Shown piece after piece: positions 1 through 64,000 of a stretch of DNA of 64,000 bases. Within the stretch, counting starts at the first letter, position 1; each line of letters begins with the position of its first letter. The notes below the pieces were generated by a model. The model saw nothing but the letters and a program-made list of their open reading frames with translations. It did not search any database and had not been told where the DNA came from. Source of the DNA: an uncultured Alphaproteobacteria bacterium (lineage in GTDB: Bacteria; Pseudomonadota; Alphaproteobacteria; HIMB59); the NCBI GenBank assembly GCA_902599045.1, contig CACKEA010000005.1, forward strand, positions 1-64,000. The letters are read 5' to 3'. The translations under genes were made by a program, and so were the position numbers.

Positions 1-1
1 T

Positions 2-79
2 TTGAATAATGATATTTTAATTTTAAGTGTTTCTCAAAAAGACTCCCATGTTTTAGAAAAAATTATTAATGATTATTAA
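2..79 (+). CDS. C-terminal end of an unidentified protein (5' truncated by window)
   Basis: An open frame enters from the left edge and ends with TAA at 77-79. It encodes about 25 residues ending in EKIINDY. It overlaps the start of the next gene by 11 bases, which is the coupling style used throughout this window, so it is probably a real gene end in the same operon. Too little is present to name a family. Confidence 0.55.
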   Translation: MNNDILILSVSQKDSHVLEKIINDY

Positions 80-785
80 TAATACTTTTTTTTTAGATAC
101 TCACTCATATCTTAAGAAAATAGCAAGTGATATAATTATTCCAAAGATAGGCAAATTAAATGATGATGAAGTATCAACTAAAATTGATAATTCTAAAGTT
201 ACTAGTTACGATGTTATAATAGAGAATGAATTAATTGAATATTTTAAAAAAATAGGTTTCACTAATATTATATCCGAAGAAGGTAATTCACAATTAATTA
301 AAGATGATGAATATTTAACTGTTGACCCCATAGATGGAACTAGAAACTTTATTAATGGAATTAATAAAGTAGCTATAATGTTATCTTTTATAAAAAATAC
401 TAAGTGTGAATTTGCAATTATTTATGATCCAATTGCTGATATTTTTTACCACACCTTTAATCAGTCTATATTTAAAAACCATAAGCAAATAAAACCTCAA
501 ATTTATACCAATCAAATTGGCTTTTTGGGCGATCACGCTAAAGTTTACTTTAGAGATATTATTACTTCTTACACAGAAAAAATTAGATCTAGATCTATAG
601 GCTATGATGTAATTGAGGCCATAGAGGGAGAAAGATCTTTTTTGACTGTCTATGGATCTAAAATATGGGACTTATTCCCAGCAATGAGTTTTTTAAAGTT
701 ATTAAATTTTGACACAAACTTACCAGATATGGAATTTGATTATTCCAAGTTAGAAAAAAAGATTATTTTCTATGCCATCTTATAG
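69..785 (+). CDS. Inositol monophosphatase-family phosphatase
   Basis: Mg2+-dependent sugar/inositol/nucleotide phosphatase of the IMPase/FBPase fold. The metal-binding signatures are visible: EEGN near residues 70-73, DPIDGTRNF near 86-94, and a late IWDLFPA segment matching the usual WD(x)A motif. At 238 residues it is somewhat short for the family (about 260-270), mainly in the C-terminal half. The ATG overlaps the preceding gene, and the end overlaps the next gene by 14 bases, so it is in an operon. The substrate cannot be told from sequence; inositol-1-phosphate, histidinol phosphate and 3'-phosphoadenosine phosphate are all handled by relatives. Confidence 0.8.
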   Translation: MIINNTFFLDTHSYLKKIASDIIIPKIGKLNDDEVSTKIDNSKVTSYDVIIENELIEYFKKIGFTNIISEEGNSQLIKDDEYLTVDPIDGTRNFINGINKVAIMLSFIKNTKCEFAIIYDPIADIFYHTFNQSIFKNHKQIKPQIYTNQIGFLGDHAKVYFRDIITSYTEKIRSRSIGYDVIEAIEGERSFLTVYGSKIWDLFPAMSFLKLLNFDTNLPDMEFDYSKLEKKIIFYAIL

Positions 786-1638
786 TGTTCTATTTGTTGG
801 TCTCGGTAAAATGGGATTCCATATGGCCGGTTTTTTATCTAAACAAAAAAATATAAACCTATATATTTATAATAGAACCAATACCATTGAGACTAAATGG
901 AAAAAAAAATATACTGGTATTAAATATAACTTTACTAATAATATTAAATTTGATTTTGTAATCAGCTGTTTAAAAGATGACAAAGCTGTTAACTCATTTT
1001 ATAGGAAATTTATAAAAACGAGTAATTATCAGAAAAATACAGCTATTGTTGAACACTCTACTATATCTTTGAATCAAATAGAATTACTTAATAAATTATT
1101 ATCCAAACCAAAATTAAAATTTATTGATGCTCCAGTAACAGGTGGGGAGGAAGGAGCAAAAAAAGGCTCTTTATCAGTAATGGTTGGTGGTGATAAATTT
1201 AATTTTAATAAATCAAAAAAAATTATATCTGCTTACTCAAATAATTGTACATATATTGGAAAACTTGGTTCAGGACAATTAGCTAAATTTACAAACCAAA
1301 TTTTAATTTGTGGTATTTTGTATTCAATATCAGAAGCATTTCAATTTAGTAAAAAGAATAAACTTGATCAAAATAAAATATTCAATGCGTTGAAAAATGG
1401 AGCAGCAAGTTCATGGCAATTTACAAATAGGTATCCTACAATAGTTAAAAATAGATTTGACTTTGGTTTTTCAACAGAACTAATGACGAAAGACTTAAAA
1501 TATGTACTGCAACATGCAAAAAAATTAGACTTAAATCTTAAGCTTACTAAGAGTGTTTATGAAAAATATAAAAAATTACAAAGTACAGTATATAAAAATT
1601 ATGACACCTCTAGTTTAGTAAAATCTTTTATTGATTAA
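772..1638 (+). CDS. Beta-hydroxyacid dehydrogenase (3-hydroxyisobutyrate dehydrogenase family)
   Basis: NAD(P)-dependent 2-/3-hydroxyacid dehydrogenase. The N-terminal Rossmann fold carries GLGKMG near residues 10-15, the substrate-binding segment DAPVTGGEEGAKKGSL is near 120-135, and the catalytic Lys lies in GQLAKFTNQ. The length of 288 is typical. Family members act on 3-hydroxyisobutyrate, tartronate semialdehyde, succinate semialdehyde/glyoxylate or similar; the sequence alone does not decide which. It overlaps the upstream phosphatase by 14 bases and shares a TAATG junction with the downstream glycosylase, so the three are likely co-transcribed. Confidence 0.85.
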   Translation: MPSYSVLFVGLGKMGFHMAGFLSKQKNINLYIYNRTNTIETKWKKKYTGIKYNFTNNIKFDFVISCLKDDKAVNSFYRKFIKTSNYQKNTAIVEHSTISLNQIELLNKLLSKPKLKFIDAPVTGGEEGAKKGSLSVMVGGDKFNFNKSKKIISAYSNNCTYIGKLGSGQLAKFTNQILICGILYSISEAFQFSKKNKLDQNKIFNALKNGAASSWQFTNRYPTIVKNRFDFGFSTELMTKDLKYVLQHAKKLDLNLKLTKSVYEKYKKLQSTVYKNYDTSSLVKSFID

Positions 1639-2225
1639 TGAATTACTGGAAAAAAGGTTGTAACCATTTACTTAAATGTGATCCAGTATTTAAAAAATAT
1701 TATAATCCTAAGCATCAGCTAAAAACTAATAAAAATAAATTTGATGTTTTGTTTAAGTCTATTTGTTCCCAACAAATATCTGTTTCTGCTGCCATGTCAA
1801 TCTACAAAAATTCTAAGCATATTATTGGTCCTGTAAATTTTACTAATTTTAGAAATAATAAAAATAAGATCAAAAAACTACCTTTAAGTAAAAATAAAAA
1901 AAAGTGTTTAATTTTTCTTTTAGATAATTATCATTTAGTATCTAAAATTAAATTAAATGAAAATTCTTTTGATAAGGTAAATAAAGATTTAACACAAATC
2001 TTTGGAATAGGTAGATGGACCGCTGAAATGTTTTCTATTTTTTATTTAGGATTACCAAATATCATGCCTTTAGGTGATCTTGGATTTCTAAATGCTTATA
2101 AGAAATATTATAATGATATAAAATTAAAAAAATTTTCTAATAATTCAAAAAAATGGGGGAATTATTCGACAATTGTTACTTGGTATCTTTGGTCTTCTTA
2201 TGACTCAGAACCTCTTTACCTATAA
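1638..2225 (+). CDS. DNA-3-methyladenine glycosylase II-like (HhH-GPD) protein
   Basis: Base-excision repair glycosylase of the HhH-GPD superfamily, closest by eye to AlkA. The segment SICSQQIS (41-48) is the usual start of the helical core. The helix-hairpin-helix motif is FGIGRWTAEMF (122-132), and the catalytic Asp is in GDLGF at about residue 147. It is 195 residues long, consistent with the short bacterial AlkA form lacking the N-terminal domain. There are no iron-sulfur cysteines, which argues against EndoIII or MutY. The start codon overlaps the stop of the preceding dehydrogenase by one base. Confidence 0.85.
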   Translation: MNYWKKGCNHLLKCDPVFKKYYNPKHQLKTNKNKFDVLFKSICSQQISVSAAMSIYKNSKHIIGPVNFTNFRNNKNKIKKLPLSKNKKKCLIFLLDNYHLVSKIKLNENSFDKVNKDLTQIFGIGRWTAEMFSIFYLGLPNIMPLGDLGFLNAYKKYYNDIKLKKFSNNSKKWGNYSTIVTWYLWSSYDSEPLYL

Positions 2226-2289
2226 ATAAATTTTACCCTAAATCAAAAAAAACAATTTAATCTTTAAAAAAAAGAATCTATTAATATTT

Positions 2290-3792
2290 ATGCAACCAAT
2301 CGTCGAATTTCAGAATATAAATAAAGAATATCCAGGTGTTGTTGCAAACAATAATGTCTCTTTTAAAATTAAAAGACAAACTATTCATGCAATTTTAGGT
2401 GAAAATGGTGCTGGTAAGTCAACTTTAGTAAAAATTTTGTACGGACACGTTAAACCAGACAAAGGTCAAATTATAATCAATTCTGATTTAGCAACTATTA
2501 ATTCACCAACTACAGCTCAAAGTTTAGGTATAAATATGGTTTTCCAACATTTTAGTTTATTTGAGTCGCTGACAGTTGCAGAAAATTTAATACTAGGTAT
2601 GAGTGAAAAAATATCGTTAAGTAAACTAAAATCAAAATCTGAAACTATATGCAACAAGTATGGTTTTAATCTAAATCTAAATTCACCTATAAGCGCACTT
2701 TCTGTAGGTCAAAGACAATCTGTAGAGATTGTTAGATCTCTTTTAAACAATCCAGAAATTTTGATAATGGACGAACCTACCTCTGTCTTAACTCCCGAGG
2801 AGATTAAAAAATTATTTAAAATTATAAAAAAATTAGTAGCCGATGGTTTAACAGTAATTTTTATATCTCATAAATTAGATGAGATTATTAATTTATCAGA
2901 TCATGTAACAATTATGAGAAACGGAAAAGTAGTAAGCAATTTAACTACTAAGAACGAGGATCCTGAAAGCTTGGGTTATAAAATGTTAGGTTATAAAGTA
3001 TCTAAAACTAAACAGATAAATAATATTAATTACTCAGAGGATGTATTAAGTTTAAATAACTTATCTTCATATTCTCAAGATCCATTCACAACTAATTTAA
3101 ATAAAATTAATTTCAAATTAAAAAAGGGACAAATTTTTGGTATTGCTGGTGTTGCAGGTAATGGCCAAAAAGAGTTAATGGAAGTTCTATTAAACGAAAA
3201 TGATTTAGAGTTTAATGGAAATATAATTTTTAAAAACATTAACATCAATAAATTATCTACATTTCAAAGAAAATCTTTATCTATTTCTTATGTAACCGAG
3301 CAGAGATTGGGTCATAGTGCAGTTCCTGAAATGTCTCTAAGTGAAAATATTTTACTAAGCATGAATCATAAAACTGAGTTCAAAAGAGGTGATTTTATTA
3401 ATTTTGATACAATTAATTCTTACGCTAATGATGTAATCAAAAATTTTAATGTTGATACTCCCTCATTTAATGTCAAAGCTGGAAAGCTATCAGGTGGCAA
3501 TCTTCAAAAATTTATAATTGGAAGAGAAATCATGTCTAATCCTGAATTATTAATTTTATCTCAACCAACATGGGGTATAGATGCAGGCTCTGAGGCTTTT
3601 ATAAAAAAGTCTTTAATAGAATTATCACAAAGAGGAGTTTCAATAATTATTATTTCTCATGACTTAGATGAGCTTCTTGAAGTATGTCATAATATCTCTG
3701 TTTTATATGAGGGATCACTATCAAAATCTTTAAATGTTGAGAATATAGATATATCTAAATTAGGTAAGTATATGGGTGGCCTATTTGATTAG
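2290..3792 (+). CDS. BMP-type (nucleoside-like) ABC importer, tandem ATPase subunit
   Basis: Cytoplasmic ATPase with two ABC domains in one chain, the form used by BMP-family nucleoside importers and by sugar importers. Domain 1 has Walker A GENGAGKST near residues 38-46, signature LSVGQRQ and Walker B LIMDEPT. Domain 2 has a degenerate Walker A (GVAGNGQKE), signature LSGGNLQK and the site LILSQPTWGID, the usual asymmetry of this class. Two permeases follow directly, with a 17-base overlap, and a BMP-family binding protein comes next. The neighbouring permeases decide for the BMP class rather than a ribose-type importer. Confidence 0.93.
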   Translation: MQPIVEFQNINKEYPGVVANNNVSFKIKRQTIHAILGENGAGKSTLVKILYGHVKPDKGQIIINSDLATINSPTTAQSLGINMVFQHFSLFESLTVAENLILGMSEKISLSKLKSKSETICNKYGFNLNLNSPISALSVGQRQSVEIVRSLLNNPEILIMDEPTSVLTPEEIKKLFKIIKKLVADGLTVIFISHKLDEIINLSDHVTIMRNGKVVSNLTTKNEDPESLGYKMLGYKVSKTKQINNINYSEDVLSLNNLSSYSQDPFTTNLNKINFKLKKGQIFGIAGVAGNGQKELMEVLLNENDLEFNGNIIFKNININKLSTFQRKSLSISYVTEQRLGHSAVPEMSLSENILLSMNHKTEFKRGDFINFDTINSYANDVIKNFNVDTPSFNVKAGKLSGGNLQKFIIGREIMSNPELLILSQPTWGIDAGSEAFIKKSLIELSQRGVSIIIISHDLDELLEVCHNISVLYEGSLSKSLNVENIDISKLGKYMGGLFD

Positions 3793-4837
3793 CATAAAAT
3801 TAAGAGAGGACTATTCTAATTTTATATTTTATTTATCTCCCTTAGTAGCTGTGTTTTTAACACTATTTTTTGGCTCATTTATATTTTTAATTTTAGATTT
3901 AAGTCCAATTGAGTCTTTTAAAATCTTTTTCATTAGCCCTATTTCTAATTCATACGGTATCTCAGAATTGTTTGTTAAAGCGACTCCACTTGCTATCATC
4001 GCTCTTGGTTTATCATACTGTTTTAAAAATAATATCTACAATATTGGAGCTGAAGGTCAGTTAACAATGGGAGCTATCTTTGGAGGAGGGATAGGACTCT
4101 TGTTTAATAACTCTTCGAGTATTTTATTACTTCCTTCAATGATTTTATTTGGAGCTATTGGAGGTGCTTTTTGGGCTACGATACCAGCTCTTTTAAAAAC
4201 AAAATTTAATACTAATGAGATTTTAACTAGTTTGATGCTGACTTATGTTGCACTTTTTATACTCGATTATTTTGTTGTTGGTCCTTGGAAAGATCCAGAT
4301 GGCTATGGTCTTCCCAAATCAATGCCGTTCCCAGAATCTGGAAGACTCCCAGTGTTATTTGATGGTCTTCGAATTCACATCGGTGTTTATTTTGCCATAA
4401 TAATTTGTTTCATTTCTTATATTGTCTTCAATAAGACTTTATTTGGTTTTAAGTTAAGAGTCTCAGGCTTTAGTTCTAAAGCATCTCAATATGCTGGTTT
4501 TAAATATAAAAATTTAATTTTTTATACTTTTATTATTAGCGGAGCCTGTGCAGGATTAGCCGGATTATTTGAAGTTTCTGGACCAATAGGTCTGTTATAT
4601 AGGGATATTTCTCCAAACTATGGATTTACTGCAATTATTGTGGCATTTTTGGGGAGACTTAACCCCATCGGAATAATTTTATCATCATTGTTGATTGCTT
4701 TAACTTATTTGGGTGCTGAAGATGCCCAATTATTTTTAAAAATACCCTCAGCTGTGGGTTTTGTTTTTCAGGGCTTAGTTCTATTTTTTTTATTAGGAAC
4801 AGACTTCCTCAATAAATATAGGATATCAATAAAATGA
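3776..4837 (+). CDS. BMP-type ABC importer permease 1
   Basis: Integral inner-membrane permease of the branched-chain/ribose permease superfamily, 353 residues with about eight to ten hydrophobic segments. The motif NIGAEGQLTMGA near residue 85 is characteristic of the first permease of BMP-type nucleoside importers. The start overlaps the ATPase by 17 bases, and its stop overlaps the second permease by 4 bases, so the complex is translated as a coupled unit. The purine-related neighbour at 6923 supports nucleoside import, but the ligand is inferred. Confidence 0.92.
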   Translation: MAYLISIKLREDYSNFIFYLSPLVAVFLTLFFGSFIFLILDLSPIESFKIFFISPISNSYGISELFVKATPLAIIALGLSYCFKNNIYNIGAEGQLTMGAIFGGGIGLLFNNSSSILLLPSMILFGAIGGAFWATIPALLKTKFNTNEILTSLMLTYVALFILDYFVVGPWKDPDGYGLPKSMPFPESGRLPVLFDGLRIHIGVYFAIIICFISYIVFNKTLFGFKLRVSGFSSKASQYAGFKYKNLIFYTFIISGACAGLAGLFEVSGPIGLLYRDISPNYGFTAIIVAFLGRLNPIGIILSSLLIALTYLGAEDAQLFLKIPSAVGFVFQGLVLFFLLGTDFLNKYRISIK

Positions 4838-5703
4838 ATTTAGATTTAATTATTGGTATTTTGAATATAGTTTTAATATCAACTACTCCTCTTGTGCTAG
4901 CAGGTATTGGTGAGTTGGTAACAGAAAAAAGTGGAGTCCTTAATCTTGGACTTGAAGGTTTAATGTTAATGGGAGCAGTTACAGGCTTTGTAACTTTAGT
5001 ACTCACAGGCAATTATTTCTTTTCATTATTTTTTTCAATTATCTCTGGAATTATTCTTTCAGGAATATTTGCTTTTTTGGTTCTCAATCTTATGACTAAT
5101 CAAATAGCAACAGGATTAGCTTTAACTATTTTTGGTATAGGTTTAAGTGCAATGATTGGTAAAAATTTTAGTGGTACTCCTATCGATGGATTAAGCCCAT
5201 ATTACTTAATAATATTTTCTTTTTTATTAGTTTTTTTTGTAAGTTACTTTTTGTCAAAAACAAAATCTGGTTTGATAGTAAGGGCAGTTGGTGAAAATCA
5301 TAATTCTGCTTATGCTTTAGGTTATAACGTCATTAAAACAAGATATTTGACTATAATTTTTGGAGGTGTAATGAGCTCTCTTGCTGGTTTTTATATTTCT
5401 GTTTGTTATGCACCTATGTGGCAAGAAGGAATGATTGCTGGTAGAGGATGGATAGCCCTTGCGTTAGTTGTTTTTGCTACATGGAAACCATGGAGATTGC
5501 TAGTTGGTGCTTATATTTTTGGTGGCGTTGCTATTATGCAAATGAATCTTCAAGCATTTGGTGTAAAATTACCTGGCCAATTTTTTAATATGATGCCATA
5601 CCTTGCCACTTTAATAGTTTTAGTATTTATTTCATCGAACAAAATACGCTTAAAGTTAAGTGCTCCATCATGTTTGAATATACCATATGAAAAAAACTCA
5701 TAA
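4834..5703 (+). CDS. BMP-type ABC importer permease 2
   Basis: Second transmembrane subunit of the importer, 289 residues and strongly hydrophobic. The motif LNLGLEGLMLMGA near residues 36-48 is the counterpart of NIGAEGQ in permease 1 and is typical of the smaller BMP permease. ATG overlaps the preceding stop by 4 bases. The last gene of the transporter, the binding protein, follows after 92 bases, a gap long enough for a separate promoter or RNA-processing site that would allow higher binding-protein expression. Confidence 0.92.
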   Translation: MNLDLIIGILNIVLISTTPLVLAGIGELVTEKSGVLNLGLEGLMLMGAVTGFVTLVLTGNYFFSLFFSIISGIILSGIFAFLVLNLMTNQIATGLALTIFGIGLSAMIGKNFSGTPIDGLSPYYLIIFSFLLVFFVSYFLSKTKSGLIVRAVGENHNSAYALGYNVIKTRYLTIIFGGVMSSLAGFYISVCYAPMWQEGMIAGRGWIALALVVFATWKPWRLLVGAYIFGGVAIMQMNLQAFGVKLPGQFFNMMPYLATLIVLVFISSNKIRLKLSAPSCLNIPYEKNS

Positions 5704-5795
5704 GGTTATCCACTATAAATTTTCATAATTAATAACGAATCGTTTTTTTTATTATATAAATTAACCTTACAAATTATCAATTTAGGGAAATAAAA

Positions 5796-6902
5796 ATGAA
5801 AAAACAATCTTTGGTATTAGTAGTAATCGCTGCAATAGTAGTTATAGCAGGTATATTTTATGTTACTAATCAGAATATTCAAAAAGACGTTATAGATGAT
5901 CAAAAAAAGGTAGGATTTATATATATTGGACCACCTGGAGATCATGGATGGACTTATATGCACGACGTTGGCAGACAGTATTTAGAGAAAGAACTTGGTG
6001 ATGCCGTATCAACAACTTATATTGAAAATGTACCAGAAAATGCTGATGCTGTCAGGTCAATTAGAAAATTAGCAGAGTCTGGGCATGATTTGATTTTTAC
6101 AACTTCATTTAATTATATGGACCAAACGCTAGAGGTAGCTGAAGAGTTTCCAGATGTTAAATTTGAGCATGCTACAGGTTTCAAAAGAACAGATAATGTT
6201 TCTACTTATTCAGCTAGGTTTTATGAGGGAAGATCAGTAATTGGCCACATAGCTGGAAAAATGACTGAAACAAACACAATTGGTTATATTGTATCATTTC
6301 CAATACCTGAGGTTATTAGAGGTATAAATGCATTTTATTTGGCTGCCTCTAAAGTAAATCCTGATGTTAAAATAAAAATAATTTGGGTTTATTCATGGTA
6401 CGATCCAGGAAAAGAAGCTGATGCTGCAAACACTCTTATTAATCAGGGCGCAGATATTATTGTTCAGCACACTGACTCATATGCTCCATGCCAAGCTGCA
6501 GAAAAAGCTGGTGTTCTAGCTTTTGGACAAGCCTCTAATCAAGAAGCTTTTTGCCCTAATGCACACATGACTGCCATCGAGGATATTTGGGGTCCATACT
6601 ACGCGGCTAAAGCAAAAGAACTTGTTGATGGAACATGGAAATCTGAGGATACATGGCATGGCTTCAAAGAAGGAATGGTAGAAATGTCACCATATAATGA
6701 AAAGCTTTTATCTGCTGATTTAATATCTGAGGCAAAAGCTATAGAAGAGGGCATTGAAAATGGAACATTTCACTCCTTTGAAGGACCTATATACAACCAA
6801 GCTGGAGAACTAGTTGTCAAAGAAGGTGAAGTTGCTGATGATGGAATGCTCGCTGGAATGATGTTCTATGTCCAGGGTATAGATGGAGAGGTACCTCAAT
6901 AA
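5796..6902 (+). CDS. BMP-family substrate-binding protein of the ABC importer
   Basis: Periplasmic ligand-binding protein, 368 residues, of the basic membrane protein (BMP/Med/PnrA) family. The N-terminus has one strongly hydrophobic segment (about residues 5-25) with no lipobox cysteine, so it is either a cleaved signal or a membrane anchor. The mature domain begins with GFIYIGPPGDHGWTYMHD, the conserved first strand and loop of the family, and later has QHTDSYAPCQAAE. Characterised relatives bind purine nucleosides, and the nearby phosphoribosyltransferase fits that. The start has an upstream AGGGA sequence. Confidence 0.92.
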   Translation: MKKQSLVLVVIAAIVVIAGIFYVTNQNIQKDVIDDQKKVGFIYIGPPGDHGWTYMHDVGRQYLEKELGDAVSTTYIENVPENADAVRSIRKLAESGHDLIFTTSFNYMDQTLEVAEEFPDVKFEHATGFKRTDNVSTYSARFYEGRSVIGHIAGKMTETNTIGYIVSFPIPEVIRGINAFYLAASKVNPDVKIKIIWVYSWYDPGKEADAANTLINQGADIIVQHTDSYAPCQAAEKAGVLAFGQASNQEAFCPNAHMTAIEDIWGPYYAAKAKELVDGTWKSEDTWHGFKEGMVEMSPYNEKLLSADLISEAKAIEEGIENGTFHSFEGPIYNQAGELVVKEGEVADDGMLAGMMFYVQGIDGEVPQ

Positions 6903-6922
6903 GTAAGGAAGTAAATATTTAA

Positions 6923-7348
6923 CTAATCCTGTTCCCAAGGAAAAACAAGCCAGTCTTTATCCCTAAAATCATAGAGATGAAGATCGGCTTGTTTTTTTCC
7001 TGAGGTTTTTGCATATAAAACAACAAACTTTGAATTTGGCATCATTTCTTTAACTATTTTAGCTGTATCACCGCTATCTACTAAATCGTCAATAACGACT
7101 AACTTTTTTTCAGATTTTATTCTTTTAAAAATTTTTATATCTGAATTTTTTTTCCTATCCGCATAGGTTTTAAGAGCAATTACATCAATATCCTGTATGC
7201 CTAAATAATTAGCTATGATAGAGCCCGGTATAAGTCCACCTCTAGAAATTAAAATAAGTTTTTGGGGTTTATATTTTTTTTTTATTAGTTTAGCTAATTT
7301 TATACAATCTGTATGTATATCGTGATAGCTTAAATAAACCTGTTTCAT
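6923..7348 (-). CDS. Purine-type phosphoribosyltransferase (xanthine/hypoxanthine PRTase-like)
   Basis: Type I phosphoribosyltransferase of 141 residues. The PRPP-binding loop VVIDDLVDSGDTAKI lies near residues 85-98, and the early segment LILISRGGLIPG matches the second conserved loop of Gpt-like enzymes. It would condense a free purine base with PRPP to make the nucleotide. It lies convergent to, and 20 bases from, the BMP importer, suggesting import followed by salvage. It could also act on another base; xanthine/guanine specificity is inferred only from overall likeness to Gpt. Confidence 0.85.
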   Translation of the reverse strand: MKQVYLSYHDIHTDCIKLAKLIKKKYKPQKLILISRGGLIPGSIIANYLGIQDIDVIALKTYADRKKNSDIKIFKRIKSEKKLVVIDDLVDSGDTAKIVKEMMPNSKFVVLYAKTSGKKQADLHLYDFRDKDWLVFPWEQD

Positions 7349-7371
7349 TCAAGGATTATAATAGAAAATAA

Positions 7372-8202
7372 ATGAAAAGCAATTTAGCTGTACTAAGCTC
7401 AGATCAAAAATCAATTGACTTTATAAAAAAAAATAAACTATCTAACAAGCTTAATCTATTTGCAAATAGTTCAAGAAACACTGAGGTTGCACAAGCATTT
7501 TGTGAGTCTCACAAATTTAATAAATATTATGGTTCATATGAAGATCTCATCAACGACAAAGAAGTAGATTTTATTTTAAATTTTTTACCTTCGGGCATTA
7601 AGTTTGAGTATATTTATCTTTGTTTGAAAAATAATATTAAGATCATAACTGATTATCCAATTATTAGTAGTTCAAATGACTTAGACTATTTCAAAGAATT
7701 AGTCGACTCTAAATTGATCAATAATCTTTTTCTAATAAATGAAATAAATTTTAAAAAGCTTTACGAAGAGTCTATTAATCAAAATACAATCACTTATACA
7801 AAAAATTTCCAGTATTCTAATGATCTTAAAAATAGTTTAGTTACCAAAGATGTTTTGTTTGATCTGTGCCCAGATCTCTTTTATTTAATTTATATGTATC
7901 GAAGTGAAAAAATTTCAATTTTTATTGAAGATATAAGTATCGATAAAATAACAAATAAAATATCAAATATTAAATGTGAGATTAAAATAAATGAACAATT
8001 AAATATCAAAATTATGTTAAAAAGTAATAGTTTTAATACTGTCTCTGTAATTAAATCAAAAGAAGGTATATTTGAGACGAATAAAACCCTTTATAACTCA
8101 AAAGATTTAAATTCTTTTGTAAATTCAAAGAATTCTTTTGAAAACTTATCTATTTTTACATATTATCCCTACAAATTATTTCAAGAGGTTCTTTATGAGT
8201 GA
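7372..8202 (+). CDS. Gfo/Idh/MocA-like oxidoreductase homologue, divergent
   Basis: The N-terminal half reads as a degenerate Gfo/Idh/MocA Rossmann domain. It includes YGSYEDLINDKEVDFI near residues 55-70 and a following segment like LPSGIKFEYIYLCLKNN, where family members read L.P...H...A.. The usual catalytic EKP motif is replaced by DYPI, and the protein is 276 residues instead of about 330-350. It may therefore be catalytically altered or non-enzymatic. It starts only 23 bases from the divergent phosphoribosyltransferase and overlaps the next gene by 8 bases. Confidence 0.55.
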   Translation: MKSNLAVLSSDQKSIDFIKKNKLSNKLNLFANSSRNTEVAQAFCESHKFNKYYGSYEDLINDKEVDFILNFLPSGIKFEYIYLCLKNNIKIITDYPIISSSNDLDYFKELVDSKLINNLFLINEINFKKLYEESINQNTITYTKNFQYSNDLKNSLVTKDVLFDLCPDLFYLIYMYRSEKISIFIEDISIDKITNKISNIKCEIKINEQLNIKIMLKSNSFNTVSVIKSKEGIFETNKTLYNSKDLNSFVNSKNSFENLSIFTYYPYKLFQEVLYE

Positions 8203-8497
8203 AAATATTACATTCTCAGTATCTGGTTCTGAGACTTACTACCACAAAGATTGGCTTAAATCTAAAGGCTTTAAATGGGTTGCATCATCTAAAAAATGGG
8301 AAAAATTAAATATATTAGAAATAGAAGCAGATCAGCTATCAGAGTACTGCAGAGAATTCGGACTTTATTATGAAAGGTCTGATAAGGGTATGCCTAAATT
8401 TAATTACGAAAGTTATTTATGGGATGGAAACATTCCTGATAAGTCAATTTGGTATGAAGAGAAAAGCCTTCCTAATTCGACAAATAAAGAAGATTAG
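8195..8497 (+). CDS. Small protein of unknown function with a WLKSKGFKW module
   Basis: About 100 residues, starting at MSENITF where an AAGAGG-like ribosome site precedes the ATG; a longer upstream start would run deep into the preceding gene. Near residues 18-35 is a motif of the form DWLKSKGFKW...KKWEK. This resembles small aromatic modules described in phage and helicase proteins (DUF5710-like), a weak resemblance. The rest is rich in Tyr, Trp and acidic residues. It overlaps the Gfo/Idh-like gene by 8 bases. No function is assigned. Confidence 0.65.
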   Translation: MSENITFSVSGSETYYHKDWLKSKGFKWVASSKKWEKLNILEIEADQLSEYCREFGLYYERSDKGMPKFNYESYLWDGNIPDKSIWYEEKSLPNSTNKED

Positions 8498-8583
8498 TGT
8501 ATTACAACTGAAAATATTCCATAAAAAAAGAATATCAGCGCTATCATTAAAGCAAAATAATAAGGTATTTTTTTCTTATTCAT
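8494..8583 (-). CDS. Possible 29-residue single-span membrane peptide
   Basis: A short frame on the minus strand starts with MNKKKIPYY and continues as one hydrophobic segment of about 18 residues ending in VVIH, with TAA at 8494-8496. Positive residues before a single span give the usual look of a small membrane protein. It fills exactly the 88-base gap between the two plus-strand genes, overlapping only the stop of the first. No good ribosome site is visible before the ATG, so it could be chance in AT-rich DNA. Confidence 0.3.
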   Translation of the reverse strand: MNKKKIPYYFALMIALIFFFYGIFSVVIH

Positions 8584-8585
8584 AA

Positions 8586-9728
8586 ATGAAGCCATTATTA
8601 CCAAATACTTATGTACTAAACAATAAGTATCTACAGTCAATTATATCTCCAAGTACAGATATAATAGATTATAATTTCACCTCTGAACAAGTACATAAAC
8701 TTAATCTTTTACAAATATTAAGACCTGATATTTATTTCAACAAAAATCTTTCTGAGGAAGAATTTTTTGACTTATCAAAGAAATACTACCAAAAACTAAT
8801 TGACGAAGAAATAATTTACAAATCAGAAAAAGAATATTTCTTATATAGGATTGACTCTGAAAATCATTCTCAGACAGGTTTAATTTCTTTATTAAATATA
8901 CAAGATTATATTAATAGAAATATTAAGCCTCACGAAAAGATCTTAGTGAGTAAAGGAAAAGAAAGAGCTGATCAATTATCTAAAGTTAAATTTCAATTAA
9001 GTCCTATTTATCTTTTTTATGACGATGAAAATATTGATCTAAATCTCGATATCCATCATGATAAAAAACCAATCATAAAATTTAAATCAGGTAAGTATAC
9101 TCACTCTATTTATAAAACTAACACAGATTTTAGTGGAATAAATTTTAAGGAACTTTTTGTTGCAGATGGTCACCACAGGATTGAAGGATTTGCACAATTG
9201 GATGTCGATAAAGATACCAAGTTTTTATCTATACTATTCCCAAAATCTAAGTGCTTAAACTTGTCCTATAACAGAAGCATAAAGTTTCCTAAAGATTATA
9301 AAAAAGATTCGTTTTTGACTGATTTAAGAAAATATTTTCATGCTGAGGAGCTAAAGTATCACGAGAAGATAGAACGTTTTTTTGTTATCTACTTCGAAGG
9401 TAAGTTTTTTAAAATTGATTTGAAAGATAACTATTCTTCAAATGGTGCAGATTGCATTGATTTTGGAGAGTTTGTCTTAAAAGAAATATTAAATATTTAT
9501 GACGAGACTAGTGACGAAAGGGTAGAATTCGTCCCACCCACATTAGGGACTGATTATTTGATTAATCAAGTTGATACAGGTATAACAGACCTATCAACAT
9601 TGATGAGACCAGTTAGTATGGATTTAGTAATAGATTATTCAAAAAATTTGAAATTTATGCCACCCAAAGCTACCTGGTTTGAGCCAAAGCCACTAGATGG
9701 TCTATTTTTTTATAAAATTATTGAATAA
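8586..9728 (+). CDS. DUF1015-family protein of the serine biosynthesis cluster
   Basis: 380 residues matching the DUF1015 family. The clearest signature is FVADGHHRIEGF near residues 192-203 (family consensus ADGHHR). The family is commonly found next to serA/serC; here serC follows after 29 bases. Its biochemical role is not established. The conserved His pair and a late segment with basic residues suggest phosphate or nucleotide handling, and a serine kinase-like role has been considered for relatives. That is inference and not shown here. Confidence 0.75.
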   Translation: MKPLLPNTYVLNNKYLQSIISPSTDIIDYNFTSEQVHKLNLLQILRPDIYFNKNLSEEEFFDLSKKYYQKLIDEEIIYKSEKEYFLYRIDSENHSQTGLISLLNIQDYINRNIKPHEKILVSKGKERADQLSKVKFQLSPIYLFYDDENIDLNLDIHHDKKPIIKFKSGKYTHSIYKTNTDFSGINFKELFVADGHHRIEGFAQLDVDKDTKFLSILFPKSKCLNLSYNRSIKFPKDYKKDSFLTDLRKYFHAEELKYHEKIERFFVIYFEGKFFKIDLKDNYSSNGADCIDFGEFVLKEILNIYDETSDERVEFVPPTLGTDYLINQVDTGITDLSTLMRPVSMDLVIDYSKNLKFMPPKATWFEPKPLDGLFFYKIIE

Positions 9729-9757
9729 ATCCACAAAACTGAGGAGTAATATAAACC

Positions 9758-10918
9758 ATGCAAAAACCCACTATTAAACCAAATCATCCATTTTTTTCTT
9801 CAGGACCTTGTTCTAAAAGACCTGGGTGGAAATTAGATGCATTAAGCGACGCAGTCTTAGGAAGATCCCACAGAGCGAAAAGTGGTAAAGCAAAATTAAA
9901 CGAAGTTATAGTAAAATCAAAAGAAGTACTCGGATTACCAGATGATTATTTAGTAGGTATCGTACCAGCATCAGATACTGGGGCTATAGAAATGGCTATG
10001 TGGAGTCTTTTAGGACTAAAAGGTGTTGAGGTATGTGGTTGGGAAACTTTTGGATTGACTTGGGTAAAAGATATTACAAAACAATTAAAACTAGAAAATG
10101 TAACTGTTCATAAAACTGATAACTACGGTGAGCTTCCAGATTTAACAAAAGTAAATTTTAATAATGATGTTGTTTTTACTTGGAATGGTACAACTTCAGG
10201 TGTTTGTATACCTAATGCCGATTGGATCCCAGCTGACAGAGAGGGTCTATCCATTTGTGACGCAACATCTGCTGTATTTGCAATGGATATGGATTTTAAG
10301 AAATTAGATGTAGTAACTTGGTCTTGGCAAAAAGTTTTAGGTGGAGAGGCTGCTCATGGAATGATTGCATTATCTCCAAAGGCTGTTGAAAGATTAGAGA
10401 CTTATGAACCTTCCTGGCCAATGCCTAAGATTTTTCAATTAGCTAAAAATAAAAAATTTGCCAAAGATATTTTTGAGGGTGCAACAATTAATACACCCTC
10501 TTTACTTGCAGCAGAAGATGCTTTAGATGCATTGAACTGGTGTATTGAAATAGGAGGTCAAAAAGAACTAATATCTAGATCAAAAAAAAATCTTCAAGTC
10601 ATAAGTGATTGGATTGAACAAAGGGATTGGGTAGAGTTTTTGGCTGTGGATCCAAATACTTACTCTTCAACTAGTATCTGTTTTAAGTTTACACATCCTG
10701 ATTTTGTAGCTTTAGACAGTGACAACCAAAAAAAATTAGTAAAAGAGGTTTGCTCTACGTTAGAGAAGGAAGATGCTGGTTATGATATTAATGCTTATAA
10801 AGATGCACCAGCTGGTATAAGGATTTGGGGAGGTGCAACCGTAGAAGCTTCTGATATTGAAAAAGTTTTGCCATGGATTGAGTGGTCCTTTTTTGAAACA
10901 ATGGAAAGGTATAAATAA
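9758..10918 (+). CDS. serC: Phosphoserine aminotransferase, archaeal/alphaproteobacterial type
   Basis: Class V PLP-dependent transaminase converting 3-phosphohydroxypyruvate and glutamate to phosphoserine and 2-oxoglutarate. The opening [16 protein letters not shown] and the PLP-lysine segment [15 protein letters not shown] are characteristic of the Methanosarcina-type SerC used by Alphaproteobacteria rather than the E. coli type. The length is 386. A GAGGAG-like ribosome site precedes the ATG. The stop overlaps the serA start (TAATG), so the two steps of serine synthesis are translationally coupled. Confidence 0.93.
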
Positions 10919-11859
10919 TGAGGATTTTAATTTCTGATAAAATGAGTAATAAAGTTGAAGACGTCCTTAAATCTAAACAAATTGATTACGATATTAAGAC
11001 TGGAATGTCTCCAGAGGAACTCAAAGAAGTAATTGATCAATATGATGGTATTTTAATCAGATCTGCCACTAAACTAACGTCTGATATACTTGCAGACTGC
11101 AAAAACCTTAAAGTTATAGGAAGAGCAGGGGTAGGTGTTGATAATGTTGACCTTGATCAAGCAACAAAAAATAAAATTTTAGTAATGAACACCCCCTTAG
11201 GAAATCTTGAGGCAACTGCCGAGTTAAGTGTGGGATTAATGTTTTCACTTATGAGAAATATACATTTAGCTAATGAATCGACTCATCAAGGAAAGTGGGA
11301 AAAACCTAAGTTTATTGGGACTGAATTGAAAGGAAAAACACTTGGAATAGTTGGTTATGGTAATATTGGCCAAAGAGTTGCTGAAATTTGCTCAACAATT
11401 GGAATGAACATTATTACTAACTCTAAATCAGCTAGTGATGAAGATCTATCGAGATACAAAGCAAAAAAAGTTTCAACTGAGCAGTTGATAAAAGAAGCTG
11501 ATATTATTTCTATTCATACAAAATTAAATGATGAAACTAAATATATGTTTAACAAAGAAACACTATCTATCATGAAACCAACATCCGTTATTATTAACTG
11601 TGCAAGAGGCGGTTTAATCAATGAAGTAGATTTAAAAGATGCTTTAAACAATGAAGTTATAGCAGGGGCAGCTATCGACGTTTATGAAAATGAACCTGCA
11701 ACAGATAATGTTATGTTTGGTGCTAAAAATTTACTTTTAACTCCACATTTAGGTGCCTCTTCAAAAGAAGCTCAATCTAATGTTGCCATTGACGTAGCAA
11801 ACCAAGTTGCTGATTTCTTAAAAGACAATAAAATAGTTAATAACGTTAACTCTTTTTAA
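10918..11859 (+). CDS. serA: D-3-phosphoglycerate dehydrogenase, short form
   Basis: First enzyme of phosphorylated serine synthesis, NAD-dependent. The Rossmann motif is GIVGYGNIGQRVA near residues 145-157. Catalytic residues are seen in NCARGGLINE (Arg), YENEP (Glu) and LTPHLGASSKEAQ (His). The protein has 313 residues and ends after the catalytic domain, so the C-terminal ACT regulatory domain of longer SerA enzymes is absent and feedback inhibition by serine through ACT is not expected. Coupling to serC supports this substrate over other 2-hydroxyacids. Its 3' end overlaps the convergent NUDIX gene by 14 bases. Confidence 0.9.
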   Translation: MRILISDKMSNKVEDVLKSKQIDYDIKTGMSPEELKEVIDQYDGILIRSATKLTSDILADCKNLKVIGRAGVGVDNVDLDQATKNKILVMNTPLGNLEATAELSVGLMFSLMRNIHLANESTHQGKWEKPKFIGTELKGKTLGIVGYGNIGQRVAEICSTIGMNIITNSKSASDEDLSRYKAKKVSTEQLIKEADIISIHTKLNDETKYMFNKETLSIMKPTSVIINCARGGLINEVDLKDALNNEVIAGAAIDVYENEPATDNVMFGAKNLLLTPHLGASSKEAQSNVAIDVANQVADFLKDNKIVNNVNSF

Positions 11860-12421
11860 ATTTTTTTAAATATTCATATATTGAAATTTTTGTAAGAACG
11901 TTTTGAATTGATCCACTTTCATTAATTTTTTTTAATTGAGAAAGTGTTAATTTAAAAATTTTTATTTCTTCATTTTCATCTTTATTGTAAAGCGATTTAA
12001 ATTTAATTTTTTCTACCTCGGCATAGTAAACATGAACAATTTCATCAGAGTAACCTGGCACTGGGCAGTATGTAGTTAGTTTGACTATTTTTTTTGTTTT
12101 AACTCCAATCTCTTCTTTAATTTCTCTTTTCAAGGCTGTTGTTAGACTTTCACCCTTATCAACCAAACCACCAACAATTTCATATTTTAAATTTTTACCT
12201 CTTACAAAGTAAAATGGTCTAAATTGTTTTATTAAATAAAATTTTTTTTCCTCTGGGCTAAAACATAATGCAAATACAACATCACCAATATTCAAAATTT
12301 CTCTATTAATTTTATAGGGTTTAACTTTTTTGTTATAGCTCTTGATTAAAAACTGATATTTCCAAAAGCTAAAGAAACTTTTTGATAAAAGCGTTTTTTT
12401 TATTTTACTTACTTTTTGCAT
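11846..12421 (-). CDS. NUDIX hydrolase (ADP-ribose pyrophosphatase-like)
   Basis: Hydrolase of nucleoside diphosphate-linked substrates. The complete NUDIX box is visible as GLVDKGE, seven residues, then REIKEEIGV, in the middle of a 191-residue protein. The preceding FRPFYFVRG and KYEIVGG segments match ADP-ribose/sugar-nucleotide pyrophosphatases (NudF-like), which have QxRxP before the box. It is convergent with serA (14-base tail overlap) and divergent from tRNA-Pro. The exact substrate is unknown. Confidence 0.88.
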   Translation of the reverse strand: MQKVSKIKKTLLSKSFFSFWKYQFLIKSYNKKVKPYKINREILNIGDVVFALCFSPEEKKFYLIKQFRPFYFVRGKNLKYEIVGGLVDKGESLTTALKREIKEEIGVKTKKIVKLTTYCPVPGYSDEIVHVYYAEVEKIKFKSLYNKDENEEIKIFKLTLSQLKKINESGSIQNVLTKISIYEYLKKFKKS

Positions 12422-12473
12422 GTAATTTAACTGTTTGACTATTTATAAGACAAAAGTATATATATTCAATACT

Positions 12474-12551
<78 letters not shown>

Positions 12552-12558
12552 GAAGAAA

Positions 12559-12870
12559 ATGATGAAGAAAGCTACAATCAAAAGACCCTCAAAAACAAAT
12601 ATGCAATCGGGTCTAAAAAAAACTAAATTATGGATTATTGAATTTGAATTTGACCCTAGTCTTCAAAAAGACGTTTTAATGGGATGGAATAGTTCCAAAA
12701 ACACAACTAAACAACTAAAACTCAACTTTGATAATCTTGATGATGCTATCTTATGGTGTCAAAAGAATTCATATGAATACAAGGTTGTAGATCAAACTTA
12801 TAAACAAGTAAAACCAAAGAGTTATGCGAGTAATTTCTCAAATAATAGAAAAACCTCCTGGACCCATTAA
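12559..12870 (+). CDS. NADH-ubiquinone oxidoreductase accessory subunit, NDUFS4 (ETC_C1) family
   Basis: Homologue of the mitochondrial 18-kDa complex I subunit NDUFS4, found in Alphaproteobacteria. Diagnostic segments are IKRPSKTNMQSG near the start, DVLMGWNSSKNTTKQLKLNF in the middle, and KSYASNFSNNRKTSWTH at the C-terminus. ATG codons in frame lie at 12550 (first base is the last base of tRNA-Pro), 12559 and 12562. Family members begin just before the RIYRPA-like segment, so 12559 or 12562 is preferred. There is almost no room for a leader after the tRNA. It acts at the N-module of complex I on the inner face of the membrane. Confidence 0.88.
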   Translation: MMKKATIKRPSKTNMQSGLKKTKLWIIEFEFDPSLQKDVLMGWNSSKNTTKQLKLNFDNLDDAILWCQKNSYEYKVVDQTYKQVKPKSYASNFSNNRKTSWTH

Positions 12871-12943
12871 TAATTAAATATTCATTTTTCAAAATATAAT
12901 ACTATTATCACTCCATAATTATTAATTAATAAGGGGGAAAGAA

Positions 12944-14119
12944 ATGATTAAGTTCATTACAACTCTGCTTGCTTTATTTATGTTTAGCACGTCATACGCT
13001 AAAGAAGTTAAAGTTGGCATTATTTTAGGTTTTACAGGACCTATTGAATCATTAACGCCAGGTATGGCTGCAGGCGCTGAGTTAGCTTTTAACGAAGCTT
13101 CAGACTCTGGTGCACTTCTAGGTGGTTCTACAGTTAGCTCAATTAGAGCTGACTCAACATGTATCGACTCAGCAGCAGCAGCATCTGCAGCTGAATTTTT
13201 AATATCTCAAGGCGTTACAGCTATCATGGGAGCAGACTGTTCTGGTGTTACAGGTGCAGTTCTTTCTAACGTAGCTGTTCCCAATGGTGTACCAATGATT
13301 TCACCATCTGCAACTTCACCTGCTTTAACTACTGCAGAGGATAATGGTCTGTTTTTTAGAACAGCTCCTTCTGATGCGAGAGGCGGAGAAGTATTAGCAG
13401 ACATCACTAACGACAGAGGCATTACAAGTGTTGCAATTACATATGTTAATACTGACTATGGTGTCGGTTTAGCTGATGTATACGAAGCTGCCGCTAATGC
13501 GAGAGGTATAGAAGTTACAGCGAAAACTGCTCACGAAGGTGATAAAGCTGACTATAGTGCTGAAGTAGGTGTTCTTTCATCTGCCGGTGGTGATGCATTA
13601 GTTGTTATTGGTTATTTAGACCAAGGTGGAAATCAAATTATACAAGGTTCGCTTGACAGTGGAGCTTTTGATACATTTGTACTTTCTGACGGAATGATCG
13701 GTGCTTCATTAACAGATACTTTTGGTTCTGATCTTGATGGTTCTTTTGGTTCTATGCCTGGTTCATTAGGTGCTGGTGCAATGAAGTTTAAAGCATACGC
13801 TGAAGCAAATGGCGTAGACCCATCAGTTTATGTCGGAGAGTCATACGACGCTGCAGCATTAATAATGCTAGCAATGTGCAAAGGTGGATCTGATGACAGT
13901 GCAACTGTAGCTGCAAACATTATGGATGTAGCAAACGGTCCTGGTACTAAGATTTATGCAGGAGAGCTTAAGAAAGGTCTTGATCTTGCTTGTGCAGGAT
14001 TTGCTGTTGACTACGACGGAGCAACAGATGTTAACTTCACAGAAGTAGGAGAAGCATTTGGAGCATTCCTTGAAAAAGGAATTGTTGGCGGTCAATTTAC
14101 AGACGTAGCTCAAAGATAA
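12944..14119 (+). CDS. livJ: Branched-chain/amide amino-acid ABC importer, periplasmic binding protein
   Basis: Type I periplasmic binding protein (LivJ/HAAT family), 391 residues. A clear Sec signal peptide (residues 1-19, cleavage after SYA) precedes KEVKVGIILGFTGPIESLTPGM, the family's first strand and ligand loop. A strong GGGGGA ribosome site lies before the ATG, and a TATAAT hexamer sits at 12895-12900. Codon use is less AT-biased (many GCA/GCT/GGT), as expected of a highly expressed binding protein. The remaining subunits lie on the opposite strand downstream, ending tail to tail with it. Confidence 0.92.
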   Translation: MIKFITTLLALFMFSTSYAKEVKVGIILGFTGPIESLTPGMAAGAELAFNEASDSGALLGGSTVSSIRADSTCIDSAAAASAAEFLISQGVTAIMGADCSGVTGAVLSNVAVPNGVPMISPSATSPALTTAEDNGLFFRTAPSDARGGEVLADITNDRGITSVAITYVNTDYGVGLADVYEAAANARGIEVTAKTAHEGDKADYSAEVGVLSSAGGDALVVIGYLDQGGNQIIQGSLDSGAFDTFVLSDGMIGASLTDTFGSDLDGSFGSMPGSLGAGAMKFKAYAEANGVDPSVYVGESYDAAALIMLAMCKGGSDDSATVAANIMDVANGPGTKIYAGELKKGLDLACAGFAVDYDGATDVNFTEVGEAFGAFLEKGIVGGQFTDVAQR

Positions 14120-14127
14120 ATATTAAG

Positions 14128-14150
14128 AGCCCCATCTTTTAGGTGGGGCT
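14128..14150. terminator. Hairpin between convergent livJ and livM (bidirectional terminator)
   Basis: A 9-base-pair stem, 14128-14136 with 14142-14150, starting AGCCCCA and ending TGGGGCT, closed by a TTTTA loop and including one T-G pair. It lies exactly in the 42-base gap between two convergent genes and is flanked by AT-rich sequence on both sides. It is the strongest GC hairpin noticed in the window. Confidence 0.75.
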
Positions 14151-14161
14151 AAATAATTTAT

Positions 14162-15532
14162 TCAATTTTTTATAATTTTTTCTGGTAGTAATCCTTCTGG
14201 CCTATATCTCATAACTAATAGTAAGCCAAGCCCCATCATTAAATATCGAAAGTATGGAACACTATTTTGAAAATGTTCTTTGATATAACTAGTTTCATCT
14301 AAATGGTTAGTGAACAAATTGATTAGAACCATTGCAAAGGGTGCTGATTGTATCCAAATAAACCAGACTACAAACCCTCCAAGTACTGCTCCATAATTAT
14401 TCCCTGTACCACCTAAAAGTACCATCACCCAAATTAAAAAAGTATATCTGAGTGGTTGATAGCTTGACGGAGTAAAAAGGCCATCATAAGTTACGAGCAT
14501 TGCACCTGCAAATCCAATAATTGCTGACCCTAACATGAAAATAAACAAATGCTGTTTAACAACATTTTTACCCATGGCTCTAGCTGCTTCTTCATTGTCT
14601 CTTATGGCTCTCATCATCCTACCCCAGGGAGAATTTAAAGCTTTTTCTGAAAAATATAGAATTACAAATACAACGACTAAAAAAATCAAACTAAAGCAAA
14701 GTTTCACAAAAACACCTGAAGAGGAGATTACTAATTGATTAAGTAAAGAAATTTTTGCTTCGGGGTCTAAAACATTTGATAACTTTGAGGAGTTAAAAAA
14801 TTGAACTAAATTAATAAACCATTCTGACTCTTGTAAATTCACTTCATAAGGAACAGGTCTTTTTAGACCAATAACATTCTTAACACCTCTTGATAGCCAC
14901 TCTTCATGTTTTACAATCGTAATTATAATTCCTGATACCAACAGAGTAGAGATGGCTAAATAGTCTGATCTTAATCCCAAACATACTTTACCTACAACAA
15001 AAGCTACTAAGGCAGATAAAATTGCTCCTACAAACCAAGAGAAAATAATTGGTAAATTCGCACCCCCAAGGAAACCAGAAGTAGCAGCATTTATAGACTC
15101 AATTTTACTAATTGATGGTCCTGCTATGAATTTAAGTAAAGGGATAGATAAAATTATAATTAAGAATACAAAGTAGTTTTTATATTTATGTTTCGATAAT
15201 TTTTTATTAATCATAAATACGCTAATTACAACTGCTGCTAAAAATAGTCCTGATATTAAAATACCTATGCCTCCAGCACTCCAAGCTTCATGTACAGGTG
15301 GTACAGAAACTAAAACGGTAGCAAGTCCTCCTATGGCTAAAAAACCCATGACACCAAAGTTTATTAACCCCGCAAATCCCCATTGTATATTTACCCCCAT
15401 TGCCATAACCGCAGAGATCAAACAAAGATTTAACATTGATAGAGCTATGCCCCAGGACTGAAACAGGCCAACTAAAACTGTTAATATAGTCATCACAGAA
15501 AAACAAATTCTAAAGTCTATATTTTTTATCAT
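14162..15532 (-). CDS. livM: Branched-chain/amide amino-acid ABC importer, permease LivM
   Basis: Inner-membrane permease of 456 residues with about ten hydrophobic segments. The signature NIQWGFAGLINFGVMGFLAIGG near residues 47-68 and the late EEAARAMGKNVVKQHL cytoplasmic loop are typical of LivM. It is longer than E. coli LivM because of an insert between the early and central membrane segments. It is the last gene of a minus-strand livG-livF-livH-livM operon and overlaps livH by 4 bases. Confidence 0.93.
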   Translation of the reverse strand: MIKNIDFRICFSVMTILTVLVGLFQSWGIALSMLNLCLISAVMAMGVNIQWGFAGLINFGVMGFLAIGGLATVLVSVPPVHEAWSAGGIGILISGLFLAAVVISVFMINKKLSKHKYKNYFVFLIIILSIPLLKFIAGPSISKIESINAATSGFLGGANLPIIFSWFVGAILSALVAFVVGKVCLGLRSDYLAISTLLVSGIIITIVKHEEWLSRGVKNVIGLKRPVPYEVNLQESEWFINLVQFFNSSKLSNVLDPEAKISLLNQLVISSSGVFVKLCFSLIFLVVVFVILYFSEKALNSPWGRMMRAIRDNEEAARAMGKNVVKQHLFIFMLGSAIIGFAGAMLVTYDGLFTPSSYQPLRYTFLIWVMVLLGGTGNNYGAVLGGFVVWFIWIQSAPFAMVLINLFTNHLDETSYIKEHFQNSVPYFRYLMMGLGLLLVMRYRPEGLLPEKIIKN

Positions 15533-16539
15533 ATGACTTTACCTTTAAAAATACCATTTGGCCTAAATATGAGAACTACTATCAATATTGCAAAAGAGAT
15601 AGCAAATTTATAATCAGTAGAGATAAATTGTATAAGCGTACTCGGCTCTAAACTTTCTGGCATAATATATTTAAAGAATTTTTTATATGCATAGGTAAGA
15701 CCTATTTCAGAGAATGCTATTAAAAAGCCACCATAGAATGCCCCTAAAGGATTACCTATCCCTCCAACTATTGTTGCTGCAAAGATAGGAAGAAGATTAT
15801 TGAAATAGGTAAAGGGTTTAAAGCTTTTGTCTAATCCATATAATGTTCCTGCAACAGTCGCTAAAATTGAAACTATTACCCATGTTATTAAAACTATTTT
15901 TTTTGGGTCAATACCTGAGAGTAGGGCTAGGTCTTCATTATTTGAATATGCCCTCATTGATTTTCCAGTCTTTGTTTTATTTAAAAAATAAAACAGTATT
16001 GAGCAGGTGATTATAGTTGTTACCAATGTAATTACTTGTGTAGACTTTATTGCTAGACCTTCATTTAAACCTGTTAATTGTTTAAATTCTCTCGCTTTCA
16101 TTATGAATTTATGTCCATCCATAAAATTTATATCATTTGGCCCAATGATAATTCTCACTACTGCATTTAAAACAAACATAATACCAAGGCTCACAACTAT
16201 AAAAGTTACAGGATTACTTTTTTTATTTCTGTAATATTCAAAAACTGTCTTGTCAAAGAATAAGCTCACAGCAATTGTTAATAAGATTCCAATGGGTAAA
16301 GCCAGAAGAGCCGTTGGAAGCAATCCAAATGAAATTCCCTTTGACTGTAAATACCATGTCATAAGAATTACAACCATAGTTCCAAAAGCCATTAAGTCTC
16401 CATAGGCAAAGTTAGCAAATCTTAACACTCCATATATCAAAGTTACCCCAATAGCACCAAGCGCCAATTGAGATCCATAAGTGATACCAGGTACGATAAT
16501 AAAGTTAGTTAGAAGTATGATAGAGTTTAAAAAATCCAT
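15529..16539 (-). CDS. livH: Branched-chain/amide amino-acid ABC importer, permease LivH
   Basis: Inner-membrane permease of 336 residues. The segments LALGAIGVTLIYGVLRFANFAYGDLMAFG (about residues 26-54) and a central loop SMRAYSNNEDLALLSGID match LivH, as does GGIGNPLGAFYGGFLIAFSE near the C-terminus. It follows livF directly (adjacent coordinates) and overlaps livM by 4 bases. It pairs with LivM to form the translocation channel. Confidence 0.93.
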   Translation of the reverse strand: MDFLNSIILLTNFIIVPGITYGSQLALGAIGVTLIYGVLRFANFAYGDLMAFGTMVVILMTWYLQSKGISFGLLPTALLALPIGILLTIAVSLFFDKTVFEYYRNKKSNPVTFIVVSLGIMFVLNAVVRIIIGPNDINFMDGHKFIMKAREFKQLTGLNEGLAIKSTQVITLVTTIITCSILFYFLNKTKTGKSMRAYSNNEDLALLSGIDPKKIVLITWVIVSILATVAGTLYGLDKSFKPFTYFNNLLPIFAATIVGGIGNPLGAFYGGFLIAFSEIGLTYAYKKFFKYIMPESLEPSTLIQFISTDYKFAISFAILIVVLIFRPNGIFKGKVI

Positions 16540-17241
16540 TTATCCACCCAAAAAAGCTTTTCTGATATCTTTATCATTTAGTAGGTAGTCACCTTTACCT
16601 TCGTATGCATTCTTTCCTGTCACCAATATATAACCCCGGTCAGATACTTCTAAAGCTTGTCGTGCATTTTGCTCAACCATCAGGATAGCAATATTTTGTT
16701 TTTTAATATTCAGGATGTGTTGAAATAATTCAGTCATAATAACAGGTGAGACACCTGCTGTGGGCTCATCGAGCATTAAAACATCAGGATTAGTCATTAA
16801 TGCTCTTGCTATTGCAACTTGTTGCCTTTGTCCGCCAGATAACTCACCAGCAAACTGATCCTTCTTTTCTTTAATTATAGGGAATAGATCATACATTTCT
16901 TCTATTCTAGAAGGTAGATTATCGTCATTGATAAACGCTCCCATCTCTAAATTTTCTTTTACTGTTAACTCTGTAAATATATTTTTAATTTGAGGTACGA
17001 ACGATAAGCCTAGTTTTATTCGGTCTTGAGTTTTTAGATTTGTAATATCTTTTCCATCTAGCATTACATTACCATCTTTTAAGTCTAATATACCAAGCAT
17101 TGCTCTCATTGCCGTTGATTTTCCAGCACCATTGGGGCCCAGAATAGACACAATCTCTCCACGATCTACATTGAAAGAGCAATCTTCAATAATGTTAACT
17201 CCACCGTACCCTCCAGTTAATTTTGTCGCTGAAAAAAACAT
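16540..17241 (-). CDS. livF: Branched-chain/amide amino-acid ABC importer, ATPase LivF
   Basis: ABC ATPase of 233 residues. Walker A is GPNGAGKST, the signature is LSGGQRQQVAIARAL, and Walker B is LMLDEPTAGVSP. The short length and the C-terminal VTGKNAYEGKGDYLLND segment are as in LivF. It overlaps livG by one base (stop/start sharing) and abuts livH. LivF and LivG form the heterodimeric motor. Confidence 0.93.
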   Translation of the reverse strand: MFFSATKLTGGYGGVNIIEDCSFNVDRGEIVSILGPNGAGKSTAMRAMLGILDLKDGNVMLDGKDITNLKTQDRIKLGLSFVPQIKNIFTELTVKENLEMGAFINDDNLPSRIEEMYDLFPIIKEKKDQFAGELSGGQRQQVAIARALMTNPDVLMLDEPTAGVSPVIMTELFQHILNIKKQNIAILMVEQNARQALEVSDRGYILVTGKNAYEGKGDYLLNDKDIRKAFLGG

Positions 17242-18017
17242 TACTTTTTTAATCCCTTACCCAAATAGGACTCAATAACTTGTTCATTTGACTTAACTTC
17301 TTCAGCAGAACCCTTAAAGAGGACTGATCCCTCTGCTAAAACAATAACAGGGTCACATAACTCACTTATAAAATTAAAATCATGCTCAATCATACAAAAT
17401 GTGTAACCTTTATCCTGATTAAGTTTTAAAATCGACTCACTGATATCTTTTAAAAGAGTTTTATTAACACCAGCTCCAACTTCATCTAAGAAAACTATTT
17501 TTGCATCAACCATCATAGTTCTCGCCAACTCTAATAATTTCTTTTGTCCTCCAGAGAGATTTCCTGCTCTTTCATTTTTTAAGTGTTCTATCTTAAGAAA
17601 TTTTAGAACATCCATAGCCTTATCTCTTATAATTTCATCCTCTTTTTTTATTTGTTGATTATTCATCAGAGAATAGAGAAGTTTTTCACCCTTTTGATTA
17701 CCTGGAACTACCATTAAATTTTCAATAACTGTCATATTTGAAAATTCGTGTGCAATTTGAAATGTTCTTAATACACCTAAATGAAACAAGTCGTGTGACT
17801 CTTCATTTGTGATTTCAACACCATTATAGAAAACTTTCCCTGTATCTGGTTTAAGATTACCAGTTATGACGTTAAATAATGTCGTTTTGCCTGAGCCATT
17901 AGGCCCTATAATACCAGTAATAGCTTTATCTTTAATTTCTAAGGAGCAGTCATTAAGCGCTACTAAACCACCAAAAGTTTTTACTAAATTTTCGACTTTT
18001 ATTAATGTGTTGTTCAT
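17241..18017 (-). CDS. livG: Branched-chain/amide amino-acid ABC importer, ATPase LivG
   Basis: ABC ATPase of 258 residues with Walker A GPNGSGKTT, signature NLSGGQKKLLELART and Walker B IVFLDEVGAGVN. The segment GVLRTFQIAHEFSNMTVIENLMV matches LivG, in which the Q-loop is preceded by RTFQ. The Walker B reads DEVGAG rather than DEPxAG. It is the first gene of the minus-strand transporter operon, whose promoter must lie between here and the tRNA-Arg gene (63 bases). Confidence 0.93.
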   Translation of the reverse strand: MNNTLIKVENLVKTFGGLVALNDCSLEIKDKAITGIIGPNGSGKTTLFNVITGNLKPDTGKVFYNGVEITNEESHDLFHLGVLRTFQIAHEFSNMTVIENLMVVPGNQKGEKLLYSLMNNQQIKKEDEIIRDKAMDVLKFLKIEHLKNERAGNLSGGQKKLLELARTMMVDAKIVFLDEVGAGVNKTLLKDISESILKLNQDKGYTFCMIEHDFNFISELCDPVIVLAEGSVLFKGSAEEVKSNEQVIESYLGKGLKK

Positions 18018-18080
18018 TTAAAAATTAATGCATATTAAAGTAGAAAATATAAAGTTGAAGTGGTAAATATTCCAATAAAT

Positions 18081-18157
18081 GCGCTCTTAGCTCAGCTGGA
18101 TAGAGCATCTGCCTTCTAAGCAGAGGGTCGCAGGTTCGAATCCTGCAGAGCGCGCCA
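18081..18157 (+). tRNA. trnR(ucu): tRNA-Arg (anticodon TCT)
   Basis: A 77-base cloverleaf. Acceptor GCGCTCT (18081-18087) pairs with AGAGCGC (18147-18153), the discriminator is G at 18154, and the CCA is encoded at 18155-18157. The T arm is GCAGGTTCGAATCCTGC. The anticodon stem TCTGC/GCAGA closes loop CTTCTAA, giving TCT at 18115-18117, which reads AGA, the favoured Arg codon in this AT-rich genome. Confidence 0.97.
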
Positions 18158-18287
18158 AAAGACATAATTGCATATTCTGTATCTAAAAAAGTCATTTGTA
18201 GAAATATCTACATCAATTTATCTTAATGAAACTTAGCTTTATTTAAATAATTTTTTTATTTTAAATAACGTTATCAAAAGGTAAATA

Positions 18288-20063
18288 ATGTTTAAAAAAT
18301 TATTTATAAAATCACTATACTTATTCTTAGTTTTCAACTTTACATTTGTTAGTTCTTTGAAAGCAGAAATAGTTTTTGTTGATAGTTTTAGCGTTGCGGG
18401 TCAAGAAGATATTCCTTGGGGTTTTGCTTTTAATACAGATGGAACCAAGATGTTTGTGGTAGGTTATAGTTATGATGTCAATGAATATACTCTCAGCACT
18501 GGCTTTGATGTTTCAACAGCAAGCTTTGTTGATAGTTTTGACGTTGCGGCTCAAGACTATGCTCCTGAAGCAATTGCTTTTAATACAGATGGAACCAAAA
18601 TGTTTGTGTTAGGTGCTATGGATGATGATATCAATGAATATACTCTCAGCACTGGCTTTGATGTTTCAACAGCAAGCTTTGTTGATAAAAGTTTTAGCGT
18701 TGCGGCTCAAGATACTTTGCCTGTTGATCTTGCTTTTAATACAGATGGAACCAAGATGTTTGTGGTAGGTTATATAGGTGATGATATCAATGAATATACT
18801 CTCAGCACTGGCTTTGGTCTCGACCTCCCAGATCCTACAACAGATAAAGATGTAATCGGATTAATAGACGCTCAAGTACAAGGAGCGAAACGACTAGCAG
18901 AACAAACAACCAATTCTATTTTAGACCGCATTACTCATGTTCGCTCTCGAGATACAATTGATCAAACATCACAAGATGTAAATATATCTTTTTCCAATCC
19001 TGATTTAACACTTGCATCGAGTCTTGTTACTATGCCGAAAATGCCCAACCTGAATCCTTTTCAAGGTTTCCAAACAGAGGAGTGGTCGACATGGACGAAG
19101 GCCGATATCACCATTGGAAAAATAGGTGACACGTCTTTATCTTCTGTCCAAGACATCTCAATCCAAGGAGTCTCTATAGGTGCTGATAGAAAAATGGATG
19201 ATGATAAAGTGTATGGCTTATCAATGCGATTTGTTAATGAAGATACAGATATAGGAAATGCAGGAACCAATATCTCAATACAGTCTGTTAATTTATCCGT
19301 TTATGGCAGTCGCTATTTAGATAACGATACCTTTGTGGACGGCGTTGTGGGTGCAGGCTACATGCAATCAGACTTAGTTCGAAAAAGTGGCTCTAATACT
19401 TTAAATGGAGACAGAGAAGGTAATCAAATATTTGGATCGCTTCAGTTTGGAAAACAAATAAAACAATCTCAATTTAATATTGCTCCTTATGGTAAAATTC
19501 ATTCCAGCTACACACAATTAGAGGGATACAGAGAAACAGGAACGAACGCACTCAAATTTGATGCGCTAAAAATTGGAGCAACATCTGGTTCGGTGGGCTT
19601 AGAGATAGATCAACTCATTCAATATCGAGAGTCCTCTGTGAAGCCTCGATTTATAATAGAGTATGGAAAAGAAATAGGATCTAACTCAACTCAAGATATG
19701 TATTATGTCTACGACACCTCCACAAAGCACTCCTATACCTCCGATCAAAAAGACCGCGATGTCATGACGGCGGGGATAGGTTTTGATTTTGTTCATGATA
19801 AAGGCCTCACACTCAGCGCTGATTATGAACGAAAACAAAATGATTATAATGACTATTTTGATAGTGTTTTTATTACCGCTAACTATTTATCCCGCAAAGA
19901 GAGCCAATATTCTCTCTCGTTTCAAGGCAGTGATGGAGACTTAGTATCTCAATTAGAGGCATCTAAAAGACTGGGTTTGTTTGATATTAAGGCTCAATTA
20001 GAAAATGATTTTAATACTTCAGATATTAATCAATTCAGTTTATCTGCTTCCTATAATTTTTAA
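18288..20063 (+). CDS. Autotransporter-like outer-membrane protein with tandem N-terminal repeats
   Basis: 591 residues. A Sec signal peptide (about residues 1-26, ending SLKA) is followed by three near-identical repeats of 50-52 residues containing AFNTDGTKMFVVGY and NEYTLSTGF, which look like blades of a beta-propeller. Residues about 180-225 form a short linker with an amphipathic helix. The C-terminal half (about 270-591) alternates polar and hydrophobic residues and ends in FSLSASYNF with a terminal Phe, as in autotransporter beta-barrels. Base composition and codons (CGC, CTC, GCG) are less AT-biased than in flanking genes, and it lies just after a tRNA gene, so lateral acquisition is plausible. 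Confidence 0.75.
   Translation: MFKKLFIKSLYLFLVFNFTFVSSLKAEIVFVDSFSVAGQEDIPWGFAFNTDGTKMFVVGYSYDVNEYTLSTGFDVSTASFVDSFDVAAQDYAPEAIAFNTDGTKMFVLGAMDDDINEYTLSTGFDVSTASFVDKSFSVAAQDTLPVDLAFNTDGTKMFVVGYIGDDINEYTLSTGFGLDLPDPTTDKDVIGLIDAQVQGAKRLAEQTTNSILDRITHVRSRDTIDQTSQDVNISFSNPDLTLASSLVTMPKMPNLNPFQGFQTEEWSTWTKADITIGKIGDTSLSSVQDISIQGVSIGADRKMDDDKVYGLSMRFVNEDTDIGNAGTNISIQSVNLSVYGSRYLDNDTFVDGVVGAGYMQSDLVRKSGSNTLNGDREGNQIFGSLQFGKQIKQSQFNIAPYGKIHSSYTQLEGYRETGTNALKFDALKIGATSGSVGLEIDQLIQYRESSVKPRFIIEYGKEIGSNSTQDMYYVYDTSTKHSYTSDQKDRDVMTAGIGFDFVHDKGLTLSADYERKQNDYNDYFDSVFITANYLSRKESQYSLSFQGSDGDLVSQLEASKRLGLFDIKAQLENDFNTSDINQFSLSASYNF
18375..18815 (+). repeat. In-frame tandem repeats encoding three propeller-like units
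   Basis: Three direct repeats inside the outer-membrane protein gene. The phrase GCTTTTAATACAGATGG recurs at 18426, 18576 and 18732, giving periods of 150 and 156 bases. Near-identity at the DNA level, including synonymous positions, points to recent duplication or gene conversion. Unit 3 has a two-codon length difference. Copy number is likely to vary between strains. Confidence 0.85.
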
Positions 20064-20095
20064 ATAAATTATTTTAAAATAATATTCTTTAAAAC

Positions 20096-20950
20096 ATGTC
20101 AGATATACAAACAAAAATAAAATTTATTCAATATTCTCTTAACAAACTGACTAGTGAGAGTATTTCTAATACAGAGACTAAAGACACATACTTTAAATTA
20201 TTTAACCAATTACATAATAAAAAAACACTTATGATTGCAGGATCACAAGGTTCTGGTAAATCTACCTTATCACTTCTCATTAAAACTTATTTTAAAAAAT
20301 TTTATAAAAAAGACGTTGTAATATTAAGTATTGATGATTTTTATTTATCCTCACATCAAAGAAAACAATTAGCAAATAAATCTAAGACAAATTTATTCAA
20401 GACTAGAGGTGTTCCTGGTACACATAATCTAAAATCGCTCAACAATTCAATTGATAAATTAAAAGCAAATAAATTTCCAGTATATTTACCTGTCTTTGAC
20501 AAGGTAACCGATAATAAAAAGAATTATACACGAAAAGTTAATAAAGCTGATTTAATAATATTAGAAGGCTGGTGTGTTGGCACAAAACCAGTTGAACCCT
20601 CGTATCTAAAAAAAAATATTAATGAATTAGAAAAAAAGAGTGATCCCGATATGATTTGGAGAACATCTTACAATCAAGCGTTAATTGAATACCAAAAACT
20701 CTTTAATAAGTTTAATTATTATATTTTTATTAAGTTACCAGATTGGAAATATGTAATTAACTGGAAGTACAAGCAAGAATTAAATCTTCGTTCATTGAGA
20801 AGTGATAATCATCTTAAAAAGAAACTCTATATTTTCATACAATATTATGAAAAATTATCAAAATGGATGTCTTTAACTTGTCCCGATATTTGTAATGTTC
20901 TTATTACATTAGATAAAAACCAAAAAATGAGCAAAATTTTATATAAATGA
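20096..20950 (+). CDS. D-glycerate 3-kinase, plant GLYK/uridine-kinase-like type
   Basis: P-loop kinase of 284 residues. Walker A is AGSQGSGKST (49-58). ILSIDDFYLS, then TRGVPGTHN and LILEGWCVGTKP are hallmarks of the GLYK family (related to phosphoribulokinase/pantothenate kinase), which makes 3-phosphoglycerate from D-glycerate. It overlaps the following phosphatase by 4 bases and heads the cassette. In this setting it would recycle glycerate released by glucosylglycerate breakdown into 3-phosphoglycerate, either for glycolysis or for renewed solute synthesis. Confidence 0.85.
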   Translation: MSDIQTKIKFIQYSLNKLTSESISNTETKDTYFKLFNQLHNKKTLMIAGSQGSGKSTLSLLIKTYFKKFYKKDVVILSIDDFYLSSHQRKQLANKSKTNLFKTRGVPGTHNLKSLNNSIDKLKANKFPVYLPVFDKVTDNKKNYTRKVNKADLIILEGWCVGTKPVEPSYLKKNINELEKKSDPDMIWRTSYNQALIEYQKLFNKFNYYIFIKLPDWKYVINWKYKQELNLRSLRSDNHLKKKLYIFIQYYEKLSKWMSLTCPDICNVLITLDKNQKMSKILYK

Positions 20951-21780
20951 AGAGATATCTTATCTTCACTGATTTAGATGGAACATTACTAGATCACGAA
21001 AATTATTCTTATGGTAATAACAATAAAATCATCGCTAGTATTATTAATAATCACAATGATGTTATTTTTAATACAAGTAAGACATTTAGTGAGTCTATAA
21101 ATTTATTAAAAAAATTAAATTTAACCAATATGCCTTTTAGCACAGAGAATGGGGCACTTTTATATTTTCCAAAAAATCGTTTCAAGAAAATTAAGAACTC
21201 ATCTGATTACGGTAAATATTGGAAAATTAGAATTGCAAAATTATCCTCTAAGAATTGGCATCAATTTTTATTAAAAAAACAAAAAAAATTTAAACTTCTA
21301 ATAGCCCAAGAACTTCCCTCTAAAATCTTAAAAAAATACACAAACTTAGATAATACTAGTAAGATGCTAAATAGAGAGGCTAGTCAAATCATTCTTTGGG
21401 AAGATAGCTTGGTAAATTTAAAAAAATTTAAAAATGAACTTAAATCTGAAAAACAGGGAGTATTAATACAAGGAGGTAGATTCATGCAAGTTTCATCTGT
21501 ATGCAACAAAAGAATAGCTAAAAAGTTCATATCTCATGTATATGATCATCAATTTTATGGTACATACTTTAAAAATACTATTGCTCTAGGCGACAGTAAA
21601 AATGATATCGATATGTTAAATTCTGCCAGTTACTCTTGTCTTATAAAAAATCCATCTGGATCTTTCCCTAAGTTGCGTTCAAATAAAAAAAATATAATAA
21701 AATCATCAAAGTTTGCACCTGACGGTTGGAGTCAAGTCCTATATAAATTGAACAATACATTGGAGAATAAAATTTTTTAA
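20947..21780 (+). CDS. HAD phosphatase, mannosyl-/glucosyl-3-phosphoglycerate phosphatase family
   Basis: HAD-superfamily Cof/MPGP-type phosphatase of 277 residues. The nucleophile motif is FTDLDGTLLD (7-16), and the C-terminal metal motif is LGDSKNDIDML. The segment MPFSTENGALLYFP matches the MPGP family (I-x-ENG). Directly followed by a glucosyl-3-phosphoglycerate synthase-like gene (2-base gap), so it most likely removes the phosphate from glucosyl-3-phosphoglycerate to give glucosylglycerate. Specificity for the mannosyl form cannot be excluded from sequence. Confidence 0.85.
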   Translation: MKRYLIFTDLDGTLLDHENYSYGNNNKIIASIINNHNDVIFNTSKTFSESINLLKKLNLTNMPFSTENGALLYFPKNRFKKIKNSSDYGKYWKIRIAKLSSKNWHQFLLKKQKKFKLLIAQELPSKILKKYTNLDNTSKMLNREASQIILWEDSLVNLKKFKNELKSEKQGVLIQGGRFMQVSSVCNKRIAKKFISHVYDHQFYGTYFKNTIALGDSKNDIDMLNSASYSCLIKNPSGSFPKLRSNKKNIIKSSKFAPDGWSQVLYKLNNTLENKIF

Positions 21781-21782
21781 AT

Positions 21783-22994
21783 ATGCCTGATTTTCATCAA
21801 AATGGTGTCATAGCAACACTTCATAATTTTAATACAAAAAAAATTGAACAAATTGAGAGAGATCTTTTATCTTTTTCAAAAACTTCTCCTATGACTTTAA
21901 TTTTACCTTCTCTTTATACTGAGTTAGAAAAACCAGCTTTGACTTATATTGTTAATACTTTAAAGAAAATAAAATACATCAAAAATGTAGTTATTGGTTT
22001 AGATCAAGCTAATAAAAATGAATTTTTAAAAGCTAAAAAGTTTTTTTCAGTCCTTCCACAGAAAACTTATATCCTTTGGAACGATGGTCCTAGATTAAAG
22101 AAAATAGACCAGGCCTTATCTAACCTTGACTTATCTCCTACAGAAAAGGGTAAGGGTAGAAATATATGGTACTGCATGGGTTTTGTAATCTCTTTAAAAG
22201 ACTCTGGAACAGTAGCGATGCACGATTGTGATATTATTACTTATGATAAAAATTTATTAGCTAAGTTATTTTATCCTGTTGCAAACCCAAAGTTTTCTTT
22301 TGATTTTTGTAAAGGTTTTTACCCCCGCGTAGCTCAAGGAAAAATGAATGGAAGAGTTACAAGATTACTAGTAACACCTTTAGTAAAATCTTTACAAAAA
22401 ATGGTTGGTTATAATGAATATCTTAATTTCCTAGATATATTTAAATATCCTTTAGCTGGTGAATTTTCATTTAAGTATGATCTTTTAAATGATATCAGAG
22501 TTCCTCACGATTGGGGCTTGGAGGTTGGTATACTGTCTGAAATGTATAGAAACTTTGCTAATAATCGTATTTGCCAAGTTGATTTAGCAGAAACCTATGA
22601 GCATAAACACCAAGAAGTTTCAAAAAATAATAGACAAAAAGGTTTATCTAAAATGTCCATTGATATATCTAAAGCTATCTTTAGAAAACTGGCTACACAA
22701 GGTCAGGTATTTTCTCATGAAAAATTTCGTTCATTAAAAGCTACATATTTTCGTATGGCTCTTGATATGGTTCAGATATACAAAACAGATGCTGAAATGA
22801 ATGGCTTAGACTTTGATGTACATAAAGAAGAGGAAATGGTTGAGTTGTTTGCACAAAATATTATTGAAGCAGGTAAGATTTTTTTAGAGTCTCCTAGTGA
22901 AAATCCCAACATCCCAACATGGAGAAGAATTGACAGTGCAGATCCAACAATTTTAGATAGTTTTAACAAAGCTGTAAAAGAAGATAACGCATAA
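21783..22994 (+). CDS. gpgS: Glucosyl-3-phosphoglycerate synthase (GT81-type)
   Basis: Retaining GT-A glycosyltransferase transferring glucose from an NDP-glucose to 3-phosphoglycerate. Visible family features are LPSLYTELEKPAL near residue 41, GKGRNIWY (123-130), metal site MHDCDI (146-151) and the C-terminal acceptor region with HDWGLEVGILSEMY. The length is 403, as for bacterial GpgS. It is positioned between the matching phosphatase and a GH13_18 phosphorylase. Mannosyl-3-phosphoglycerate synthase is less likely because the GKGRN and DWGLE motifs are those of GpgS. Confidence 0.88.
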   Translation: MPDFHQNGVIATLHNFNTKKIEQIERDLLSFSKTSPMTLILPSLYTELEKPALTYIVNTLKKIKYIKNVVIGLDQANKNEFLKAKKFFSVLPQKTYILWNDGPRLKKIDQALSNLDLSPTEKGKGRNIWYCMGFVISLKDSGTVAMHDCDIITYDKNLLAKLFYPVANPKFSFDFCKGFYPRVAQGKMNGRVTRLLVTPLVKSLQKMVGYNEYLNFLDIFKYPLAGEFSFKYDLLNDIRVPHDWGLEVGILSEMYRNFANNRICQVDLAETYEHKHQEVSKNNRQKGLSKMSIDISKAIFRKLATQGQVFSHEKFRSLKATYFRMALDMVQIYKTDAEMNGLDFDVHKEEEMVELFAQNIIEAGKIFLESPSENPNIPTWRRIDSADPTILDSFNKAVKEDNA

Positions 22995-22995
22995 G

Positions 22996-24723
22996 TTGAG
23001 AGAAGAATTAAAAAATAATTTAAATATCCATTTTCAAATTATTTATAAAGATATCTTAGATCAAAATGAGATCTTGAAGTTAATTAATAAGGTTTTAGAT
23101 TTATTTGAAAACAAAGATCAGGGTATTACTGAACCTAACTGGTCACAAAAAGATATTTTTTTAATATCATACGGTGACTCTATTGTAGAAACTTCTGATA
23201 ATAAATTAAAAGCACTATCTAAATTTTTAAATAAATATTGTAAGAAACATTTTAATAATGTTCATATTCTTCCCTTTTTCCCATATAGCTCTGATGACGG
23301 ATTTTCTATAACAGATTATGAAATTGTTAGACCTGATTTAGGTAACTGGCAAGATATGAAATTATTGTCAAAAGATTTTAGAGTTATGAGCGACATAGTT
23401 ATAAATCATGCCTCTATAAAAAGTAAATATTTTAAAAACTTTATTGAAAATAAAGAAGATACACAAAATTTTTTTATCAAACTAAAAAATGTACAAGAAG
23501 GATATGAGAGTGTTGTACGTCCAAGAAGTTCTGATCTTTTTAAAGAGTATGCAATCAATGATGAGACTTTCTACTTATGGTGTACATTTAGTCATGATCA
23601 GGTAGATTTTAATTTTAAAAACCCTAAGGTTCTTTTTTTCTTTATCAAATTAATCCACTTATATTTAAAAAATGGTATCAGAGTATTTCGATTAGATGCC
23701 ATTGCTTTTTTGTGGAAAGAATATGGAACTAATTGTTTAAACTTACCTCAAACACATGAAGTTGTTAAACTTATAAGAACTCTTTTAAATGCATATAGTA
23801 AAAATACCCTTCTTATCACTGAAACGAATTTACCAAATTTAGAAAATCTTAGTTATTTTGGAGAAAATGATGAGGCTAATGCAATATATAACTTTGCCTT
23901 ACCTCCTTTATTGCTTTGGACATTAGTAATGGGTGACAGCACAGCTATTAGAAAATGGTCAATGGGTATGCCACCTGCAAAAGATAATACCTCTTATTTT
24001 AATTTTATAGCTTCTCATGATGGAATTGGTCTTAGACCTACAGAAGGTATTTTAACTGACAAAGAAAGAGACACATTAGTAGATATCATGACTGACTTTG
24101 GCGGTCAGACCACCAAAAGAAAAAAAGTTGATAACACAGAGTCTGTCTATGAAATAAACATTTCCCTGCTTGATGCTCTTAAAGGTACTTTTTTTGGAAC
24201 AGATCACATGCAGTTAGAAAGATTTATATGTTGCCATTCAATGATGTTAGGTATTGAGGGTATACCAGCTATTTATATACATAGTCTCGTTGGATCTACA
24301 AATGATTATAAACAAGTTGAGAAGACAAATAATAAGAGATCTATCAATAGAAGATCATGGAAGTATGAGGAAATTGATAAACTACTAAGTGACAAAGACT
24401 CCTTAAATAATCAGATCTATAGTGAGTTATCAAAATTAATCGATATAAGAAAAGATCAACCAGCTTTTCATCCGAACGCCACTCAATTTACATTTAATTT
24501 AGGAAAAAACTTTTTTGGCTTTTGGAGACAAAGTCACGATAAAAGACAATCTATTTTTTGTGTTAGTAATGTTACTAATGTTTTTCAATATTTAGATTTA
24601 TCAGAATTAAATTTAATTTCCTCTAATGAGTGGTGGGACTTAATTTCTAATGAAATTATTATTGATATTAAATCTACAATTACTCTTAAAGCTTACCAAA
24701 CTATGTGGATTACAAACTATTAA
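22996..24723 (+). CDS. Glucosylglycerate phosphorylase-like GH13_18 enzyme (sucrose phosphorylase family)
   Basis: 575-residue alpha-amylase-fold phosphorylase. The nucleophile Asp is in FRLDAIAFLWKE (Asp about 234), the acid/base Glu in LLITETN (about 276), and the third acidic site in FIASHDGIGLRP (about 341-342). ILPFFPYSSDDGFSITDY is typical of subfamily 18. Its place in the operon with gpgS and glycerate kinase argues for glucosylglycerate rather than sucrose as substrate, giving glucose 1-phosphate and glycerate. It starts at TTG one base after the preceding stop, and the N-terminus aligns with family members from this codon. Confidence 0.85.
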   Translation: MREELKNNLNIHFQIIYKDILDQNEILKLINKVLDLFENKDQGITEPNWSQKDIFLISYGDSIVETSDNKLKALSKFLNKYCKKHFNNVHILPFFPYSSDDGFSITDYEIVRPDLGNWQDMKLLSKDFRVMSDIVINHASIKSKYFKNFIENKEDTQNFFIKLKNVQEGYESVVRPRSSDLFKEYAINDETFYLWCTFSHDQVDFNFKNPKVLFFFIKLIHLYLKNGIRVFRLDAIAFLWKEYGTNCLNLPQTHEVVKLIRTLLNAYSKNTLLITETNLPNLENLSYFGENDEANAIYNFALPPLLLWTLVMGDSTAIRKWSMGMPPAKDNTSYFNFIASHDGIGLRPTEGILTDKERDTLVDIMTDFGGQTTKRKKVDNTESVYEINISLLDALKGTFFGTDHMQLERFICCHSMMLGIEGIPAIYIHSLVGSTNDYKQVEKTNNKRSINRRSWKYEEIDKLLSDKDSLNNQIYSELSKLIDIRKDQPAFHPNATQFTFNLGKNFFGFWRQSHDKRQSIFCVSNVTNVFQYLDLSELNLISSNEWWDLISNEIIIDIKSTITLKAYQTMWITNY

Positions 24724-24812
24724 TTAAGACATGTAATTTATTCATAATTAGCTTATTTGAGACTTTTTTTCCATTACTTTCGTAAATAAATATATGATAT
24801 ATTTTGAATATC

Positions 24813-26126
24813 ATGACAGATCCTAAAACATACAAATTTAACACTAAAACATTACATAGTGGGCATCAGCCAGATAAAAATTTTGGCTCACGTGCTGTTC
24901 CAATTTATCAAACAACCTCTTATTTATTTCAAGATGCAGACCATGCCGCTGCATTGTTTAATCTTGAAGAGGGTGGACATATTTACAGTAGAATATCAAA
25001 TCCTACTGTTTCAGTGCTTGAAGAAAGAGTTGCTGCGCTCGAAGGTGGTTCAGCTGCTTTAGCTACTGCTTCAGGAATGAGTGCTATGACTCTAGCTATT
25101 TTAAACGTTTGTAGTGCAGGTGATCATGTAGTCTCCTCTTCACAGCTATATGGAGGATCATTTAATTTATTAAGATTAACTTTAAAAAGATTTGGAATAG
25201 ATACAACATTTGTAAAACCAAGAGACACAGAGGGTTTTAAAAATGCAATCCAGCCAAATACAAAATGTATTTGGGGAGAACTTATAGGAAATCCCGGTAT
25301 TGAAATAATGGACTTACCTGAAATTTCAAAAATTGCAAAGGAAGCAAATATACCTCTTATGGTTGATGGAACATTTAATACCCCATATCTATGTAATTTA
25401 TTTGATTTAGGTGCAGATATCATAACTCACTCTCTAACAAAGTGGATGGCTGGTCATGGAACTTCAATGGGTGGTATTATTGTTGAAAAGGGTGATTTTG
25501 ATTGGACCAAAGGAAATAAATTTCCAACAATGACTGAGCCATATGAAGGCTATCACGGTTTATCTTTTGCTGAAGAATTTGGACCCGCTGCTTTTACAAT
25601 GAGAGCTAGGGCGGAAGGAATGAGAGATTTTGGACCATGTATGAGTCCAACCAATGCTTTTAATATTTTAATTGGTATTGAAACTTTATCAGTCAGAATG
25701 GAAAAACATTTATCCAATACTCAAATTATGCTTGATTACTTAACAAACAATGAGAGCGTATCATGGGTTAATCATCCAAGTTTGCCTGATCATCCAGATC
25801 ACAAAGTAGCTTCCAAGTTAATGCCAAAAGGAGCTGGTTCAATGATAGCATTTGGTATTAAGGGTGGAAAAGAAGCAGGTCATGCATTTATAAATGCCTT
25901 GAAGCTTACCTCTCATCTAGCCAATGTTGGTGACGCAAAATCTCTAGTTATTCATCCTGCATCCGCAACACACTCTCAAATGGATAAAAAATCATTAGAG
26001 TTAGCTGGTTTAACAGAGGATATGATTAGATTTTCAGTGGGTTTAGAAGACATGGAAGATATTATGACTGACTTTGATATGGGTTTTAAGGCATCTCAAA
26101 GACCAAGACTTGTTGCTTCTAAATGA
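24813..26126 (+). CDS. metY: O-acetylhomoserine/O-succinylhomoserine sulfhydrylase family protein
   Basis: PLP-dependent Cys/Met metabolism enzyme, 437 residues from the ATG at 24813; an upstream TTG at 24804 is also possible. Near the start are NTKTLHSGHQPDKNFGSRAVPIYQTTSY, then RISNPTVSVLEERVAALEGG. The PLP lysine is in HSLTKWMAGHGTSMGG. Large length and the insert after the PLP lysine (DWTKGNKFPTMTEP) are typical of MetY rather than MetB/MetC. It makes homocysteine or methionine from an O-acylhomoserine plus sulfide or methanethiol. The stop overlaps the next gene by 4 bases. Confidence 0.9.
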   Translation: MTDPKTYKFNTKTLHSGHQPDKNFGSRAVPIYQTTSYLFQDADHAAALFNLEEGGHIYSRISNPTVSVLEERVAALEGGSAALATASGMSAMTLAILNVCSAGDHVVSSSQLYGGSFNLLRLTLKRFGIDTTFVKPRDTEGFKNAIQPNTKCIWGELIGNPGIEIMDLPEISKIAKEANIPLMVDGTFNTPYLCNLFDLGADIITHSLTKWMAGHGTSMGGIIVEKGDFDWTKGNKFPTMTEPYEGYHGLSFAEEFGPAAFTMRARAEGMRDFGPCMSPTNAFNILIGIETLSVRMEKHLSNTQIMLDYLTNNESVSWVNHPSLPDHPDHKVASKLMPKGAGSMIAFGIKGGKEAGHAFINALKLTSHLANVGDAKSLVIHPASATHSQMDKKSLELAGLTEDMIRFSVGLEDMEDIMTDFDMGFKASQRPRLVASK

Positions 26127-26932
26127 AGATAAAGATAAACGACAAAGATGCTTATTACACTTCTAGTGGAAGAGAGATAGATAAAAAACAACCAACTATT
26201 GTATTTGTTCATGGAAGTGGTTTGACCCATGTTACTTGGGTTCTCCAAACAAGGTATTTTGCTTTTCATGGATACAATACGATAGCTGTTGATTTACCGG
26301 GTCATGGTGACTCCGAAGGTCCTGCTTTAAAAACAATTGAGGAAATGGCCGATTGGATTGCTGATTTGATAACTTCTTTAGGAATAGAGAAGACCTCTTA
26401 TGTCGGTCATTCACAAGGATGTTTAGTTGGTTTAGAATTTGCTCAAAGACATCCTGATAAATTAGAACTTCTGGTTTTAATTAATGGATCTATGTCCATG
26501 AAAATGAATACAGAGCTTTTAGACTTAGCATTAAATAAAGATCAAAAAGCTGTTGATTTAATGATGGATTGGGTACACGGACCTTTAGGACATAAAGGAG
26601 GCCATCCTGTTCCAGGTTTAAGTCATTTAGGAATGGGCGGTCAATTAGTGTCATCTAATAATAATGGAACATTAGGTACAGACTTTAATGCATGTGATAT
26701 TTACACAAATGGACTGAAAGCTGCAGAAAGTGTAAAGCATCCTACTTTATGTATTGTTGGTAAGCATGATAAAATGACACCTAAAAAAGTTGGATTAGAA
26801 TTAGCATCTAAAATAAAAGACTCAAAAACTATTGTTCTGGAAGAGTCAGGACATATGGCAATTTTAGAAACAGCAAGTGAAACTAAAAATTTATTAAAAA
26901 ACTTTTTTAAGGAACATAGAAGTGCATCATAA
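26123..26932 (+). CDS. Alpha/beta hydrolase
   Basis: Alpha/beta-hydrolase fold protein of 269 residues. The oxyanion segment is VFVHGSGLTH, the nucleophile elbow GHSQG near residues 96-100, the acid in VGKHDKMTP, and the His in ESGHMAIL. It lacks the long cap of homoserine O-acetyltransferase, so it is not an obvious MetX. The ATG overlaps the metY stop by 4 bases, suggesting co-expression with the sulfhydrylase. The substrate is unknown; an esterase or thioesterase is possible. Confidence 0.85.
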   Translation: MKIKINDKDAYYTSSGREIDKKQPTIVFVHGSGLTHVTWVLQTRYFAFHGYNTIAVDLPGHGDSEGPALKTIEEMADWIADLITSLGIEKTSYVGHSQGCLVGLEFAQRHPDKLELLVLINGSMSMKMNTELLDLALNKDQKAVDLMMDWVHGPLGHKGGHPVPGLSHLGMGGQLVSSNNNGTLGTDFNACDIYTNGLKAAESVKHPTLCIVGKHDKMTPKKVGLELASKIKDSKTIVLEESGHMAILETASETKNLLKNFFKEHRSAS

Positions 26933-27266
26933 GGGTTCTTGTCATTGCAAGGCAATTGAATTTGAAATTGAGTCCGATCTCGATAAAATTATGCAGTGTA
27001 ACTGCTCAATATGCATAAGAAAAAATGCAAAGATGATCATGGTGCCTAAGGATAACTTTAAACTTTTAAAAGGAGAGAGTGATTTATCGCTTTATCAGTT
27101 CAATTTAAACTTAGCTGAACATTTTTTTTGTAAACATTGTGGTATTTATACTCATCATAATCGAAGAACAGATCCGAACGGTATGGGTGTAAATTTAGGA
27201 TGTCTAGATGATGTCGATCCTTTAGATTACGATGCTGGTCTTAATGACGGAAGAAAACTCTCTTAG
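26922..27266 (+). CDS. GFA/CENP-V-family zinc protein
   Basis: 114 residues with the zinc-ligand pattern of the glutathione-dependent formaldehyde-activating (GFA) family: CHCKAIEFE near residue 7, CNCSIC near 27-32, and FCKHCG near 67-72. It starts with GTG at 26922, behind an AAGGA site and inside the end of the hydrolase gene (11-base overlap). The family name is historical, and actual S-hydroxymethylglutathione synthase activity is doubtful for many members. It may bind a small thiol adduct, which would fit with metY. Confidence 0.85.
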   Translation: MHHKGSCHCKAIEFEIESDLDKIMQCNCSICIRKNAKMIMVPKDNFKLLKGESDLSLYQFNLNLAEHFFCKHCGIYTHHNRRTDPNGMGVNLGCLDDVDPLDYDAGLNDGRKLS

Positions 27267-27289
27267 TTCAGTCCTTGATTTTAATATAA

Positions 27290-30312
<3,023 letters not shown>

Positions 30313-30325
30313 AGCCTAAACTATA

Positions 30326-30682
30326 TTAACCACACTTTTTTGAGTATAAATTTTGCTGAATAGCTTCAAGTTGACCTTTGGCTTCTGCTAATTCAGAGCT
30401 CATTTCTGATCCATCATCAAGTAGAAATGCTGCAGGCCAAAATAATACCCAAGTAACAACTTCAACACCAGTTTGATTCTTTCTATGTTCATCAACAACT
30501 GCAGCTAAGCCAGGAGTTCTTGCTCGTATTACTTCAGCTTCAGCGATTAATTGTTCACAACTCAAATGCATATAATTTGAAGCAGGAACATATTTAGTAG
30601 TTATTTCTGATGATTTTTTAGCAGATGAGCAGCTAATCAACGTAAATACAAAAAATAAAATTAAATATTTTTTTATTGGCAA
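30326..30682 (-). CDS. Small lipoprotein of unknown function
   Basis: 118 residues. A lipoprotein signal peptide ends in the lipobox LISC at about residue 18. The mature part has an extended helical stretch with two cysteines and a hydrophobic segment VVTWVLFWPAAFLLDDG near residues 76-92, then a charged helix ending in KKCG. This looks like a membrane-associated envelope lipoprotein. It is convergent with guaA, 13 bases away. The function is not recognised. Confidence 0.75.
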   Translation of the reverse strand: MPIKKYLILFFVFTLISCSSAKKSSEITTKYVPASNYMHLSCEQLIAEAEVIRARTPGLAAVVDEHRKNQTGVEVVTWVLFWPAAFLLDDGSEMSSELAEAKGQLEAIQQNLYSKKCG

Positions 30683-30882
30683 ACTTTACCAAAATTTTAA
30701 AAAATTTAAACAATTCTTATATTTATTAATTTTTAATCCTATAAAAATTTCATATAATATGAAAAATCATATTAGAATAGTTGAATTGTATAAACTTTTT
30801 AAGCATCTAATATTAATGACAATAAACTTATTCTTCATCTTTTTTACTTCAGATATTGATAAAAAAATCTATTTTAAACATT

Positions 30883-32070
30883 GTGAAGCAAGATTTTAAC
30901 AGAATTGATCGTTTACCTCCTTATATATTTGGAGAGATAAATAAACTTAAAGCAAAACTTAGAAAAAATGGAAAAGATATTATTGATTTTGGCATGGGCA
31001 ATCCAGACATGCCAACACCTAAGCATATTAGAGACAAATTAAAAGAAGTAACTGATAAACCAGGAACAGGTAGGTACTCTATGAGTAAGGGAGTACCTGG
31101 TTTAAGAAAAGCTCAAGCTAAATATTATCAAAAAAGATTTGGTGTTAAATTAAATCCTGACAGTGAAGTAATAGTAACTTTAGGTTCTAAAGAGGGTTTG
31201 GCTAACTTAGCTCAAGCAATTTCAACACCTGGTGATATTATTATCTCACCTAATCCTTCATATCCTATTCACCCTTATGGATTTATTATAGCTGGTGCTT
31301 CACTAAGACATCTACAGACCATGAAAGATGGTATTTTTGATCCTGAAACATACTTAGAAAGATTGGATCGCTCTATTAGAAATAGTTCACCTTCACCTGT
31401 CGCATTAATAGTTTCTTTCCCCTCTAATCCAACTGCACAAGTAGTAGATTTAGATTTTTATAAGGAAATTATTAAGATGGCATTGAAATATAATGTTTAT
31501 GTTTTATCTGATCTTGCTTATGCAGAGATATACTTTGATAAGAAACCACCACCTTCCATTTTACAAGTTAATCGAGCCAAAGAAATTGCTGTTGAGTTTA
31601 CTTCAATGTCAAAGACATATGCTATGGCTGGTTGGAGAATAGGTTTTGCTGTTGGCAATAAAAAACTAATTGAAGCTTTAACTAAAATTAAATCTTACCT
31701 AGATTATGGAGCTTTCACTCCTGTTCAAGTTGCAGCTGCTACCGCCCTTAATGGACCTCAATCATGTGTCTCTGAAATTAGGTCTATTTATGAGAGCAGA
31801 AGAAATGTCTTAGTAGAGTCAATGTCACGATCAGGTTGGAATATCCCCAGTCCTAAAGCGAGTATGTTTGCATGGGCACCTATACCTAAAAAGTACCAAA
31901 ATAAAGGATCTTTAAAATTTGCTAAGGATTTAATGACAAAAGCTGAAGTAGCTGTTTCGCCAGGTATCGCTTTTGGTGAATATGGCGAGGGTTTTGTGCG
32001 AATAGGCTTAGTAGAAAATGAGCAAAGAATCCGCCAAGCAGCTAAAAATGTACGTAATTTAAAGCTTTAG
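30883..32070 (+). CDS. Class I aminotransferase (AlaC / LL-DAP-aminotransferase-like)
   Basis: PLP-dependent fold-type I aminotransferase of about 395 residues. It shows DFGMGNPDMPTP near the start, VTLGSKEGLANL, FPSNPTAQ and the PLP-Lys motif SMSKTYAMAGWRIGF. The pattern matches the AlaC/YfdZ group that includes alanine and LL-diaminopimelate aminotransferase relatives. A GTG at 30883 agrees with family N-termini (FNRIDRLPPYIF); a TTG at 30856 would add nine residues. It lies 76 bases before the P-loop gene and may be co-transcribed with it. Confidence 0.85.
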   Translation: MKQDFNRIDRLPPYIFGEINKLKAKLRKNGKDIIDFGMGNPDMPTPKHIRDKLKEVTDKPGTGRYSMSKGVPGLRKAQAKYYQKRFGVKLNPDSEVIVTLGSKEGLANLAQAISTPGDIIISPNPSYPIHPYGFIIAGASLRHLQTMKDGIFDPETYLERLDRSIRNSSPSPVALIVSFPSNPTAQVVDLDFYKEIIKMALKYNVYVLSDLAYAEIYFDKKPPPSILQVNRAKEIAVEFTSMSKTYAMAGWRIGFAVGNKKLIEALTKIKSYLDYGAFTPVQVAAATALNGPQSCVSEIRSIYESRRNVLVESMSRSGWNIPSPKASMFAWAPIPKKYQNKGSLKFAKDLMTKAEVAVSPGIAFGEYGEGFVRIGLVENEQRIRQAAKNVRNLKL

Positions 32071-32146
32071 TAAAATATTCTTATAAATTATCAATTAAAT
32101 AAAATATTGCTTATATTCTTGATAATTATATAAAACCAACCTTAAG

Positions 32147-33193
32147 ATGATTAATACAAAAAAAATAGGCTCTGTACTTAAAAACATCAATAATATAGAT
32201 GAATTGAGTATCTCTGATTTGATTGATTGTAATCAAGGGCAACTAATTGCAGTTAAAGTAATTTCAGTTAATCCTAATTACAATAAGTTAGAGCTAATTT
32301 CTGGAAGAATTACTGAATTAACTGAAGGAGATATTATCGTTGGTGCTTTAGGTAATAGGATTGCATCCTCAGGGATGACAGGATCTGTTCCTTCTGAGTT
32401 AAATAAACACGATAAAATTCATATTTTAAATTTGGGAGGTGTCATTGGTAATTGTAAAGATTTCAATATTCTCTTAGGCCCAGCTACAGAATGTGAAGTG
32501 CTTGGATCTATTATAGGTAAAACTAATAAACAATTGAATTTAGTAGATTATTCAAAAATTAAAGAAAATAAGATAATAAATAAAATTCCATCAATAGCTG
32601 TTATTGGCACCGGTATAGACTCAGGAAAAACGACAGTAACTTCTTTTATAATTAAAACACTCAGTAATTATTATAAGAAAATTAATGCATGTAAGTTAGC
32701 AGGCACTGCTTCCCAGAAAGATCTATACTCTTATGAAGATAATGGAGCTTATAAAACGTCAGATTTTGTAGATTATGGTCTTCCAAGTACCTGTATGAAT
32801 GACAAAGAAACTATACAAAATTGTTCAGCCTCTATTATTAGTCATATGTCAGAAGATGCAGAAATAATTTTAATGGAATTAGGAGATGGCTATCATGGAG
32901 ATTATGGAACCAAGGAAATCATTCAAAATACTGAAATTACGGAGTCAATCGAAGTAATTATTATTTGTGCTTACGACGTATCAGGGGCAGTTAATATAAT
33001 TGAAAACCTAAAATTAAATAATCTAGACGATAAATTATTGATTATAAGCGGACCCGTTACAAATAATGTCTCTGCATACAAACAATCTATTGATAAATTT
33101 TCTATACCTAATTCAGACTTTTTAAATATTTATAATTCAACTAACCATGTCAATGTTTTTGCTAAAATAATCAATAGGATTAATAATGATTAA
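32147..33193 (+). CDS. P-loop protein of unknown function in an arginine-like gene cluster
   Basis: 348 residues in two parts. Residues 1-145 form a beta-rich domain with GRITELTEGDIIVGALGNR and HILNLGGVIGNCKD. Residues 148-348 are a P-loop domain with Walker A GTGIDSGKT (154-162), an acidic strand IILMELGDGYHGDYG and a C-terminal Rossmann-like half. The P-loop half resembles dethiobiotin synthetase/MobB-type proteins and, more weakly, DUF1611 proteins, some of which are N-acetyltransferases acting on glutamate. The family is not recognised with certainty. It overlaps the ArgC-like gene by 8 bases, so it probably works in the same pathway. Confidence 0.6.
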   Translation: MINTKKIGSVLKNINNIDELSISDLIDCNQGQLIAVKVISVNPNYNKLELISGRITELTEGDIIVGALGNRIASSGMTGSVPSELNKHDKIHILNLGGVIGNCKDFNILLGPATECEVLGSIIGKTNKQLNLVDYSKIKENKIINKIPSIAVIGTGIDSGKTTVTSFIIKTLSNYYKKINACKLAGTASQKDLYSYEDNGAYKTSDFVDYGLPSTCMNDKETIQNCSASIISHMSEDAEIILMELGDGYHGDYGTKEIIQNTEITESIEVIIICAYDVSGAVNIIENLKLNNLDDKLLIISGPVTNNVSAYKQSIDKFSIPNSDFLNIYNSTNHVNVFAKIINRINND

Positions 33194-34178
33194 AGTAGGT
33201 ATAATAGGAGCTAATGGATATTTAGGTATAGAGTTAATACGAATTCTTTCTATGCATCCAAATGTAAAATTATCAAAAATTTTTCAAAGAGAATTACCAA
33301 TTGATGAGGAGTTTCCTCATTTACAATCATTAAACTTAAAAGACATACAAACTGAAAACTTTGATGATTTTAAAAATTTAGATTGTGTTTTTTTAGCATT
33401 ACCTCACGGTTCAGCTCATGAATATGTAAAAGAATTAATATCAAAAGTTAAAATTATAGATCTGAGTTCTGATTTTAGAATTTCTAATCAAGAAGATTAT
33501 AATAAATATTATAAATCTAATTTTGATGTTAATACTCAAAGTCAGTTTCAATATGGCTTCATTGAAAATTCAGGCGATGAAATAAAAAAATCTTCAAATA
33601 TTTCCAACCCAGGGTGTTTTGCATTAACAACACAGTTATCTTTATTGCCATTTCACTCCATAATTAAAAATGTATCTGTAACTGCTATTACAGGATCTAG
33701 TGGTGGTGGTAAAAATCCAACAAACAAAAATCATCATTCGACAAGATCTAAAGATATTTTTTCTTATAATATCAACTCCCATCGCCACTTGGCTGAAATT
33801 TATCAATCTTTTCCAAATTTAAGAAAAAACCTCTCTTTTGTGCCATTATCAGGGCCTTTTTCAAGAGGGATATATTTAACTAGTCATATTGAAACAAAAG
33901 AAACCATCAATAATGAATTTTTAGACTCATGTTTGGCAGATTGTTTTAAATCCGCTCCTTTTATAAGAATTCAAAATGATACCAAACTTTCAAATGTGGT
34001 TGGCTCAAACTTCTGTGATATTGCCGTTTCCTTTAAGGATGAGAACCATTTTGTTGTTGAGGCATGCTTAGATAATTTAGTGAAAGGTGCCTCTGGTAAC
34101 GCTGTAGAATGCATGAACCTTATCTTTGACCAAGATCAAGCACTTGGATTGGATCAAATAATACCTTTGTACCTATGA
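33186..34178 (+). CDS. argC: N-acetyl-gamma-glutamyl-phosphate reductase-like enzyme
   Basis: 330-residue NADPH-dependent semialdehyde dehydrogenase. The Rossmann motif is GIIGANGYLGIEL near residues 6-18, the active-site Cys144 is in NPGCFALTTQ, and the catalytic His is in the SHRHLAEI region. The motif reads GCFAL rather than the GCYPT of common ArgC, and the loop HHSTRSKDIFSY is closer to what I recall of Bacteroidota-type ArgC. The enzyme should reduce an N-blocked glutamyl phosphate. It overlaps the P-loop gene upstream by 8 bases and the kinase gene downstream by 4. Confidence 0.82.
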   Translation: MIKVGIIGANGYLGIELIRILSMHPNVKLSKIFQRELPIDEEFPHLQSLNLKDIQTENFDDFKNLDCVFLALPHGSAHEYVKELISKVKIIDLSSDFRISNQEDYNKYYKSNFDVNTQSQFQYGFIENSGDEIKKSSNISNPGCFALTTQLSLLPFHSIIKNVSVTAITGSSGGGKNPTNKNHHSTRSKDIFSYNINSHRHLAEIYQSFPNLRKNLSFVPLSGPFSRGIYLTSHIETKETINNEFLDSCLADCFKSAPFIRIQNDTKLSNVVGSNFCDIAVSFKDENHFVVEACLDNLVKGASGNAVECMNLIFDQDQALGLDQIIPLYL

Positions 34179-35026
34179 TTAAAAATCAAAGTTTTTATCA
34201 GTCCATATTACAAAATTCAATTCTTGTAATTAAAGTAAGTGGTAAAATTTGTGATAATCAAGAAAACATTGAGAATGTTATTAGTGACATAAAAGAACTA
34301 TTAAATTCTATTTCTAAATTAAAAGTAGTATTGGTCTTTGGATTTGGAAGACAACTAGATAATTATATGATTAACGTTCATGGTATAGAACCAAAAAAAT
34401 TAAATGGAAGAAGAATAACCTCTTCTCATGATATAGAGGCAGCAAAGAAAATTTCTGGTCAAATATTAATCGACATATTTAGTTTGAGTTCAAGTTATAA
34501 TATTAGAAATTTTCCGATTCCTATTTCTAAAAAAGACTTCATTGCTGCAAAGAGAAGAGAACTAGTTGATGGAGTTGACTATGGTCAAGTAGGAGATGTT
34601 GTGTCTGTTGATGCATTACAAATCAAAAATTTATTTAAGGAACACGATATGATTATTATGCCTAGTTTAGTTTTAGATAAAAATACTTCTGAAGTATTAA
34701 ATGTTAACGCTGATACTATTGCTACAGAATTAGCAATTAATTTGACTGCAAGTAAATTAATTTTTATATCAGACGTTCCATTTATAAAGGATACTGAAGG
34801 AAAAAGAATTTCTGCAGTTGATGAAAAAGTAGCAATAAAGCTTTTTGATGAAAATATTATATCTAATGGAATGATTGTGAAAGTTGAAAACTCCTTAAAG
34901 GCGCTTAATCAAGGTGTTCAAAAAATACACATTATTAGTGGTGAGATAAAGAATGCTCTTATAAATGAGTTAGAGACAGAGGAGGGTATTGGTACAGTCT
35001 TTCAAAAACAATCCCTTGATTATTAA
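34175..35026 (+). CDS. argB: Acetylglutamate kinase-like amino-acid kinase
   Basis: 283-residue amino-acid kinase fold. Conserved NAGK features are LVIKVSGKI (Lys20), NGRRIT (77-82), VDYGQVGDV, LNVNADTIA (175-183) and GMIVKVE (Lys236). The usual glycine-rich substrate loop HGGGPQ is replaced by GFGRQ (56-60), and NGRRIT replaces the common NGLRVT. It probably phosphorylates an N-blocked glutamate, but the blocking group may differ from acetyl. Translation is coupled to the ArgC-like gene, and its end abuts the convergent ArgD-like gene with no gap. Confidence 0.8.
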   Translation: MIKNQSFYQSILQNSILVIKVSGKICDNQENIENVISDIKELLNSISKLKVVLVFGFGRQLDNYMINVHGIEPKKLNGRRITSSHDIEAAKKISGQILIDIFSLSSSYNIRNFPIPISKKDFIAAKRRELVDGVDYGQVGDVVSVDALQIKNLFKEHDMIIMPSLVLDKNTSEVLNVNADTIATELAINLTASKLIFISDVPFIKDTEGKRISAVDEKVAIKLFDENIISNGMIVKVENSLKALNQGVQKIHIISGEIKNALINELETEEGIGTVFQKQSLDY

Positions 35027-36187
35027 TTAATTTAATAAAGATTTAGCAACTATCATAATAGCCTTATTTATTTCAATTTTTGAAACTATTAGAGGAGGTG
35101 TAAGACGTATTATTTTACCTTGTATTAGTGTTGATATTAGTCCATTTCTTGCCATTTTATTATATGTTTTCAAAGCTATTTCATCATTTTTAAATTCTAT
35201 ACCAGCCATCAAACCTAGGCATCTTGTATCAACTATTTTATCTTTGTGATTGTCATGCATTTTTCTAAGTAAGCTTGATAATAATTTACCATTAATCAGT
35301 ACTTTATTTAAAAAAGATTTAGTATTTATAGATTTCAATACGTTGTAAGAAACTCTTGTCTGAAGCATACCTCCACCAAACGTAGATCCATGAAAACCTG
35401 TAGAAATAATATTAGATATATACTTTTTAACAATTGTTGCGCCGATGGGGATACCAGAACCTAATCCTTTAGCAGAGGTTATAATATCTGGGTTAACACC
35501 ATAATGTTTGTATGCAAAAATTTTACCTGTTCGACCTATGCCGCCTTGTATTTCATCTCCAATTAATAAAATTTTCTTACTTTTGCAAATTTCTTTGATA
35601 GCTCTAGCAAAACTTTTAGTACAAATATTGATACCACCATCTCCTTGAATAAATTCTATGATAATGGCTATTGTTTTTTTATTTACTAGTTTTTTGAGAT
35701 GAGAGACATCATTAAACTTACAAAACTTTACTTTACCTGGTACAGGTCCAATATTTGTCTTATATTTTTTATTACTACCAACTGATAAGGCTCCAATTGT
35801 TCTTCCATGAAAAGAGGAAGTCATAGCAATAATCTCATCTTTGCCTTTCTTACTTCCATAGTTTCTTGCTATTTTTAATGCAGCTTCAATGCTCTCTGCA
35901 CCTGAATTTGAAAAGAAAACATCACCTTTGTTAGAATTCTCAGATAATAATTTAGATAATTTAGTCTTGAATTCATGCATTTGTGAGCCAGATAAATGAG
36001 TGATGCCTGTTTTTATTTGATCTTGTAAGCTTTTTTTTACTACTGGGTGATTATAGCCAAGAGAATTAACTGCCACACCTGCTGAAAAATCTAATAATTT
36101 TTTATTATCTGAAGTGTGTAAATAACATCCTCGACCTTTGATAACTTTAAAACTACTAAATTTGTAGGTTTTTAATAAATTATTCAT
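35027..36187 (-). CDS. argD: Acetylornithine aminotransferase-like class III aminotransferase
   Basis: 386-residue class III PLP enzyme. Visible features are FSAGVAVNSLGYNHP, the FFSNSGAESIEAALK segment, FHGRTIGALSV, GDEIQGGIGRTGK and the PLP lysine in ITSAKGLGSGIPIGA. It fits ArgD/AstC/LysJ. It is encoded on the opposite strand and ends back to back with the ArgB-like gene. Together the kinase, reductase and aminotransferase complete the reaction triad from N-blocked glutamate to N-blocked ornithine. Confidence 0.85.
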   Translation of the reverse strand: MNNLLKTYKFSSFKVIKGRGCYLHTSDNKKLLDFSAGVAVNSLGYNHPVVKKSLQDQIKTGITHLSGSQMHEFKTKLSKLLSENSNKGDVFFSNSGAESIEAALKIARNYGSKKGKDEIIAMTSSFHGRTIGALSVGSNKKYKTNIGPVPGKVKFCKFNDVSHLKKLVNKKTIAIIIEFIQGDGGINICTKSFARAIKEICKSKKILLIGDEIQGGIGRTGKIFAYKHYGVNPDIITSAKGLGSGIPIGATIVKKYISNIISTGFHGSTFGGGMLQTRVSYNVLKSINTKSFLNKVLINGKLLSSLLRKMHDNHKDKIVDTRCLGLMAGIEFKNDEIALKTYNKMARNGLISTLIQGKIIRLTPPLIVSKIEINKAIMIVAKSLLN

Positions 36188-36214
36188 ATTTATATTTTAC
36201 TTTTAATGAAATAA

Positions 36215-36239
36215 GGAGATTTTTAAAGTCAAAATCTCC
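36215..36239 (-). terminator. Inverted repeat at the 3' end of the LysR-type gene
   Basis: A perfect 9-base stem, GGAGATTTT at 36215-36223 and its complement at 36231-36239, with a 7-base loop that includes part of the LysR-type gene's stop codon. On the minus strand it is followed by a moderately T-rich stretch. It lies between the LysR-type gene and the ArgD-like gene on the same strand, so it may terminate the upstream operon or shape the argD leader. Confidence 0.45.
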
Positions 36240-37122
36240 ACTGACTTATTTTATTCATCAGGAAATCTCTAAAAGCAATTAATTTTAAACTTCCTTTTAA
36301 ATTTTCATGATAAACCATATGGACTTCATAACTTGGTCCTTGAATATCAGGCAATACTTTAACTAAGTGTGCTTTATGTTGAGCCATATAATCAGGCAGT
36401 GCAGCCAAACCCGCACCAGTTTCAACTGCAACTAATAGACCATAGAGGTTATTAATTGTTATGTGAGGTCGTCTATTTTTTTGGTTTTTTTTCACACCTG
36501 TTTTTAATATCCAGTTAGTATCGGATAGAGGAGAGGGCTTACCTATGCCATATGTTATCAAACGATGATCATTAAGTTCAGATCTTCTAAGGGGCATACC
36601 CATTTCATTAATATAATTGGCAGAGCCATACATATGGTATTGAATAGTTGCGATATGTTTTGATACAAGGTCTAAATGTTTAGGTTTTCTCATCCACAAG
36701 CCTATGTCATAGTCTTGACGTAACATGTCTTGTTCGTCTTCAGAGTAATTAAGTTTTAAATTAATTTCTGGATATCCATGAATGAATTCATTTATTCTAG
36801 GACTAAGCCACATAGAGCCAAAGGCAACAGTTGTATTAATTGAAAGGCTTCCAGTGGGAACTGATTTGTATTCAACTATCTTTTTTTCAATAGAATTTAA
36901 ATCAGCAAATATTTTCTCAGTCTCTTCAAAAAGATATGAGCCTTGTTCTGTCAGAGTTATACCCTTAGTATGTCTCTTAAAGAGTTTAGTTTTTAAACTA
37001 TGTTCTAGAGATTGTATTTGTCTTGTAATCGCTGATTGACTGAGATGGATTGTATCCATGGCTCTAGATATGCTACCAGCAGTAGCAACATGATAAAATG
37101 TTTTTAATCTATCCCAATCCAT
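36229..37122 (-). CDS. LysR-family transcriptional regulator (GcvA-like)
   Basis: 297 residues. The N-terminal winged helix-turn-helix includes FYHVATAGSISRAMDTIHLSQSAITRQIQSLE (about residues 9-40), and a periplasmic-binding-like effector domain follows. The effector domain starts with SGLSI-type residues (GSLSINTTVAFG) and includes MYGSANYINEMGMP. It overlaps the TolC-like gene by 14 bases and appears to be the last gene of the ggt-mazG-tolC unit. This is unusual, as many LysR regulators are divergent from their target. Its effector is unknown. Confidence 0.9.
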   Translation of the reverse strand: MDWDRLKTFYHVATAGSISRAMDTIHLSQSAITRQIQSLEHSLKTKLFKRHTKGITLTEQGSYLFEETEKIFADLNSIEKKIVEYKSVPTGSLSINTTVAFGSMWLSPRINEFIHGYPEINLKLNYSEDEQDMLRQDYDIGLWMRKPKHLDLVSKHIATIQYHMYGSANYINEMGMPLRRSELNDHRLITYGIGKPSPLSDTNWILKTGVKKNQKNRRPHITINNLYGLLVAVETGAGLAALPDYMAQHKAHLVKVLPDIQGPSYEVHMVYHENLKGSLKLIAFRDFLMNKISQWRF

Positions 37123-38383
37123 TAATAATTGTATTTAAATCCCCGTTAAAAATAAGAATGTCTATTAAATAATATTTTCTGAGAGAATTCAAATCTAATA
37201 AAATATTTTGTGCATCATTCAAGTCGTTCTGACTTTCTATTAGTTCAGTGATATTAATTTTCTGTGCCTTATACAATATCTCATTACCTTTTAATTTTAG
37301 TTTCAGGGTATCCATAATTTTCAGTTGGTTATCAATTTTATTTAAATAAAAATCATAGTTATTCCATGCTTCGAGGTATGTATTTAACATATCTCTCTTT
37401 AAATCTTTATGTTCAAGCAATTTTTTTTGATAATTGTATTGTTCTATATCAAAATTATTTTCATCTTTGTAGCCATCATAAATAGGAATTTTTAATGTTA
37501 AAGAAAGTGAAGAAGACCTTCTGTGATCAATTGTTGCAGAATAATTCTGACTTTCACTTAAAGAGTATGACAGATCAACTGAGGGTCTTAGATTTTTTTT
37601 GCTCATTTCCAACTCAGGTAGATACGTGTTTTCTATAAAAGATAAATACTGACCATAAGAAGATCCCATTAAATCTGAAAATAATTTCTTATTAATTTGA
37701 GTGCTTGATACGTCAATTTCATAATCAAAATTTACATCTTCATCTTTAATTTCTAAATCAAGTAATTTACTTACTTGCAGCATTAAGTTATCGATCTGTC
37801 TATCATAGTCTAATAGTACTGTTTGTGCCTCTAATAGTTCATTTTCTAAATCCAATAACTCAGTTTTAGTAGTTCTATTTGCTTGAAATAAAATTTCTGC
37901 TTCTAGAACTTTCTTTTTATAAAACTCTAAATTCATCTGTTGATTTTTCTTTTTAAAAATTAATGCTTGCAAATTACTATAGCCGTTAAGTAATTCTTTA
38001 ATTAATAACTCTTTTTGATACTCCCTTAAATAATCAAAAGCCTGATTTCTAGTTTGCGTTGTGATTAAATTTAATTGACTAAAACCCCCATTATATAAGT
38101 TAACTGTGGCACTTAGAGTATGAGTATCTGAATTATAATTAGATGTACTTGTAGTACTTGAATTATTATTAGAAATATTAAATGAGTAATCAATTTCTGG
38201 TATGTATAAGGTATCAGCATTTTGTAAATCTTTATCTTCTATTAAATTGTCGTATTTAAATTTTGAATTAGTCTCATTTTTTTCAATAAGAATTTTTACT
38301 AGATCTGTAATTTCGTAAGATAAAAGACTATTAGATACAACTGAAAAAAATATACTAAATAGAACTATTTTGAGTTTTGCCAT
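37109..38383 (-). CDS. TolC-family outer-membrane efflux protein
   Basis: About 424 residues from the ATG at 38383, chosen because it opens a Sec signal peptide (MAKLKIVLFSIFFSVVSNSLLS). An upstream GTG would add nine polar residues. The body has the two-fold TolC repeat: long amphipathic helices with LLDLENELLEAQTVLLDYDRQ and, later, NITELIESQNDLNDAQNILLDLN, separated by strands such as SATVNLYNGG and LTLKIPIYDG. No inner-membrane pump partner is adjacent. The start lies within the end of mazG (19-base overlap). Confidence 0.85.
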   Translation of the reverse strand: MAKLKIVLFSIFFSVVSNSLLSYEITDLVKILIEKNETNSKFKYDNLIEDKDLQNADTLYIPEIDYSFNISNNNSSTTSTSNYNSDTHTLSATVNLYNGGFSQLNLITTQTRNQAFDYLREYQKELLIKELLNGYSNLQALIFKKKNQQMNLEFYKKKVLEAEILFQANRTTKTELLDLENELLEAQTVLLDYDRQIDNLMLQVSKLLDLEIKDEDVNFDYEIDVSSTQINKKLFSDLMGSSYGQYLSFIENTYLPELEMSKKNLRPSVDLSYSLSESQNYSATIDHRRSSSLSLTLKIPIYDGYKDENNFDIEQYNYQKKLLEHKDLKRDMLNTYLEAWNNYDFYLNKIDNQLKIMDTLKLKLKGNEILYKAQKINITELIESQNDLNDAQNILLDLNSLRKYYLIDILIFNGDLNTIINGLG

Positions 38384-39138
38384 TGTTTTTCCAGGTTTTT
38401 TAAATTCCACTCTAATTTTTCTTTATTCATTTGTTTTTCCATTTTCTTAAAACGTTTTTCAAACTTTCTATTAGAGTCTCTGATTACAGTCTCAGTATCA
38501 AGTCCTAATTTTCTTGATAAATTAATACAAGAAAATAATAAGTCACCTAATTCTTCTTTTATTTTCTTTTTATTTTGAGCTTTTATTTCATGAGAAAGTT
38601 CATTTAATTCCTCTTTTACCTTCTTCAAATTTCCATTAGCATCTTTCCAATCAAAACCCTCTTTTGCAGCTCTCTTTTGAAGTTTTAACGATCTTGTAAC
38701 GGCGGGAAGACTAATACTCACACCATCTAAAACAGATTGAGCTCCCTTTTTTTTTCTCTCATATTTTTTTTGTGTCTCCCAAAATTCATTTACATCTTGA
38801 ACAGTTTTAATCGACTCATCGCGCATAAAAATATGTGGGTGACGTGATTTCATTTTTTTGACACTGGTATCAATAACATCTTCAATAGAAAATTTCTTTT
38901 TTTCAGCTGCTATAATTGAATGGTAAATAACTTGGAGTAACAAATCTCCAAGCTCTCCCTCTAATTCACGATAATTATTAGACTCAATTGCTTCAATTAC
39001 CTCGTATGCTTCCTCTAAAGTATATTTAGCTAAAGATTTAGATGTTTGTTGAATATCCCATGGACATCCATTTTTTGGATTGCGTAGTCTTTTAACTACA
39101 TCTACTAAATCACTTAATTTTTTATGTTTCTTTACCAT
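38365..39138 (-). CDS. mazG: Nucleoside triphosphate pyrophosphohydrolase
   Basis: House-cleaning NTP pyrophosphatase of 257 residues with two MazG domains. The first has CPWDIQQTSKSLAKYTLEEAYEVIEAIE and ELGDLLLQVIYH, with the metal-binding EExxE and ExxD pattern. The second has KVKEELNELSHEI and EELGDLLFSCINLSRKLG. Length and layout match E. coli MazG. It overlaps ggt upstream by 7 bases and the TolC-like gene downstream. Confidence 0.92.
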   Translation of the reverse strand: MVKKHKKLSDLVDVVKRLRNPKNGCPWDIQQTSKSLAKYTLEEAYEVIEAIESNNYRELEGELGDLLLQVIYHSIIAAEKKKFSIEDVIDTSVKKMKSRHPHIFMRDESIKTVQDVNEFWETQKKYERKKKGAQSVLDGVSISLPAVTRSLKLQKRAAKEGFDWKDANGNLKKVKEELNELSHEIKAQNKKKIKEELGDLLFSCINLSRKLGLDTETVIRDSNRKFEKRFKKMEKQMNKEKLEWNLKNLEKQWQNSK

Positions 39139-40886
39139 GCCAATGCTTGTGCTTGAAATATTTGACTTTTATAACTTCTAATATCTGCATATGCATCATA
39201 AATTTTATTTTTCTTTCTTGTGCATAATATAAAACCTTCACTCCAGTCAGTAACTGTTTGGCATTTATGACCCTTTTTAATTAATTTTGATTTTAAGGGT
39301 GCAAGCCGCTCTTCTAACAATAACTGTTTATAATTTGGATCATGTGGATGGAAAAAAGCAGGTAAATGCTCTGATGAAACTCTGGGCTCATTTAAGGCTT
39401 GATCTATATTTTTATTTGAAAACATATAATTTATTAAAAATTGAGCCTGCCATTGGTCTTGAGCATCACCACCCATAGTCCCACAACTAAGTATTTCCTT
39501 TTTCTTATGATTGATAATCAAAGTTGGACTCAGCGTTGTTCTTGGTTGTTGCAGGGGAGTAATGAAGTTTGCATGACCAGGTTTTGATAAATAAAAGGTC
39601 ATCAGTCTATTTCCTAAAGGAAATCCTAATTCATTAATTACTTCATTAGATCTAATCCAGCCTCCGCTAGGTGTGCATGAAACTACATTATTATCCTTGT
39701 CTATGATACTGATATGTACAGTCCCAGCTCCCCATGGTTTAATGTCATTGTCGATTGGCAATAAAGAATTTTTAGACAGAGGATCTCCAGGGATAATTGT
39801 ATCAATAGCTTTTTCTGTAATTAGTCGAATTCTTTTATTCAAGTATGTATCATTCAATAGGTGACTTGCCTTTACTCTTGTATTGTATTTACCAGTAAAA
39901 TACATCTCTCTGTCAGCAAATGTTAATTTTAAGATTTCAATAAATTTATGAATATCATCAGCTGATTGAAGAGTTTTAATTTTTTGTTTATTTGCCATTT
40001 TTAACATCATTAAACTTGTTAATCCTTGACCCCAAAAATTTGTTTTATAGACTTGAAAATCACCATATTTCTCGAAAATCGTTTTTTCAAACTTTACATT
40101 AAAATTTTCAAAATCATCTTTTGAGAGAAGACCATCATTTTTTTTAGAAAATTTTAAAAAAGAATTTGCTACATCACCCTTATAAAAGGCATCATGTAAT
40201 TTATTAAACTTATTGTTTCGAGTACCAGTAGTTTTTTTTTCATAATTACCCAGATAGTCTAATAAGTTTGAGTAAGCTAAATTTTTAAATAAGCTTCCAA
40301 CTTTTGGAATATCTTTATTATTTTTTAAATATAGTTTTGCAGAATTTTTCCATTCTTTCCTAAATTTGTCTTTTAAACTATTTAATCCAAATTTATTTTG
40401 ATTAATAATTCCAGTATGTATTGGAAAACCCTCTTTTGCATATACCTTTGCATATTGAGAGATAGTTTTAAAATCAAGACTCCCGTATCTTTGCAACATC
40501 CTAAAAATAGAGGAAAATGCAGCGGGGACACCAGCACTTAAAATACCTTGATCGGGCACTTCTGTATAACCCCTTGTAACTAAGTTTAAAAAATCAAATT
40601 TTTTTGGAGATATTGTATTTCCATTTAAAACTAAAGGATTTTGATCTTTTGGTTTTAAAATCATCACTCCTTCTCCTCCCATTCCAAACATTTGAGGATT
40701 GACGAGGCCTTCAACTAACATCGCTCCAGCAGCAGCATCAAATGCATTCCCTTTATCATCATTTAAAATACTGTAAGCGGTCATTGATGATAAATTAGAA
40801 TGAGTTGCTACAGCACCGTTGGTACCTGAATAGCTAGGTATAAAACTATTTGAACTATTGTCATCTGTCCTAAAAGATCTATTCAT
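39132..40886 (-). CDS. ggt: Gamma-glutamyltransferase-family Ntn hydrolase
   Basis: 584-residue proenzyme-type Ntn hydrolase. The nucleophile Thr is expected at about 389 in WGAGTVHISIIDKDNN (canonical TTHxSVVD), with SCTPSGGW, then GHANFITPLQQPRTTLSPT and CGTMGGDAQDQWQ downstream. The N-terminal half has GAVATHSNLSS and NAFDAAAGAMLVEG. No Sec signal peptide is visible, unlike most periplasmic GGTs, so it may be cytosolic. It could equally be an oxamate- or cephalosporin-acylase-like member of the family. Confidence 0.85.
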   Translation of the reverse strand: MNRSFRTDDNSSNSFIPSYSGTNGAVATHSNLSSMTAYSILNDDKGNAFDAAAGAMLVEGLVNPQMFGMGGEGVMILKPKDQNPLVLNGNTISPKKFDFLNLVTRGYTEVPDQGILSAGVPAAFSSIFRMLQRYGSLDFKTISQYAKVYAKEGFPIHTGIINQNKFGLNSLKDKFRKEWKNSAKLYLKNNKDIPKVGSLFKNLAYSNLLDYLGNYEKKTTGTRNNKFNKLHDAFYKGDVANSFLKFSKKNDGLLSKDDFENFNVKFEKTIFEKYGDFQVYKTNFWGQGLTSLMMLKMANKQKIKTLQSADDIHKFIEILKLTFADREMYFTGKYNTRVKASHLLNDTYLNKRIRLITEKAIDTIIPGDPLSKNSLLPIDNDIKPWGAGTVHISIIDKDNNVVSCTPSGGWIRSNEVINELGFPLGNRLMTFYLSKPGHANFITPLQQPRTTLSPTLIINHKKKEILSCGTMGGDAQDQWQAQFLINYMFSNKNIDQALNEPRVSSEHLPAFFHPHDPNYKQLLLEERLAPLKSKLIKKGHKCQTVTDWSEGFILCTRKKNKIYDAYADIRSYKSQIFQAQALAW

Positions 40887-40975
40887 TGTGTATCAATTTA
40901 TTTGTCCATTAAAAATTTATCTAGGTGATTTTATAAAACATTTCTTTTTTGAAAGATTGCATTATAAAGTTATAT

Positions 40976-41413
40976 ATGACCTGGAAGTTAATATCAAAAT
41001 CTTCGTATTCACTATTACTAGGTGAATTAGAGACAAAACAAGAAAATAATCAGAACATATATCGTATAACTGTTACCGAAAAACATCTTAATTCTGGAAA
41101 TTTTGCCCATGGTGGTTTTTTAATGTCTGTTTTAGATAATGTAATGGGTAATGCTGCTTACAAGTCATTTGGTAATAGGCCATGTGTGACTATATCAATG
41201 AACACACACTTTACTTTTTCTGCTCAAAAAGGAGATGAATTAATAGGTATTCCTTCTATTGAAAGAATGACTAAAACTTTATGTTTTGTGAAATGCGAAG
41301 TTTTTTCAAAAAATGAAATTATTGTTTCAGGAAATGGTATTTGGAAGTTAGTTAAAACATCATTAAGTAAATCTGTAAAAGATAAAAAAGCAGATGATGA
41401 TGGTGGATGGTAG
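40976..41413 (+). CDS. PaaI-type hotdog-fold thioesterase
   Basis: 145 residues from the ATG at 40976; an upstream TTG at 40949 would add nine. The motif NFAHGGFLMSVLDNVMGNAA near residues 43-62 is the hotdog helix with the HGG(x)xxxxDxxxG pattern of PaaI/acyl-CoA thioesterases. It likely hydrolyses an acyl-CoA. The gene is divergent from ggt across about 90 bases and followed after 27 bases by an MFS transporter. Confidence 0.88.
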   Translation: MTWKLISKSSYSLLLGELETKQENNQNIYRITVTEKHLNSGNFAHGGFLMSVLDNVMGNAAYKSFGNRPCVTISMNTHFTFSAQKGDELIGIPSIERMTKTLCFVKCEVFSKNEIIVSGNGIWKLVKTSLSKSVKDKKADDDGGW

Positions 41414-41440
41414 TAATTTAATTACTTTTAATTTTAAAAA

Positions 41441-42583
41441 TTGAAAATTCATATTTCAGATACTAATGCATGCAAAGCACTATTTTTTTCAATCTCTTTT
41501 TTTGTAGGTTTATGGGCTGTTAGAATTCCCGATATAAAAGATCAAATAGAAGTTGATTACACTGGGATGGGTTATTTATTTGTTATCTTTTCAATTGGTT
41601 CCGTTTTAACAATGATCGTTGCACCAAAAATAACACAACTTTATTCGTCCAAAAAAATTTCCCTTATGTCTGGATTTATTATAAGTGTTTTATGGCTTTT
41701 AATACCATTTGCACAATTATTTGAATTCATGGCATTGCTGAGTTTTATATTTGGTGTTTGTTATGGACTATTTGAGGTAATTCTTAATGTGCAAGCGACC
41801 TTTTTAGAGAAAAAGTTTAATAAACCAATGATGTCAGGTTTTCATGCGTTTTGGAGTATTGGATTGCTGTCCGGTTCTTTGCTAACCAGTTTATTTTTGG
41901 AGTTTAAAATTAGTTTTTTTATAAATTCAATTGTGTTTGTTGCAATTTTAGCCCCAGTGATTTTTTTTAGCAGCTTAACTATAAAAAATAATAAATCAGA
42001 CTCTTTATCTTTCTTTTCTATTTTTTTTAACTGGCCACTGTTTCTAATAGTTTTATTTGTGTTAGCTGTTACAGCAGTATTTTTAGAAGGGGGCACAGAC
42101 TCTTGGGGATCTTTATATATGAGGGATTATATTAATGCTGATGGTTTTAATATTGGACTTGCCGCAATAGCCTTTAACGGAAGTATGGTTTTTGGAAGAT
42201 TAATCGGAGATAAATTAAAAGAATTATTTGGTATCTATAATTTTCTTGTCCTTTCAGTGATCGGTTCTTTGTTAGGATCACTAGTAATAGCATTAAGTAG
42301 TTCCTTAACATTTGCAATTATAGGTTTTATTATTGCTGGTTTCAGTGTCTCTTCTATTATCCCTATTTGTTACACCTTCGGATCTTCGATTGAAAATGTG
42401 AATCCTACGGTGGGAATAACTATTATCACGATAGGGGTTTATGGTGTTTTTATGATTGCACCACCTGCCTTAGGATATGTTGCTGATATCTTTGGTATTG
42501 AATTCGTTTATACACCCATGTTAATACTTTTTTTAATGGCAAGTATGATTGTAATTATGCAAAAAAAATTATTTAAAAACTAA
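41441..42583 (+). CDS. MFS transporter, YbjJ-like
   Basis: 380-residue major facilitator with about twelve hydrophobic segments. The opening FVGLWAVRIPDIKDQIEVDYTGMG and the region FGVCYGLFEVILNVQATFLEKKF resemble the YbjJ/bypass-of-stop family. It starts at TTG 41441, giving MKIHISDTNACKALFF. It ends overlapping the convergent EamA gene by 4 bases. The substrate is unknown. Confidence 0.82.
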   Translation: MKIHISDTNACKALFFSISFFVGLWAVRIPDIKDQIEVDYTGMGYLFVIFSIGSVLTMIVAPKITQLYSSKKISLMSGFIISVLWLLIPFAQLFEFMALLSFIFGVCYGLFEVILNVQATFLEKKFNKPMMSGFHAFWSIGLLSGSLLTSLFLEFKISFFINSIVFVAILAPVIFFSSLTIKNNKSDSLSFFSIFFNWPLFLIVLFVLAVTAVFLEGGTDSWGSLYMRDYINADGFNIGLAAIAFNGSMVFGRLIGDKLKELFGIYNFLVLSVIGSLLGSLVIALSSSLTFAIIGFIIAGFSVSSIIPICYTFGSSIENVNPTVGITIITIGVYGVFMIAPPALGYVADIFGIEFVYTPMLILFLMASMIVIMQKKLFKN

Positions 42584-43452
42584 TTTCTTTTTAAAATTAA
42601 TATATTTCCAAATAGTACTAAAAAAGCACCTATGTATAAGTTCATATCCCATATCAATCCTTCAAATATGGTAGAAATTATTAGTGCTATGAGAGGCATT
42701 ATGATTGCAACATAAGCTGCATCATTTGCCCCAATATTTTTAATAATTGACAAGTATAGGATAAAACCAAATACACTTCCAAAGATTGATAAATATAAAA
42801 GAGAAATTATATATCTATAACTAAAATCAAAATTTAAATCTATACCGACTACTAATAGATAAATTAGTAAGGTTACAGAGCCATATAACATTCCATAACC
42901 TGTAACAGCCACAACATTCAATTTAACTTTAGAGGTGTACTCTGATATTAGGTTTCCTATAGATGCGAAGTAGGTCGCCAATACTCCTAATAATATTCCA
43001 ATACTCGTACCCTTTGAAAATTCAAAACTAATGATTTCACCATAAAAAATAAATAATAAGCCTAAAGTTCCAATGAGGCCTCCCACTAGTGTCATAATTT
43101 TGGGATATTTATGTTTAAAAACAACATTGTTAACGACATTCATAAATAAAATTGATGAAAAACATAAAGCGACAAATCCACTGATTAAATGCACTGTAGA
43201 AAGGTAGAAAAAAACATAATTTATATTGAATAACGAAATACCAAGAGCTGCAATCAAGAGGTGTTCCTTCAATGAAAATCTAAGGTTTATTTTTTTGAAC
43301 ACACAAAAGACTAAAATTATGATGGAAGATAAAAAAAATCGATAAAAAACCGATGTCATTGGATCAACTATTCCCAGCTGAAATTTAATTATATACCAAG
43401 TAGGTCCCCAAACTATTAGTGTTGAAATAAATAAAAATATTGTATTGTTCAA
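42580..43452 (-). CDS. EamA/DMT-superfamily permease
   Basis: 290-residue membrane protein with about ten spans in two EamA halves. The opening STLIVWGPTWYIIKFQLG, the phrase SVFYRFFLSSIIILVFC, and the end of repeat 1 are as in drug/metabolite transporters of the RhaT/YdcZ class. Repeat 2 begins around GILLGVLATYFASIGNLISE. It is probably an exporter of a small metabolite. It is divergent from yajQ and convergent with the MFS gene. Confidence 0.85.
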   Translation of the reverse strand: MNNTIFLFISTLIVWGPTWYIIKFQLGIVDPMTSVFYRFFLSSIIILVFCVFKKINLRFSLKEHLLIAALGISLFNINYVFFYLSTVHLISGFVALCFSSILFMNVVNNVVFKHKYPKIMTLVGGLIGTLGLLFIFYGEIISFEFSKGTSIGILLGVLATYFASIGNLISEYTSKVKLNVVAVTGYGMLYGSVTLLIYLLVVGIDLNFDFSYRYIISLLYLSIFGSVFGFILYLSIIKNIGANDAAYVAIIMPLIALIISTIFEGLIWDMNLYIGAFLVLFGNILILKRN

Positions 43453-43454
43453 TT

Positions 43455-43940
43455 ATGCCTTCTTTTGATGTTGTTTCTTCACCGGATATTCAAGAAATCG
43501 ATAATGCCATCAATAATACAAAAAGAGAAGTTGATAATAGATTTGACTTTAAGAATACAAATTCTTCAATCGAGCGTTCTGATTTTTCAATCACTATTGA
43601 AACGACTGATAATACAAAATTATCCCAGTTCAATGATATTTTAAAAAATAATATAGTGAGAAGAAAAATTGATCCTAAATTTATTCATGTTAAATCAACA
43701 GAGACCGCCTCAGGTAATAGGGTAAGACAGTTTATAGATATACTTAATGGTATTTCTAAAGAGGATGCAAAAAAAATTACAAATCTTGTAAAAACATCAA
43801 AGGCTAAAGTTCAGGCCTCCATAAATGGTGATGAAGTGAGAATTACAGGAAAAAAAAGAGATGATTTACAATCCATGATTGAATTATTGAAAACTAGCGA
43901 CATTAAAATCCCACTACAGTTTCAAAATTTTAGAGATTAG
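43455..43940 (+). CDS. yajQ: YajQ-family nucleotide-binding protein
   Basis: 161 residues starting at MPSFDVVSSPDIQEIDNAI. The family (UPF0234) opens with the same PSFDVVS segment and contains RFDFKNT and the C-terminal KVQASINGDEVRITGKKRDDLQ. Members bind nucleotides, including cyclic di-GMP in some species, and have a two-domain ferredoxin-like fold. The cellular role is unclear. It is convergent with the next gene, with an 11-base tail overlap. Confidence 0.93.
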   Translation: MPSFDVVSSPDIQEIDNAINNTKREVDNRFDFKNTNSSIERSDFSITIETTDNTKLSQFNDILKNNIVRRKIDPKFIHVKSTETASGNRVRQFIDILNGISKEDAKKITNLVKTSKAKVQASINGDEVRITGKKRDDLQSMIELLKTSDIKIPLQFQNFRD

Positions 43941-44448
43941 TAATTTCCATAGTTGTAAAATCAATCAACTTTACAATTGTTATTGTTTTTAAAAATTTAA
44001 TGCAATCTGTTGTTTTTACTTGGATAGTCTTGGTATTATCTAGCGGGTGAAAATTACATAACTCAAATTCACAAATCCCTTTATCTAAATAAAAACTTAC
44101 GTCTTTATCTGGATTATTAATTAAAGAGTAGGGGCTAACAGAACCTGGTTTAACTCCTAGTTTTTCATATAAATAATCTGCACTACCAAAGGAAAGATTA
44201 CCTTGGCATTGGATTGTATTTTTAATTATTTTTAGATCTACTTCAGTATTATCTAAACAGGATAGTAAATAAAAATTTCTTTTTTTGTCTCTTAAAAATA
44301 GGTTTTTTGTATGCGCACCTTGCATATTCAAATCTATCTTTAATTTACTTGATTCCTCGACAGTAAAAAAAGCTTCATGTTCAAAAAGTTTATATTCAAT
44401 TTTCTGTTCATCTAGTGCGGCTAATAAACTTTTTGCTTCTAATTTCAT
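43930..44448 (-). CDS. Prolyl-tRNA editing protein, ProX/YbaK family
   Basis: 172 residues of the YbaK/aa-tRNA deacylase fold. GAHTKNLFLRDKKRNFYLL, with the conserved Lys, and GSVSPYSLINN near residue 107 match the free-standing Ala-tRNA(Pro) deacylase ProX/PrdX, as does the N-terminal LFEHEAFFTVEES. It would hydrolyse mischarged Ala-tRNA(Pro). A second, different YbaK-family gene is at 52962. It is divergent from the TRAP binding protein gene, sharing a 37-base promoter gap. Confidence 0.85.
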   Translation of the reverse strand: MKLEAKSLLAALDEQKIEYKLFEHEAFFTVEESSKLKIDLNMQGAHTKNLFLRDKKRNFYLLSCLDNTEVDLKIIKNTIQCQGNLSFGSADYLYEKLGVKPGSVSPYSLINNPDKDVSFYLDKGICEFELCNFHPLDNTKTIQVKTTDCIKFLKTITIVKLIDFTTMEITNL

Positions 44449-44485
44449 TTTTATTTATAAAGTGTTATCTTATATCTATCATATT

Positions 44486-45568
44486 ATGAAAAAAAAAATT
44501 AATAGAAGAAGTTTTATTAAAAATGCCTCTATACCAGTATTAGGAGCAGCTACTTTTTCTACTTTTAATGTGCATGCTAGCACAACTACTGAATTAAACA
44601 TGGTCACCTCTTGGCCAGAGAATTTTCCAGGTATTGGCCTAGGTGCAAATAGATTAGCTCAAAGAATTGAAAGTTTATCCAATAATAGAATTAAGGTTAA
44701 TGTTTATTCTGCTGGTAAACTAGTTCCTCCATTTGGAGTTTTTGATGCTGTTTCATCTGGAACAGCAGATTTATATCACTCAGCAGAATTTTACTGGGGA
44801 GGGAAAAATAAAGCCTATCCTTTTTTTGCTGCTGTTCCTTTTGGAATGACGGCTGAAGAATTTAATTCTTGGATTTATTCAGGAAATGGTCAAATGCTTT
44901 GGGATGAGCTTGGCTCAGATTTTAATGTTAAACATTTCTTAGTTGGTAACACAGGATCAACATTATTTGGTTGGTTTAAAAATGAATTAAATAGTGTTGA
45001 AGATGTGGCGAAACTAAAAATAAGAAGTCCTGGTATGGGTGGTGATTTATTGAAAACAATGGGAGCCACTCCAGTAAACATAGCTGGGGGAGAAATCCTT
45101 CAATCACTGTCTAGCGGCGCTATAGATGCTGCAGATTGGTCTAATCCAGTTATGGATCTAGCCTTTGGTTTTTATAAAGTAACCAATTATTGTTATTACC
45201 CTGATTTTAAAAAACCAACAGTATCTATATCTCTTGGAATGAATTTAGACAAATGGAACTCTTTTGATAATGAAGCTAAAAGTATCATTGAGTTTGCTTG
45301 TCAGTCCGAAAATCAAGAAATGCTCTCTGATTTTATGTACAAAGAGGTTGTCGCTATAGAAAAATTAAAATCATTGGGTGTGGAATTTAGACAACTGCCT
45401 AAAGATATTGTTATTGAGGCCAAAAAAAATATCAGTGGTGTTTTAGATAACTATACTGATACACCCCTTGGAACTAAAATTAGAGATGATTACTTTAAGT
45501 TTTTAGGTTTGAGAGCTTCATATAAAGACTTTGATATATCTAATTACTTGAACTTTAGAAAAATTTAA
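44486..45568 (+). CDS. TRAP-transporter substrate-binding protein, TakP-like, Tat-exported
   Basis: 360 residues. The ATG at 44486 opens a Tat signal peptide with NRRSFIKNAS near residues 5-14 and a cleavage region ending VHAS. The mature part has MVTSWPENFPGIGLGANRLAQ and, further on, AADWSNPVMDLAFGFYKVTNYCYYPDF. This Trp/Tyr-rich ligand region resembles TakP, which binds 2-oxo acids. No membrane subunits (DctQ/DctM) occur in this window, so it is an orphan here. An SRAP gene follows after 2 bases. Confidence 0.88.
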   Translation: MKKKINRRSFIKNASIPVLGAATFSTFNVHASTTTELNMVTSWPENFPGIGLGANRLAQRIESLSNNRIKVNVYSAGKLVPPFGVFDAVSSGTADLYHSAEFYWGGKNKAYPFFAAVPFGMTAEEFNSWIYSGNGQMLWDELGSDFNVKHFLVGNTGSTLFGWFKNELNSVEDVAKLKIRSPGMGGDLLKTMGATPVNIAGGEILQSLSSGAIDAADWSNPVMDLAFGFYKVTNYCYYPDFKKPTVSISLGMNLDKWNSFDNEAKSIIEFACQSENQEMLSDFMYKEVVAIEKLKSLGVEFRQLPKDIVIEAKKNISGVLDNYTDTPLGTKIRDDYFKFLGLRASYKDFDISNYLNFRKI

Positions 45569-45570
45569 CT

Positions 45571-46140
45571 TTGTGCGGAAGATATTCGCTTAATCTCAAA
45601 GATAACCAATCTTATTTCAAACAAGAAACCATAAATAACTTTAAACCAATTTTTGATTATAATAATGATAATATTTCTCCAGCTACTGAAGCACCAATTA
45701 TTTTACAACATAATTCTAAATATTTATTTAAACAATCTAAATGGGGATTATTATTTGACTGGCTGCCAAAAGGAAAAACACTATTTAATATTCGTTCAGA
45801 GACTGTTCAAGAAAAATTATTCAGTAATAAACTAATTGTGAATAATCGTTGTCTAGTACCCTTTAATTATTATTTTGAGTGGATGAATACTGATGCACAA
45901 AAACAAAAATATAAATTGTATACTAAGTCACAAGTTTGTTTTTTTGGAGCAGTATTTAGTTTAGTTGATAATACTTATTACTTTTCGATCTTAACAAAAT
46001 CCTCTTTAAAAAGTATTGAGTTTATTCATAAAAGAAACCCTGTCATTATTAACAAATCGAAAATAAAGCAGTGGTTTTCGAATAATTATCAGAGTTTATT
46101 AGGTTCTTCTGAAGATATTAATTATGAGTTATCGATGTAA
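45571..46140 (+). CDS. SRAP-domain abasic-site crosslinking protein (YedK/HMCES family)
   Basis: 189 residues starting at TTG, giving MCGRYSLN. After Met removal Cys2 is exposed, as required for covalent attachment to abasic sites in single-stranded DNA. Family motifs include APIILQHN, KWGLLFDW, FNIRSETV, RCLVPFNYYFEWMN and the late conserved His in the FIHKRNPVII segment. The gene is 2 bases after the TRAP binding protein gene and probably read through with it. Confidence 0.9.
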   Translation: MCGRYSLNLKDNQSYFKQETINNFKPIFDYNNDNISPATEAPIILQHNSKYLFKQSKWGLLFDWLPKGKTLFNIRSETVQEKLFSNKLIVNNRCLVPFNYYFEWMNTDAQKQKYKLYTKSQVCFFGAVFSLVDNTYYFSILTKSSLKSIEFIHKRNPVIINKSKIKQWFSNNYQSLLGSSEDINYELSM

Positions 46141-46359
46141 TTATTTTCTAAATTTAAAAAAGGATAAGAGTTTTTCAATACCAGAAAAATGCTCCTCTAA
46201 TCTAGAGTAAACTTTATCAATCTTATTAATGTGTCCATCTAGTCTCACGTAAAGATTATCGATTTTTTTATCAAGCTTATTTAGCTTACTGTTTAGCTGT
46301 TTAATGCTATCAGATTCACTAGTTTTTGGTTGTTTTTTTAACTTAATAACTTTGTTCAT
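46141..46359 (-). CDS. Small coiled-coil protein of unknown function
   Basis: 72 residues, highly charged, with heptad-like repeats from about residue 18 to 62 (LNSKLNKLDKKIDNLYVRL, then HINKIDKVYSRLEEHF). This predicts a coiled coil. There is no signal or membrane segment. It lies tail to tail with the SRAP gene, with no gap, and 53 bases from the M48 peptidase gene. Unknown function; the clean fit between neighbours supports it as a real gene. Confidence 0.6.
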   Translation of the reverse strand: MNKVIKLKKQPKTSESDSIKQLNSKLNKLDKKIDNLYVRLDGHINKIDKVYSRLEEHFSGIEKLLSFFKFRK

Positions 46360-46412
46360 AATAACAATATAGATAATTTCTTATTTGTTGGAAGTATGAC
46401 AAAACAACGCTT

Positions 46413-47216
46413 TTAGGTAAATCTTAAGTCGACCTCGGGTATCCAATTCTTAAGTTTTTCAATACGATTTTTAGGAGAGGGATGCGTGGATAAAAATTCT
46501 GGAGGAGTATTTCCTTTTTGAGCCTCAGCCATTCTTAGCCATACCTTATATGATTCATGATTATCGTAATTAGCCATGGTCATAAAGGCTAAGCCCAAAT
46601 AATCAGCTTCAGACTCTTGCAATCTGTTAAATGGCAAAGATAAACCTAAATTAACAAGATAATCATCAGCGGAAGTGTTGGATAGTGCCCCCTCAAGAGC
46701 TATATCTAAAATTGTTGTACCTAAGTTAATAGCTAATGCTTGACTGGCTCTCTCAACGCTATGTCTTGCAACAGCATGTGCTATTTCATGTCCCATAACC
46801 GAGGCTAAACCATCGTTATTAGCCGTAACATCTAAGATACCAGTATAAAAAGCAATTTTACCTCCTGGCATGCACCAAGCATTCAGAGTGTCTTTGCTGT
46901 CTATCAAAATAAACTCCCAGTTATAGTTTTTAATGGTATCTGACTGACCCATCTTTAAAAAATACTCCTCAACAGACTCTGTAACTCTGAGGCCAACCTC
47001 TTTTACTGCTCTGTAATTAGGTCCAGACTCTATTAAATTTTCTTGTTTCTTAACTTTTTCATAAGCTTGAAGGGCTTGTTGATTAATATTTTCATCAGAA
47101 ATAATTGAGAGTTGCTTACGATTTGTTATCGCAACTTCAGAACAGGAAGGCAGGAATAAAGGTGCGCAACAGGCACAAGAGAATTTTTTAATAAAATCTC
47201 GTCTTTTAAGATTCAT
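46413..47216 (-). CDS. M48-family metalloprotease lipoprotein with Tat-type signal
   Basis: 267 residues. The N-terminus RRDFIKKFSCACCAPLFLPSC combines a twin-arginine motif with a lipobox cysteine (about residue 25). The zinc motif is HEIAHAVARH (about residues 143-152), and the third ligand Glu lies in RLQESEADYLG. It ends with STHPSPKNRIEKL. This matches LoiP/YcaL-like M48 peptidases that act on envelope proteins. The gene is divergent from the class IV aminotransferase. Confidence 0.9.
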   Translation of the reverse strand: MNLKRRDFIKKFSCACCAPLFLPSCSEVAITNRKQLSIISDENINQQALQAYEKVKKQENLIESGPNYRAVKEVGLRVTESVEEYFLKMGQSDTIKNYNWEFILIDSKDTLNAWCMPGGKIAFYTGILDVTANNDGLASVMGHEIAHAVARHSVERASQALAINLGTTILDIALEGALSNTSADDYLVNLGLSLPFNRLQESEADYLGLAFMTMANYDNHESYKVWLRMAEAQKGNTPPEFLSTHPSPKNRIEKLKNWIPEVDLRFT

Positions 47217-47245
47217 AATACTAATATAACCAAAAAGATAATCTT

Positions 47246-48088
47246 ATGACAACCTGTTATATTAATGGAAAATATAAACCACTCAGTAAATCAACTGTCA
47301 GTGTTACGGATAGGGGTTATCAGTTCTCAGATGGTGTTTACGAAGTTATTGCTGTTTTTAAGAATGAATTTGTAGATTTTAAACTTCATTTAAATAGATT
47401 ATTCATTTCCTTAAAAAAAATGGATATGAAAATTAATCTAAATAAAAATCAAATTGAAAGTATTATTAAAAAAATCAAAAAAATTAATCAACTAGAAATG
47501 GGAATAGTTTATATACAGATTACAAGAGGAGATCAAAACCCAAGGGAACACAAATACTCAAACAACCTCAAACCCAACATTGTTATTTATTCAATAATTA
47601 AAAATTTTGAATATTTAAATAAACTGGCTCAAAAGGGTGTCAAAACATCTCTTTATCCAGATGTAAGATGGCAGAGATCTGATATTAAAAGCATATCTTT
47701 ACTGGGAAATGTCTTAGCTGCAAATCATGCGAAGAAAAATAAATCTCATGAGGCAGTTCTATTTGATAACAGAAATATGATAACTGAGGGTAACTCCTCT
47801 AGTATTTGGATTATTAAGAAAAACAAATGTATTACGCATCCACTTAACTTTAGAATTTTAAAAAGCTGTACAAGACACAAATTGATTTCTATTTTGAAAA
47901 AAAATAAATTTAAATTTGAGGAAAAGAAATTTTCAATTACTTCACTTCTAAATGCAGATGAAGCATTCATGACAAGTGCCACAAATTTTATCATGCCTAT
48001 AGTTAAAGTTGATAAATATACCATTTCTAACGGAAAGCCCGGTCTAAACACTTTGAAGTTTCGTAATTTGTTTATCAATGCAATATGA
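47246..48088 (+). CDS. Class IV aminotransferase (D-amino-acid aminotransferase-like)
   Basis: 280-residue fold-type IV PLP enzyme. YINGKYKPLSKSTVSVTDRGYQFSDGVYEVIAVF is the usual opening of D-alanine aminotransferases. The PLP lysine is expected near IKSISLLGNVLAANHAKK, and TEGNSSSIWI matches the cofactor-phosphate loop. BCAT or 4-amino-4-deoxychorismate lyase are alternatives in the same fold, but the VTDRGYQFSDGVYE phrase favours Dat. The stop overlaps the msrA start by 4 bases. Confidence 0.85.
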   Translation: MTTCYINGKYKPLSKSTVSVTDRGYQFSDGVYEVIAVFKNEFVDFKLHLNRLFISLKKMDMKINLNKNQIESIIKKIKKINQLEMGIVYIQITRGDQNPREHKYSNNLKPNIVIYSIIKNFEYLNKLAQKGVKTSLYPDVRWQRSDIKSISLLGNVLAANHAKKNKSHEAVLFDNRNMITEGNSSSIWIIKKNKCITHPLNFRILKSCTRHKLISILKKNKFKFEEKKFSITSLLNADEAFMTSATNFIMPIVKVDKYTISNGKPGLNTLKFRNLFINAI

Positions 48089-48660
48089 TTTTTAGATATT
48101 TATTTATTCTAGTTTTGCTCCCCTCATTTACTTTTGCAAAACTTAATACTATTTACCTTGCAGGCGGTTGTTTTTGGTGTGTTGAGGAAGTGTATGAGGA
48201 AATAAAAGGGGTTGTTAGTGTTCAATCAGGCTACTCTGGAGGCTATGTTGAAAATCCTACTTACCGTGAGGTTGTAGAAGGTAATACAGGCCATATAGAG
48301 GCTGCAGAAATCGTCTATGACTCAGACATTGTGAGCTTGGATACATTAGTCAAAAGTTTTTTTTTAAATATAGACCCTTTTGATAACAATGGTCAGTTTT
48401 GTGACAGAGGCTATTCATACAAAAGTGCAATCTTTACTAATGACCAGGAATTTATTGATATAGTAAATTTTTATATTTCTAAAATTGAAACAAATCATGA
48501 TCAAAAAGTTGAAACTTTAATTTTACCTTTTAAAAACTTTTTTTTAGCAGAGGAATATCACCAAGATTATTACAAAAAAAATCCAATTAAATACACATAT
48601 TACAAGTATAGCTGTGGAAGAGAGCAAAGAATAAAGCAATTAAAAATTAACTTAGGATGA
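48085..48660 (+). CDS. msrA: Peptide-methionine (S)-S-oxide reductase, exported
   Basis: 191 residues. A short signal peptide (residues 1-18, ending TFAK) precedes LAGGCFWCVEEVYEEIKGVVSVQSGYSGG. The catalytic motif GCFWCVE is the variant found in many exported MsrA proteins; common cytosolic forms read GCFWG. QFCDRGYSYKSAIF and the HQDYYKKNP region are also conserved. It repairs oxidised methionine in the periplasm. Overlaps of 4 bases at both ends indicate coupling with dat and the J-protein gene. Confidence 0.92.
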   Translation: MIFRYLFILVLLPSFTFAKLNTIYLAGGCFWCVEEVYEEIKGVVSVQSGYSGGYVENPTYREVVEGNTGHIEAAEIVYDSDIVSLDTLVKSFFLNIDPFDNNGQFCDRGYSYKSAIFTNDQEFIDIVNFYISKIETNHDQKVETLILPFKNFFLAEEYHQDYYKKNPIKYTYYKYSCGREQRIKQLKINLG

Positions 48661-49316
48661 TTAAACTCTTAATTTTATTATCAATTGTAGCATTATGTAT
48701 TTTTGTTTTTTTTGGAAACCAATTATCCGCTCGACACAAAAAGTATTTGATTATTACCTTAATAATAATTTTAGGATTTTTCTTAATATTTTCAGGAAAG
48801 CTAAATTTTTTACCTGTTGCTTTAGCACCCGCATTACTTTTCTTTAGAAGAATTTCATCTCTATTAAGTATTCTCAATTTATTTTCACGATCTTCCTTTG
48901 GAAGTAAATTCAAACCCAAAATAAACACTAAATATCTTCAAATTCAAATAATGATTCAATCACGTCAAGCTAGCATCAATATTGTGGAAGGAGAGTTTAA
49001 AGGTCGTTCCTTTTCCTCTTTGTCTCAAAATGAAGTAACTAAATTATTAGAGGAACTTAAAAATAATGATCCACGAGGATTTAATATTTTAAATGTAATA
49101 ATAAGTCAGAATAAACAAACTTCATCCTCTTCAGACAAGTCTCAAATGACAGAAGAGGAAGCTCTATCTGTTTTAGGACTTAAAAAAGGTGCATCAGATG
49201 AGGACATTAAAAAATCATATTACGATTTAATGAAAAAGTTCCACCCTGATAAAGATGGAAATAATTATCTATCTAATTTAATAACAGAAGCAAAAAATAA
49301 GCTTTTAAATAAGTAA
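48657..49316 (+). CDS. Membrane-anchored J-domain protein
   Basis: 219 residues. Two hydrophobic segments (about 1-20 and 30-55) are followed by a cytosolic middle region and a C-terminal J-domain (about 160-219) with LGLKKGASDEDIKKSYYDLMKKFHPDKDG. The HPD motif is intact. The layout (N-terminal membrane, C-terminal J) is that of TIM14-like alphaproteobacterial DnaJ-domain proteins, which stimulate DnaK at the membrane. It overlaps msrA by 4 bases and precedes typA by 26. Confidence 0.88.
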   Translation: MIKLLILLSIVALCIFVFFGNQLSARHKKYLIITLIIILGFFLIFSGKLNFLPVALAPALLFFRRISSLLSILNLFSRSSFGSKFKPKINTKYLQIQIMIQSRQASINIVEGEFKGRSFSSLSQNEVTKLLEELKNNDPRGFNILNVIISQNKQTSSSSDKSQMTEEEALSVLGLKKGASDEDIKKSYYDLMKKFHPDKDGNNYLSNLITEAKNKLLNK

Positions 49317-49342
49317 ATTTAATCTATAAGACACCTATCTCA

Positions 49343-51160
49343 ATGAATGATATCAAGAATCTTGCAATTATTGCCCACGTTGATCATGGCAAAACTACCC
49401 TCATAGATAATTTATTAAAACAATGTGGGATCTTCCGAGATAATCAAGAGGTTTCAGAAAGAATTATGGACTCTAATGATTTAGAAAAAGAGAGAGGTAT
49501 TACTATTTTAGCAAAGCCTACCTCTATAATTTATAAAGATATTCGAATTAATATAATTGATACTCCTGGTCATGCTGATTTTGGAGGTGAAGTAGAGCGT
49601 GTTTTATCTATGGTAGATGGCGTTATTTTATTAATTGACTCTTCTGAAGGGCCTATGCCACAAACAAAATTTGTACTCGGTAAAGCTTTGAAACAAGGGC
49701 TCAAACCTATAGTTGTAATAAATAAAATTGATAAATCTGATGCGAGGCCAGATGATGTGCTAAATGAAGTTTTTGATTTATTTGTATCACTCGATGCAAA
49801 TTCCCAACAATTAGATTTTCCAGTCTTGTATGCCTCTGGCAGGAGTGGTTGGTGTGTAAATGAGCTAACTGAAGAAAGAACAAACCTTACACCTCTTTTA
49901 GATAAAATTATTAATCATGTTCCATCCCCAGACGTTGATAATTCAAAACCTTTTGCAATGCTTTCAACCCTTCTTGATTATGATCCCTATCTAGGAAGAT
50001 GTTTAATTGGAAGAGTAGAACAAGGATCTGCAAAAATTAATGATAATGTTCACGCAGTTAATCTTTCAGGTAAAATTGTAGAAACTGGAAGACTAACAAA
50101 ACTTTTAAAATTTGAAGGGACTAAAAAAATAACTGTCGACTGCGTTAATACTGGGGATATTGTTTGTATAGCTGGTTTATCGACAACATCAGTATCTGAC
50201 ACTATTTGCTCTACAGAAATAGAAATACCAATAAAATCTACACCAATAGATCCTCCAACCATGTCAATAAATATAATGGTTAATGACTCTCCTTTAGCAG
50301 GGACTGAAGGTAAAAAAGTTACATCAACTTTAATAAGAAATAGGCTAATAGCAGAGGCAGAGACGAATGTTGCTATTACTTTCTCAGAAAACCAGAATAA
50401 AGACTCTTTTGAAATTGGTGGAAGAGGTGAATTACAATTAGGTGTTTTAATTGAAACCATGAGACGAGAAGGCTTTGAATTAACTCTATCAAGACCAAAA
50501 GTTGTTTACAAAGAATTAGATGGAACTAAGTGCGAGCCCTACGAAGAAGTAACGATAGATGTAGACGAAGAGTTTTCTAGTATCGTTATTGATAATATGA
50601 ACCAAAGAAAAGCTGAAATGTTAGACATGAGGCAGTCTGGGACTGATAAAACTAGATTATTGTTTATAGCTCCATCAAGAGGTCTAATAGGCTATCAAAG
50701 TAAATTTCTTACAGATACTAGGGGCACTGGAGTTCTTAATAGAGTATTTCACTCTTATAAACCATTCAAAGGGGAGATTACAGAAAGAAGGGCAGGAGCT
50801 TTGATTTCAACAGGTGACGGTAAAGCTATCGCTTATGCTATTTGGAAACTTCAAGACAGAGGTATAATGTTCGTTAAACATCAAACACCTGTTTATCAAG
50901 GTATGGTCGTTGGCGAACACACGAGGGATAATGATTTAGAGATAAATGTCCTCAAAGGTAAACAATTAACCAATGTTAGAGCATCTGGTTCAGATGAAGC
51001 AGTTAATCTAACTTCCCCTAAAATTATGTCTCTTGAGGAGATGATGACATATATCAATTCTGATGAGTTGCTCGAAGTAACACCTCAAAATTTAAGATTA
51101 AGAAAAAGATATTTAGATCCAAACGAGAGAAAAAAATACTCTAAAGTTGGTAACATTTAA
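49343..51160 (+). CDS. typA: Ribosome-associated translational GTPase TypA/BipA
   Basis: 605 residues. The GTPase domain has NLAIIAHVDHGKTTL (G1), RGITI (G2), DTPGHADFGGEV (G3) and NKID (G4). The central EF-G-like domains and the BipA-specific C-terminal domain (PSRGLIGYQSKFLTDTRGTG, and the final RKRYLDPNERKK) are complete. It acts in ribosome assembly and stress adaptation, often in the cold. It ends the dat-msrA-J-protein-typA unit. A short disrupted gene follows on the other strand. Confidence 0.95.
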   Translation: MNDIKNLAIIAHVDHGKTTLIDNLLKQCGIFRDNQEVSERIMDSNDLEKERGITILAKPTSIIYKDIRINIIDTPGHADFGGEVERVLSMVDGVILLIDSSEGPMPQTKFVLGKALKQGLKPIVVINKIDKSDARPDDVLNEVFDLFVSLDANSQQLDFPVLYASGRSGWCVNELTEERTNLTPLLDKIINHVPSPDVDNSKPFAMLSTLLDYDPYLGRCLIGRVEQGSAKINDNVHAVNLSGKIVETGRLTKLLKFEGTKKITVDCVNTGDIVCIAGLSTTSVSDTICSTEIEIPIKSTPIDPPTMSINIMVNDSPLAGTEGKKVTSTLIRNRLIAEAETNVAITFSENQNKDSFEIGGRGELQLGVLIETMRREGFELTLSRPKVVYKELDGTKCEPYEEVTIDVDEEFSSIVIDNMNQRKAEMLDMRQSGTDKTRLLFIAPSRGLIGYQSKFLTDTRGTGVLNRVFHSYKPFKGEITERRAGALISTGDGKAIAYAIWKLQDRGIMFVKHQTPVYQGMVVGEHTRDNDLEINVLKGKQLTNVRASGSDEAVNLTSPKIMSLEEMMTYINSDELLEVTPQNLRLRKRYLDPNERKKYSKVGNI

Positions 51161-51165
51161 ATTTA

Positions 51166-51420
51166 TTAAGCCCCAAAAGTTTCCTGATTAATTTCATCTA
51201 ATTTTTTTAAATAATCATTAATTTGACCATTTACTTCAATACATCCTATTTTTCTTGGCATTAGATAATACTCATTTTCAATAAATGTGAAAATATCATC
51301 AAAAAACCTTGTTTTATGAAGAGTACATTGGTCTATATTTTCAAATTTATTTGTCCAAATATGTACGTTATCTGATCCTGATATACTTATATAAGCAGCA
51401 ATTATGAACTAACCTATCAT
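51166..51420 (-). pseudogene. Small gene interrupted by an in-frame TAG at codon 4
   Basis: On the minus strand an ideal ribosome site (AAGGAG, plus-strand 51429-51434) stands 8 bases before an ATG at 51418-51420. The frame reads Met-Ile-Gly-TAG and then stays open for 80 codons to TAA at 51166-51168. The encoded peptide has normal composition, including SGSDNVHIWTNKFENID and PRKIGCIEVNGQIND. No alternative good start exists before an internal ATG at residue 49 of the frame. Either a recent nonsense mutation, a sequencing error, or a much shorter real gene. Family unknown. Confidence 0.5.
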
Positions 51421-52004
51421 CTCTGCAACTCCTTATTAATTGAATATCTTAATGATTAAATTATTTAATGTAATAAATATTTAATATTTAGTATAATATA
51501 CTTTAATTTTTATAAATATAATATTGTTTCTACTATATAAATATAAATTTACTTGAATTATTTTTAAGATACAAAAAAACAAATAATCTTACCCAAGCTA
51601 AAAAAAATACAGATTAAATAATTTATTCAGAATAAATATTATAAATTAATCTGATGTTGTGGGATTTAATTAATTTTATAAGCGATTTATCAAATTAATC
51701 AGCAAATTAGTGTGCTAAATTAAACCATAGTTATAATTGCTTACCAATAAAACCATCAAGATAGTTATTCAATTTATGATTTTAAAAAAAACTATTAAAA
51801 AGGTTAAAAATCTCATATTTTTAGGTAAAAAAGGGAATGTAAACTGCGACATTCACAAAATTTAGGAAATATTCGGATTTTGAGCTGAAGCATTATCAAT
51901 ATTTATTTTAGTAAATCAACAGTTAAATTCATAAATTTACCTAAGGAATTATACTTAATTAAATTTCAATACACCTTAAAACGCAAAAAAATCGAAAATA
52001 GACA
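51421..52004. other. 584-base AT-rich stretch without a convincing gene
   Basis: The longest non-coding stretch in the window, between the interrupted gene and the HCCA isomerase-like gene. Stops are frequent in all frames. It contains many A/T runs and short inverted repeats, one being a 6-base stem with an 8-base loop at 51835-51854. A minus-strand remnant at 51862-51932 is listed as a finding. No tRNA, riboswitch or recognisable ncRNA fold was seen. Confidence 0.6.
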
Positions 52005-52598
52005 TTATTTTAATAGCCATTTAATGGCATCTTCACATCTATCATCGCCCCAAAAAACCTCATTTTCAACGATAAATGTGGGACTACCAAAAATACCTTT
52101 ATTTTTAGCCATTTCTGTATTTTGTAGATATTTTTGCTCAATTTCATCTGTTTGAGCCATTTTTATAACACTTTCTGAGTCAAGTCCAATTTCCTTTAGG
52201 GAGGAACTAAGATTTGGTTCTGATCCAGGCTCCAAATGCTCTAAAAACCACTTTTTGTAAGTTAGTATCGTATATTCTTTTATCCACCCTTGATCTTTTC
52301 CTAAGATCGCAACTTTATTGGCCAAATCGAATTCTTTCAGCGGGTAGGGAGCTGGGACTTTAGCATCAAATCCATAAAAATTAGCTCTTCTTTGAACATC
52401 TCTCCACATATAGTCAATTTTATCCCTCTTTTTTTCTGCCATAAAAGGAACATTCTCCATTTCAATCATTCTGGAGCGAACGCTAAAAGGGCACCACTCA
52501 AATTCAATATTTTTTTGATTGGCTATATCGTTCAATCTTTGTGTAGAAAGGTATGTATACGTACTTCCAATTGAGTACCAAAACTCTATCATTTTCAT
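52005..52598 (-). CDS. 2-hydroxychromene-2-carboxylate isomerase-like DsbA-fold protein
   Basis: 197-residue thioredoxin-superfamily (kappa GST/NahD-type) protein. EFWYSIGSTYTYLSTQRL at the N-terminus carries the Ser that replaces the thioredoxin Cys. FGSPTFIVENEVFWGDDR near the C-terminus is the cis-Pro region and closing helix of the family. It probably uses glutathione. The actual substrate is unknown, as most marine homologues are not in naphthalene pathways. It is isolated, with no pathway neighbours. Confidence 0.87.
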   Translation of the reverse strand: MKMIEFWYSIGSTYTYLSTQRLNDIANQKNIEFEWCPFSVRSRMIEMENVPFMAEKKRDKIDYMWRDVQRRANFYGFDAKVPAPYPLKEFDLANKVAILGKDQGWIKEYTILTYKKWFLEHLEPGSEPNLSSSLKEIGLDSESVIKMAQTDEIEQKYLQNTEMAKNKGIFGSPTFIVENEVFWGDDRCEDAIKWLLK

Positions 52599-52678
52599 TA
52601 ATTTAACTTATCTCAATTAATTAAAATTATTATTAAAAATTTGTGATCTGGTCACATCTGTCGCATGTATAAAAGGCC

Positions 52679-52951
52679 ATGAAAAACATGTTTATGCAAG
52701 TTTACAGTAGCGTTATGGATGCCGAGTGGAATCCACTAAGAAAGATACCAAGTGTGGCTTTGAGACACCTGATTATGCAGCTTTTAGCTTGGATGTGGTG
52801 TATTGTATTCTCACTGTATTTTGGTTCTTTTTTAATATTTGGTATCACAGCTAGTGCACATTTCTTGCTTATTTTTGGAACATTTATGACAGCAGCTACA
52901 TTTGCAACTGCTCCAAAAATTGTAAAATCTAAGTATAACGATACTAAATAG
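52679..52951 (+). CDS. Small membrane protein of unknown function
   Basis: 90 residues. A short amphipathic start with MDAEWNPLRKIPSVALRH is followed by two membrane segments (about 31-52 and 57-77) and a basic tail. The gene is divergent from the isomerase across 80 bases and convergent with the YbaK-type gene. No catalytic motif is visible. The spacing and composition support a genuine small inner-membrane protein, family not recognised. Confidence 0.65.
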   Translation: MKNMFMQVYSSVMDAEWNPLRKIPSVALRHLIMQLLAWMWCIVFSLYFGSFLIFGITASAHFLLIFGTFMTAATFATAPKIVKSKYNDTK

Positions 52952-52961
52952 TATACTGTTT

Positions 52962-53423
52962 TTACTTACTTTTTGTTACATCAACAATTGCGGCTTTTGT
53001 CATCTCAAATAGCCTTTTTCTCTGAATTTTAACAGAACTATTTCTTGATCCTGCAGCTGGTATTACTAAATCATATGCAATTAAGGATTTATCTGCATAA
53101 ATATCAATTTTTACAGGTAATCCAAATGGACAAACACCACCAACAGGGTGAGTGGTACAAGTTAAAGTATCGTCAGCTGACAGCATTTTTGCCTTTTTTT
53201 TGAAAAAATCCTTATACTTCTTATTATCAATTTTTACATCTCCCGCAGTCATTAGCAAAATAGGTTTATCTAGGGCTAAAGCTATTGTTTTAACGATTTG
53301 ACCTGGTTCTACATTATGAGCTTTAGCAGCTTGTTCAACTGTTGCTGTAGGTTCATCAAATTCTATAATTTTGAGGTCAGGGGCTATCTTATCAAACTGT
53401 TCTTTTACTGATTTTATTGACAT
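52962..53423 (-). CDS. YbaK/EbsC-type aminoacyl-tRNA deacylase
   Basis: 153 residues. PGQIVKTIALALDKPILLMTAGDVKIDNKKYKDFF, with the conserved Lys, then HPVGGVCPFGLP and AYDLVIPAAGSRNSSVKI are the hallmark sequence of the YbaK-like group related to Cys-tRNA(Pro)/Ala-tRNA deacylases. It differs in the N- and C-terminal parts from the ProX-type gene at 43930, so the genome has two members with presumably different substrates. The gene lies tail to tail with the small membrane protein gene. Confidence 0.85.
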   Translation of the reverse strand: MSIKSVKEQFDKIAPDLKIIEFDEPTATVEQAAKAHNVEPGQIVKTIALALDKPILLMTAGDVKIDNKKYKDFFKKKAKMLSADDTLTCTTHPVGGVCPFGLPVKIDIYADKSLIAYDLVIPAAGSRNSSVKIQRKRLFEMTKAAIVDVTKSK

Positions 53424-53525
53424 TTATATATTTATTTGTTGCATAATATATATTATAAGAATATAGAATGAAAAAATAACTAGTTTCTTTAATCTATTTT
53501 TTAAATGTCAACTATATAAGAAATC

Positions 53526-53747
53526 ATGAAAACATTAAGAATAATATTGGTAACTATTTTTTCTTTAATAACAACTAGCTCTTATGCAAACATGAGCACA
53601 GCTCATTTATCAGATGATGAAAATAAATCTTCGAATAAGATGTCTTATAGCACTCCATGTGAGATCAGCGATACTGTTTTAATGGCTTCTTCAGAAGAAG
53701 TTTGCATGAGTTTAATAGAAAAGATAGCTAATCACGATCATGATTAA
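53526..53747 (+). CDS. Small exported protein of unknown function
   Basis: 73 residues. A Sec signal peptide (about 1-21, cleavage after SYA) is followed by a 50-residue hydrophilic mature part with two cysteines about 17 residues apart and a His/Asp-rich end (NHDHD). This could be a small periplasmic metal- or disulfide-containing protein. The function is not recognised. It is divergent from the YbaK-type gene (about 100 bases apart) and convergent with the PhnP-like gene. Confidence 0.65.
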   Translation: MKTLRIILVTIFSLITTSSYANMSTAHLSDDENKSSNKMSYSTPCEISDTVLMASSEEVCMSLIEKIANHDHD

Positions 53748-53763
53748 GATACTTAAATCAATC

Positions 53764-54546
53764 CTATATAGTTAGTTTAAGACCATCATAAGCCGGGTAA
53801 ACACGACTATTAGATAGTTTCTTGAACTCAGTTTCATAATCTATATGAGCGGTCATATGGCTTAAAAATGTTTGATTTGCGTTAACTTTTTTAGTCCAAT
53901 CAATAATCTCTTTGTAGCTAGCGTGAGATGGGTGGTCGTCATACCTTAAACAACCAACAAACCAGCATTTAATGCCTTTAATTTTATCTAAATAATTATC
54001 ATCATAGAAAAATTTTATATCAAGATTATAGGCTATTTTACTGTCAAAAATGAAACCATAGGAGTCAATGTTACCATGATTTTGTTTAATAACTTCAATT
54101 TTAAAGCCATCTATCTCAATATGCTCTCCATCCAATATATTAGCATTCAAAATTGGTTCATAACCATGTGACGAAGATTTTATAAACAAATATGAAAAGC
54201 TGGTTTTTAGAGTATCTAAAGTTATATTGTCCGCATAAATAGGTATTTTTTTTCTATTTATAAGAGAGATTGTCCTTAAATCATTGATCCCATGAATATG
54301 ATCGGCATGTGAGTGAGTATAAATAACAGAGTCTATATTATCTATTTTATTATCTATTAATTGTTTTCTTAAATCAGGACTTGTATCAATTAATATTGAT
54401 TTTCCTGCCTTTTTTAAAAGTATTGATGGTCTAGTTCTATAATTTTTAATATTTGTTTTATCGCAATTTCCCCAAATGTTGTGAGATAAAGGGACACCAA
54501 AGCTAGAGCCACAACCTAATACATTTAATTCAATATTTTTAGACAT
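53764..54546 (-). CDS. PhnP-like metallo-beta-lactamase-fold phosphodiesterase
   Basis: 260 residues. The metal motif THSHADHIHGINDLR near residues 75-90 is that of the PhnP-like branch, which has the GxDDLR extension. LLKKAGKSILIDTSPDLRKQL precedes it, and SHMTAHIDYE supplies a later His. It is the last gene of the minus-strand operon, directly after tatD (8-base overlap), a pairing frequent in Alphaproteobacteria. It probably hydrolyses a cyclic or nucleotidyl phosphodiester; the natural substrate is unknown. Confidence 0.87.
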   Translation of the reverse strand: MSKNIELNVLGCGSSFGVPLSHNIWGNCDKTNIKNYRTRPSILLKKAGKSILIDTSPDLRKQLIDNKIDNIDSVIYTHSHADHIHGINDLRTISLINRKKIPIYADNITLDTLKTSFSYLFIKSSSHGYEPILNANILDGEHIEIDGFKIEVIKQNHGNIDSYGFIFDSKIAYNLDIKFFYDDNYLDKIKGIKCWFVGCLRYDDHPSHASYKEIIDWTKKVNANQTFLSHMTAHIDYETEFKKLSNSRVYPAYDGLKLTI

Positions 54547-55321
54547 TTATTTTAAAAAGCTTTTTATAATTATTAGTGCTAATTTTACTAGTTGTTAAAT
54601 AATCATTACCGGTTATTTCACAGTATTTTTCTATAATAATTTTAAGATAACCAGGTTTATTAACTTTGCCTCTATAAGGATCAGGTGTGAGATATGGGCT
54701 GTCAGTTTCAAATATAATTCTTTCTAATGGGAGTATTTTGATTGTTTCACGGAGCTTACTTGCATTTTTGAATGTAATAATGCCAGACAAAGAAAAAAAA
54801 CAATCTAAATCAATACATTTTTCTGCAAATTCCTCACTTCCTGTGAAGCAATGAATAAGAATTTTACCCAATTTTTTAGAATATTCGCTTAAAATTTCAA
54901 TCATATCTGTTTCCGCATCTCTCATATGAATAACACATGGTAGATTATGAGCACTAGCTACATCTAAATGGGCCTTAAAACACTCTATTTGCTTATTTTT
55001 TGGAATATTGTAGTGATAATCTAAACCTGTTTCCCCTATTCCGACAATTCTATCTTCAAATTTTTTAATATTTTCATTTAAAAGCCTCTTTATTTCTTCT
55101 GCATTGGTATTAAGAGTATTATTTGGGTGATGTCCTAAAGTAATATCTACAAAATTGAAGTCTTTGATCAAATTAATATCTTTTTGAAACTCGAAGATAT
55201 TAGAATTAATACTTAAAATTCTTTCTATATTATTTTCAAGAGCTTCCTTACAAATATCTGAGACAGAATTTTTAAGTAATTCATGACCAAAATTAACGTG
55301 ACTATCAATTAAATTATTCAA
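54539..55321 (-). CDS. tatD: TatD-family metal-dependent hydrolase with altered HxH motif
   Basis: 260-residue amidohydrolase-fold DNase-like protein. Metal-ligand segments are GIGETGLDYHYN (Glu), LPCVIHMRDAE (His), ILIHCFTGS (His) and FETDSPYL (Asp). The N-terminal HxH motif, normally DSHCHL, reads DSHVNF here, so the second His is Asn. TatD proteins act as 3'-5' exonucleases or D-aminoacyl-tRNA-type hydrolases in different reports. It overlaps metG and the PhnP-like gene by 8 bases each. Confidence 0.9.
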   Translation of the reverse strand: MNNLIDSHVNFGHELLKNSVSDICKEALENNIERILSINSNIFEFQKDINLIKDFNFVDITLGHHPNNTLNTNAEEIKRLLNENIKKFEDRIVGIGETGLDYHYNIPKNKQIECFKAHLDVASAHNLPCVIHMRDAETDMIEILSEYSKKLGKILIHCFTGSEEFAEKCIDLDCFFSLSGIITFKNASKLRETIKILPLERIIFETDSPYLTPDPYRGKVNKPGYLKIIIEKYCEITGNDYLTTSKISTNNYKKLFKINV

Positions 55322-56834
55322 TTTTAATAAATAATGGCTCTGGTTTTAGAATTTTAAGAAATTTTAGGTTAATGATTTCCTTAAAGTTATCAAAGGTATT
55401 TAAATCAATATTGTTTGTATTTTCAAATAAACTAAAAACCTCAGATGTTTTTGATGGCATAAAAGGCACTAAAAACTGACTAACTCTTATAATGCATAAA
55501 CAAATATTAGCTAAAACCCTTTTCATCTCCTCAGGATCTGTTTTTTTCAATACCCATGGAGCAGATTTATCAACATAATTGTTTAAATCATTCATAAATA
55601 AAAATAATGTTTTTAGGTATTCGTCGTATTTATAATTTTCCATAAATTCAAATAACCTCTTTTCAGATTCATTGATTTTTTTTAAGATATCAAAATTAAA
55701 ATTATCTATAGTTAAATCAATATTTTGATCTAAATTTTTATAAATAAAACTAAGTATTCTTTGAATTAGATTGCCATAATTATTTGCTAATTCACCGTTT
55801 ATTCTATTTTTAATAGCAACTTTTGAAAAATCTCCATCATTGCCAAACGGGACCTCTCTAAATAAAAAATATCTAACTGAGTCTAGGCCATAAATATCAA
55901 TTAATTCTTTGGGATCTATGACATTCCCAAGGCTTTTACTGATCTTTTGACCTTCATTTGTCCACCAACCATGTGCTACAATCTGTTTTGGTGGATCAAG
56001 ATCAGCAGCCATCAAAAAAGCTGGCCAGAAAATGGCGTGAAATCTAATTATATCCTTCCCTACTACGTGTATCCCAGGCCAATATTTTTGAAATAACTCA
56101 GAGTTTGTATTAGGATATTCTAATGCAGATATGTAATTGGTTAGTGCATCTAGCCAAACATAAACAATATGTTTTTCATCGGTTGGTACATCTATTCCCC
56201 ATTTAAATGTAGTCCTTGATACAGAAAGATCTTTTAAACCGGACTCAACAAACTTTATCACTTCGTTTGATCTAGATTTAGGAACAATGAAATCAGAGTT
56301 ATTTTTATAAAAATCTAAAAGCTTATTCTGCCATTTAGAAAGTCTAAAAAAATAAGACTCTTCCTCTACCCAGGATAGTTCAGATCCAAAACCATTATAT
56401 TTTTTTCCATTTTTTTCTATTATTTCGTTATCTGCAACAAAAGCCTCATCTCTAACAGAATACCAACCACTATACTTAGATAAATAAATTTCATCTCTCT
56501 CTAAAAGAACTTTCCATAAATTTTGAACAGATTTTTTATGTCTATCCTCAGTTGTTCTTATGAAATCATCATTAGATAGATTTAATAAACTACTCAAATT
56601 TCGAAAATTCTCAGATACGGTATCAGTAAATTTTTGAGGATCTATATTTTTTTCTAGTGCTGCTTTTTCTACTTTCTGTCCATGTTCATCAGTCCCTGTT
56701 AAAAAATAAGAATTTAATCCTCTACAATTGTAAAATCTTTTTAAAATATCAACAGCGATGGATGTATATGCATGTCCTATATGAGGTTTGTCATTCACAT
56801 AATAAATTGGAGTTGTAAAATACTTATTTGACAT
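55314..56834 (-). CDS. metG: Methionyl-tRNA synthetase
   Basis: 506 residues. The class I signature HIGHAYTS is near residues 18-25, and the KMSKS equivalent reads KISKSLGN near 295. The anticodon-binding helical domain ends the chain, and there is no C-terminal tRNA-binding appendix, so this is the short alphaproteobacterial form. No four-cysteine zinc knuckle is evident in the connective peptide. It overlaps holB by 11 bases and tatD by 8. Confidence 0.95.
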   Translation of the reverse strand: MSNKYFTTPIYYVNDKPHIGHAYTSIAVDILKRFYNCRGLNSYFLTGTDEHGQKVEKAALEKNIDPQKFTDTVSENFRNLSSLLNLSNDDFIRTTEDRHKKSVQNLWKVLLERDEIYLSKYSGWYSVRDEAFVADNEIIEKNGKKYNGFGSELSWVEEESYFFRLSKWQNKLLDFYKNNSDFIVPKSRSNEVIKFVESGLKDLSVSRTTFKWGIDVPTDEKHIVYVWLDALTNYISALEYPNTNSELFQKYWPGIHVVGKDIIRFHAIFWPAFLMAADLDPPKQIVAHGWWTNEGQKISKSLGNVIDPKELIDIYGLDSVRYFLFREVPFGNDGDFSKVAIKNRINGELANNYGNLIQRILSFIYKNLDQNIDLTIDNFNFDILKKINESEKRLFEFMENYKYDEYLKTLFLFMNDLNNYVDKSAPWVLKKTDPEEMKRVLANICLCIIRVSQFLVPFMPSKTSEVFSLFENTNNIDLNTFDNFKEIINLKFLKILKPEPLFIKIE

Positions 56835-57615
56835 ATTTTATGAGGTTAGAATTTAATCTTGTAAAATATATCGAAATTAAATCATTTGTTAATGTATTAA
56901 ATTTTATACTTTCGTCGACATCAATTAAGTAATCAGAATGAAGTTTAAAAAGGTACTTATAGAGCTTTTTATTAGTTAAATTCTTTTTTAAATGATAATT
57001 AAGTACTTTTAAGAATATTGATGAACATATATTTATTTGATCTTTACTAAAAAGTTTTATTTTATCAAAAAAATCTGTTTTTTTTAAATTGATAAATGGA
57101 CTTATAAGAGAATGAATCAAGTCTTCTGATATATTTTGATTTTGATTTACTATATCTTTCATCATAGTATTTAAGTCGTCAAAATTCATTAGAGTGTTAT
57201 TACCTTTAATAACCCTAGCCCTAGAAATAATAGTTTCAGGCAGACTAATTAAGTTAGAGGAACAAAATATAAAATAAGTCTTTGAAGGTATTTCCTCTAT
57301 TATTTTTAAAAGGCCGTTTAATGCATTTATATTTAAATTATTCACTTCTTTCACAAATATAACTCGATTTAAATTTAAAACATTGGTGTGAAGAAATTCT
57401 TTTTTCATTTTTCTGATTTGGTCAATTGTTATAAATTTAGTATTTTCTTCAGGCTGTAAGTTAATAAAACTTGTATCTATTTCATATTGCTTCTCATAAA
57501 AGCAATTTAAAATTTCATCTTCAATAGTTGAAATAGTATCAGCGTTTGTAACTTCTAATAAATAGAACCCACTACTCTCAGACTTTATTGTATTAATTAT
57601 CTTATTAATTTGCAT
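56824..57615 (-). CDS. holB: DNA polymerase III delta' subunit
   Basis: 263-residue clamp-loader subunit. TIDQIRKMKKEFLHT, NRVIFVKEVNNLNINALNGLLKIIEEIPSKTYFIFCSS and ETIISRARV match the delta' AAA+ core, in which the Walker A is not functional. In this protein the N-terminal P-loop region is barely recognisable and the SRC motif reads SRA. The context (between tmk and metG) is the usual one for holB and supports the call. It overlaps tmk by 19 bases. Confidence 0.85.
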   Translation of the reverse strand: MQINKIINTIKSESSGFYLLEVTNADTISTIEDEILNCFYEKQYEIDTSFINLQPEENTKFITIDQIRKMKKEFLHTNVLNLNRVIFVKEVNNLNINALNGLLKIIEEIPSKTYFIFCSSNLISLPETIISRARVIKGNNTLMNFDDLNTMMKDIVNQNQNISEDLIHSLISPFINLKKTDFFDKIKLFSKDQINICSSIFLKVLNYHLKKNLTNKKLYKYLFKLHSDYLIDVDESIKFNTLTNDLISIYFTRLNSNLIKYVK

Positions 57616-58196
57616 TTCTTTAGATGTATTATAATTTTTTCATGTATTTCATTAGCTGATAACGAAGCATCAATTGTAACAAACTTTCGTTTTCCTATTT
57701 TCATTTTTGATATTTCATTATAATTTCTTTGAATTCTTGAAAACTGTCCTAAATACTTCTTATCAAATTTATTCGAATAAACTCTTTTATTTTTTCTTTC
57801 TATTAAATTTTTTTTATCTAATTTTAGATAAAAAGTAATATTTGGGATAAATTTTTGATCAATTAAATTGATTAAACTAATTATTAGTTTTTTTTCTTTT
57901 AAATTATATTTTTGATAGGCATATGTTGAGTCAAAAAACCTATCAAATACAATTAAATCATTATTTTTTGTTGAAGATAGAAGTGAAAACCTAGAAGCAA
58001 AGAAAAACATTATTAAACTCAAATTATCAAAATTAGATTTAATAATTATATTTCTAATTTTTTCTAAATCTTTATTACCCCCTGGTTCTCTAGTAAAAGT
58101 AGACTTAATTTTATTTTTTATAAAATATTTTTTTAATAGTTTAATTTGAGTAGACTTACCTGAATACTCAAAACCTTCAAAACTAATCACTTTCAT
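57597..58196 (-). CDS. tmk: Thymidylate kinase
   Basis: 199-residue P-loop kinase making dTDP from dTMP. The P-loop is FEGFEYSGKSTQIKLLKKYF, then the FTREPGG motif with catalytic Arg, FFASRFSL, and VFDRFFDSTYAYQ (DRx). The P-loop carries Tyr where many have Asp/Gly. It sits between dacC and holB, as in other Alphaproteobacteria. Confidence 0.93.
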   Translation of the reverse strand: MKVISFEGFEYSGKSTQIKLLKKYFIKNKIKSTFTREPGGNKDLEKIRNIIIKSNFDNLSLIMFFFASRFSLLSSTKNNDLIVFDRFFDSTYAYQKYNLKEKKLIISLINLIDQKFIPNITFYLKLDKKNLIERKNKRVYSNKFDKKYLGQFSRIQRNYNEISKMKIGKRKFVTIDASLSANEIHEKIIIHLKKCKLIR

Positions 58197-58211
58197 TTAT
58201 TTAGATATTAT

Positions 58212-59339
58212 TTAGTTAGATCCAAGAATGATATAATAAATAGCTGAAAATATTCTTGAAAAGAAATTCTTTTGATCAATGTCTTCACCAGAATATAAAG
58301 GAAAATCTACTTGTTTATCTGCAAAAGATATTTGTAGCTTAGCAATTTGGTCTCCTATTTTAATTGGTGTTGCTATTGGCTCTTCTACGAGTACAGTAAC
58401 TTTAGCTGAAGATAATTGAGCTTTTGGTATGCTAACACTAATGTCTTCTAAAGCAACAAGGTCTACTTTATCATCTTTACCTAACCAAGTATCAACCTCT
58501 TGAATAATCTCATTTTTTTTATAAAAATCTACCAACTGAAAATTATTAAAACCCCAATCCATTAACCTTAAAGACTCTTGAGCTCTTGATTTAGAGGACT
58601 CTAGCCCATTTAGAACCACAATAAGGCGCCTATCCCCTCTTTCCGCAGATCCTACTAGGCCATATCCTGCAGCCTCTGTGTAACCAGTTTTAAAGCCATC
58701 AGCACCCTCAAATATATAGAGAAGAGGGTTTCTATTGTCCTGCTTAATACCGTTATAAGTAAAATCACTGATTTTATACATCTGATACAATTCATAATGG
58801 TTTTCAATAGTATATTGGGCTATTTTAGCTAAATCTTCTGCAGTCGTGTAATGATTATCATCAGGCCATCCACTGCTATTTGTAAAATTGCTTCCAGTTA
58901 AACCAATTTTTTTACCTAAATTATTCATTTCTATTGCAAATATCTCTTCAGAACCTGATATGCCCTCAGCAATAGCTATAGATGCATCATTTCCACTCTG
59001 AACTACAACACCGAGAAGAAGATCATAAACACTCACACGTTTGTCAACCTCTATAAACATCTTTGAGCCACCCATTTTCCATGCTTTTTTACTAATTAGG
59101 AACTCTTGATCTAATGATAAACTACCATCTTTAATTTTTTCAAATGCCACAAGAGCAGTCATCATTTTAGTCATGCTTGATGGGTAAGTCATTTCTGTTG
59201 AATTTTTTTCTAGAAGAATTTCGTTGGTCGATAAATCAATAACCAGTGCAGTTTTTGCAATGCTTTCAATAGCGAATGATTGTCTTGTTAATAGAAGAAA
59301 TATAATTAATAGTAATAAATTAGCGGGTTTTTTTAGCAT
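58212..59339 (-). CDS. dacC: D-alanyl-D-alanine carboxypeptidase (PBP5/6-like, S11)
   Basis: 375 residues. A Sec signal peptide (about 1-23) is followed by the three active-site motifs: SSMTK (SxxK) near 54, SGNDA (SxN) near 117, and DGFKTGYTE (KTG) near 217. The C-terminal domain ends in a short amphipathic helix that anchors it to the inner membrane. It trims peptidoglycan pentapeptides. It overlaps the RlpA-like gene by 20 bases, within a cell-wall block. Confidence 0.93.
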   Translation of the reverse strand: MLKKPANLLLLIIFLLLTRQSFAIESIAKTALVIDLSTNEILLEKNSTEMTYPSSMTKMMTALVAFEKIKDGSLSLDQEFLISKKAWKMGGSKMFIEVDKRVSVYDLLLGVVVQSGNDASIAIAEGISGSEEIFAIEMNNLGKKIGLTGSNFTNSSGWPDDNHYTTAEDLAKIAQYTIENHYELYQMYKISDFTYNGIKQDNRNPLLYIFEGADGFKTGYTEAAGYGLVGSAERGDRRLIVVLNGLESSKSRAQESLRLMDWGFNNFQLVDFYKKNEIIQEVDTWLGKDDKVDLVALEDISVSIPKAQLSSAKVTVLVEEPIATPIKIGDQIAKLQISFADKQVDFPLYSGEDIDQKNFFSRIFSAIYYIILGSN

Positions 59340-60093
59340 TTATGTATCCATTTTTAATCAAGAAATCCAACTTAAGATCTATATCATTGTTAGGAAATGG
59401 GCCAGCAAAAACCATAACACCCTCATCATTTTCTTCATAAAGGAGTCCTAAATTCTTAATTTTATTTGTTTTCAGCTTAGCCGTTTTTATGTTCTCATAT
59501 ATATTAACTAAAATAGTATTTATTTTCTCTGAGTTTTTAATTTCTAGAGATTTAATTTTCACATAATCAAGTTTTTTACTTATTTCAGTTTGGTCTTCAT
59601 CAAGATTTTCAAATGAGATCTCTGTATCATCCATTTTTATTTTACTTTCCTCTTTAGAATCAACAACATTCCTTAGTATTATTGATTCATCTTTTAAGAA
59701 TTCTAAATAGACATTTGTATTTAGTGATAATTGATCAATGATATCTTTGCTCAGAGAGAGTCTATTTTCTGTTTCTAACTTAATATTTCTAACAATGATG
59801 CTATTATTTAAGTTTTTAGGATCAGAGAGCTTAATAACACTTGGTATCGGTAACTTCGAATGATGAATATTATTTCCATAAATCCTCTCATCAAAAACAA
59901 ATTTTTCTAAAACTCTAAAATCTATATCATATTCGACTAAAGGAGGTGTATTTACGTCAGCTTTTTTAAAGTACTCCTGAGATGGCACTTCCTTAGCTAT
60001 TTTTTTATCCTCAATTGTCTCAATAGAGTTAATTGTACAAGATGATAAAATTAGTAAAAACAATATTTTAATTAAATTATTTAAATTTATCAC
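59320..60093 (-). CDS. Divergent RlpA-like lipoprotein with SPOR-like end
   Basis: 257 residues. A lipoprotein signal ends in the lipobox LSSC at about residue 19. The central part has the beat of the RlpA double-psi barrel: LSDPKNLNNSIIVRNIKLETENRLSLSKDIIDQL lines up with the family's LANGRSVVVRVNDRGPF...IDLSxAAA. The NDRGP catalytic region is lost. The last 60 residues (GVMVFAGPFPNNDIDLKLDFLIKNGY) resemble a SPOR domain. The position between mltB and dacC is the usual place of rlpA. It is probably a structural, non-catalytic septal peptidoglycan binder. Confidence 0.6.
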   Translation of the reverse strand: MINLNNLIKILFLLILSSCTINSIETIEDKKIAKEVPSQEYFKKADVNTPPLVEYDIDFRVLEKFVFDERIYGNNIHHSKLPIPSVIKLSDPKNLNNSIIVRNIKLETENRLSLSKDIIDQLSLNTNVYLEFLKDESIILRNVVDSKEESKIKMDDTEISFENLDEDQTEISKKLDYVKIKSLEIKNSEKINTILVNIYENIKTAKLKTNKIKNLGLLYEENDEGVMVFAGPFPNNDIDLKLDFLIKNGYINAKKTR

Positions 60094-61129
60094 TTAATAA
60101 TCCAACTGAAAGACCATAATAATTAGAACAATTATATGAGAGAATATTGAGGTAATTATTATAGACGATAAAATACCTGAAATCACCCTCTTCTCTTCCC
60201 ATTCTTAGTAAATAACTGCTTATATCTAAGCTATCTAGTGAACTACCGTCCATTTTTTTAAAATTCATCTGTTTATAATCTCTCAAAGGTTTTTTTTTAG
60301 AGAGTTTTTTAACAGCTAAACAGCCTTTTTCTCTCTTGATAAATAATTCAGGTTCTAGTGATTTAATATTATCTGGGGGTATAACTTCCCTACCCCAAGT
60401 ATAATTAGGGTCCCATTTATTTGATCCTACACCTTGAAGATATCTTGCAATGGAGGCTAAAGAGTCTTCAGTGTCAGTCCAAATGTTCTTTTTACCATCA
60501 TTATTAAAATCTTGCGCATAATTTAAGAAACTTGAAGGCATAAATTGATTTTGGCCCATTGCCCCTGCCCAAGAGCCCTTGAAGTCAGTAAGATTAATGT
60601 GACCTTGTTCTAATATTTTCAGAGCATTATAGAGTTCTTTTGTAAAATATCGTCTTCTTCTCTCATCATAAGACATAGTCAAAAGACTCTCTAACACAGG
60701 ATAATTACCTGTAATTTTCCCGTATGCTGTCTCTAAGCCCCAGATTGATAATATAAATCTTGATTGAACATTATAATAGTTATCAATTTTATTTAATAAG
60801 CCATTGTATTTAGTTTTATTATTAAGTCCATTTTTAATTCTTAAATCGGAAATTCGTTTTTCAATATATTCTGAGAATGTTAAAGTAAATTCAGGTTGGC
60901 ATTTATCATTTTCAATCACCCTTTTATTTACCTCATAGGGAGCAATTAATTCAGACACAAAACCCCGATCTAGCCCAAATTCATCAGATCTTTGGACTAC
61001 TTCAGATTTCCAGTCTTCAAAACCAGAAAAATCATAATTTTCAAGGACATCACAGTTTTTAGCATCGTGAGCACTAATATTGAGGGTAAAAAAAAAACTA
61101 AGGCAAATATAAAGATAAATTTTTAACAT
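60077..61129 (-). CDS. mltB: Lytic murein transglycosylase B-like
   Basis: About 350 residues from the ATG at 61129, which opens a signal peptide (LKIYLYICLSFFFTLNISA); the longer upstream start adds non-signal residues. The catalytic Glu lies in LSIWGLETAYGKITGNYP, followed by SWAGAMGQNQFMPSSFLNYAQDFNNDGKKNIW, the GH103 signature. A GSNKWDPNYTWGREV segment is also typical. It cleaves peptidoglycan glycan strands. It heads the long minus-strand operon and overlaps the RlpA-like gene by 17 bases. Confidence 0.92.
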   Translation of the reverse strand: MLKIYLYICLSFFFTLNISAHDAKNCDVLENYDFSGFEDWKSEVVQRSDEFGLDRGFVSELIAPYEVNKRVIENDKCQPEFTLTFSEYIEKRISDLRIKNGLNNKTKYNGLLNKIDNYYNVQSRFILSIWGLETAYGKITGNYPVLESLLTMSYDERRRRYFTKELYNALKILEQGHINLTDFKGSWAGAMGQNQFMPSSFLNYAQDFNNDGKKNIWTDTEDSLASIARYLQGVGSNKWDPNYTWGREVIPPDNIKSLEPELFIKREKGCLAVKKLSKKKPLRDYKQMNFKKMDGSSLDSLDISSYLLRMGREEGDFRYFIVYNNYLNILSYNCSNYYGLSVGLLSDKFK

Positions 61130-61242
61130 ATTCTGATTCCTAGATATAAATCTATTATACATCCATTCATCTAATAGTTATTTCTTAAAATTTATCATAT
61201 CATTAAACTATTAAAAATTTTGTCATTTGTTATAACTATCCA

Positions 61243-61629
61243 ATGATTTTAACAAGTATAAGTAAGAGATTTGTCTATGTCTCTATTTTAATGATGCTAG
61301 CTTCAATGCTACTGCCTTGGGACTCATTAGAAGACTATACTTACTCTGAGTCGATGGGATTGCTCATGAATATTATTCCAGCCATAATCTTTCTATGTGC
61401 AGCCGCTATTGTTGTTTTGAAGCCCTTAGGTATGATACTAAGTAGAATTGGTACAAATGTTGTATTTTTAATTCTTTGTCTCATGAATGGTATCGTTTTA
61501 TACACTGGTATGCAGTATTATCCAGATTCCTATACTATTGGTTATTTCCTATTTCCATCATCAATTATTGTTTTTATGCTTGGAGTTATCTTTAGCACAA
61601 GACGAATTGATGGTAGCCAAAATAGCTAA
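61243..61629 (+). CDS. Four-span membrane protein of unknown function
   Basis: 128 residues with four hydrophobic segments (about 10-26, 42-62, 70-90 and 98-117) and short loops. There is a basic end after the last span. A conserved-looking LLPWDSLEDYTYSESMG loop lies between spans 1 and 2. No family was recognised. The gene is divergent from mltB across about 110 bases and followed by tRNA-Ser. Confidence 0.65.
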   Translation: MILTSISKRFVYVSILMMLASMLLPWDSLEDYTYSESMGLLMNIIPAIIFLCAAAIVVLKPLGMILSRIGTNVVFLILCLMNGIVLYTGMQYYPDSYTIGYFLFPSSIIVFMLGVIFSTRRIDGSQNS

Positions 61630-61678
61630 ATACCGGTTGTTTTTTTTCTAATATTCTTTATTAAATACAAATCGCTTT

Positions 61679-61768
61679 GGAAGGATGGCTGAGCGGTTGA
61701 AAGCACCGGTCTTGAAAACCGGCAAAGGGGCAACTCTTTCCTGGGTTCGAATCCCAGTCCTTCCGCCA
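61679..61768 (+). tRNA. trnS(uga): tRNA-Ser (anticodon TGA)
   Basis: A 90-base class II tRNA with a long variable arm (about CAAAGGGGCAACTCTTTC). Acceptor GGAAGGA (61679-61685) pairs with TCCTTCC (61758-61764), the discriminator is G at 61765, and CCA is encoded at 61766-61768. The anticodon stem CCGGT/ACCGG encloses loop CTTGAAA with TGA at 61713-61715. The T arm is CTGGGTTCGAATCCCAG. Confidence 0.97.
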
Positions 61769-61832
61769 TTTGATCTATTTTCAATTTTCAAAATGTATAA
61801 TTACTATTATTTTTATTTAAAAGGAGAAAAAA

Positions 61833-62195
61833 ATGACTGATCGTGTATGTATAAATCTTTCCTATGCTGTTCCAAATGATAAAGCTGCTGAAGTTGAAAA
61901 TATTTTTAGCACCCATGGAAAATGGATGACTGAATTTTATTCTGATGGAACGGATCATTTATTAAATGCTTACTTTACTAAAGCACCAGAGTTTAAAGAC
62001 CCTACCGATCCTAGTAAGGGCGAAACTGGAAACACATTATTTACAATAAATGAACAATTTGCATCTATGGAGAGTGTTCAAAGACATGTCGAAAATGCCA
62101 GTAAAAATGATTATTTCCCAGATTTTGCAAAGTTACTAGAGGACTACGGAAAAGTTTTAAGTATGGGTGGAAGTGTATATGTCTCTATAAGATAA
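61833..62195 (+). CDS. Small dimeric alpha/beta-barrel-like protein of unknown function
   Basis: 120 residues with a strong AAGGAG site (61821-61826) before the ATG. It opens with a beta strand VCINLSYAVPNDKAAEVENIF, followed by helix, strand and loop, and ends with GGSVYVSIR. This reads like the ferredoxin-like dimeric alpha/beta barrel used by monooxygenase- and stress-type proteins, but no catalytic signature is visible. The good ribosome site and its isolated position suggest an independently expressed cytosolic protein. Confidence 0.65.
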   Translation: MTDRVCINLSYAVPNDKAAEVENIFSTHGKWMTEFYSDGTDHLLNAYFTKAPEFKDPTDPSKGETGNTLFTINEQFASMESVQRHVENASKNDYFPDFAKLLEDYGKVLSMGGSVYVSIR

Positions 62196-62258
62196 AAAGG
62201 GAAGAAATAAAAAAAGACAGAAATAAAATAAACGAACAGTTTGAATATTATTTATATG

Positions 62259-62699
62259 TTAAAATTTATCTTTTAAAGTTCTCATTATGTCTAAATGCTC
62301 AGTTAAAGCCTCAAAAGATACAGCTAGTTCATATACAAGAGTGACTAATGCCAATAATACTAAGCAAAGATGAATACCAAAACTTATAGCAGAGATGAAG
62401 CTGTAATTTAATAACAAAAATAATAAGCTTGTGCACAATGCTATCCCTCCAAAAAGAGATAAGTAAAGTGTGTAACGTAATAATTTAAGTCTTTTTTCAT
62501 AATGCAAGATATGAAAAGAATATTCACTTTGACTTTTAAATCTTAATTTATTTGTTTCAACATTAGATCGAGAGTCTCTAATTAATTTTGCAAGAGTTGC
62601 ATACCTAGCTATAACCAATGTTATATAAATAGTGCAAGCAAAGAACATTGTCCCTAACATATTACTATTGATTAATATCTCGTGATTTACTAAGTCCAT
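62259..62699 (-). CDS. DUF2721-like membrane protein
   Basis: 146 residues with three hydrophobic segments (about 14-33, 76-98 and 105-130). The first helix ends in ARYATLAKLIRDSRSNVETNKL, matching the DUF2721 pattern of a membrane helix followed by RxxxLAxLIRxLR. Later comes a cytosolic helical hairpin. The function of the family is unknown. It is 24 bases upstream of nothing on its strand except the HmoA-like gene, which may be in the same transcript. Confidence 0.7.
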   Translation of the reverse strand: MDLVNHEILINSNMLGTMFFACTIYITLVIARYATLAKLIRDSRSNVETNKLRFKSQSEYSFHILHYEKRLKLLRYTLYLSLFGGIALCTSLLFLLLNYSFISAISFGIHLCLVLLALVTLVYELAVSFEALTEHLDIMRTLKDKF

Positions 62700-62723
62700 T
62701 GGTAAAAAATATGTGATATTTAC

Positions 62724-63026
62724 TTAAATTACTACTTCAAAACCTTCAAATTGTGGGTGATCCAAATATACTGTTTTATGTTCACCTGCATTTTTATGAG
62801 CCATCCTAAAAGCTTCTGATTTAGTCCAATTAATAAAATCTTGCTTTGAACCCCACTCACTATGAGAGGCATAAAGTGTATATTCATCATTAGACTCACT
62901 TTTTATTAAATTAAATTTTTTAAAACCTGGTACCTCGTTTAAATGAGTATCCCTATTCTTCCAAATATCTTCAAAATATTTCTCCTCACCTAATTTTACT
63001 TTGAATCTATTCATAGCAATAAACAT
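62724..63026 (-). CDS. Antibiotic biosynthesis monooxygenase-domain protein (HmoA/IsdG-like)
   Basis: 100-residue dimeric alpha/beta barrel. MFIAMNRFKVKLGEEKYFEDIWKNRD, then VPGFKKFNLI, YASHSEWGSKQDFINWTKSEAFRMAHKNAG match HmoA-type heme-degrading or ABM proteins. The segment WTKSEAFRMAH is the conserved helix near the heme pocket in relatives. A heme role is an inference. It follows 17 bases after the SlyB-like lipoprotein gene on the same strand. Confidence 0.82.
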   Translation of the reverse strand: MFIAMNRFKVKLGEEKYFEDIWKNRDTHLNEVPGFKKFNLIKSESNDEYTLYASHSEWGSKQDFINWTKSEAFRMAHKNAGEHKTVYLDHPQFEGFEVVI

Positions 63027-63043
63027 TCTTTATCTCCTGTAAG

Positions 63044-63502
63044 TTATTCTGATATTATAATTCTTGTGTTAGTTCCAATAGCAATAGTCACTCTAGAACC
63101 AATTGGTATTTGTTCTGCGCCTGATTGAACTATTGAAATATCATCATCAGTGTCATCAACGTCTACAACATATTGAAAACCTGTATGATCTCCTAATGAT
63201 GAACCAGCGACATAACCTACTATTGCTCCACCAATAGTTCCAACCACTGCTGCAGCATCTCTGCAGTCATCATCTAAAATACCTTCTCCGCATCCGACAA
63301 CAAAACCTACTAAACCCCCTGTAAGGGCCCCTAGACCAGAGCTTTCACCAGTAATTTTGACTGGTTCAGCAGCAACAAGAGTTCCATATTTAACAGTATT
63401 AACTTTTTGGGTATCTGATTTTTTTACTCCTGTATTAAAGCCACCACAAGCTGATATAAATACAAAAAGAGATAAGAAGATTAATTTAGGCAGGCCTGTC
63501 AT
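63044..63502 (-). CDS. SlyB-like glycine-zipper outer-membrane lipoprotein
   Basis: About 152 residues from the ATG at 63502, chosen because it opens a lipoprotein signal with lipobox ISAC at about residue 19; the upstream start would add a non-signal extension. The mature part has a glycine-zipper segment GALTGGLVGFVVGCGEG, another GGAIVGYVAGSSLGDH, and a C-terminal beta-rich domain with VVDVDDTDDDISIVQ. This matches SlyB/PcP-type lipoproteins. Its start lies inside the end of the oxygenase gene (17-base overlap). Confidence 0.85.
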   Translation of the reverse strand: MTGLPKLIFLSLFVFISACGGFNTGVKKSDTQKVNTVKYGTLVAAEPVKITGESSGLGALTGGLVGFVVGCGEGILDDDCRDAAAVVGTIGGAIVGYVAGSSLGDHTGFQYVVDVDDTDDDISIVQSGAEQIPIGSRVTIAIGTNTRIIISE

Positions 63503-64000
63503 ATTCAACAAATTTTTTGAGTGAATTAGTGAGAAAATCTTCATAGTTATCAATATTATAAATTAAATTTTCATTAATATCCAAATATTTTGGATCTAAT
63601 ATGAAGTCGTAAGAAGGCTCAAAAAAGAAAGGTATTGAAATACGTTCTTCTTGATTGAAAAGGACTCTGTGGTTAGTTGCTTTCATTCTGCCATTTGTTA
63701 AATATTCCAATGCCAACCCTGTATTAATTACAAAAGCATTGGGGTCATGAGGAACATCATGCCATTCAAGAGAGTGTCTATTTTGAACTTGCAAACCACC
63801 TTTTTTATCTTGATATAAGATAGTCATTATTCCACTGTCAACATGAGTTTCACAACCTAAAGCAACTCCGTCTTGAGAGGAAACTTCAACTGGTTTATCC
63901 TGTTTGGGATAGTAGTTAAATCTTAAAGTAGAAAGCGTCTTTGGTCTTTGAAATGCTCGATCAGCGATAGATAAATTAGAGGAGAACGAAGATATAATAG
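63486..64000 (-). CDS. 2-oxoglutarate/Fe(II) oxygenase, isopenicillin N synthase-like, C-terminal part
   Basis: The frame enters from the right edge and ends at 63486; about 171 codons are present. LRFNYYPKQ and HVDSGIMTIL give the iron-binding His and Asp. The distal His is in the NHRVLFNQEERISIPFFFEP segment, where RxS binds 2-oxoglutarate. GGLQVQ, NTGLALEYLTNGRMKATNHRV is the usual core. The N-terminal DIOX_N part lies outside the window. The substrate is unknown; homologues include gibberellin- and amino-acid-type oxygenases. Confidence 0.88.
   Translation of the reverse strand, partial: IISSFSSNLSIADRAFQRPKTLSTLRFNYYPKQDKPVEVSSQDGVALGCETHVDSGIMTILYQDKKGGLQVQNRHSLEWHDVPHDPNAFVINTGLALEYLTNGRMKATNHRVLFNQEERISIPFFFEPSYDFILDPKYLDINENLIYNIDNYEDFLTNSLKKFVEYDRPA

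Follow-up and report, generated by a model that had tools for sequence, protein, structure and literature searches.

The P-loop protein encoded in the arginine operons of genomes without ArgJ probably represents a novel enzyme type for the capping of glutamate, as judged from its sequence and genomic setting. It was found in a window of 64,000 nucleotides, by which we mean the whole stretch of DNA analysed, from a bacterium with a small genome belonging to the marine HIMB59 (AEGEAN-169) group. An arginine role of this protein is strongly supported, and we consider it likely to be a non-GNAT, non-ArgJ N-acylglutamate synthase, which would make it a non-homologous replacement of ArgA or ArgJ. 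The computed support consists of its operon membership, the mutual exclusion with ArgJ in the genomes searched, the grouping of the arginine-linked proteins in one clade, and the fold of the nucleotide-binding domain.

Gene order and assignment of the neighbouring genes

The features of the locus are as follows:

30856..32070, + strand: AlaC/DapC-like class I aminotransferase, upstream of the P-loop gene, a neighbour conserved in the genus
32147..33193, + strand: P-loop gene (348 aa, ATG start), proposed N-acylglutamate synthase, i.e., step one of arginine synthesis
32147..32566, + strand: beta-rich N-terminal domain, about residues 1-140 (alignment; strands in the structure model)
32579..33190, + strand: C-terminal nucleotide-binding domain, residues 145-348 (alignment, structure model)
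32606..32632, + strand: P-loop GTGIDSGKT, residues 154-162 (sequence and alignment)
33186..34178, + strand: ArgC, N-acyl-gamma-glutamyl-phosphate reductase (TIGR01850 over cut-off; Cys144 in the PGC motif)
34175..35026, + strand: ArgB-like N-acylglutamate kinase (kinase residues retained; FGFG instead of HGGG)
35027..36187, - strand: ArgD-like class III aminotransferase, converging on the operon

The overlap between the P-loop gene and argC is 8 bases and that between argC and the argB-like kinase gene 4 bases; argD follows directly on the opposite strand, the junction being at 35026/35027. A previous sequence-only reading had described this order exactly to the base; it had also named the P-loop, which is located at residues 154-162, and a beta-rich N-terminal domain, with which the strands predicted in our second structure model agree. 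The AlaC/DapC-like aminotransferase is not argued to be part of the arginine set.

ArgC passes the cut-off of TIGR01850 (294.7 vs. 233.6 bits), and its PGC catalytic Cys and the His are present in the alignment with E. coli ArgC. The kinase is a member of the AAK family (PF00696, 92.9 bits) that reaches 127.3 on the argB model TIGR00761, under the cut-off of 151.3, and slightly more on PRK05279, which covers the kinase-like part of ArgA (140.1, cut-off 344). Among the kinases of relatives, the G429 homologue passes TIGR00761 with 197.4 and the L131 homologue lies just under it with 149.0. The Lys/Asp/Lys of E. coli NAGK, which we take to be the catalytic residues, are present in the window kinase and substituted in E. 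coli ArgA according to the alignment. ArgD scores 386.8 on TIGR00707 (cut-off 410), and the best match of ArgF is ornithine carbamoyltransferase, over the cut-off in L132 and under it in the window's genome. The unusual FGFG loop of the kinase and its score under the argB cut-off would suit a pathway other than that of arginine, for example that of a modified amino acid, which shares ArgC-, ArgB- and ArgD-like enzymes, a standard synthase having been overlooked. This is very improbable, as ArgR, ArgF, ArgG and ArgH in the same operons of relatives fix the pathway as that of arginine and the window's own genome has a single ArgB-like kinase.

Distribution of the P-loop family

Scanning of contigs with two N-terminal peptide patterns matched only the HIMB59 group, with 40 loci, 36 of which show the order P-loop gene, argC and argB with argD opposed; in the remaining four, the DNA continues for less than 1 kb beyond the P-loop gene. 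One of these four, L059, has a shortened argC running into a piece of argD on the same strand at the contig end. The arrangement is far beyond chance. Distant relatives came from a separate genome search. It matched 23 genomes of the class, of which G559, G598, G612 and G667 were excluded as family members because their matches were weak, partial and located round the P-loop (E 5e-6 to 4e-7); from 39 matched genomes, G921 was left out with a weaker, paralogue-like match. No relatives were found in viral contigs.

The arginine-type subfamily recurs in three further alphaproteobacterial families, where the gene orders are ArgR-Ploop-ArgC-ArgB, Ploop-ArgC-ArgB-ArgD-ArgF and ArgG-ArgH-Ploop-ArgC-ArgB-ArgD-ArgF. 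In the phylogenetic tree, the P-loop proteins of arginine operons, including that of the window, form a single clade; four f242 proteins are included in the residue alignment and not in the tree. L216 of f208, which has an arginine-type P-loop gene and in which about 6.6 kb of downstream sequence showed no arginine gene, was entered as arginine-type in both tree and alignment on sequence grounds. The sister clade of the arginine-linked proteins is paired with an M20 hydrolase, and other branches of the family adjoin ABC exporters, two-component systems and M20 hydrolases.

Mutual exclusion with ArgJ and other candidates for the first step

In the genomes searched, the P-loop gene and ArgJ are mutually exclusive. 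ArgJ (PF01960) gave no match in the window's own genome, with matches in 10 of 14 genomes as the control of this search, and none in the 52 genus genomes searched, so that the argJ elsewhere in the genome that would have spoken against the sequence-only reading was not found. ArgJ occurs in 82 of the 110 other genomes of the order, and the P-loop gene is present in 42/52 genus genomes vs. 0/110 in the rest of the order. Neither gene was found in 10 of the 52, two of which are at least 90% complete. In 20 genomes with members of the wider P-loop family, ArgJ is absent from all four tested that carry the arginine-linked form and present in all 16 others. Genomically, the P-loop protein takes the place that ArgJ fills elsewhere in the order; it has no PF01960 match itself.

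Enzymes of the ArgA type (classical ArgA, NAGS/K, S-NAGS, ArgO and the ArgH fusion) share with the P-loop protein the proposed step, ahead of ArgB and ArgC in the pathway. They are GNAT-type enzymes, whereas in the P-loop protein no GNAT domain was detected, and a domain of the dethiobiotin/CTP-synthetase fold is combined with a beta-rich N-terminal domain. Classical ArgA and NAGS/K combine an AAK and a GNAT domain in one protein, and no such fusion is present in the window's own genome. Of its four AAK proteins, three score over the cut-off as aspartate kinase, glutamate 5-kinase and UMP kinase, and the fourth is the arginine kinase of the window, with 283 aa and no GNAT part; a second argB is likewise absent.

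Two GNAT proteins were found in the same genome with PF00583, one RimI-like and one unassigned (142 aa). The unassigned GNAT of HIMB59, with 142 aa in G000 and 149 aa in G111, is close in length to ArgO (146 aa, PMC4490483), and there are several GNAT matches in G429 (9), G768 (14) and G842 (8). It is therefore conceivable, if unlikely, that such a stand-alone GNAT makes N-acetylglutamate and that the P-loop protein serves the pathway as a regulator, assembly factor or nucleotide sensor, a role that would suit the high Foldseek ranking of HypB, SRP and MinD-type NTPases. However, the exclusion of ArgJ is what functional replacement predicts, and a regulator is not expected to replace ArgJ. Moreover, we saw no GNAT among those genes of the arginine operons that were labelled, and in HIMB59 both GNAT genes are located outside the operon, next to miaB and cysE (neighbours named by eye).

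Protection by an amino-carrier protein of the LysW type was also considered and rejected: small CxxC proteins with GE or EE as their last residues, presumably diagnostic of such carriers, were not found when the window and five loci were scanned for the motif.

Domain structure and comparison with known families

The P-loop protein scored over the cut-off of no family profile. The best family is AAA_26 (PF13500), to which BioD belongs, with 23.8 bits against a cut-off of 27 (E 4.7e-5). Within the wider family, G31, R54, G69, R71, G98 and G120 are conserved in the N-terminal domain, G160, K161 and T163 are retained throughout, and K183, D192 and E244 of the C-terminal domain are invariant. In a first structure model (pLDDT 58), the N-terminal domain was unusable; a second model was better (pLDDT 71.3), with low confidence at residues 1-9 and 70-112. 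The modelling and structure search proposed in the sequence-only reading assigned the C-terminal domain to the dethiobiotin/CTP-synthetase fold; in the model, the fold is common to BioD and this domain, with 14% identity over it. In contrast to BioD, the P-loop protein has an extra N-terminal domain and remains under the family cut-off, and no biotin genes were seen near its gene. BioD and CTP synthetase, to which the protein is related by fold, depend on ATP rather than acyl-CoA.

The DUF1611 family (PF07755) includes DgcN, the D-glutamate N-acetyltransferase (EC 2.3.1.312), and a likeness to it had been suggested from the sequence. This is at most a likeness of the fold and did not hold at the level of the family. 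DUF1611 was listed among the structure matches of the first model and was not among the best 50 of the second. PF07755 gave no match for the window protein at E 0.1 and none in G000 or G111; two distant relatives matched weakly, both under the cut-off (L104, E 4.5e-4; G607 relative, E 2.2e-4). Profile-profile comparison gave probabilities of 1.1 and 4.5% over 32-41 columns round the P-loop, with a narrow DUF1611 set of 21 proteins (Neff about 2), derived from 30 loci; seven of these gave no ORF with the motif used, and the length filter removed two of the 23 ORFs obtained. Membership in DUF1611 was rejected on these values, and the genomic setting of the P-loop gene differs from that of DUF1611/DgcN as well.

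The first step is known to be carried out by GNAT enzymes, by ArgJ or by an unrelated enzyme type of Corynebacterium (PMC4490483). Another change of first enzyme and acyl group is the succinylated arginine pathway of Bacteroides (PMC7311316); it uses a BT3761-type synthase and a transcarbamylase acting on succinylornithine, whereas ArgF here best fits an ornithine carbamoyltransferase. A published description of a P-loop arginine enzyme was not found among the open-access matches listed; the word "arginine" does not occur in the main text of PMC10308909.

Proposed role and mechanism

That the P-loop protein installs the amino-protecting group, as the sequence-only reading had suggested, is the best explanation of the absence of ArgJ, the argC/argB neighbourhood conserved in the genus and three other families, and the lack of a second argB or an ArgA-type AAK protein. 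We infer the step itself, glutamate as the acceptor, acetyl as the group and a separate deacylase. The P-loop protein would attach an acyl group, most likely acetyl, to L-glutamate at its alpha-amino group, either from acetyl-CoA or in an ATP-driven reaction; the protected intermediate would then be processed by the kinase, ArgC and ArgD; a separate deacylase would remove the acyl group, and ArgF, ArgG and ArgH would complete arginine. An M20 amidohydrolase encoded upstream on the same strand in 16 of 38 f208/f242 loci may be this deacylase there, and perhaps DapE in HIMB59. The loss of ArgJ means that a deacylase is also required, and DapE is the only M20 protein found in the window's own genome, which counts against the synthase reading. 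Further points against it are the GNAT candidates, L216 without arginine genes found beside it, the 10 of 52 genomes with neither gene, and the ATP-using fold relatives.

Since one gene stands in for ArgJ and no M20 protein besides DapE was found in HIMB59, the protein might instead provide the other half of ArgJ, as an N-acylornithine transacylase or ATP-dependent deacylase, or catalyse both steps as ArgJ does. The pairing of the sister clade with an M20 hydrolase points in the same direction, as the chemistry of the P-loop protein may then concern amide bonds. We regard this as doubtful at best, because those 16 of the f208/f242 loci already contain an M20 protein, which leaves the first step as missing there. 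A tentative variant, by analogy with the fold relatives, is an ATP-driven ligation independent of coenzyme A, in which acetate, formate or bicarbonate would be activated as the phosphate and joined to the amino group of glutamate. With a carbamate as the group, HIMB59 would need no ArgE, which would fit that no ArgE-like M20 protein was found in it.

If the synthase reading is true, the P-loop protein represents a further independent solution of the first step of arginine synthesis, and under the ATP-driven carbamate variant the pathway would have a new protecting chemistry. A P-loop enzyme for this step would close an annotation gap in HIMB59/AEGEAN-169 ocean bacteria and in three or more further families of Alphaproteobacteria, which might then no longer be classed as arginine auxotrophs. 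One branch of the P-loop family would gain its first function in this way, which would offer a lead on the chemistry of the other branches.

The arginine locus in the window

Going by its relatives, loci at 63-99% identity, we assign the window to the HIMB59/AEGEAN-169 group. For the four-gene set described in the sequence-only reading, re-examination returned the same coordinates and the same overlaps, the P-loop gene overlapping argC by 8 bases and argC overlapping the kinase gene by 4.

Genes of the arginine locus and its upstream neighbour
30856-32070, + strand, AlaC-type aminotransferase, PRK09148 over cut-off (model labelled LL-diaminopimelate aminotransferase)
32147-33193, + strand, P-loop protein of 348 residues (gene call)
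33186-34178, + strand, ArgC, over its curated cut-off
34175-35026, + strand, amino-acid-kinase protein (ArgB-like), below its curated cut-off
35027-36187, other strand (-), ArgD-like aminotransferase, below its curated cut-off

The P-loop protein reached no Pfam or NCBIfam cut-off, the top match being AAA_26 with 23.8 bits versus a required 27. The AlaC-type gene lies directly upstream, a position conserved in the genus, even though DapD-like and DapE genes occur in this genome too.

Arginine enzymes of the genome

No ArgJ was found in the genome from which the window comes (1.37 Mb, 94.8% complete). This genome encodes four amino-acid-kinase family proteins. Apart from the kinase of the arginine locus they pass the cut-offs for aspartate kinase, glutamate 5-kinase and UMP kinase, so that it holds no classical ArgA or bifunctional synthase/kinase. 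The chief rival explanation is that a stand-alone GNAT protein carries out the first step, the P-loop protein having another role in arginine metabolism. Two GNAT matches were found: a RimI-like protein (74.2 bits, cut-off 86.4) next to a miaB-like gene, and a protein of 142 aa assigned to no family, next to a cysE-like gene. Two carbamoyltransferases are present; the one in locus L043 scores highest as ornithine carbamoyltransferase, yet under the cut-off of that model. The single M20 peptidase found adjoins a DapD-like gene and exceeds two DapE cut-offs. As the search gave no ArgE-like enzyme in HIMB59, the P-loop protein may also have a double role like that of ArgJ.

Distribution of the P-loop gene and ArgJ

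In the 162 genomes of the order that were searched, the P-loop gene and ArgJ exclude each other. The P-loop gene occurs in 42 of the 52 from the window's genus versus 0 of the 110 others, and ArgJ in 0 of the 52 versus 82 of the 110. Single absences carry little weight, as many of these genomes are incomplete, but the pattern does not depend on them; a single-contig genome of the genus (G111, 99% complete) has the P-loop gene and lacks ArgJ. Neither gene was found in 10 of the 52, two of which (G126, G140) are at least 90% complete, and here arginine synthesis was possibly lost in a sublineage, or the assemblies have gaps. In G117 (locus L041) the P-loop gene, argB, argC, guaA and guaB are all in pieces, a pattern that fits faulty assembly better than loss of the genes.

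A profile built from proteins of the genus matched in 5 of 398 genomes of the phylum, the window's own included, and a wider profile in 23 of 385 genomes of the class; of these 23, four are weak partial matches and three belong to the window's genus. The order of G768 gave matches in 39 of 142 genomes, and 38 of the 39 loci were fetched (G921 was left out). The neighbourhood recurs both in the genus and in other families: the P-loop gene, argC, argB and an opposed argD occur together in 36 of 40 HIMB59-group loci, the DNA of the other four ending within 1 kb, and the P-loop gene precedes argC and argB in 36 of the 38 loci from the order of G768, the exceptions being L219, whose sequence stops 299 bases downstream, and L216, with no arg gene nearby. 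The P-loop gene takes its place in arginine operons of several orders of genes: ArgR, P-loop, ArgC, ArgB in G429 (both Pfam domains of ArgR over cut-off, whole-length NCBIfam model 110.1 versus 130.45 bits); P-loop, ArgC, ArgB, ArgD, ArgF in G768 and G842; and ArgG, ArgH, P-loop, ArgC, ArgB, ArgD, ArgF in the four loci of family f242, in one of which (L199) ArgG and ArgH score over cut-off.

Of the 38 loci, 16 have an upstream M20 amidohydrolase gene on the same strand, and one more has it on the other strand. This enzyme is only a tentative candidate for the deacylase, because oligopeptide-permease-like genes frequently accompany it. Some HIMB59-group genomes carry extra genes near argD (L038, 4005-4970; L040, 3695-4657; L041, around 3746-4475; L039, 10525-12143). 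Judged by eye, these are a secreted-looking hydrolase of ~320 aa between argD and argB, or two genes between argD and lysR that resemble a sulfotransferase and a branched-chain aminotransferase.

The wider P-loop family

Other members of the family adjoin a CydDC-like ABC transporter, often with a histidine kinase/response regulator, or an M20 hydrolase. One branch of the family recurs in L105, L133, L138 and L139 as part of a set with a CydDC-like single-chain ABC transporter, a histidine kinase and what is probably a response regulator. In a control set of 20 family-carrying genomes, ArgJ was found in none of the 4 that have the arginine-linked form, which represent three families, and in every one of the 16 others. 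These 16 were classed by the absence of labelled argC/argB within about 5 kb, the stretch used being shortened by a contig end in L136 and L143. G465 has an ArgD-like aminotransferase gene ~1.5 kb away from its P-loop gene, on the opposite strand, in surroundings that by eye look like an arginine-catabolic cluster.

The arginine-type proteins form a single clade. In a tree of 55 proteins, which excludes the four f242 proteins and counts L216 as arginine-type by its sequence, a single branch (support 94/77; recovered in 92% of 200 bootstrap trees) sets the 38 arginine-type rows apart, and the M20-linked pair is their neighbour. Statements on deeper branching order are limited by long branches and by midpoint rooting. 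In this sister clade (L104, 8133-10341; L144, 6830-9204) the gene adjoins an M20 hydrolase, scored in L104 as of the glutamate-carboxypeptidase/ArgE-DapE kind, which suggests linked make-and-break amide chemistry. Among the residues that are almost invariant across 42 aligned arginine-type proteins but seldom seen in 17 others are Y45, G76, N95, C103, G246, G251, Y253, G254, C274, P303 and N307.

Downstream enzymes and proposed pathway

At the catalytic positions of E. coli NAGK (K8, D162 and K217) the window kinase conserves the aligned residues, whereas E. coli ArgA has all three replaced; since they are kept, the ArgA-like score is no sign of a dead kinase. Its glycine loop reads FGFG in all three HIMB59-group rows aligned, compared with HGGG in E. 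coli ArgB and the G429 homologue and YGGG in those of G768 and G842, which may reflect a different acyl group or drift only. ArgC retains its cysteine and histidines in the alignment.

The synthases described so far are GNAT proteins of various architectures, ArgJ and an unrelated Corynebacterium type (PMC4490483), and Bacteroides uses a succinyl variant (PMC7311316). The open-access literature searched yielded no P-loop enzyme for the first arginine step.

Position in the operon, exclusion with ArgJ and a single clade are observed, and the reaction, the acyl group and the HIMB59 deacylase are inferred. In the proposed pathway, the P-loop protein would add an acyl group to the amino group of glutamate, with ATP-driven ligation favoured by the fold of the protein and acetyl as the putative group favoured by the ArgC score on the N-acetyl model. 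The kinase and then ArgC would convert the acylglutamate to the protected semialdehyde, ArgD would carry out the transamination, and a deacylase, in HIMB59 a presumed one, would release ornithine to ArgF. The P-loop protein probably performs the first, acylating step of arginine synthesis.
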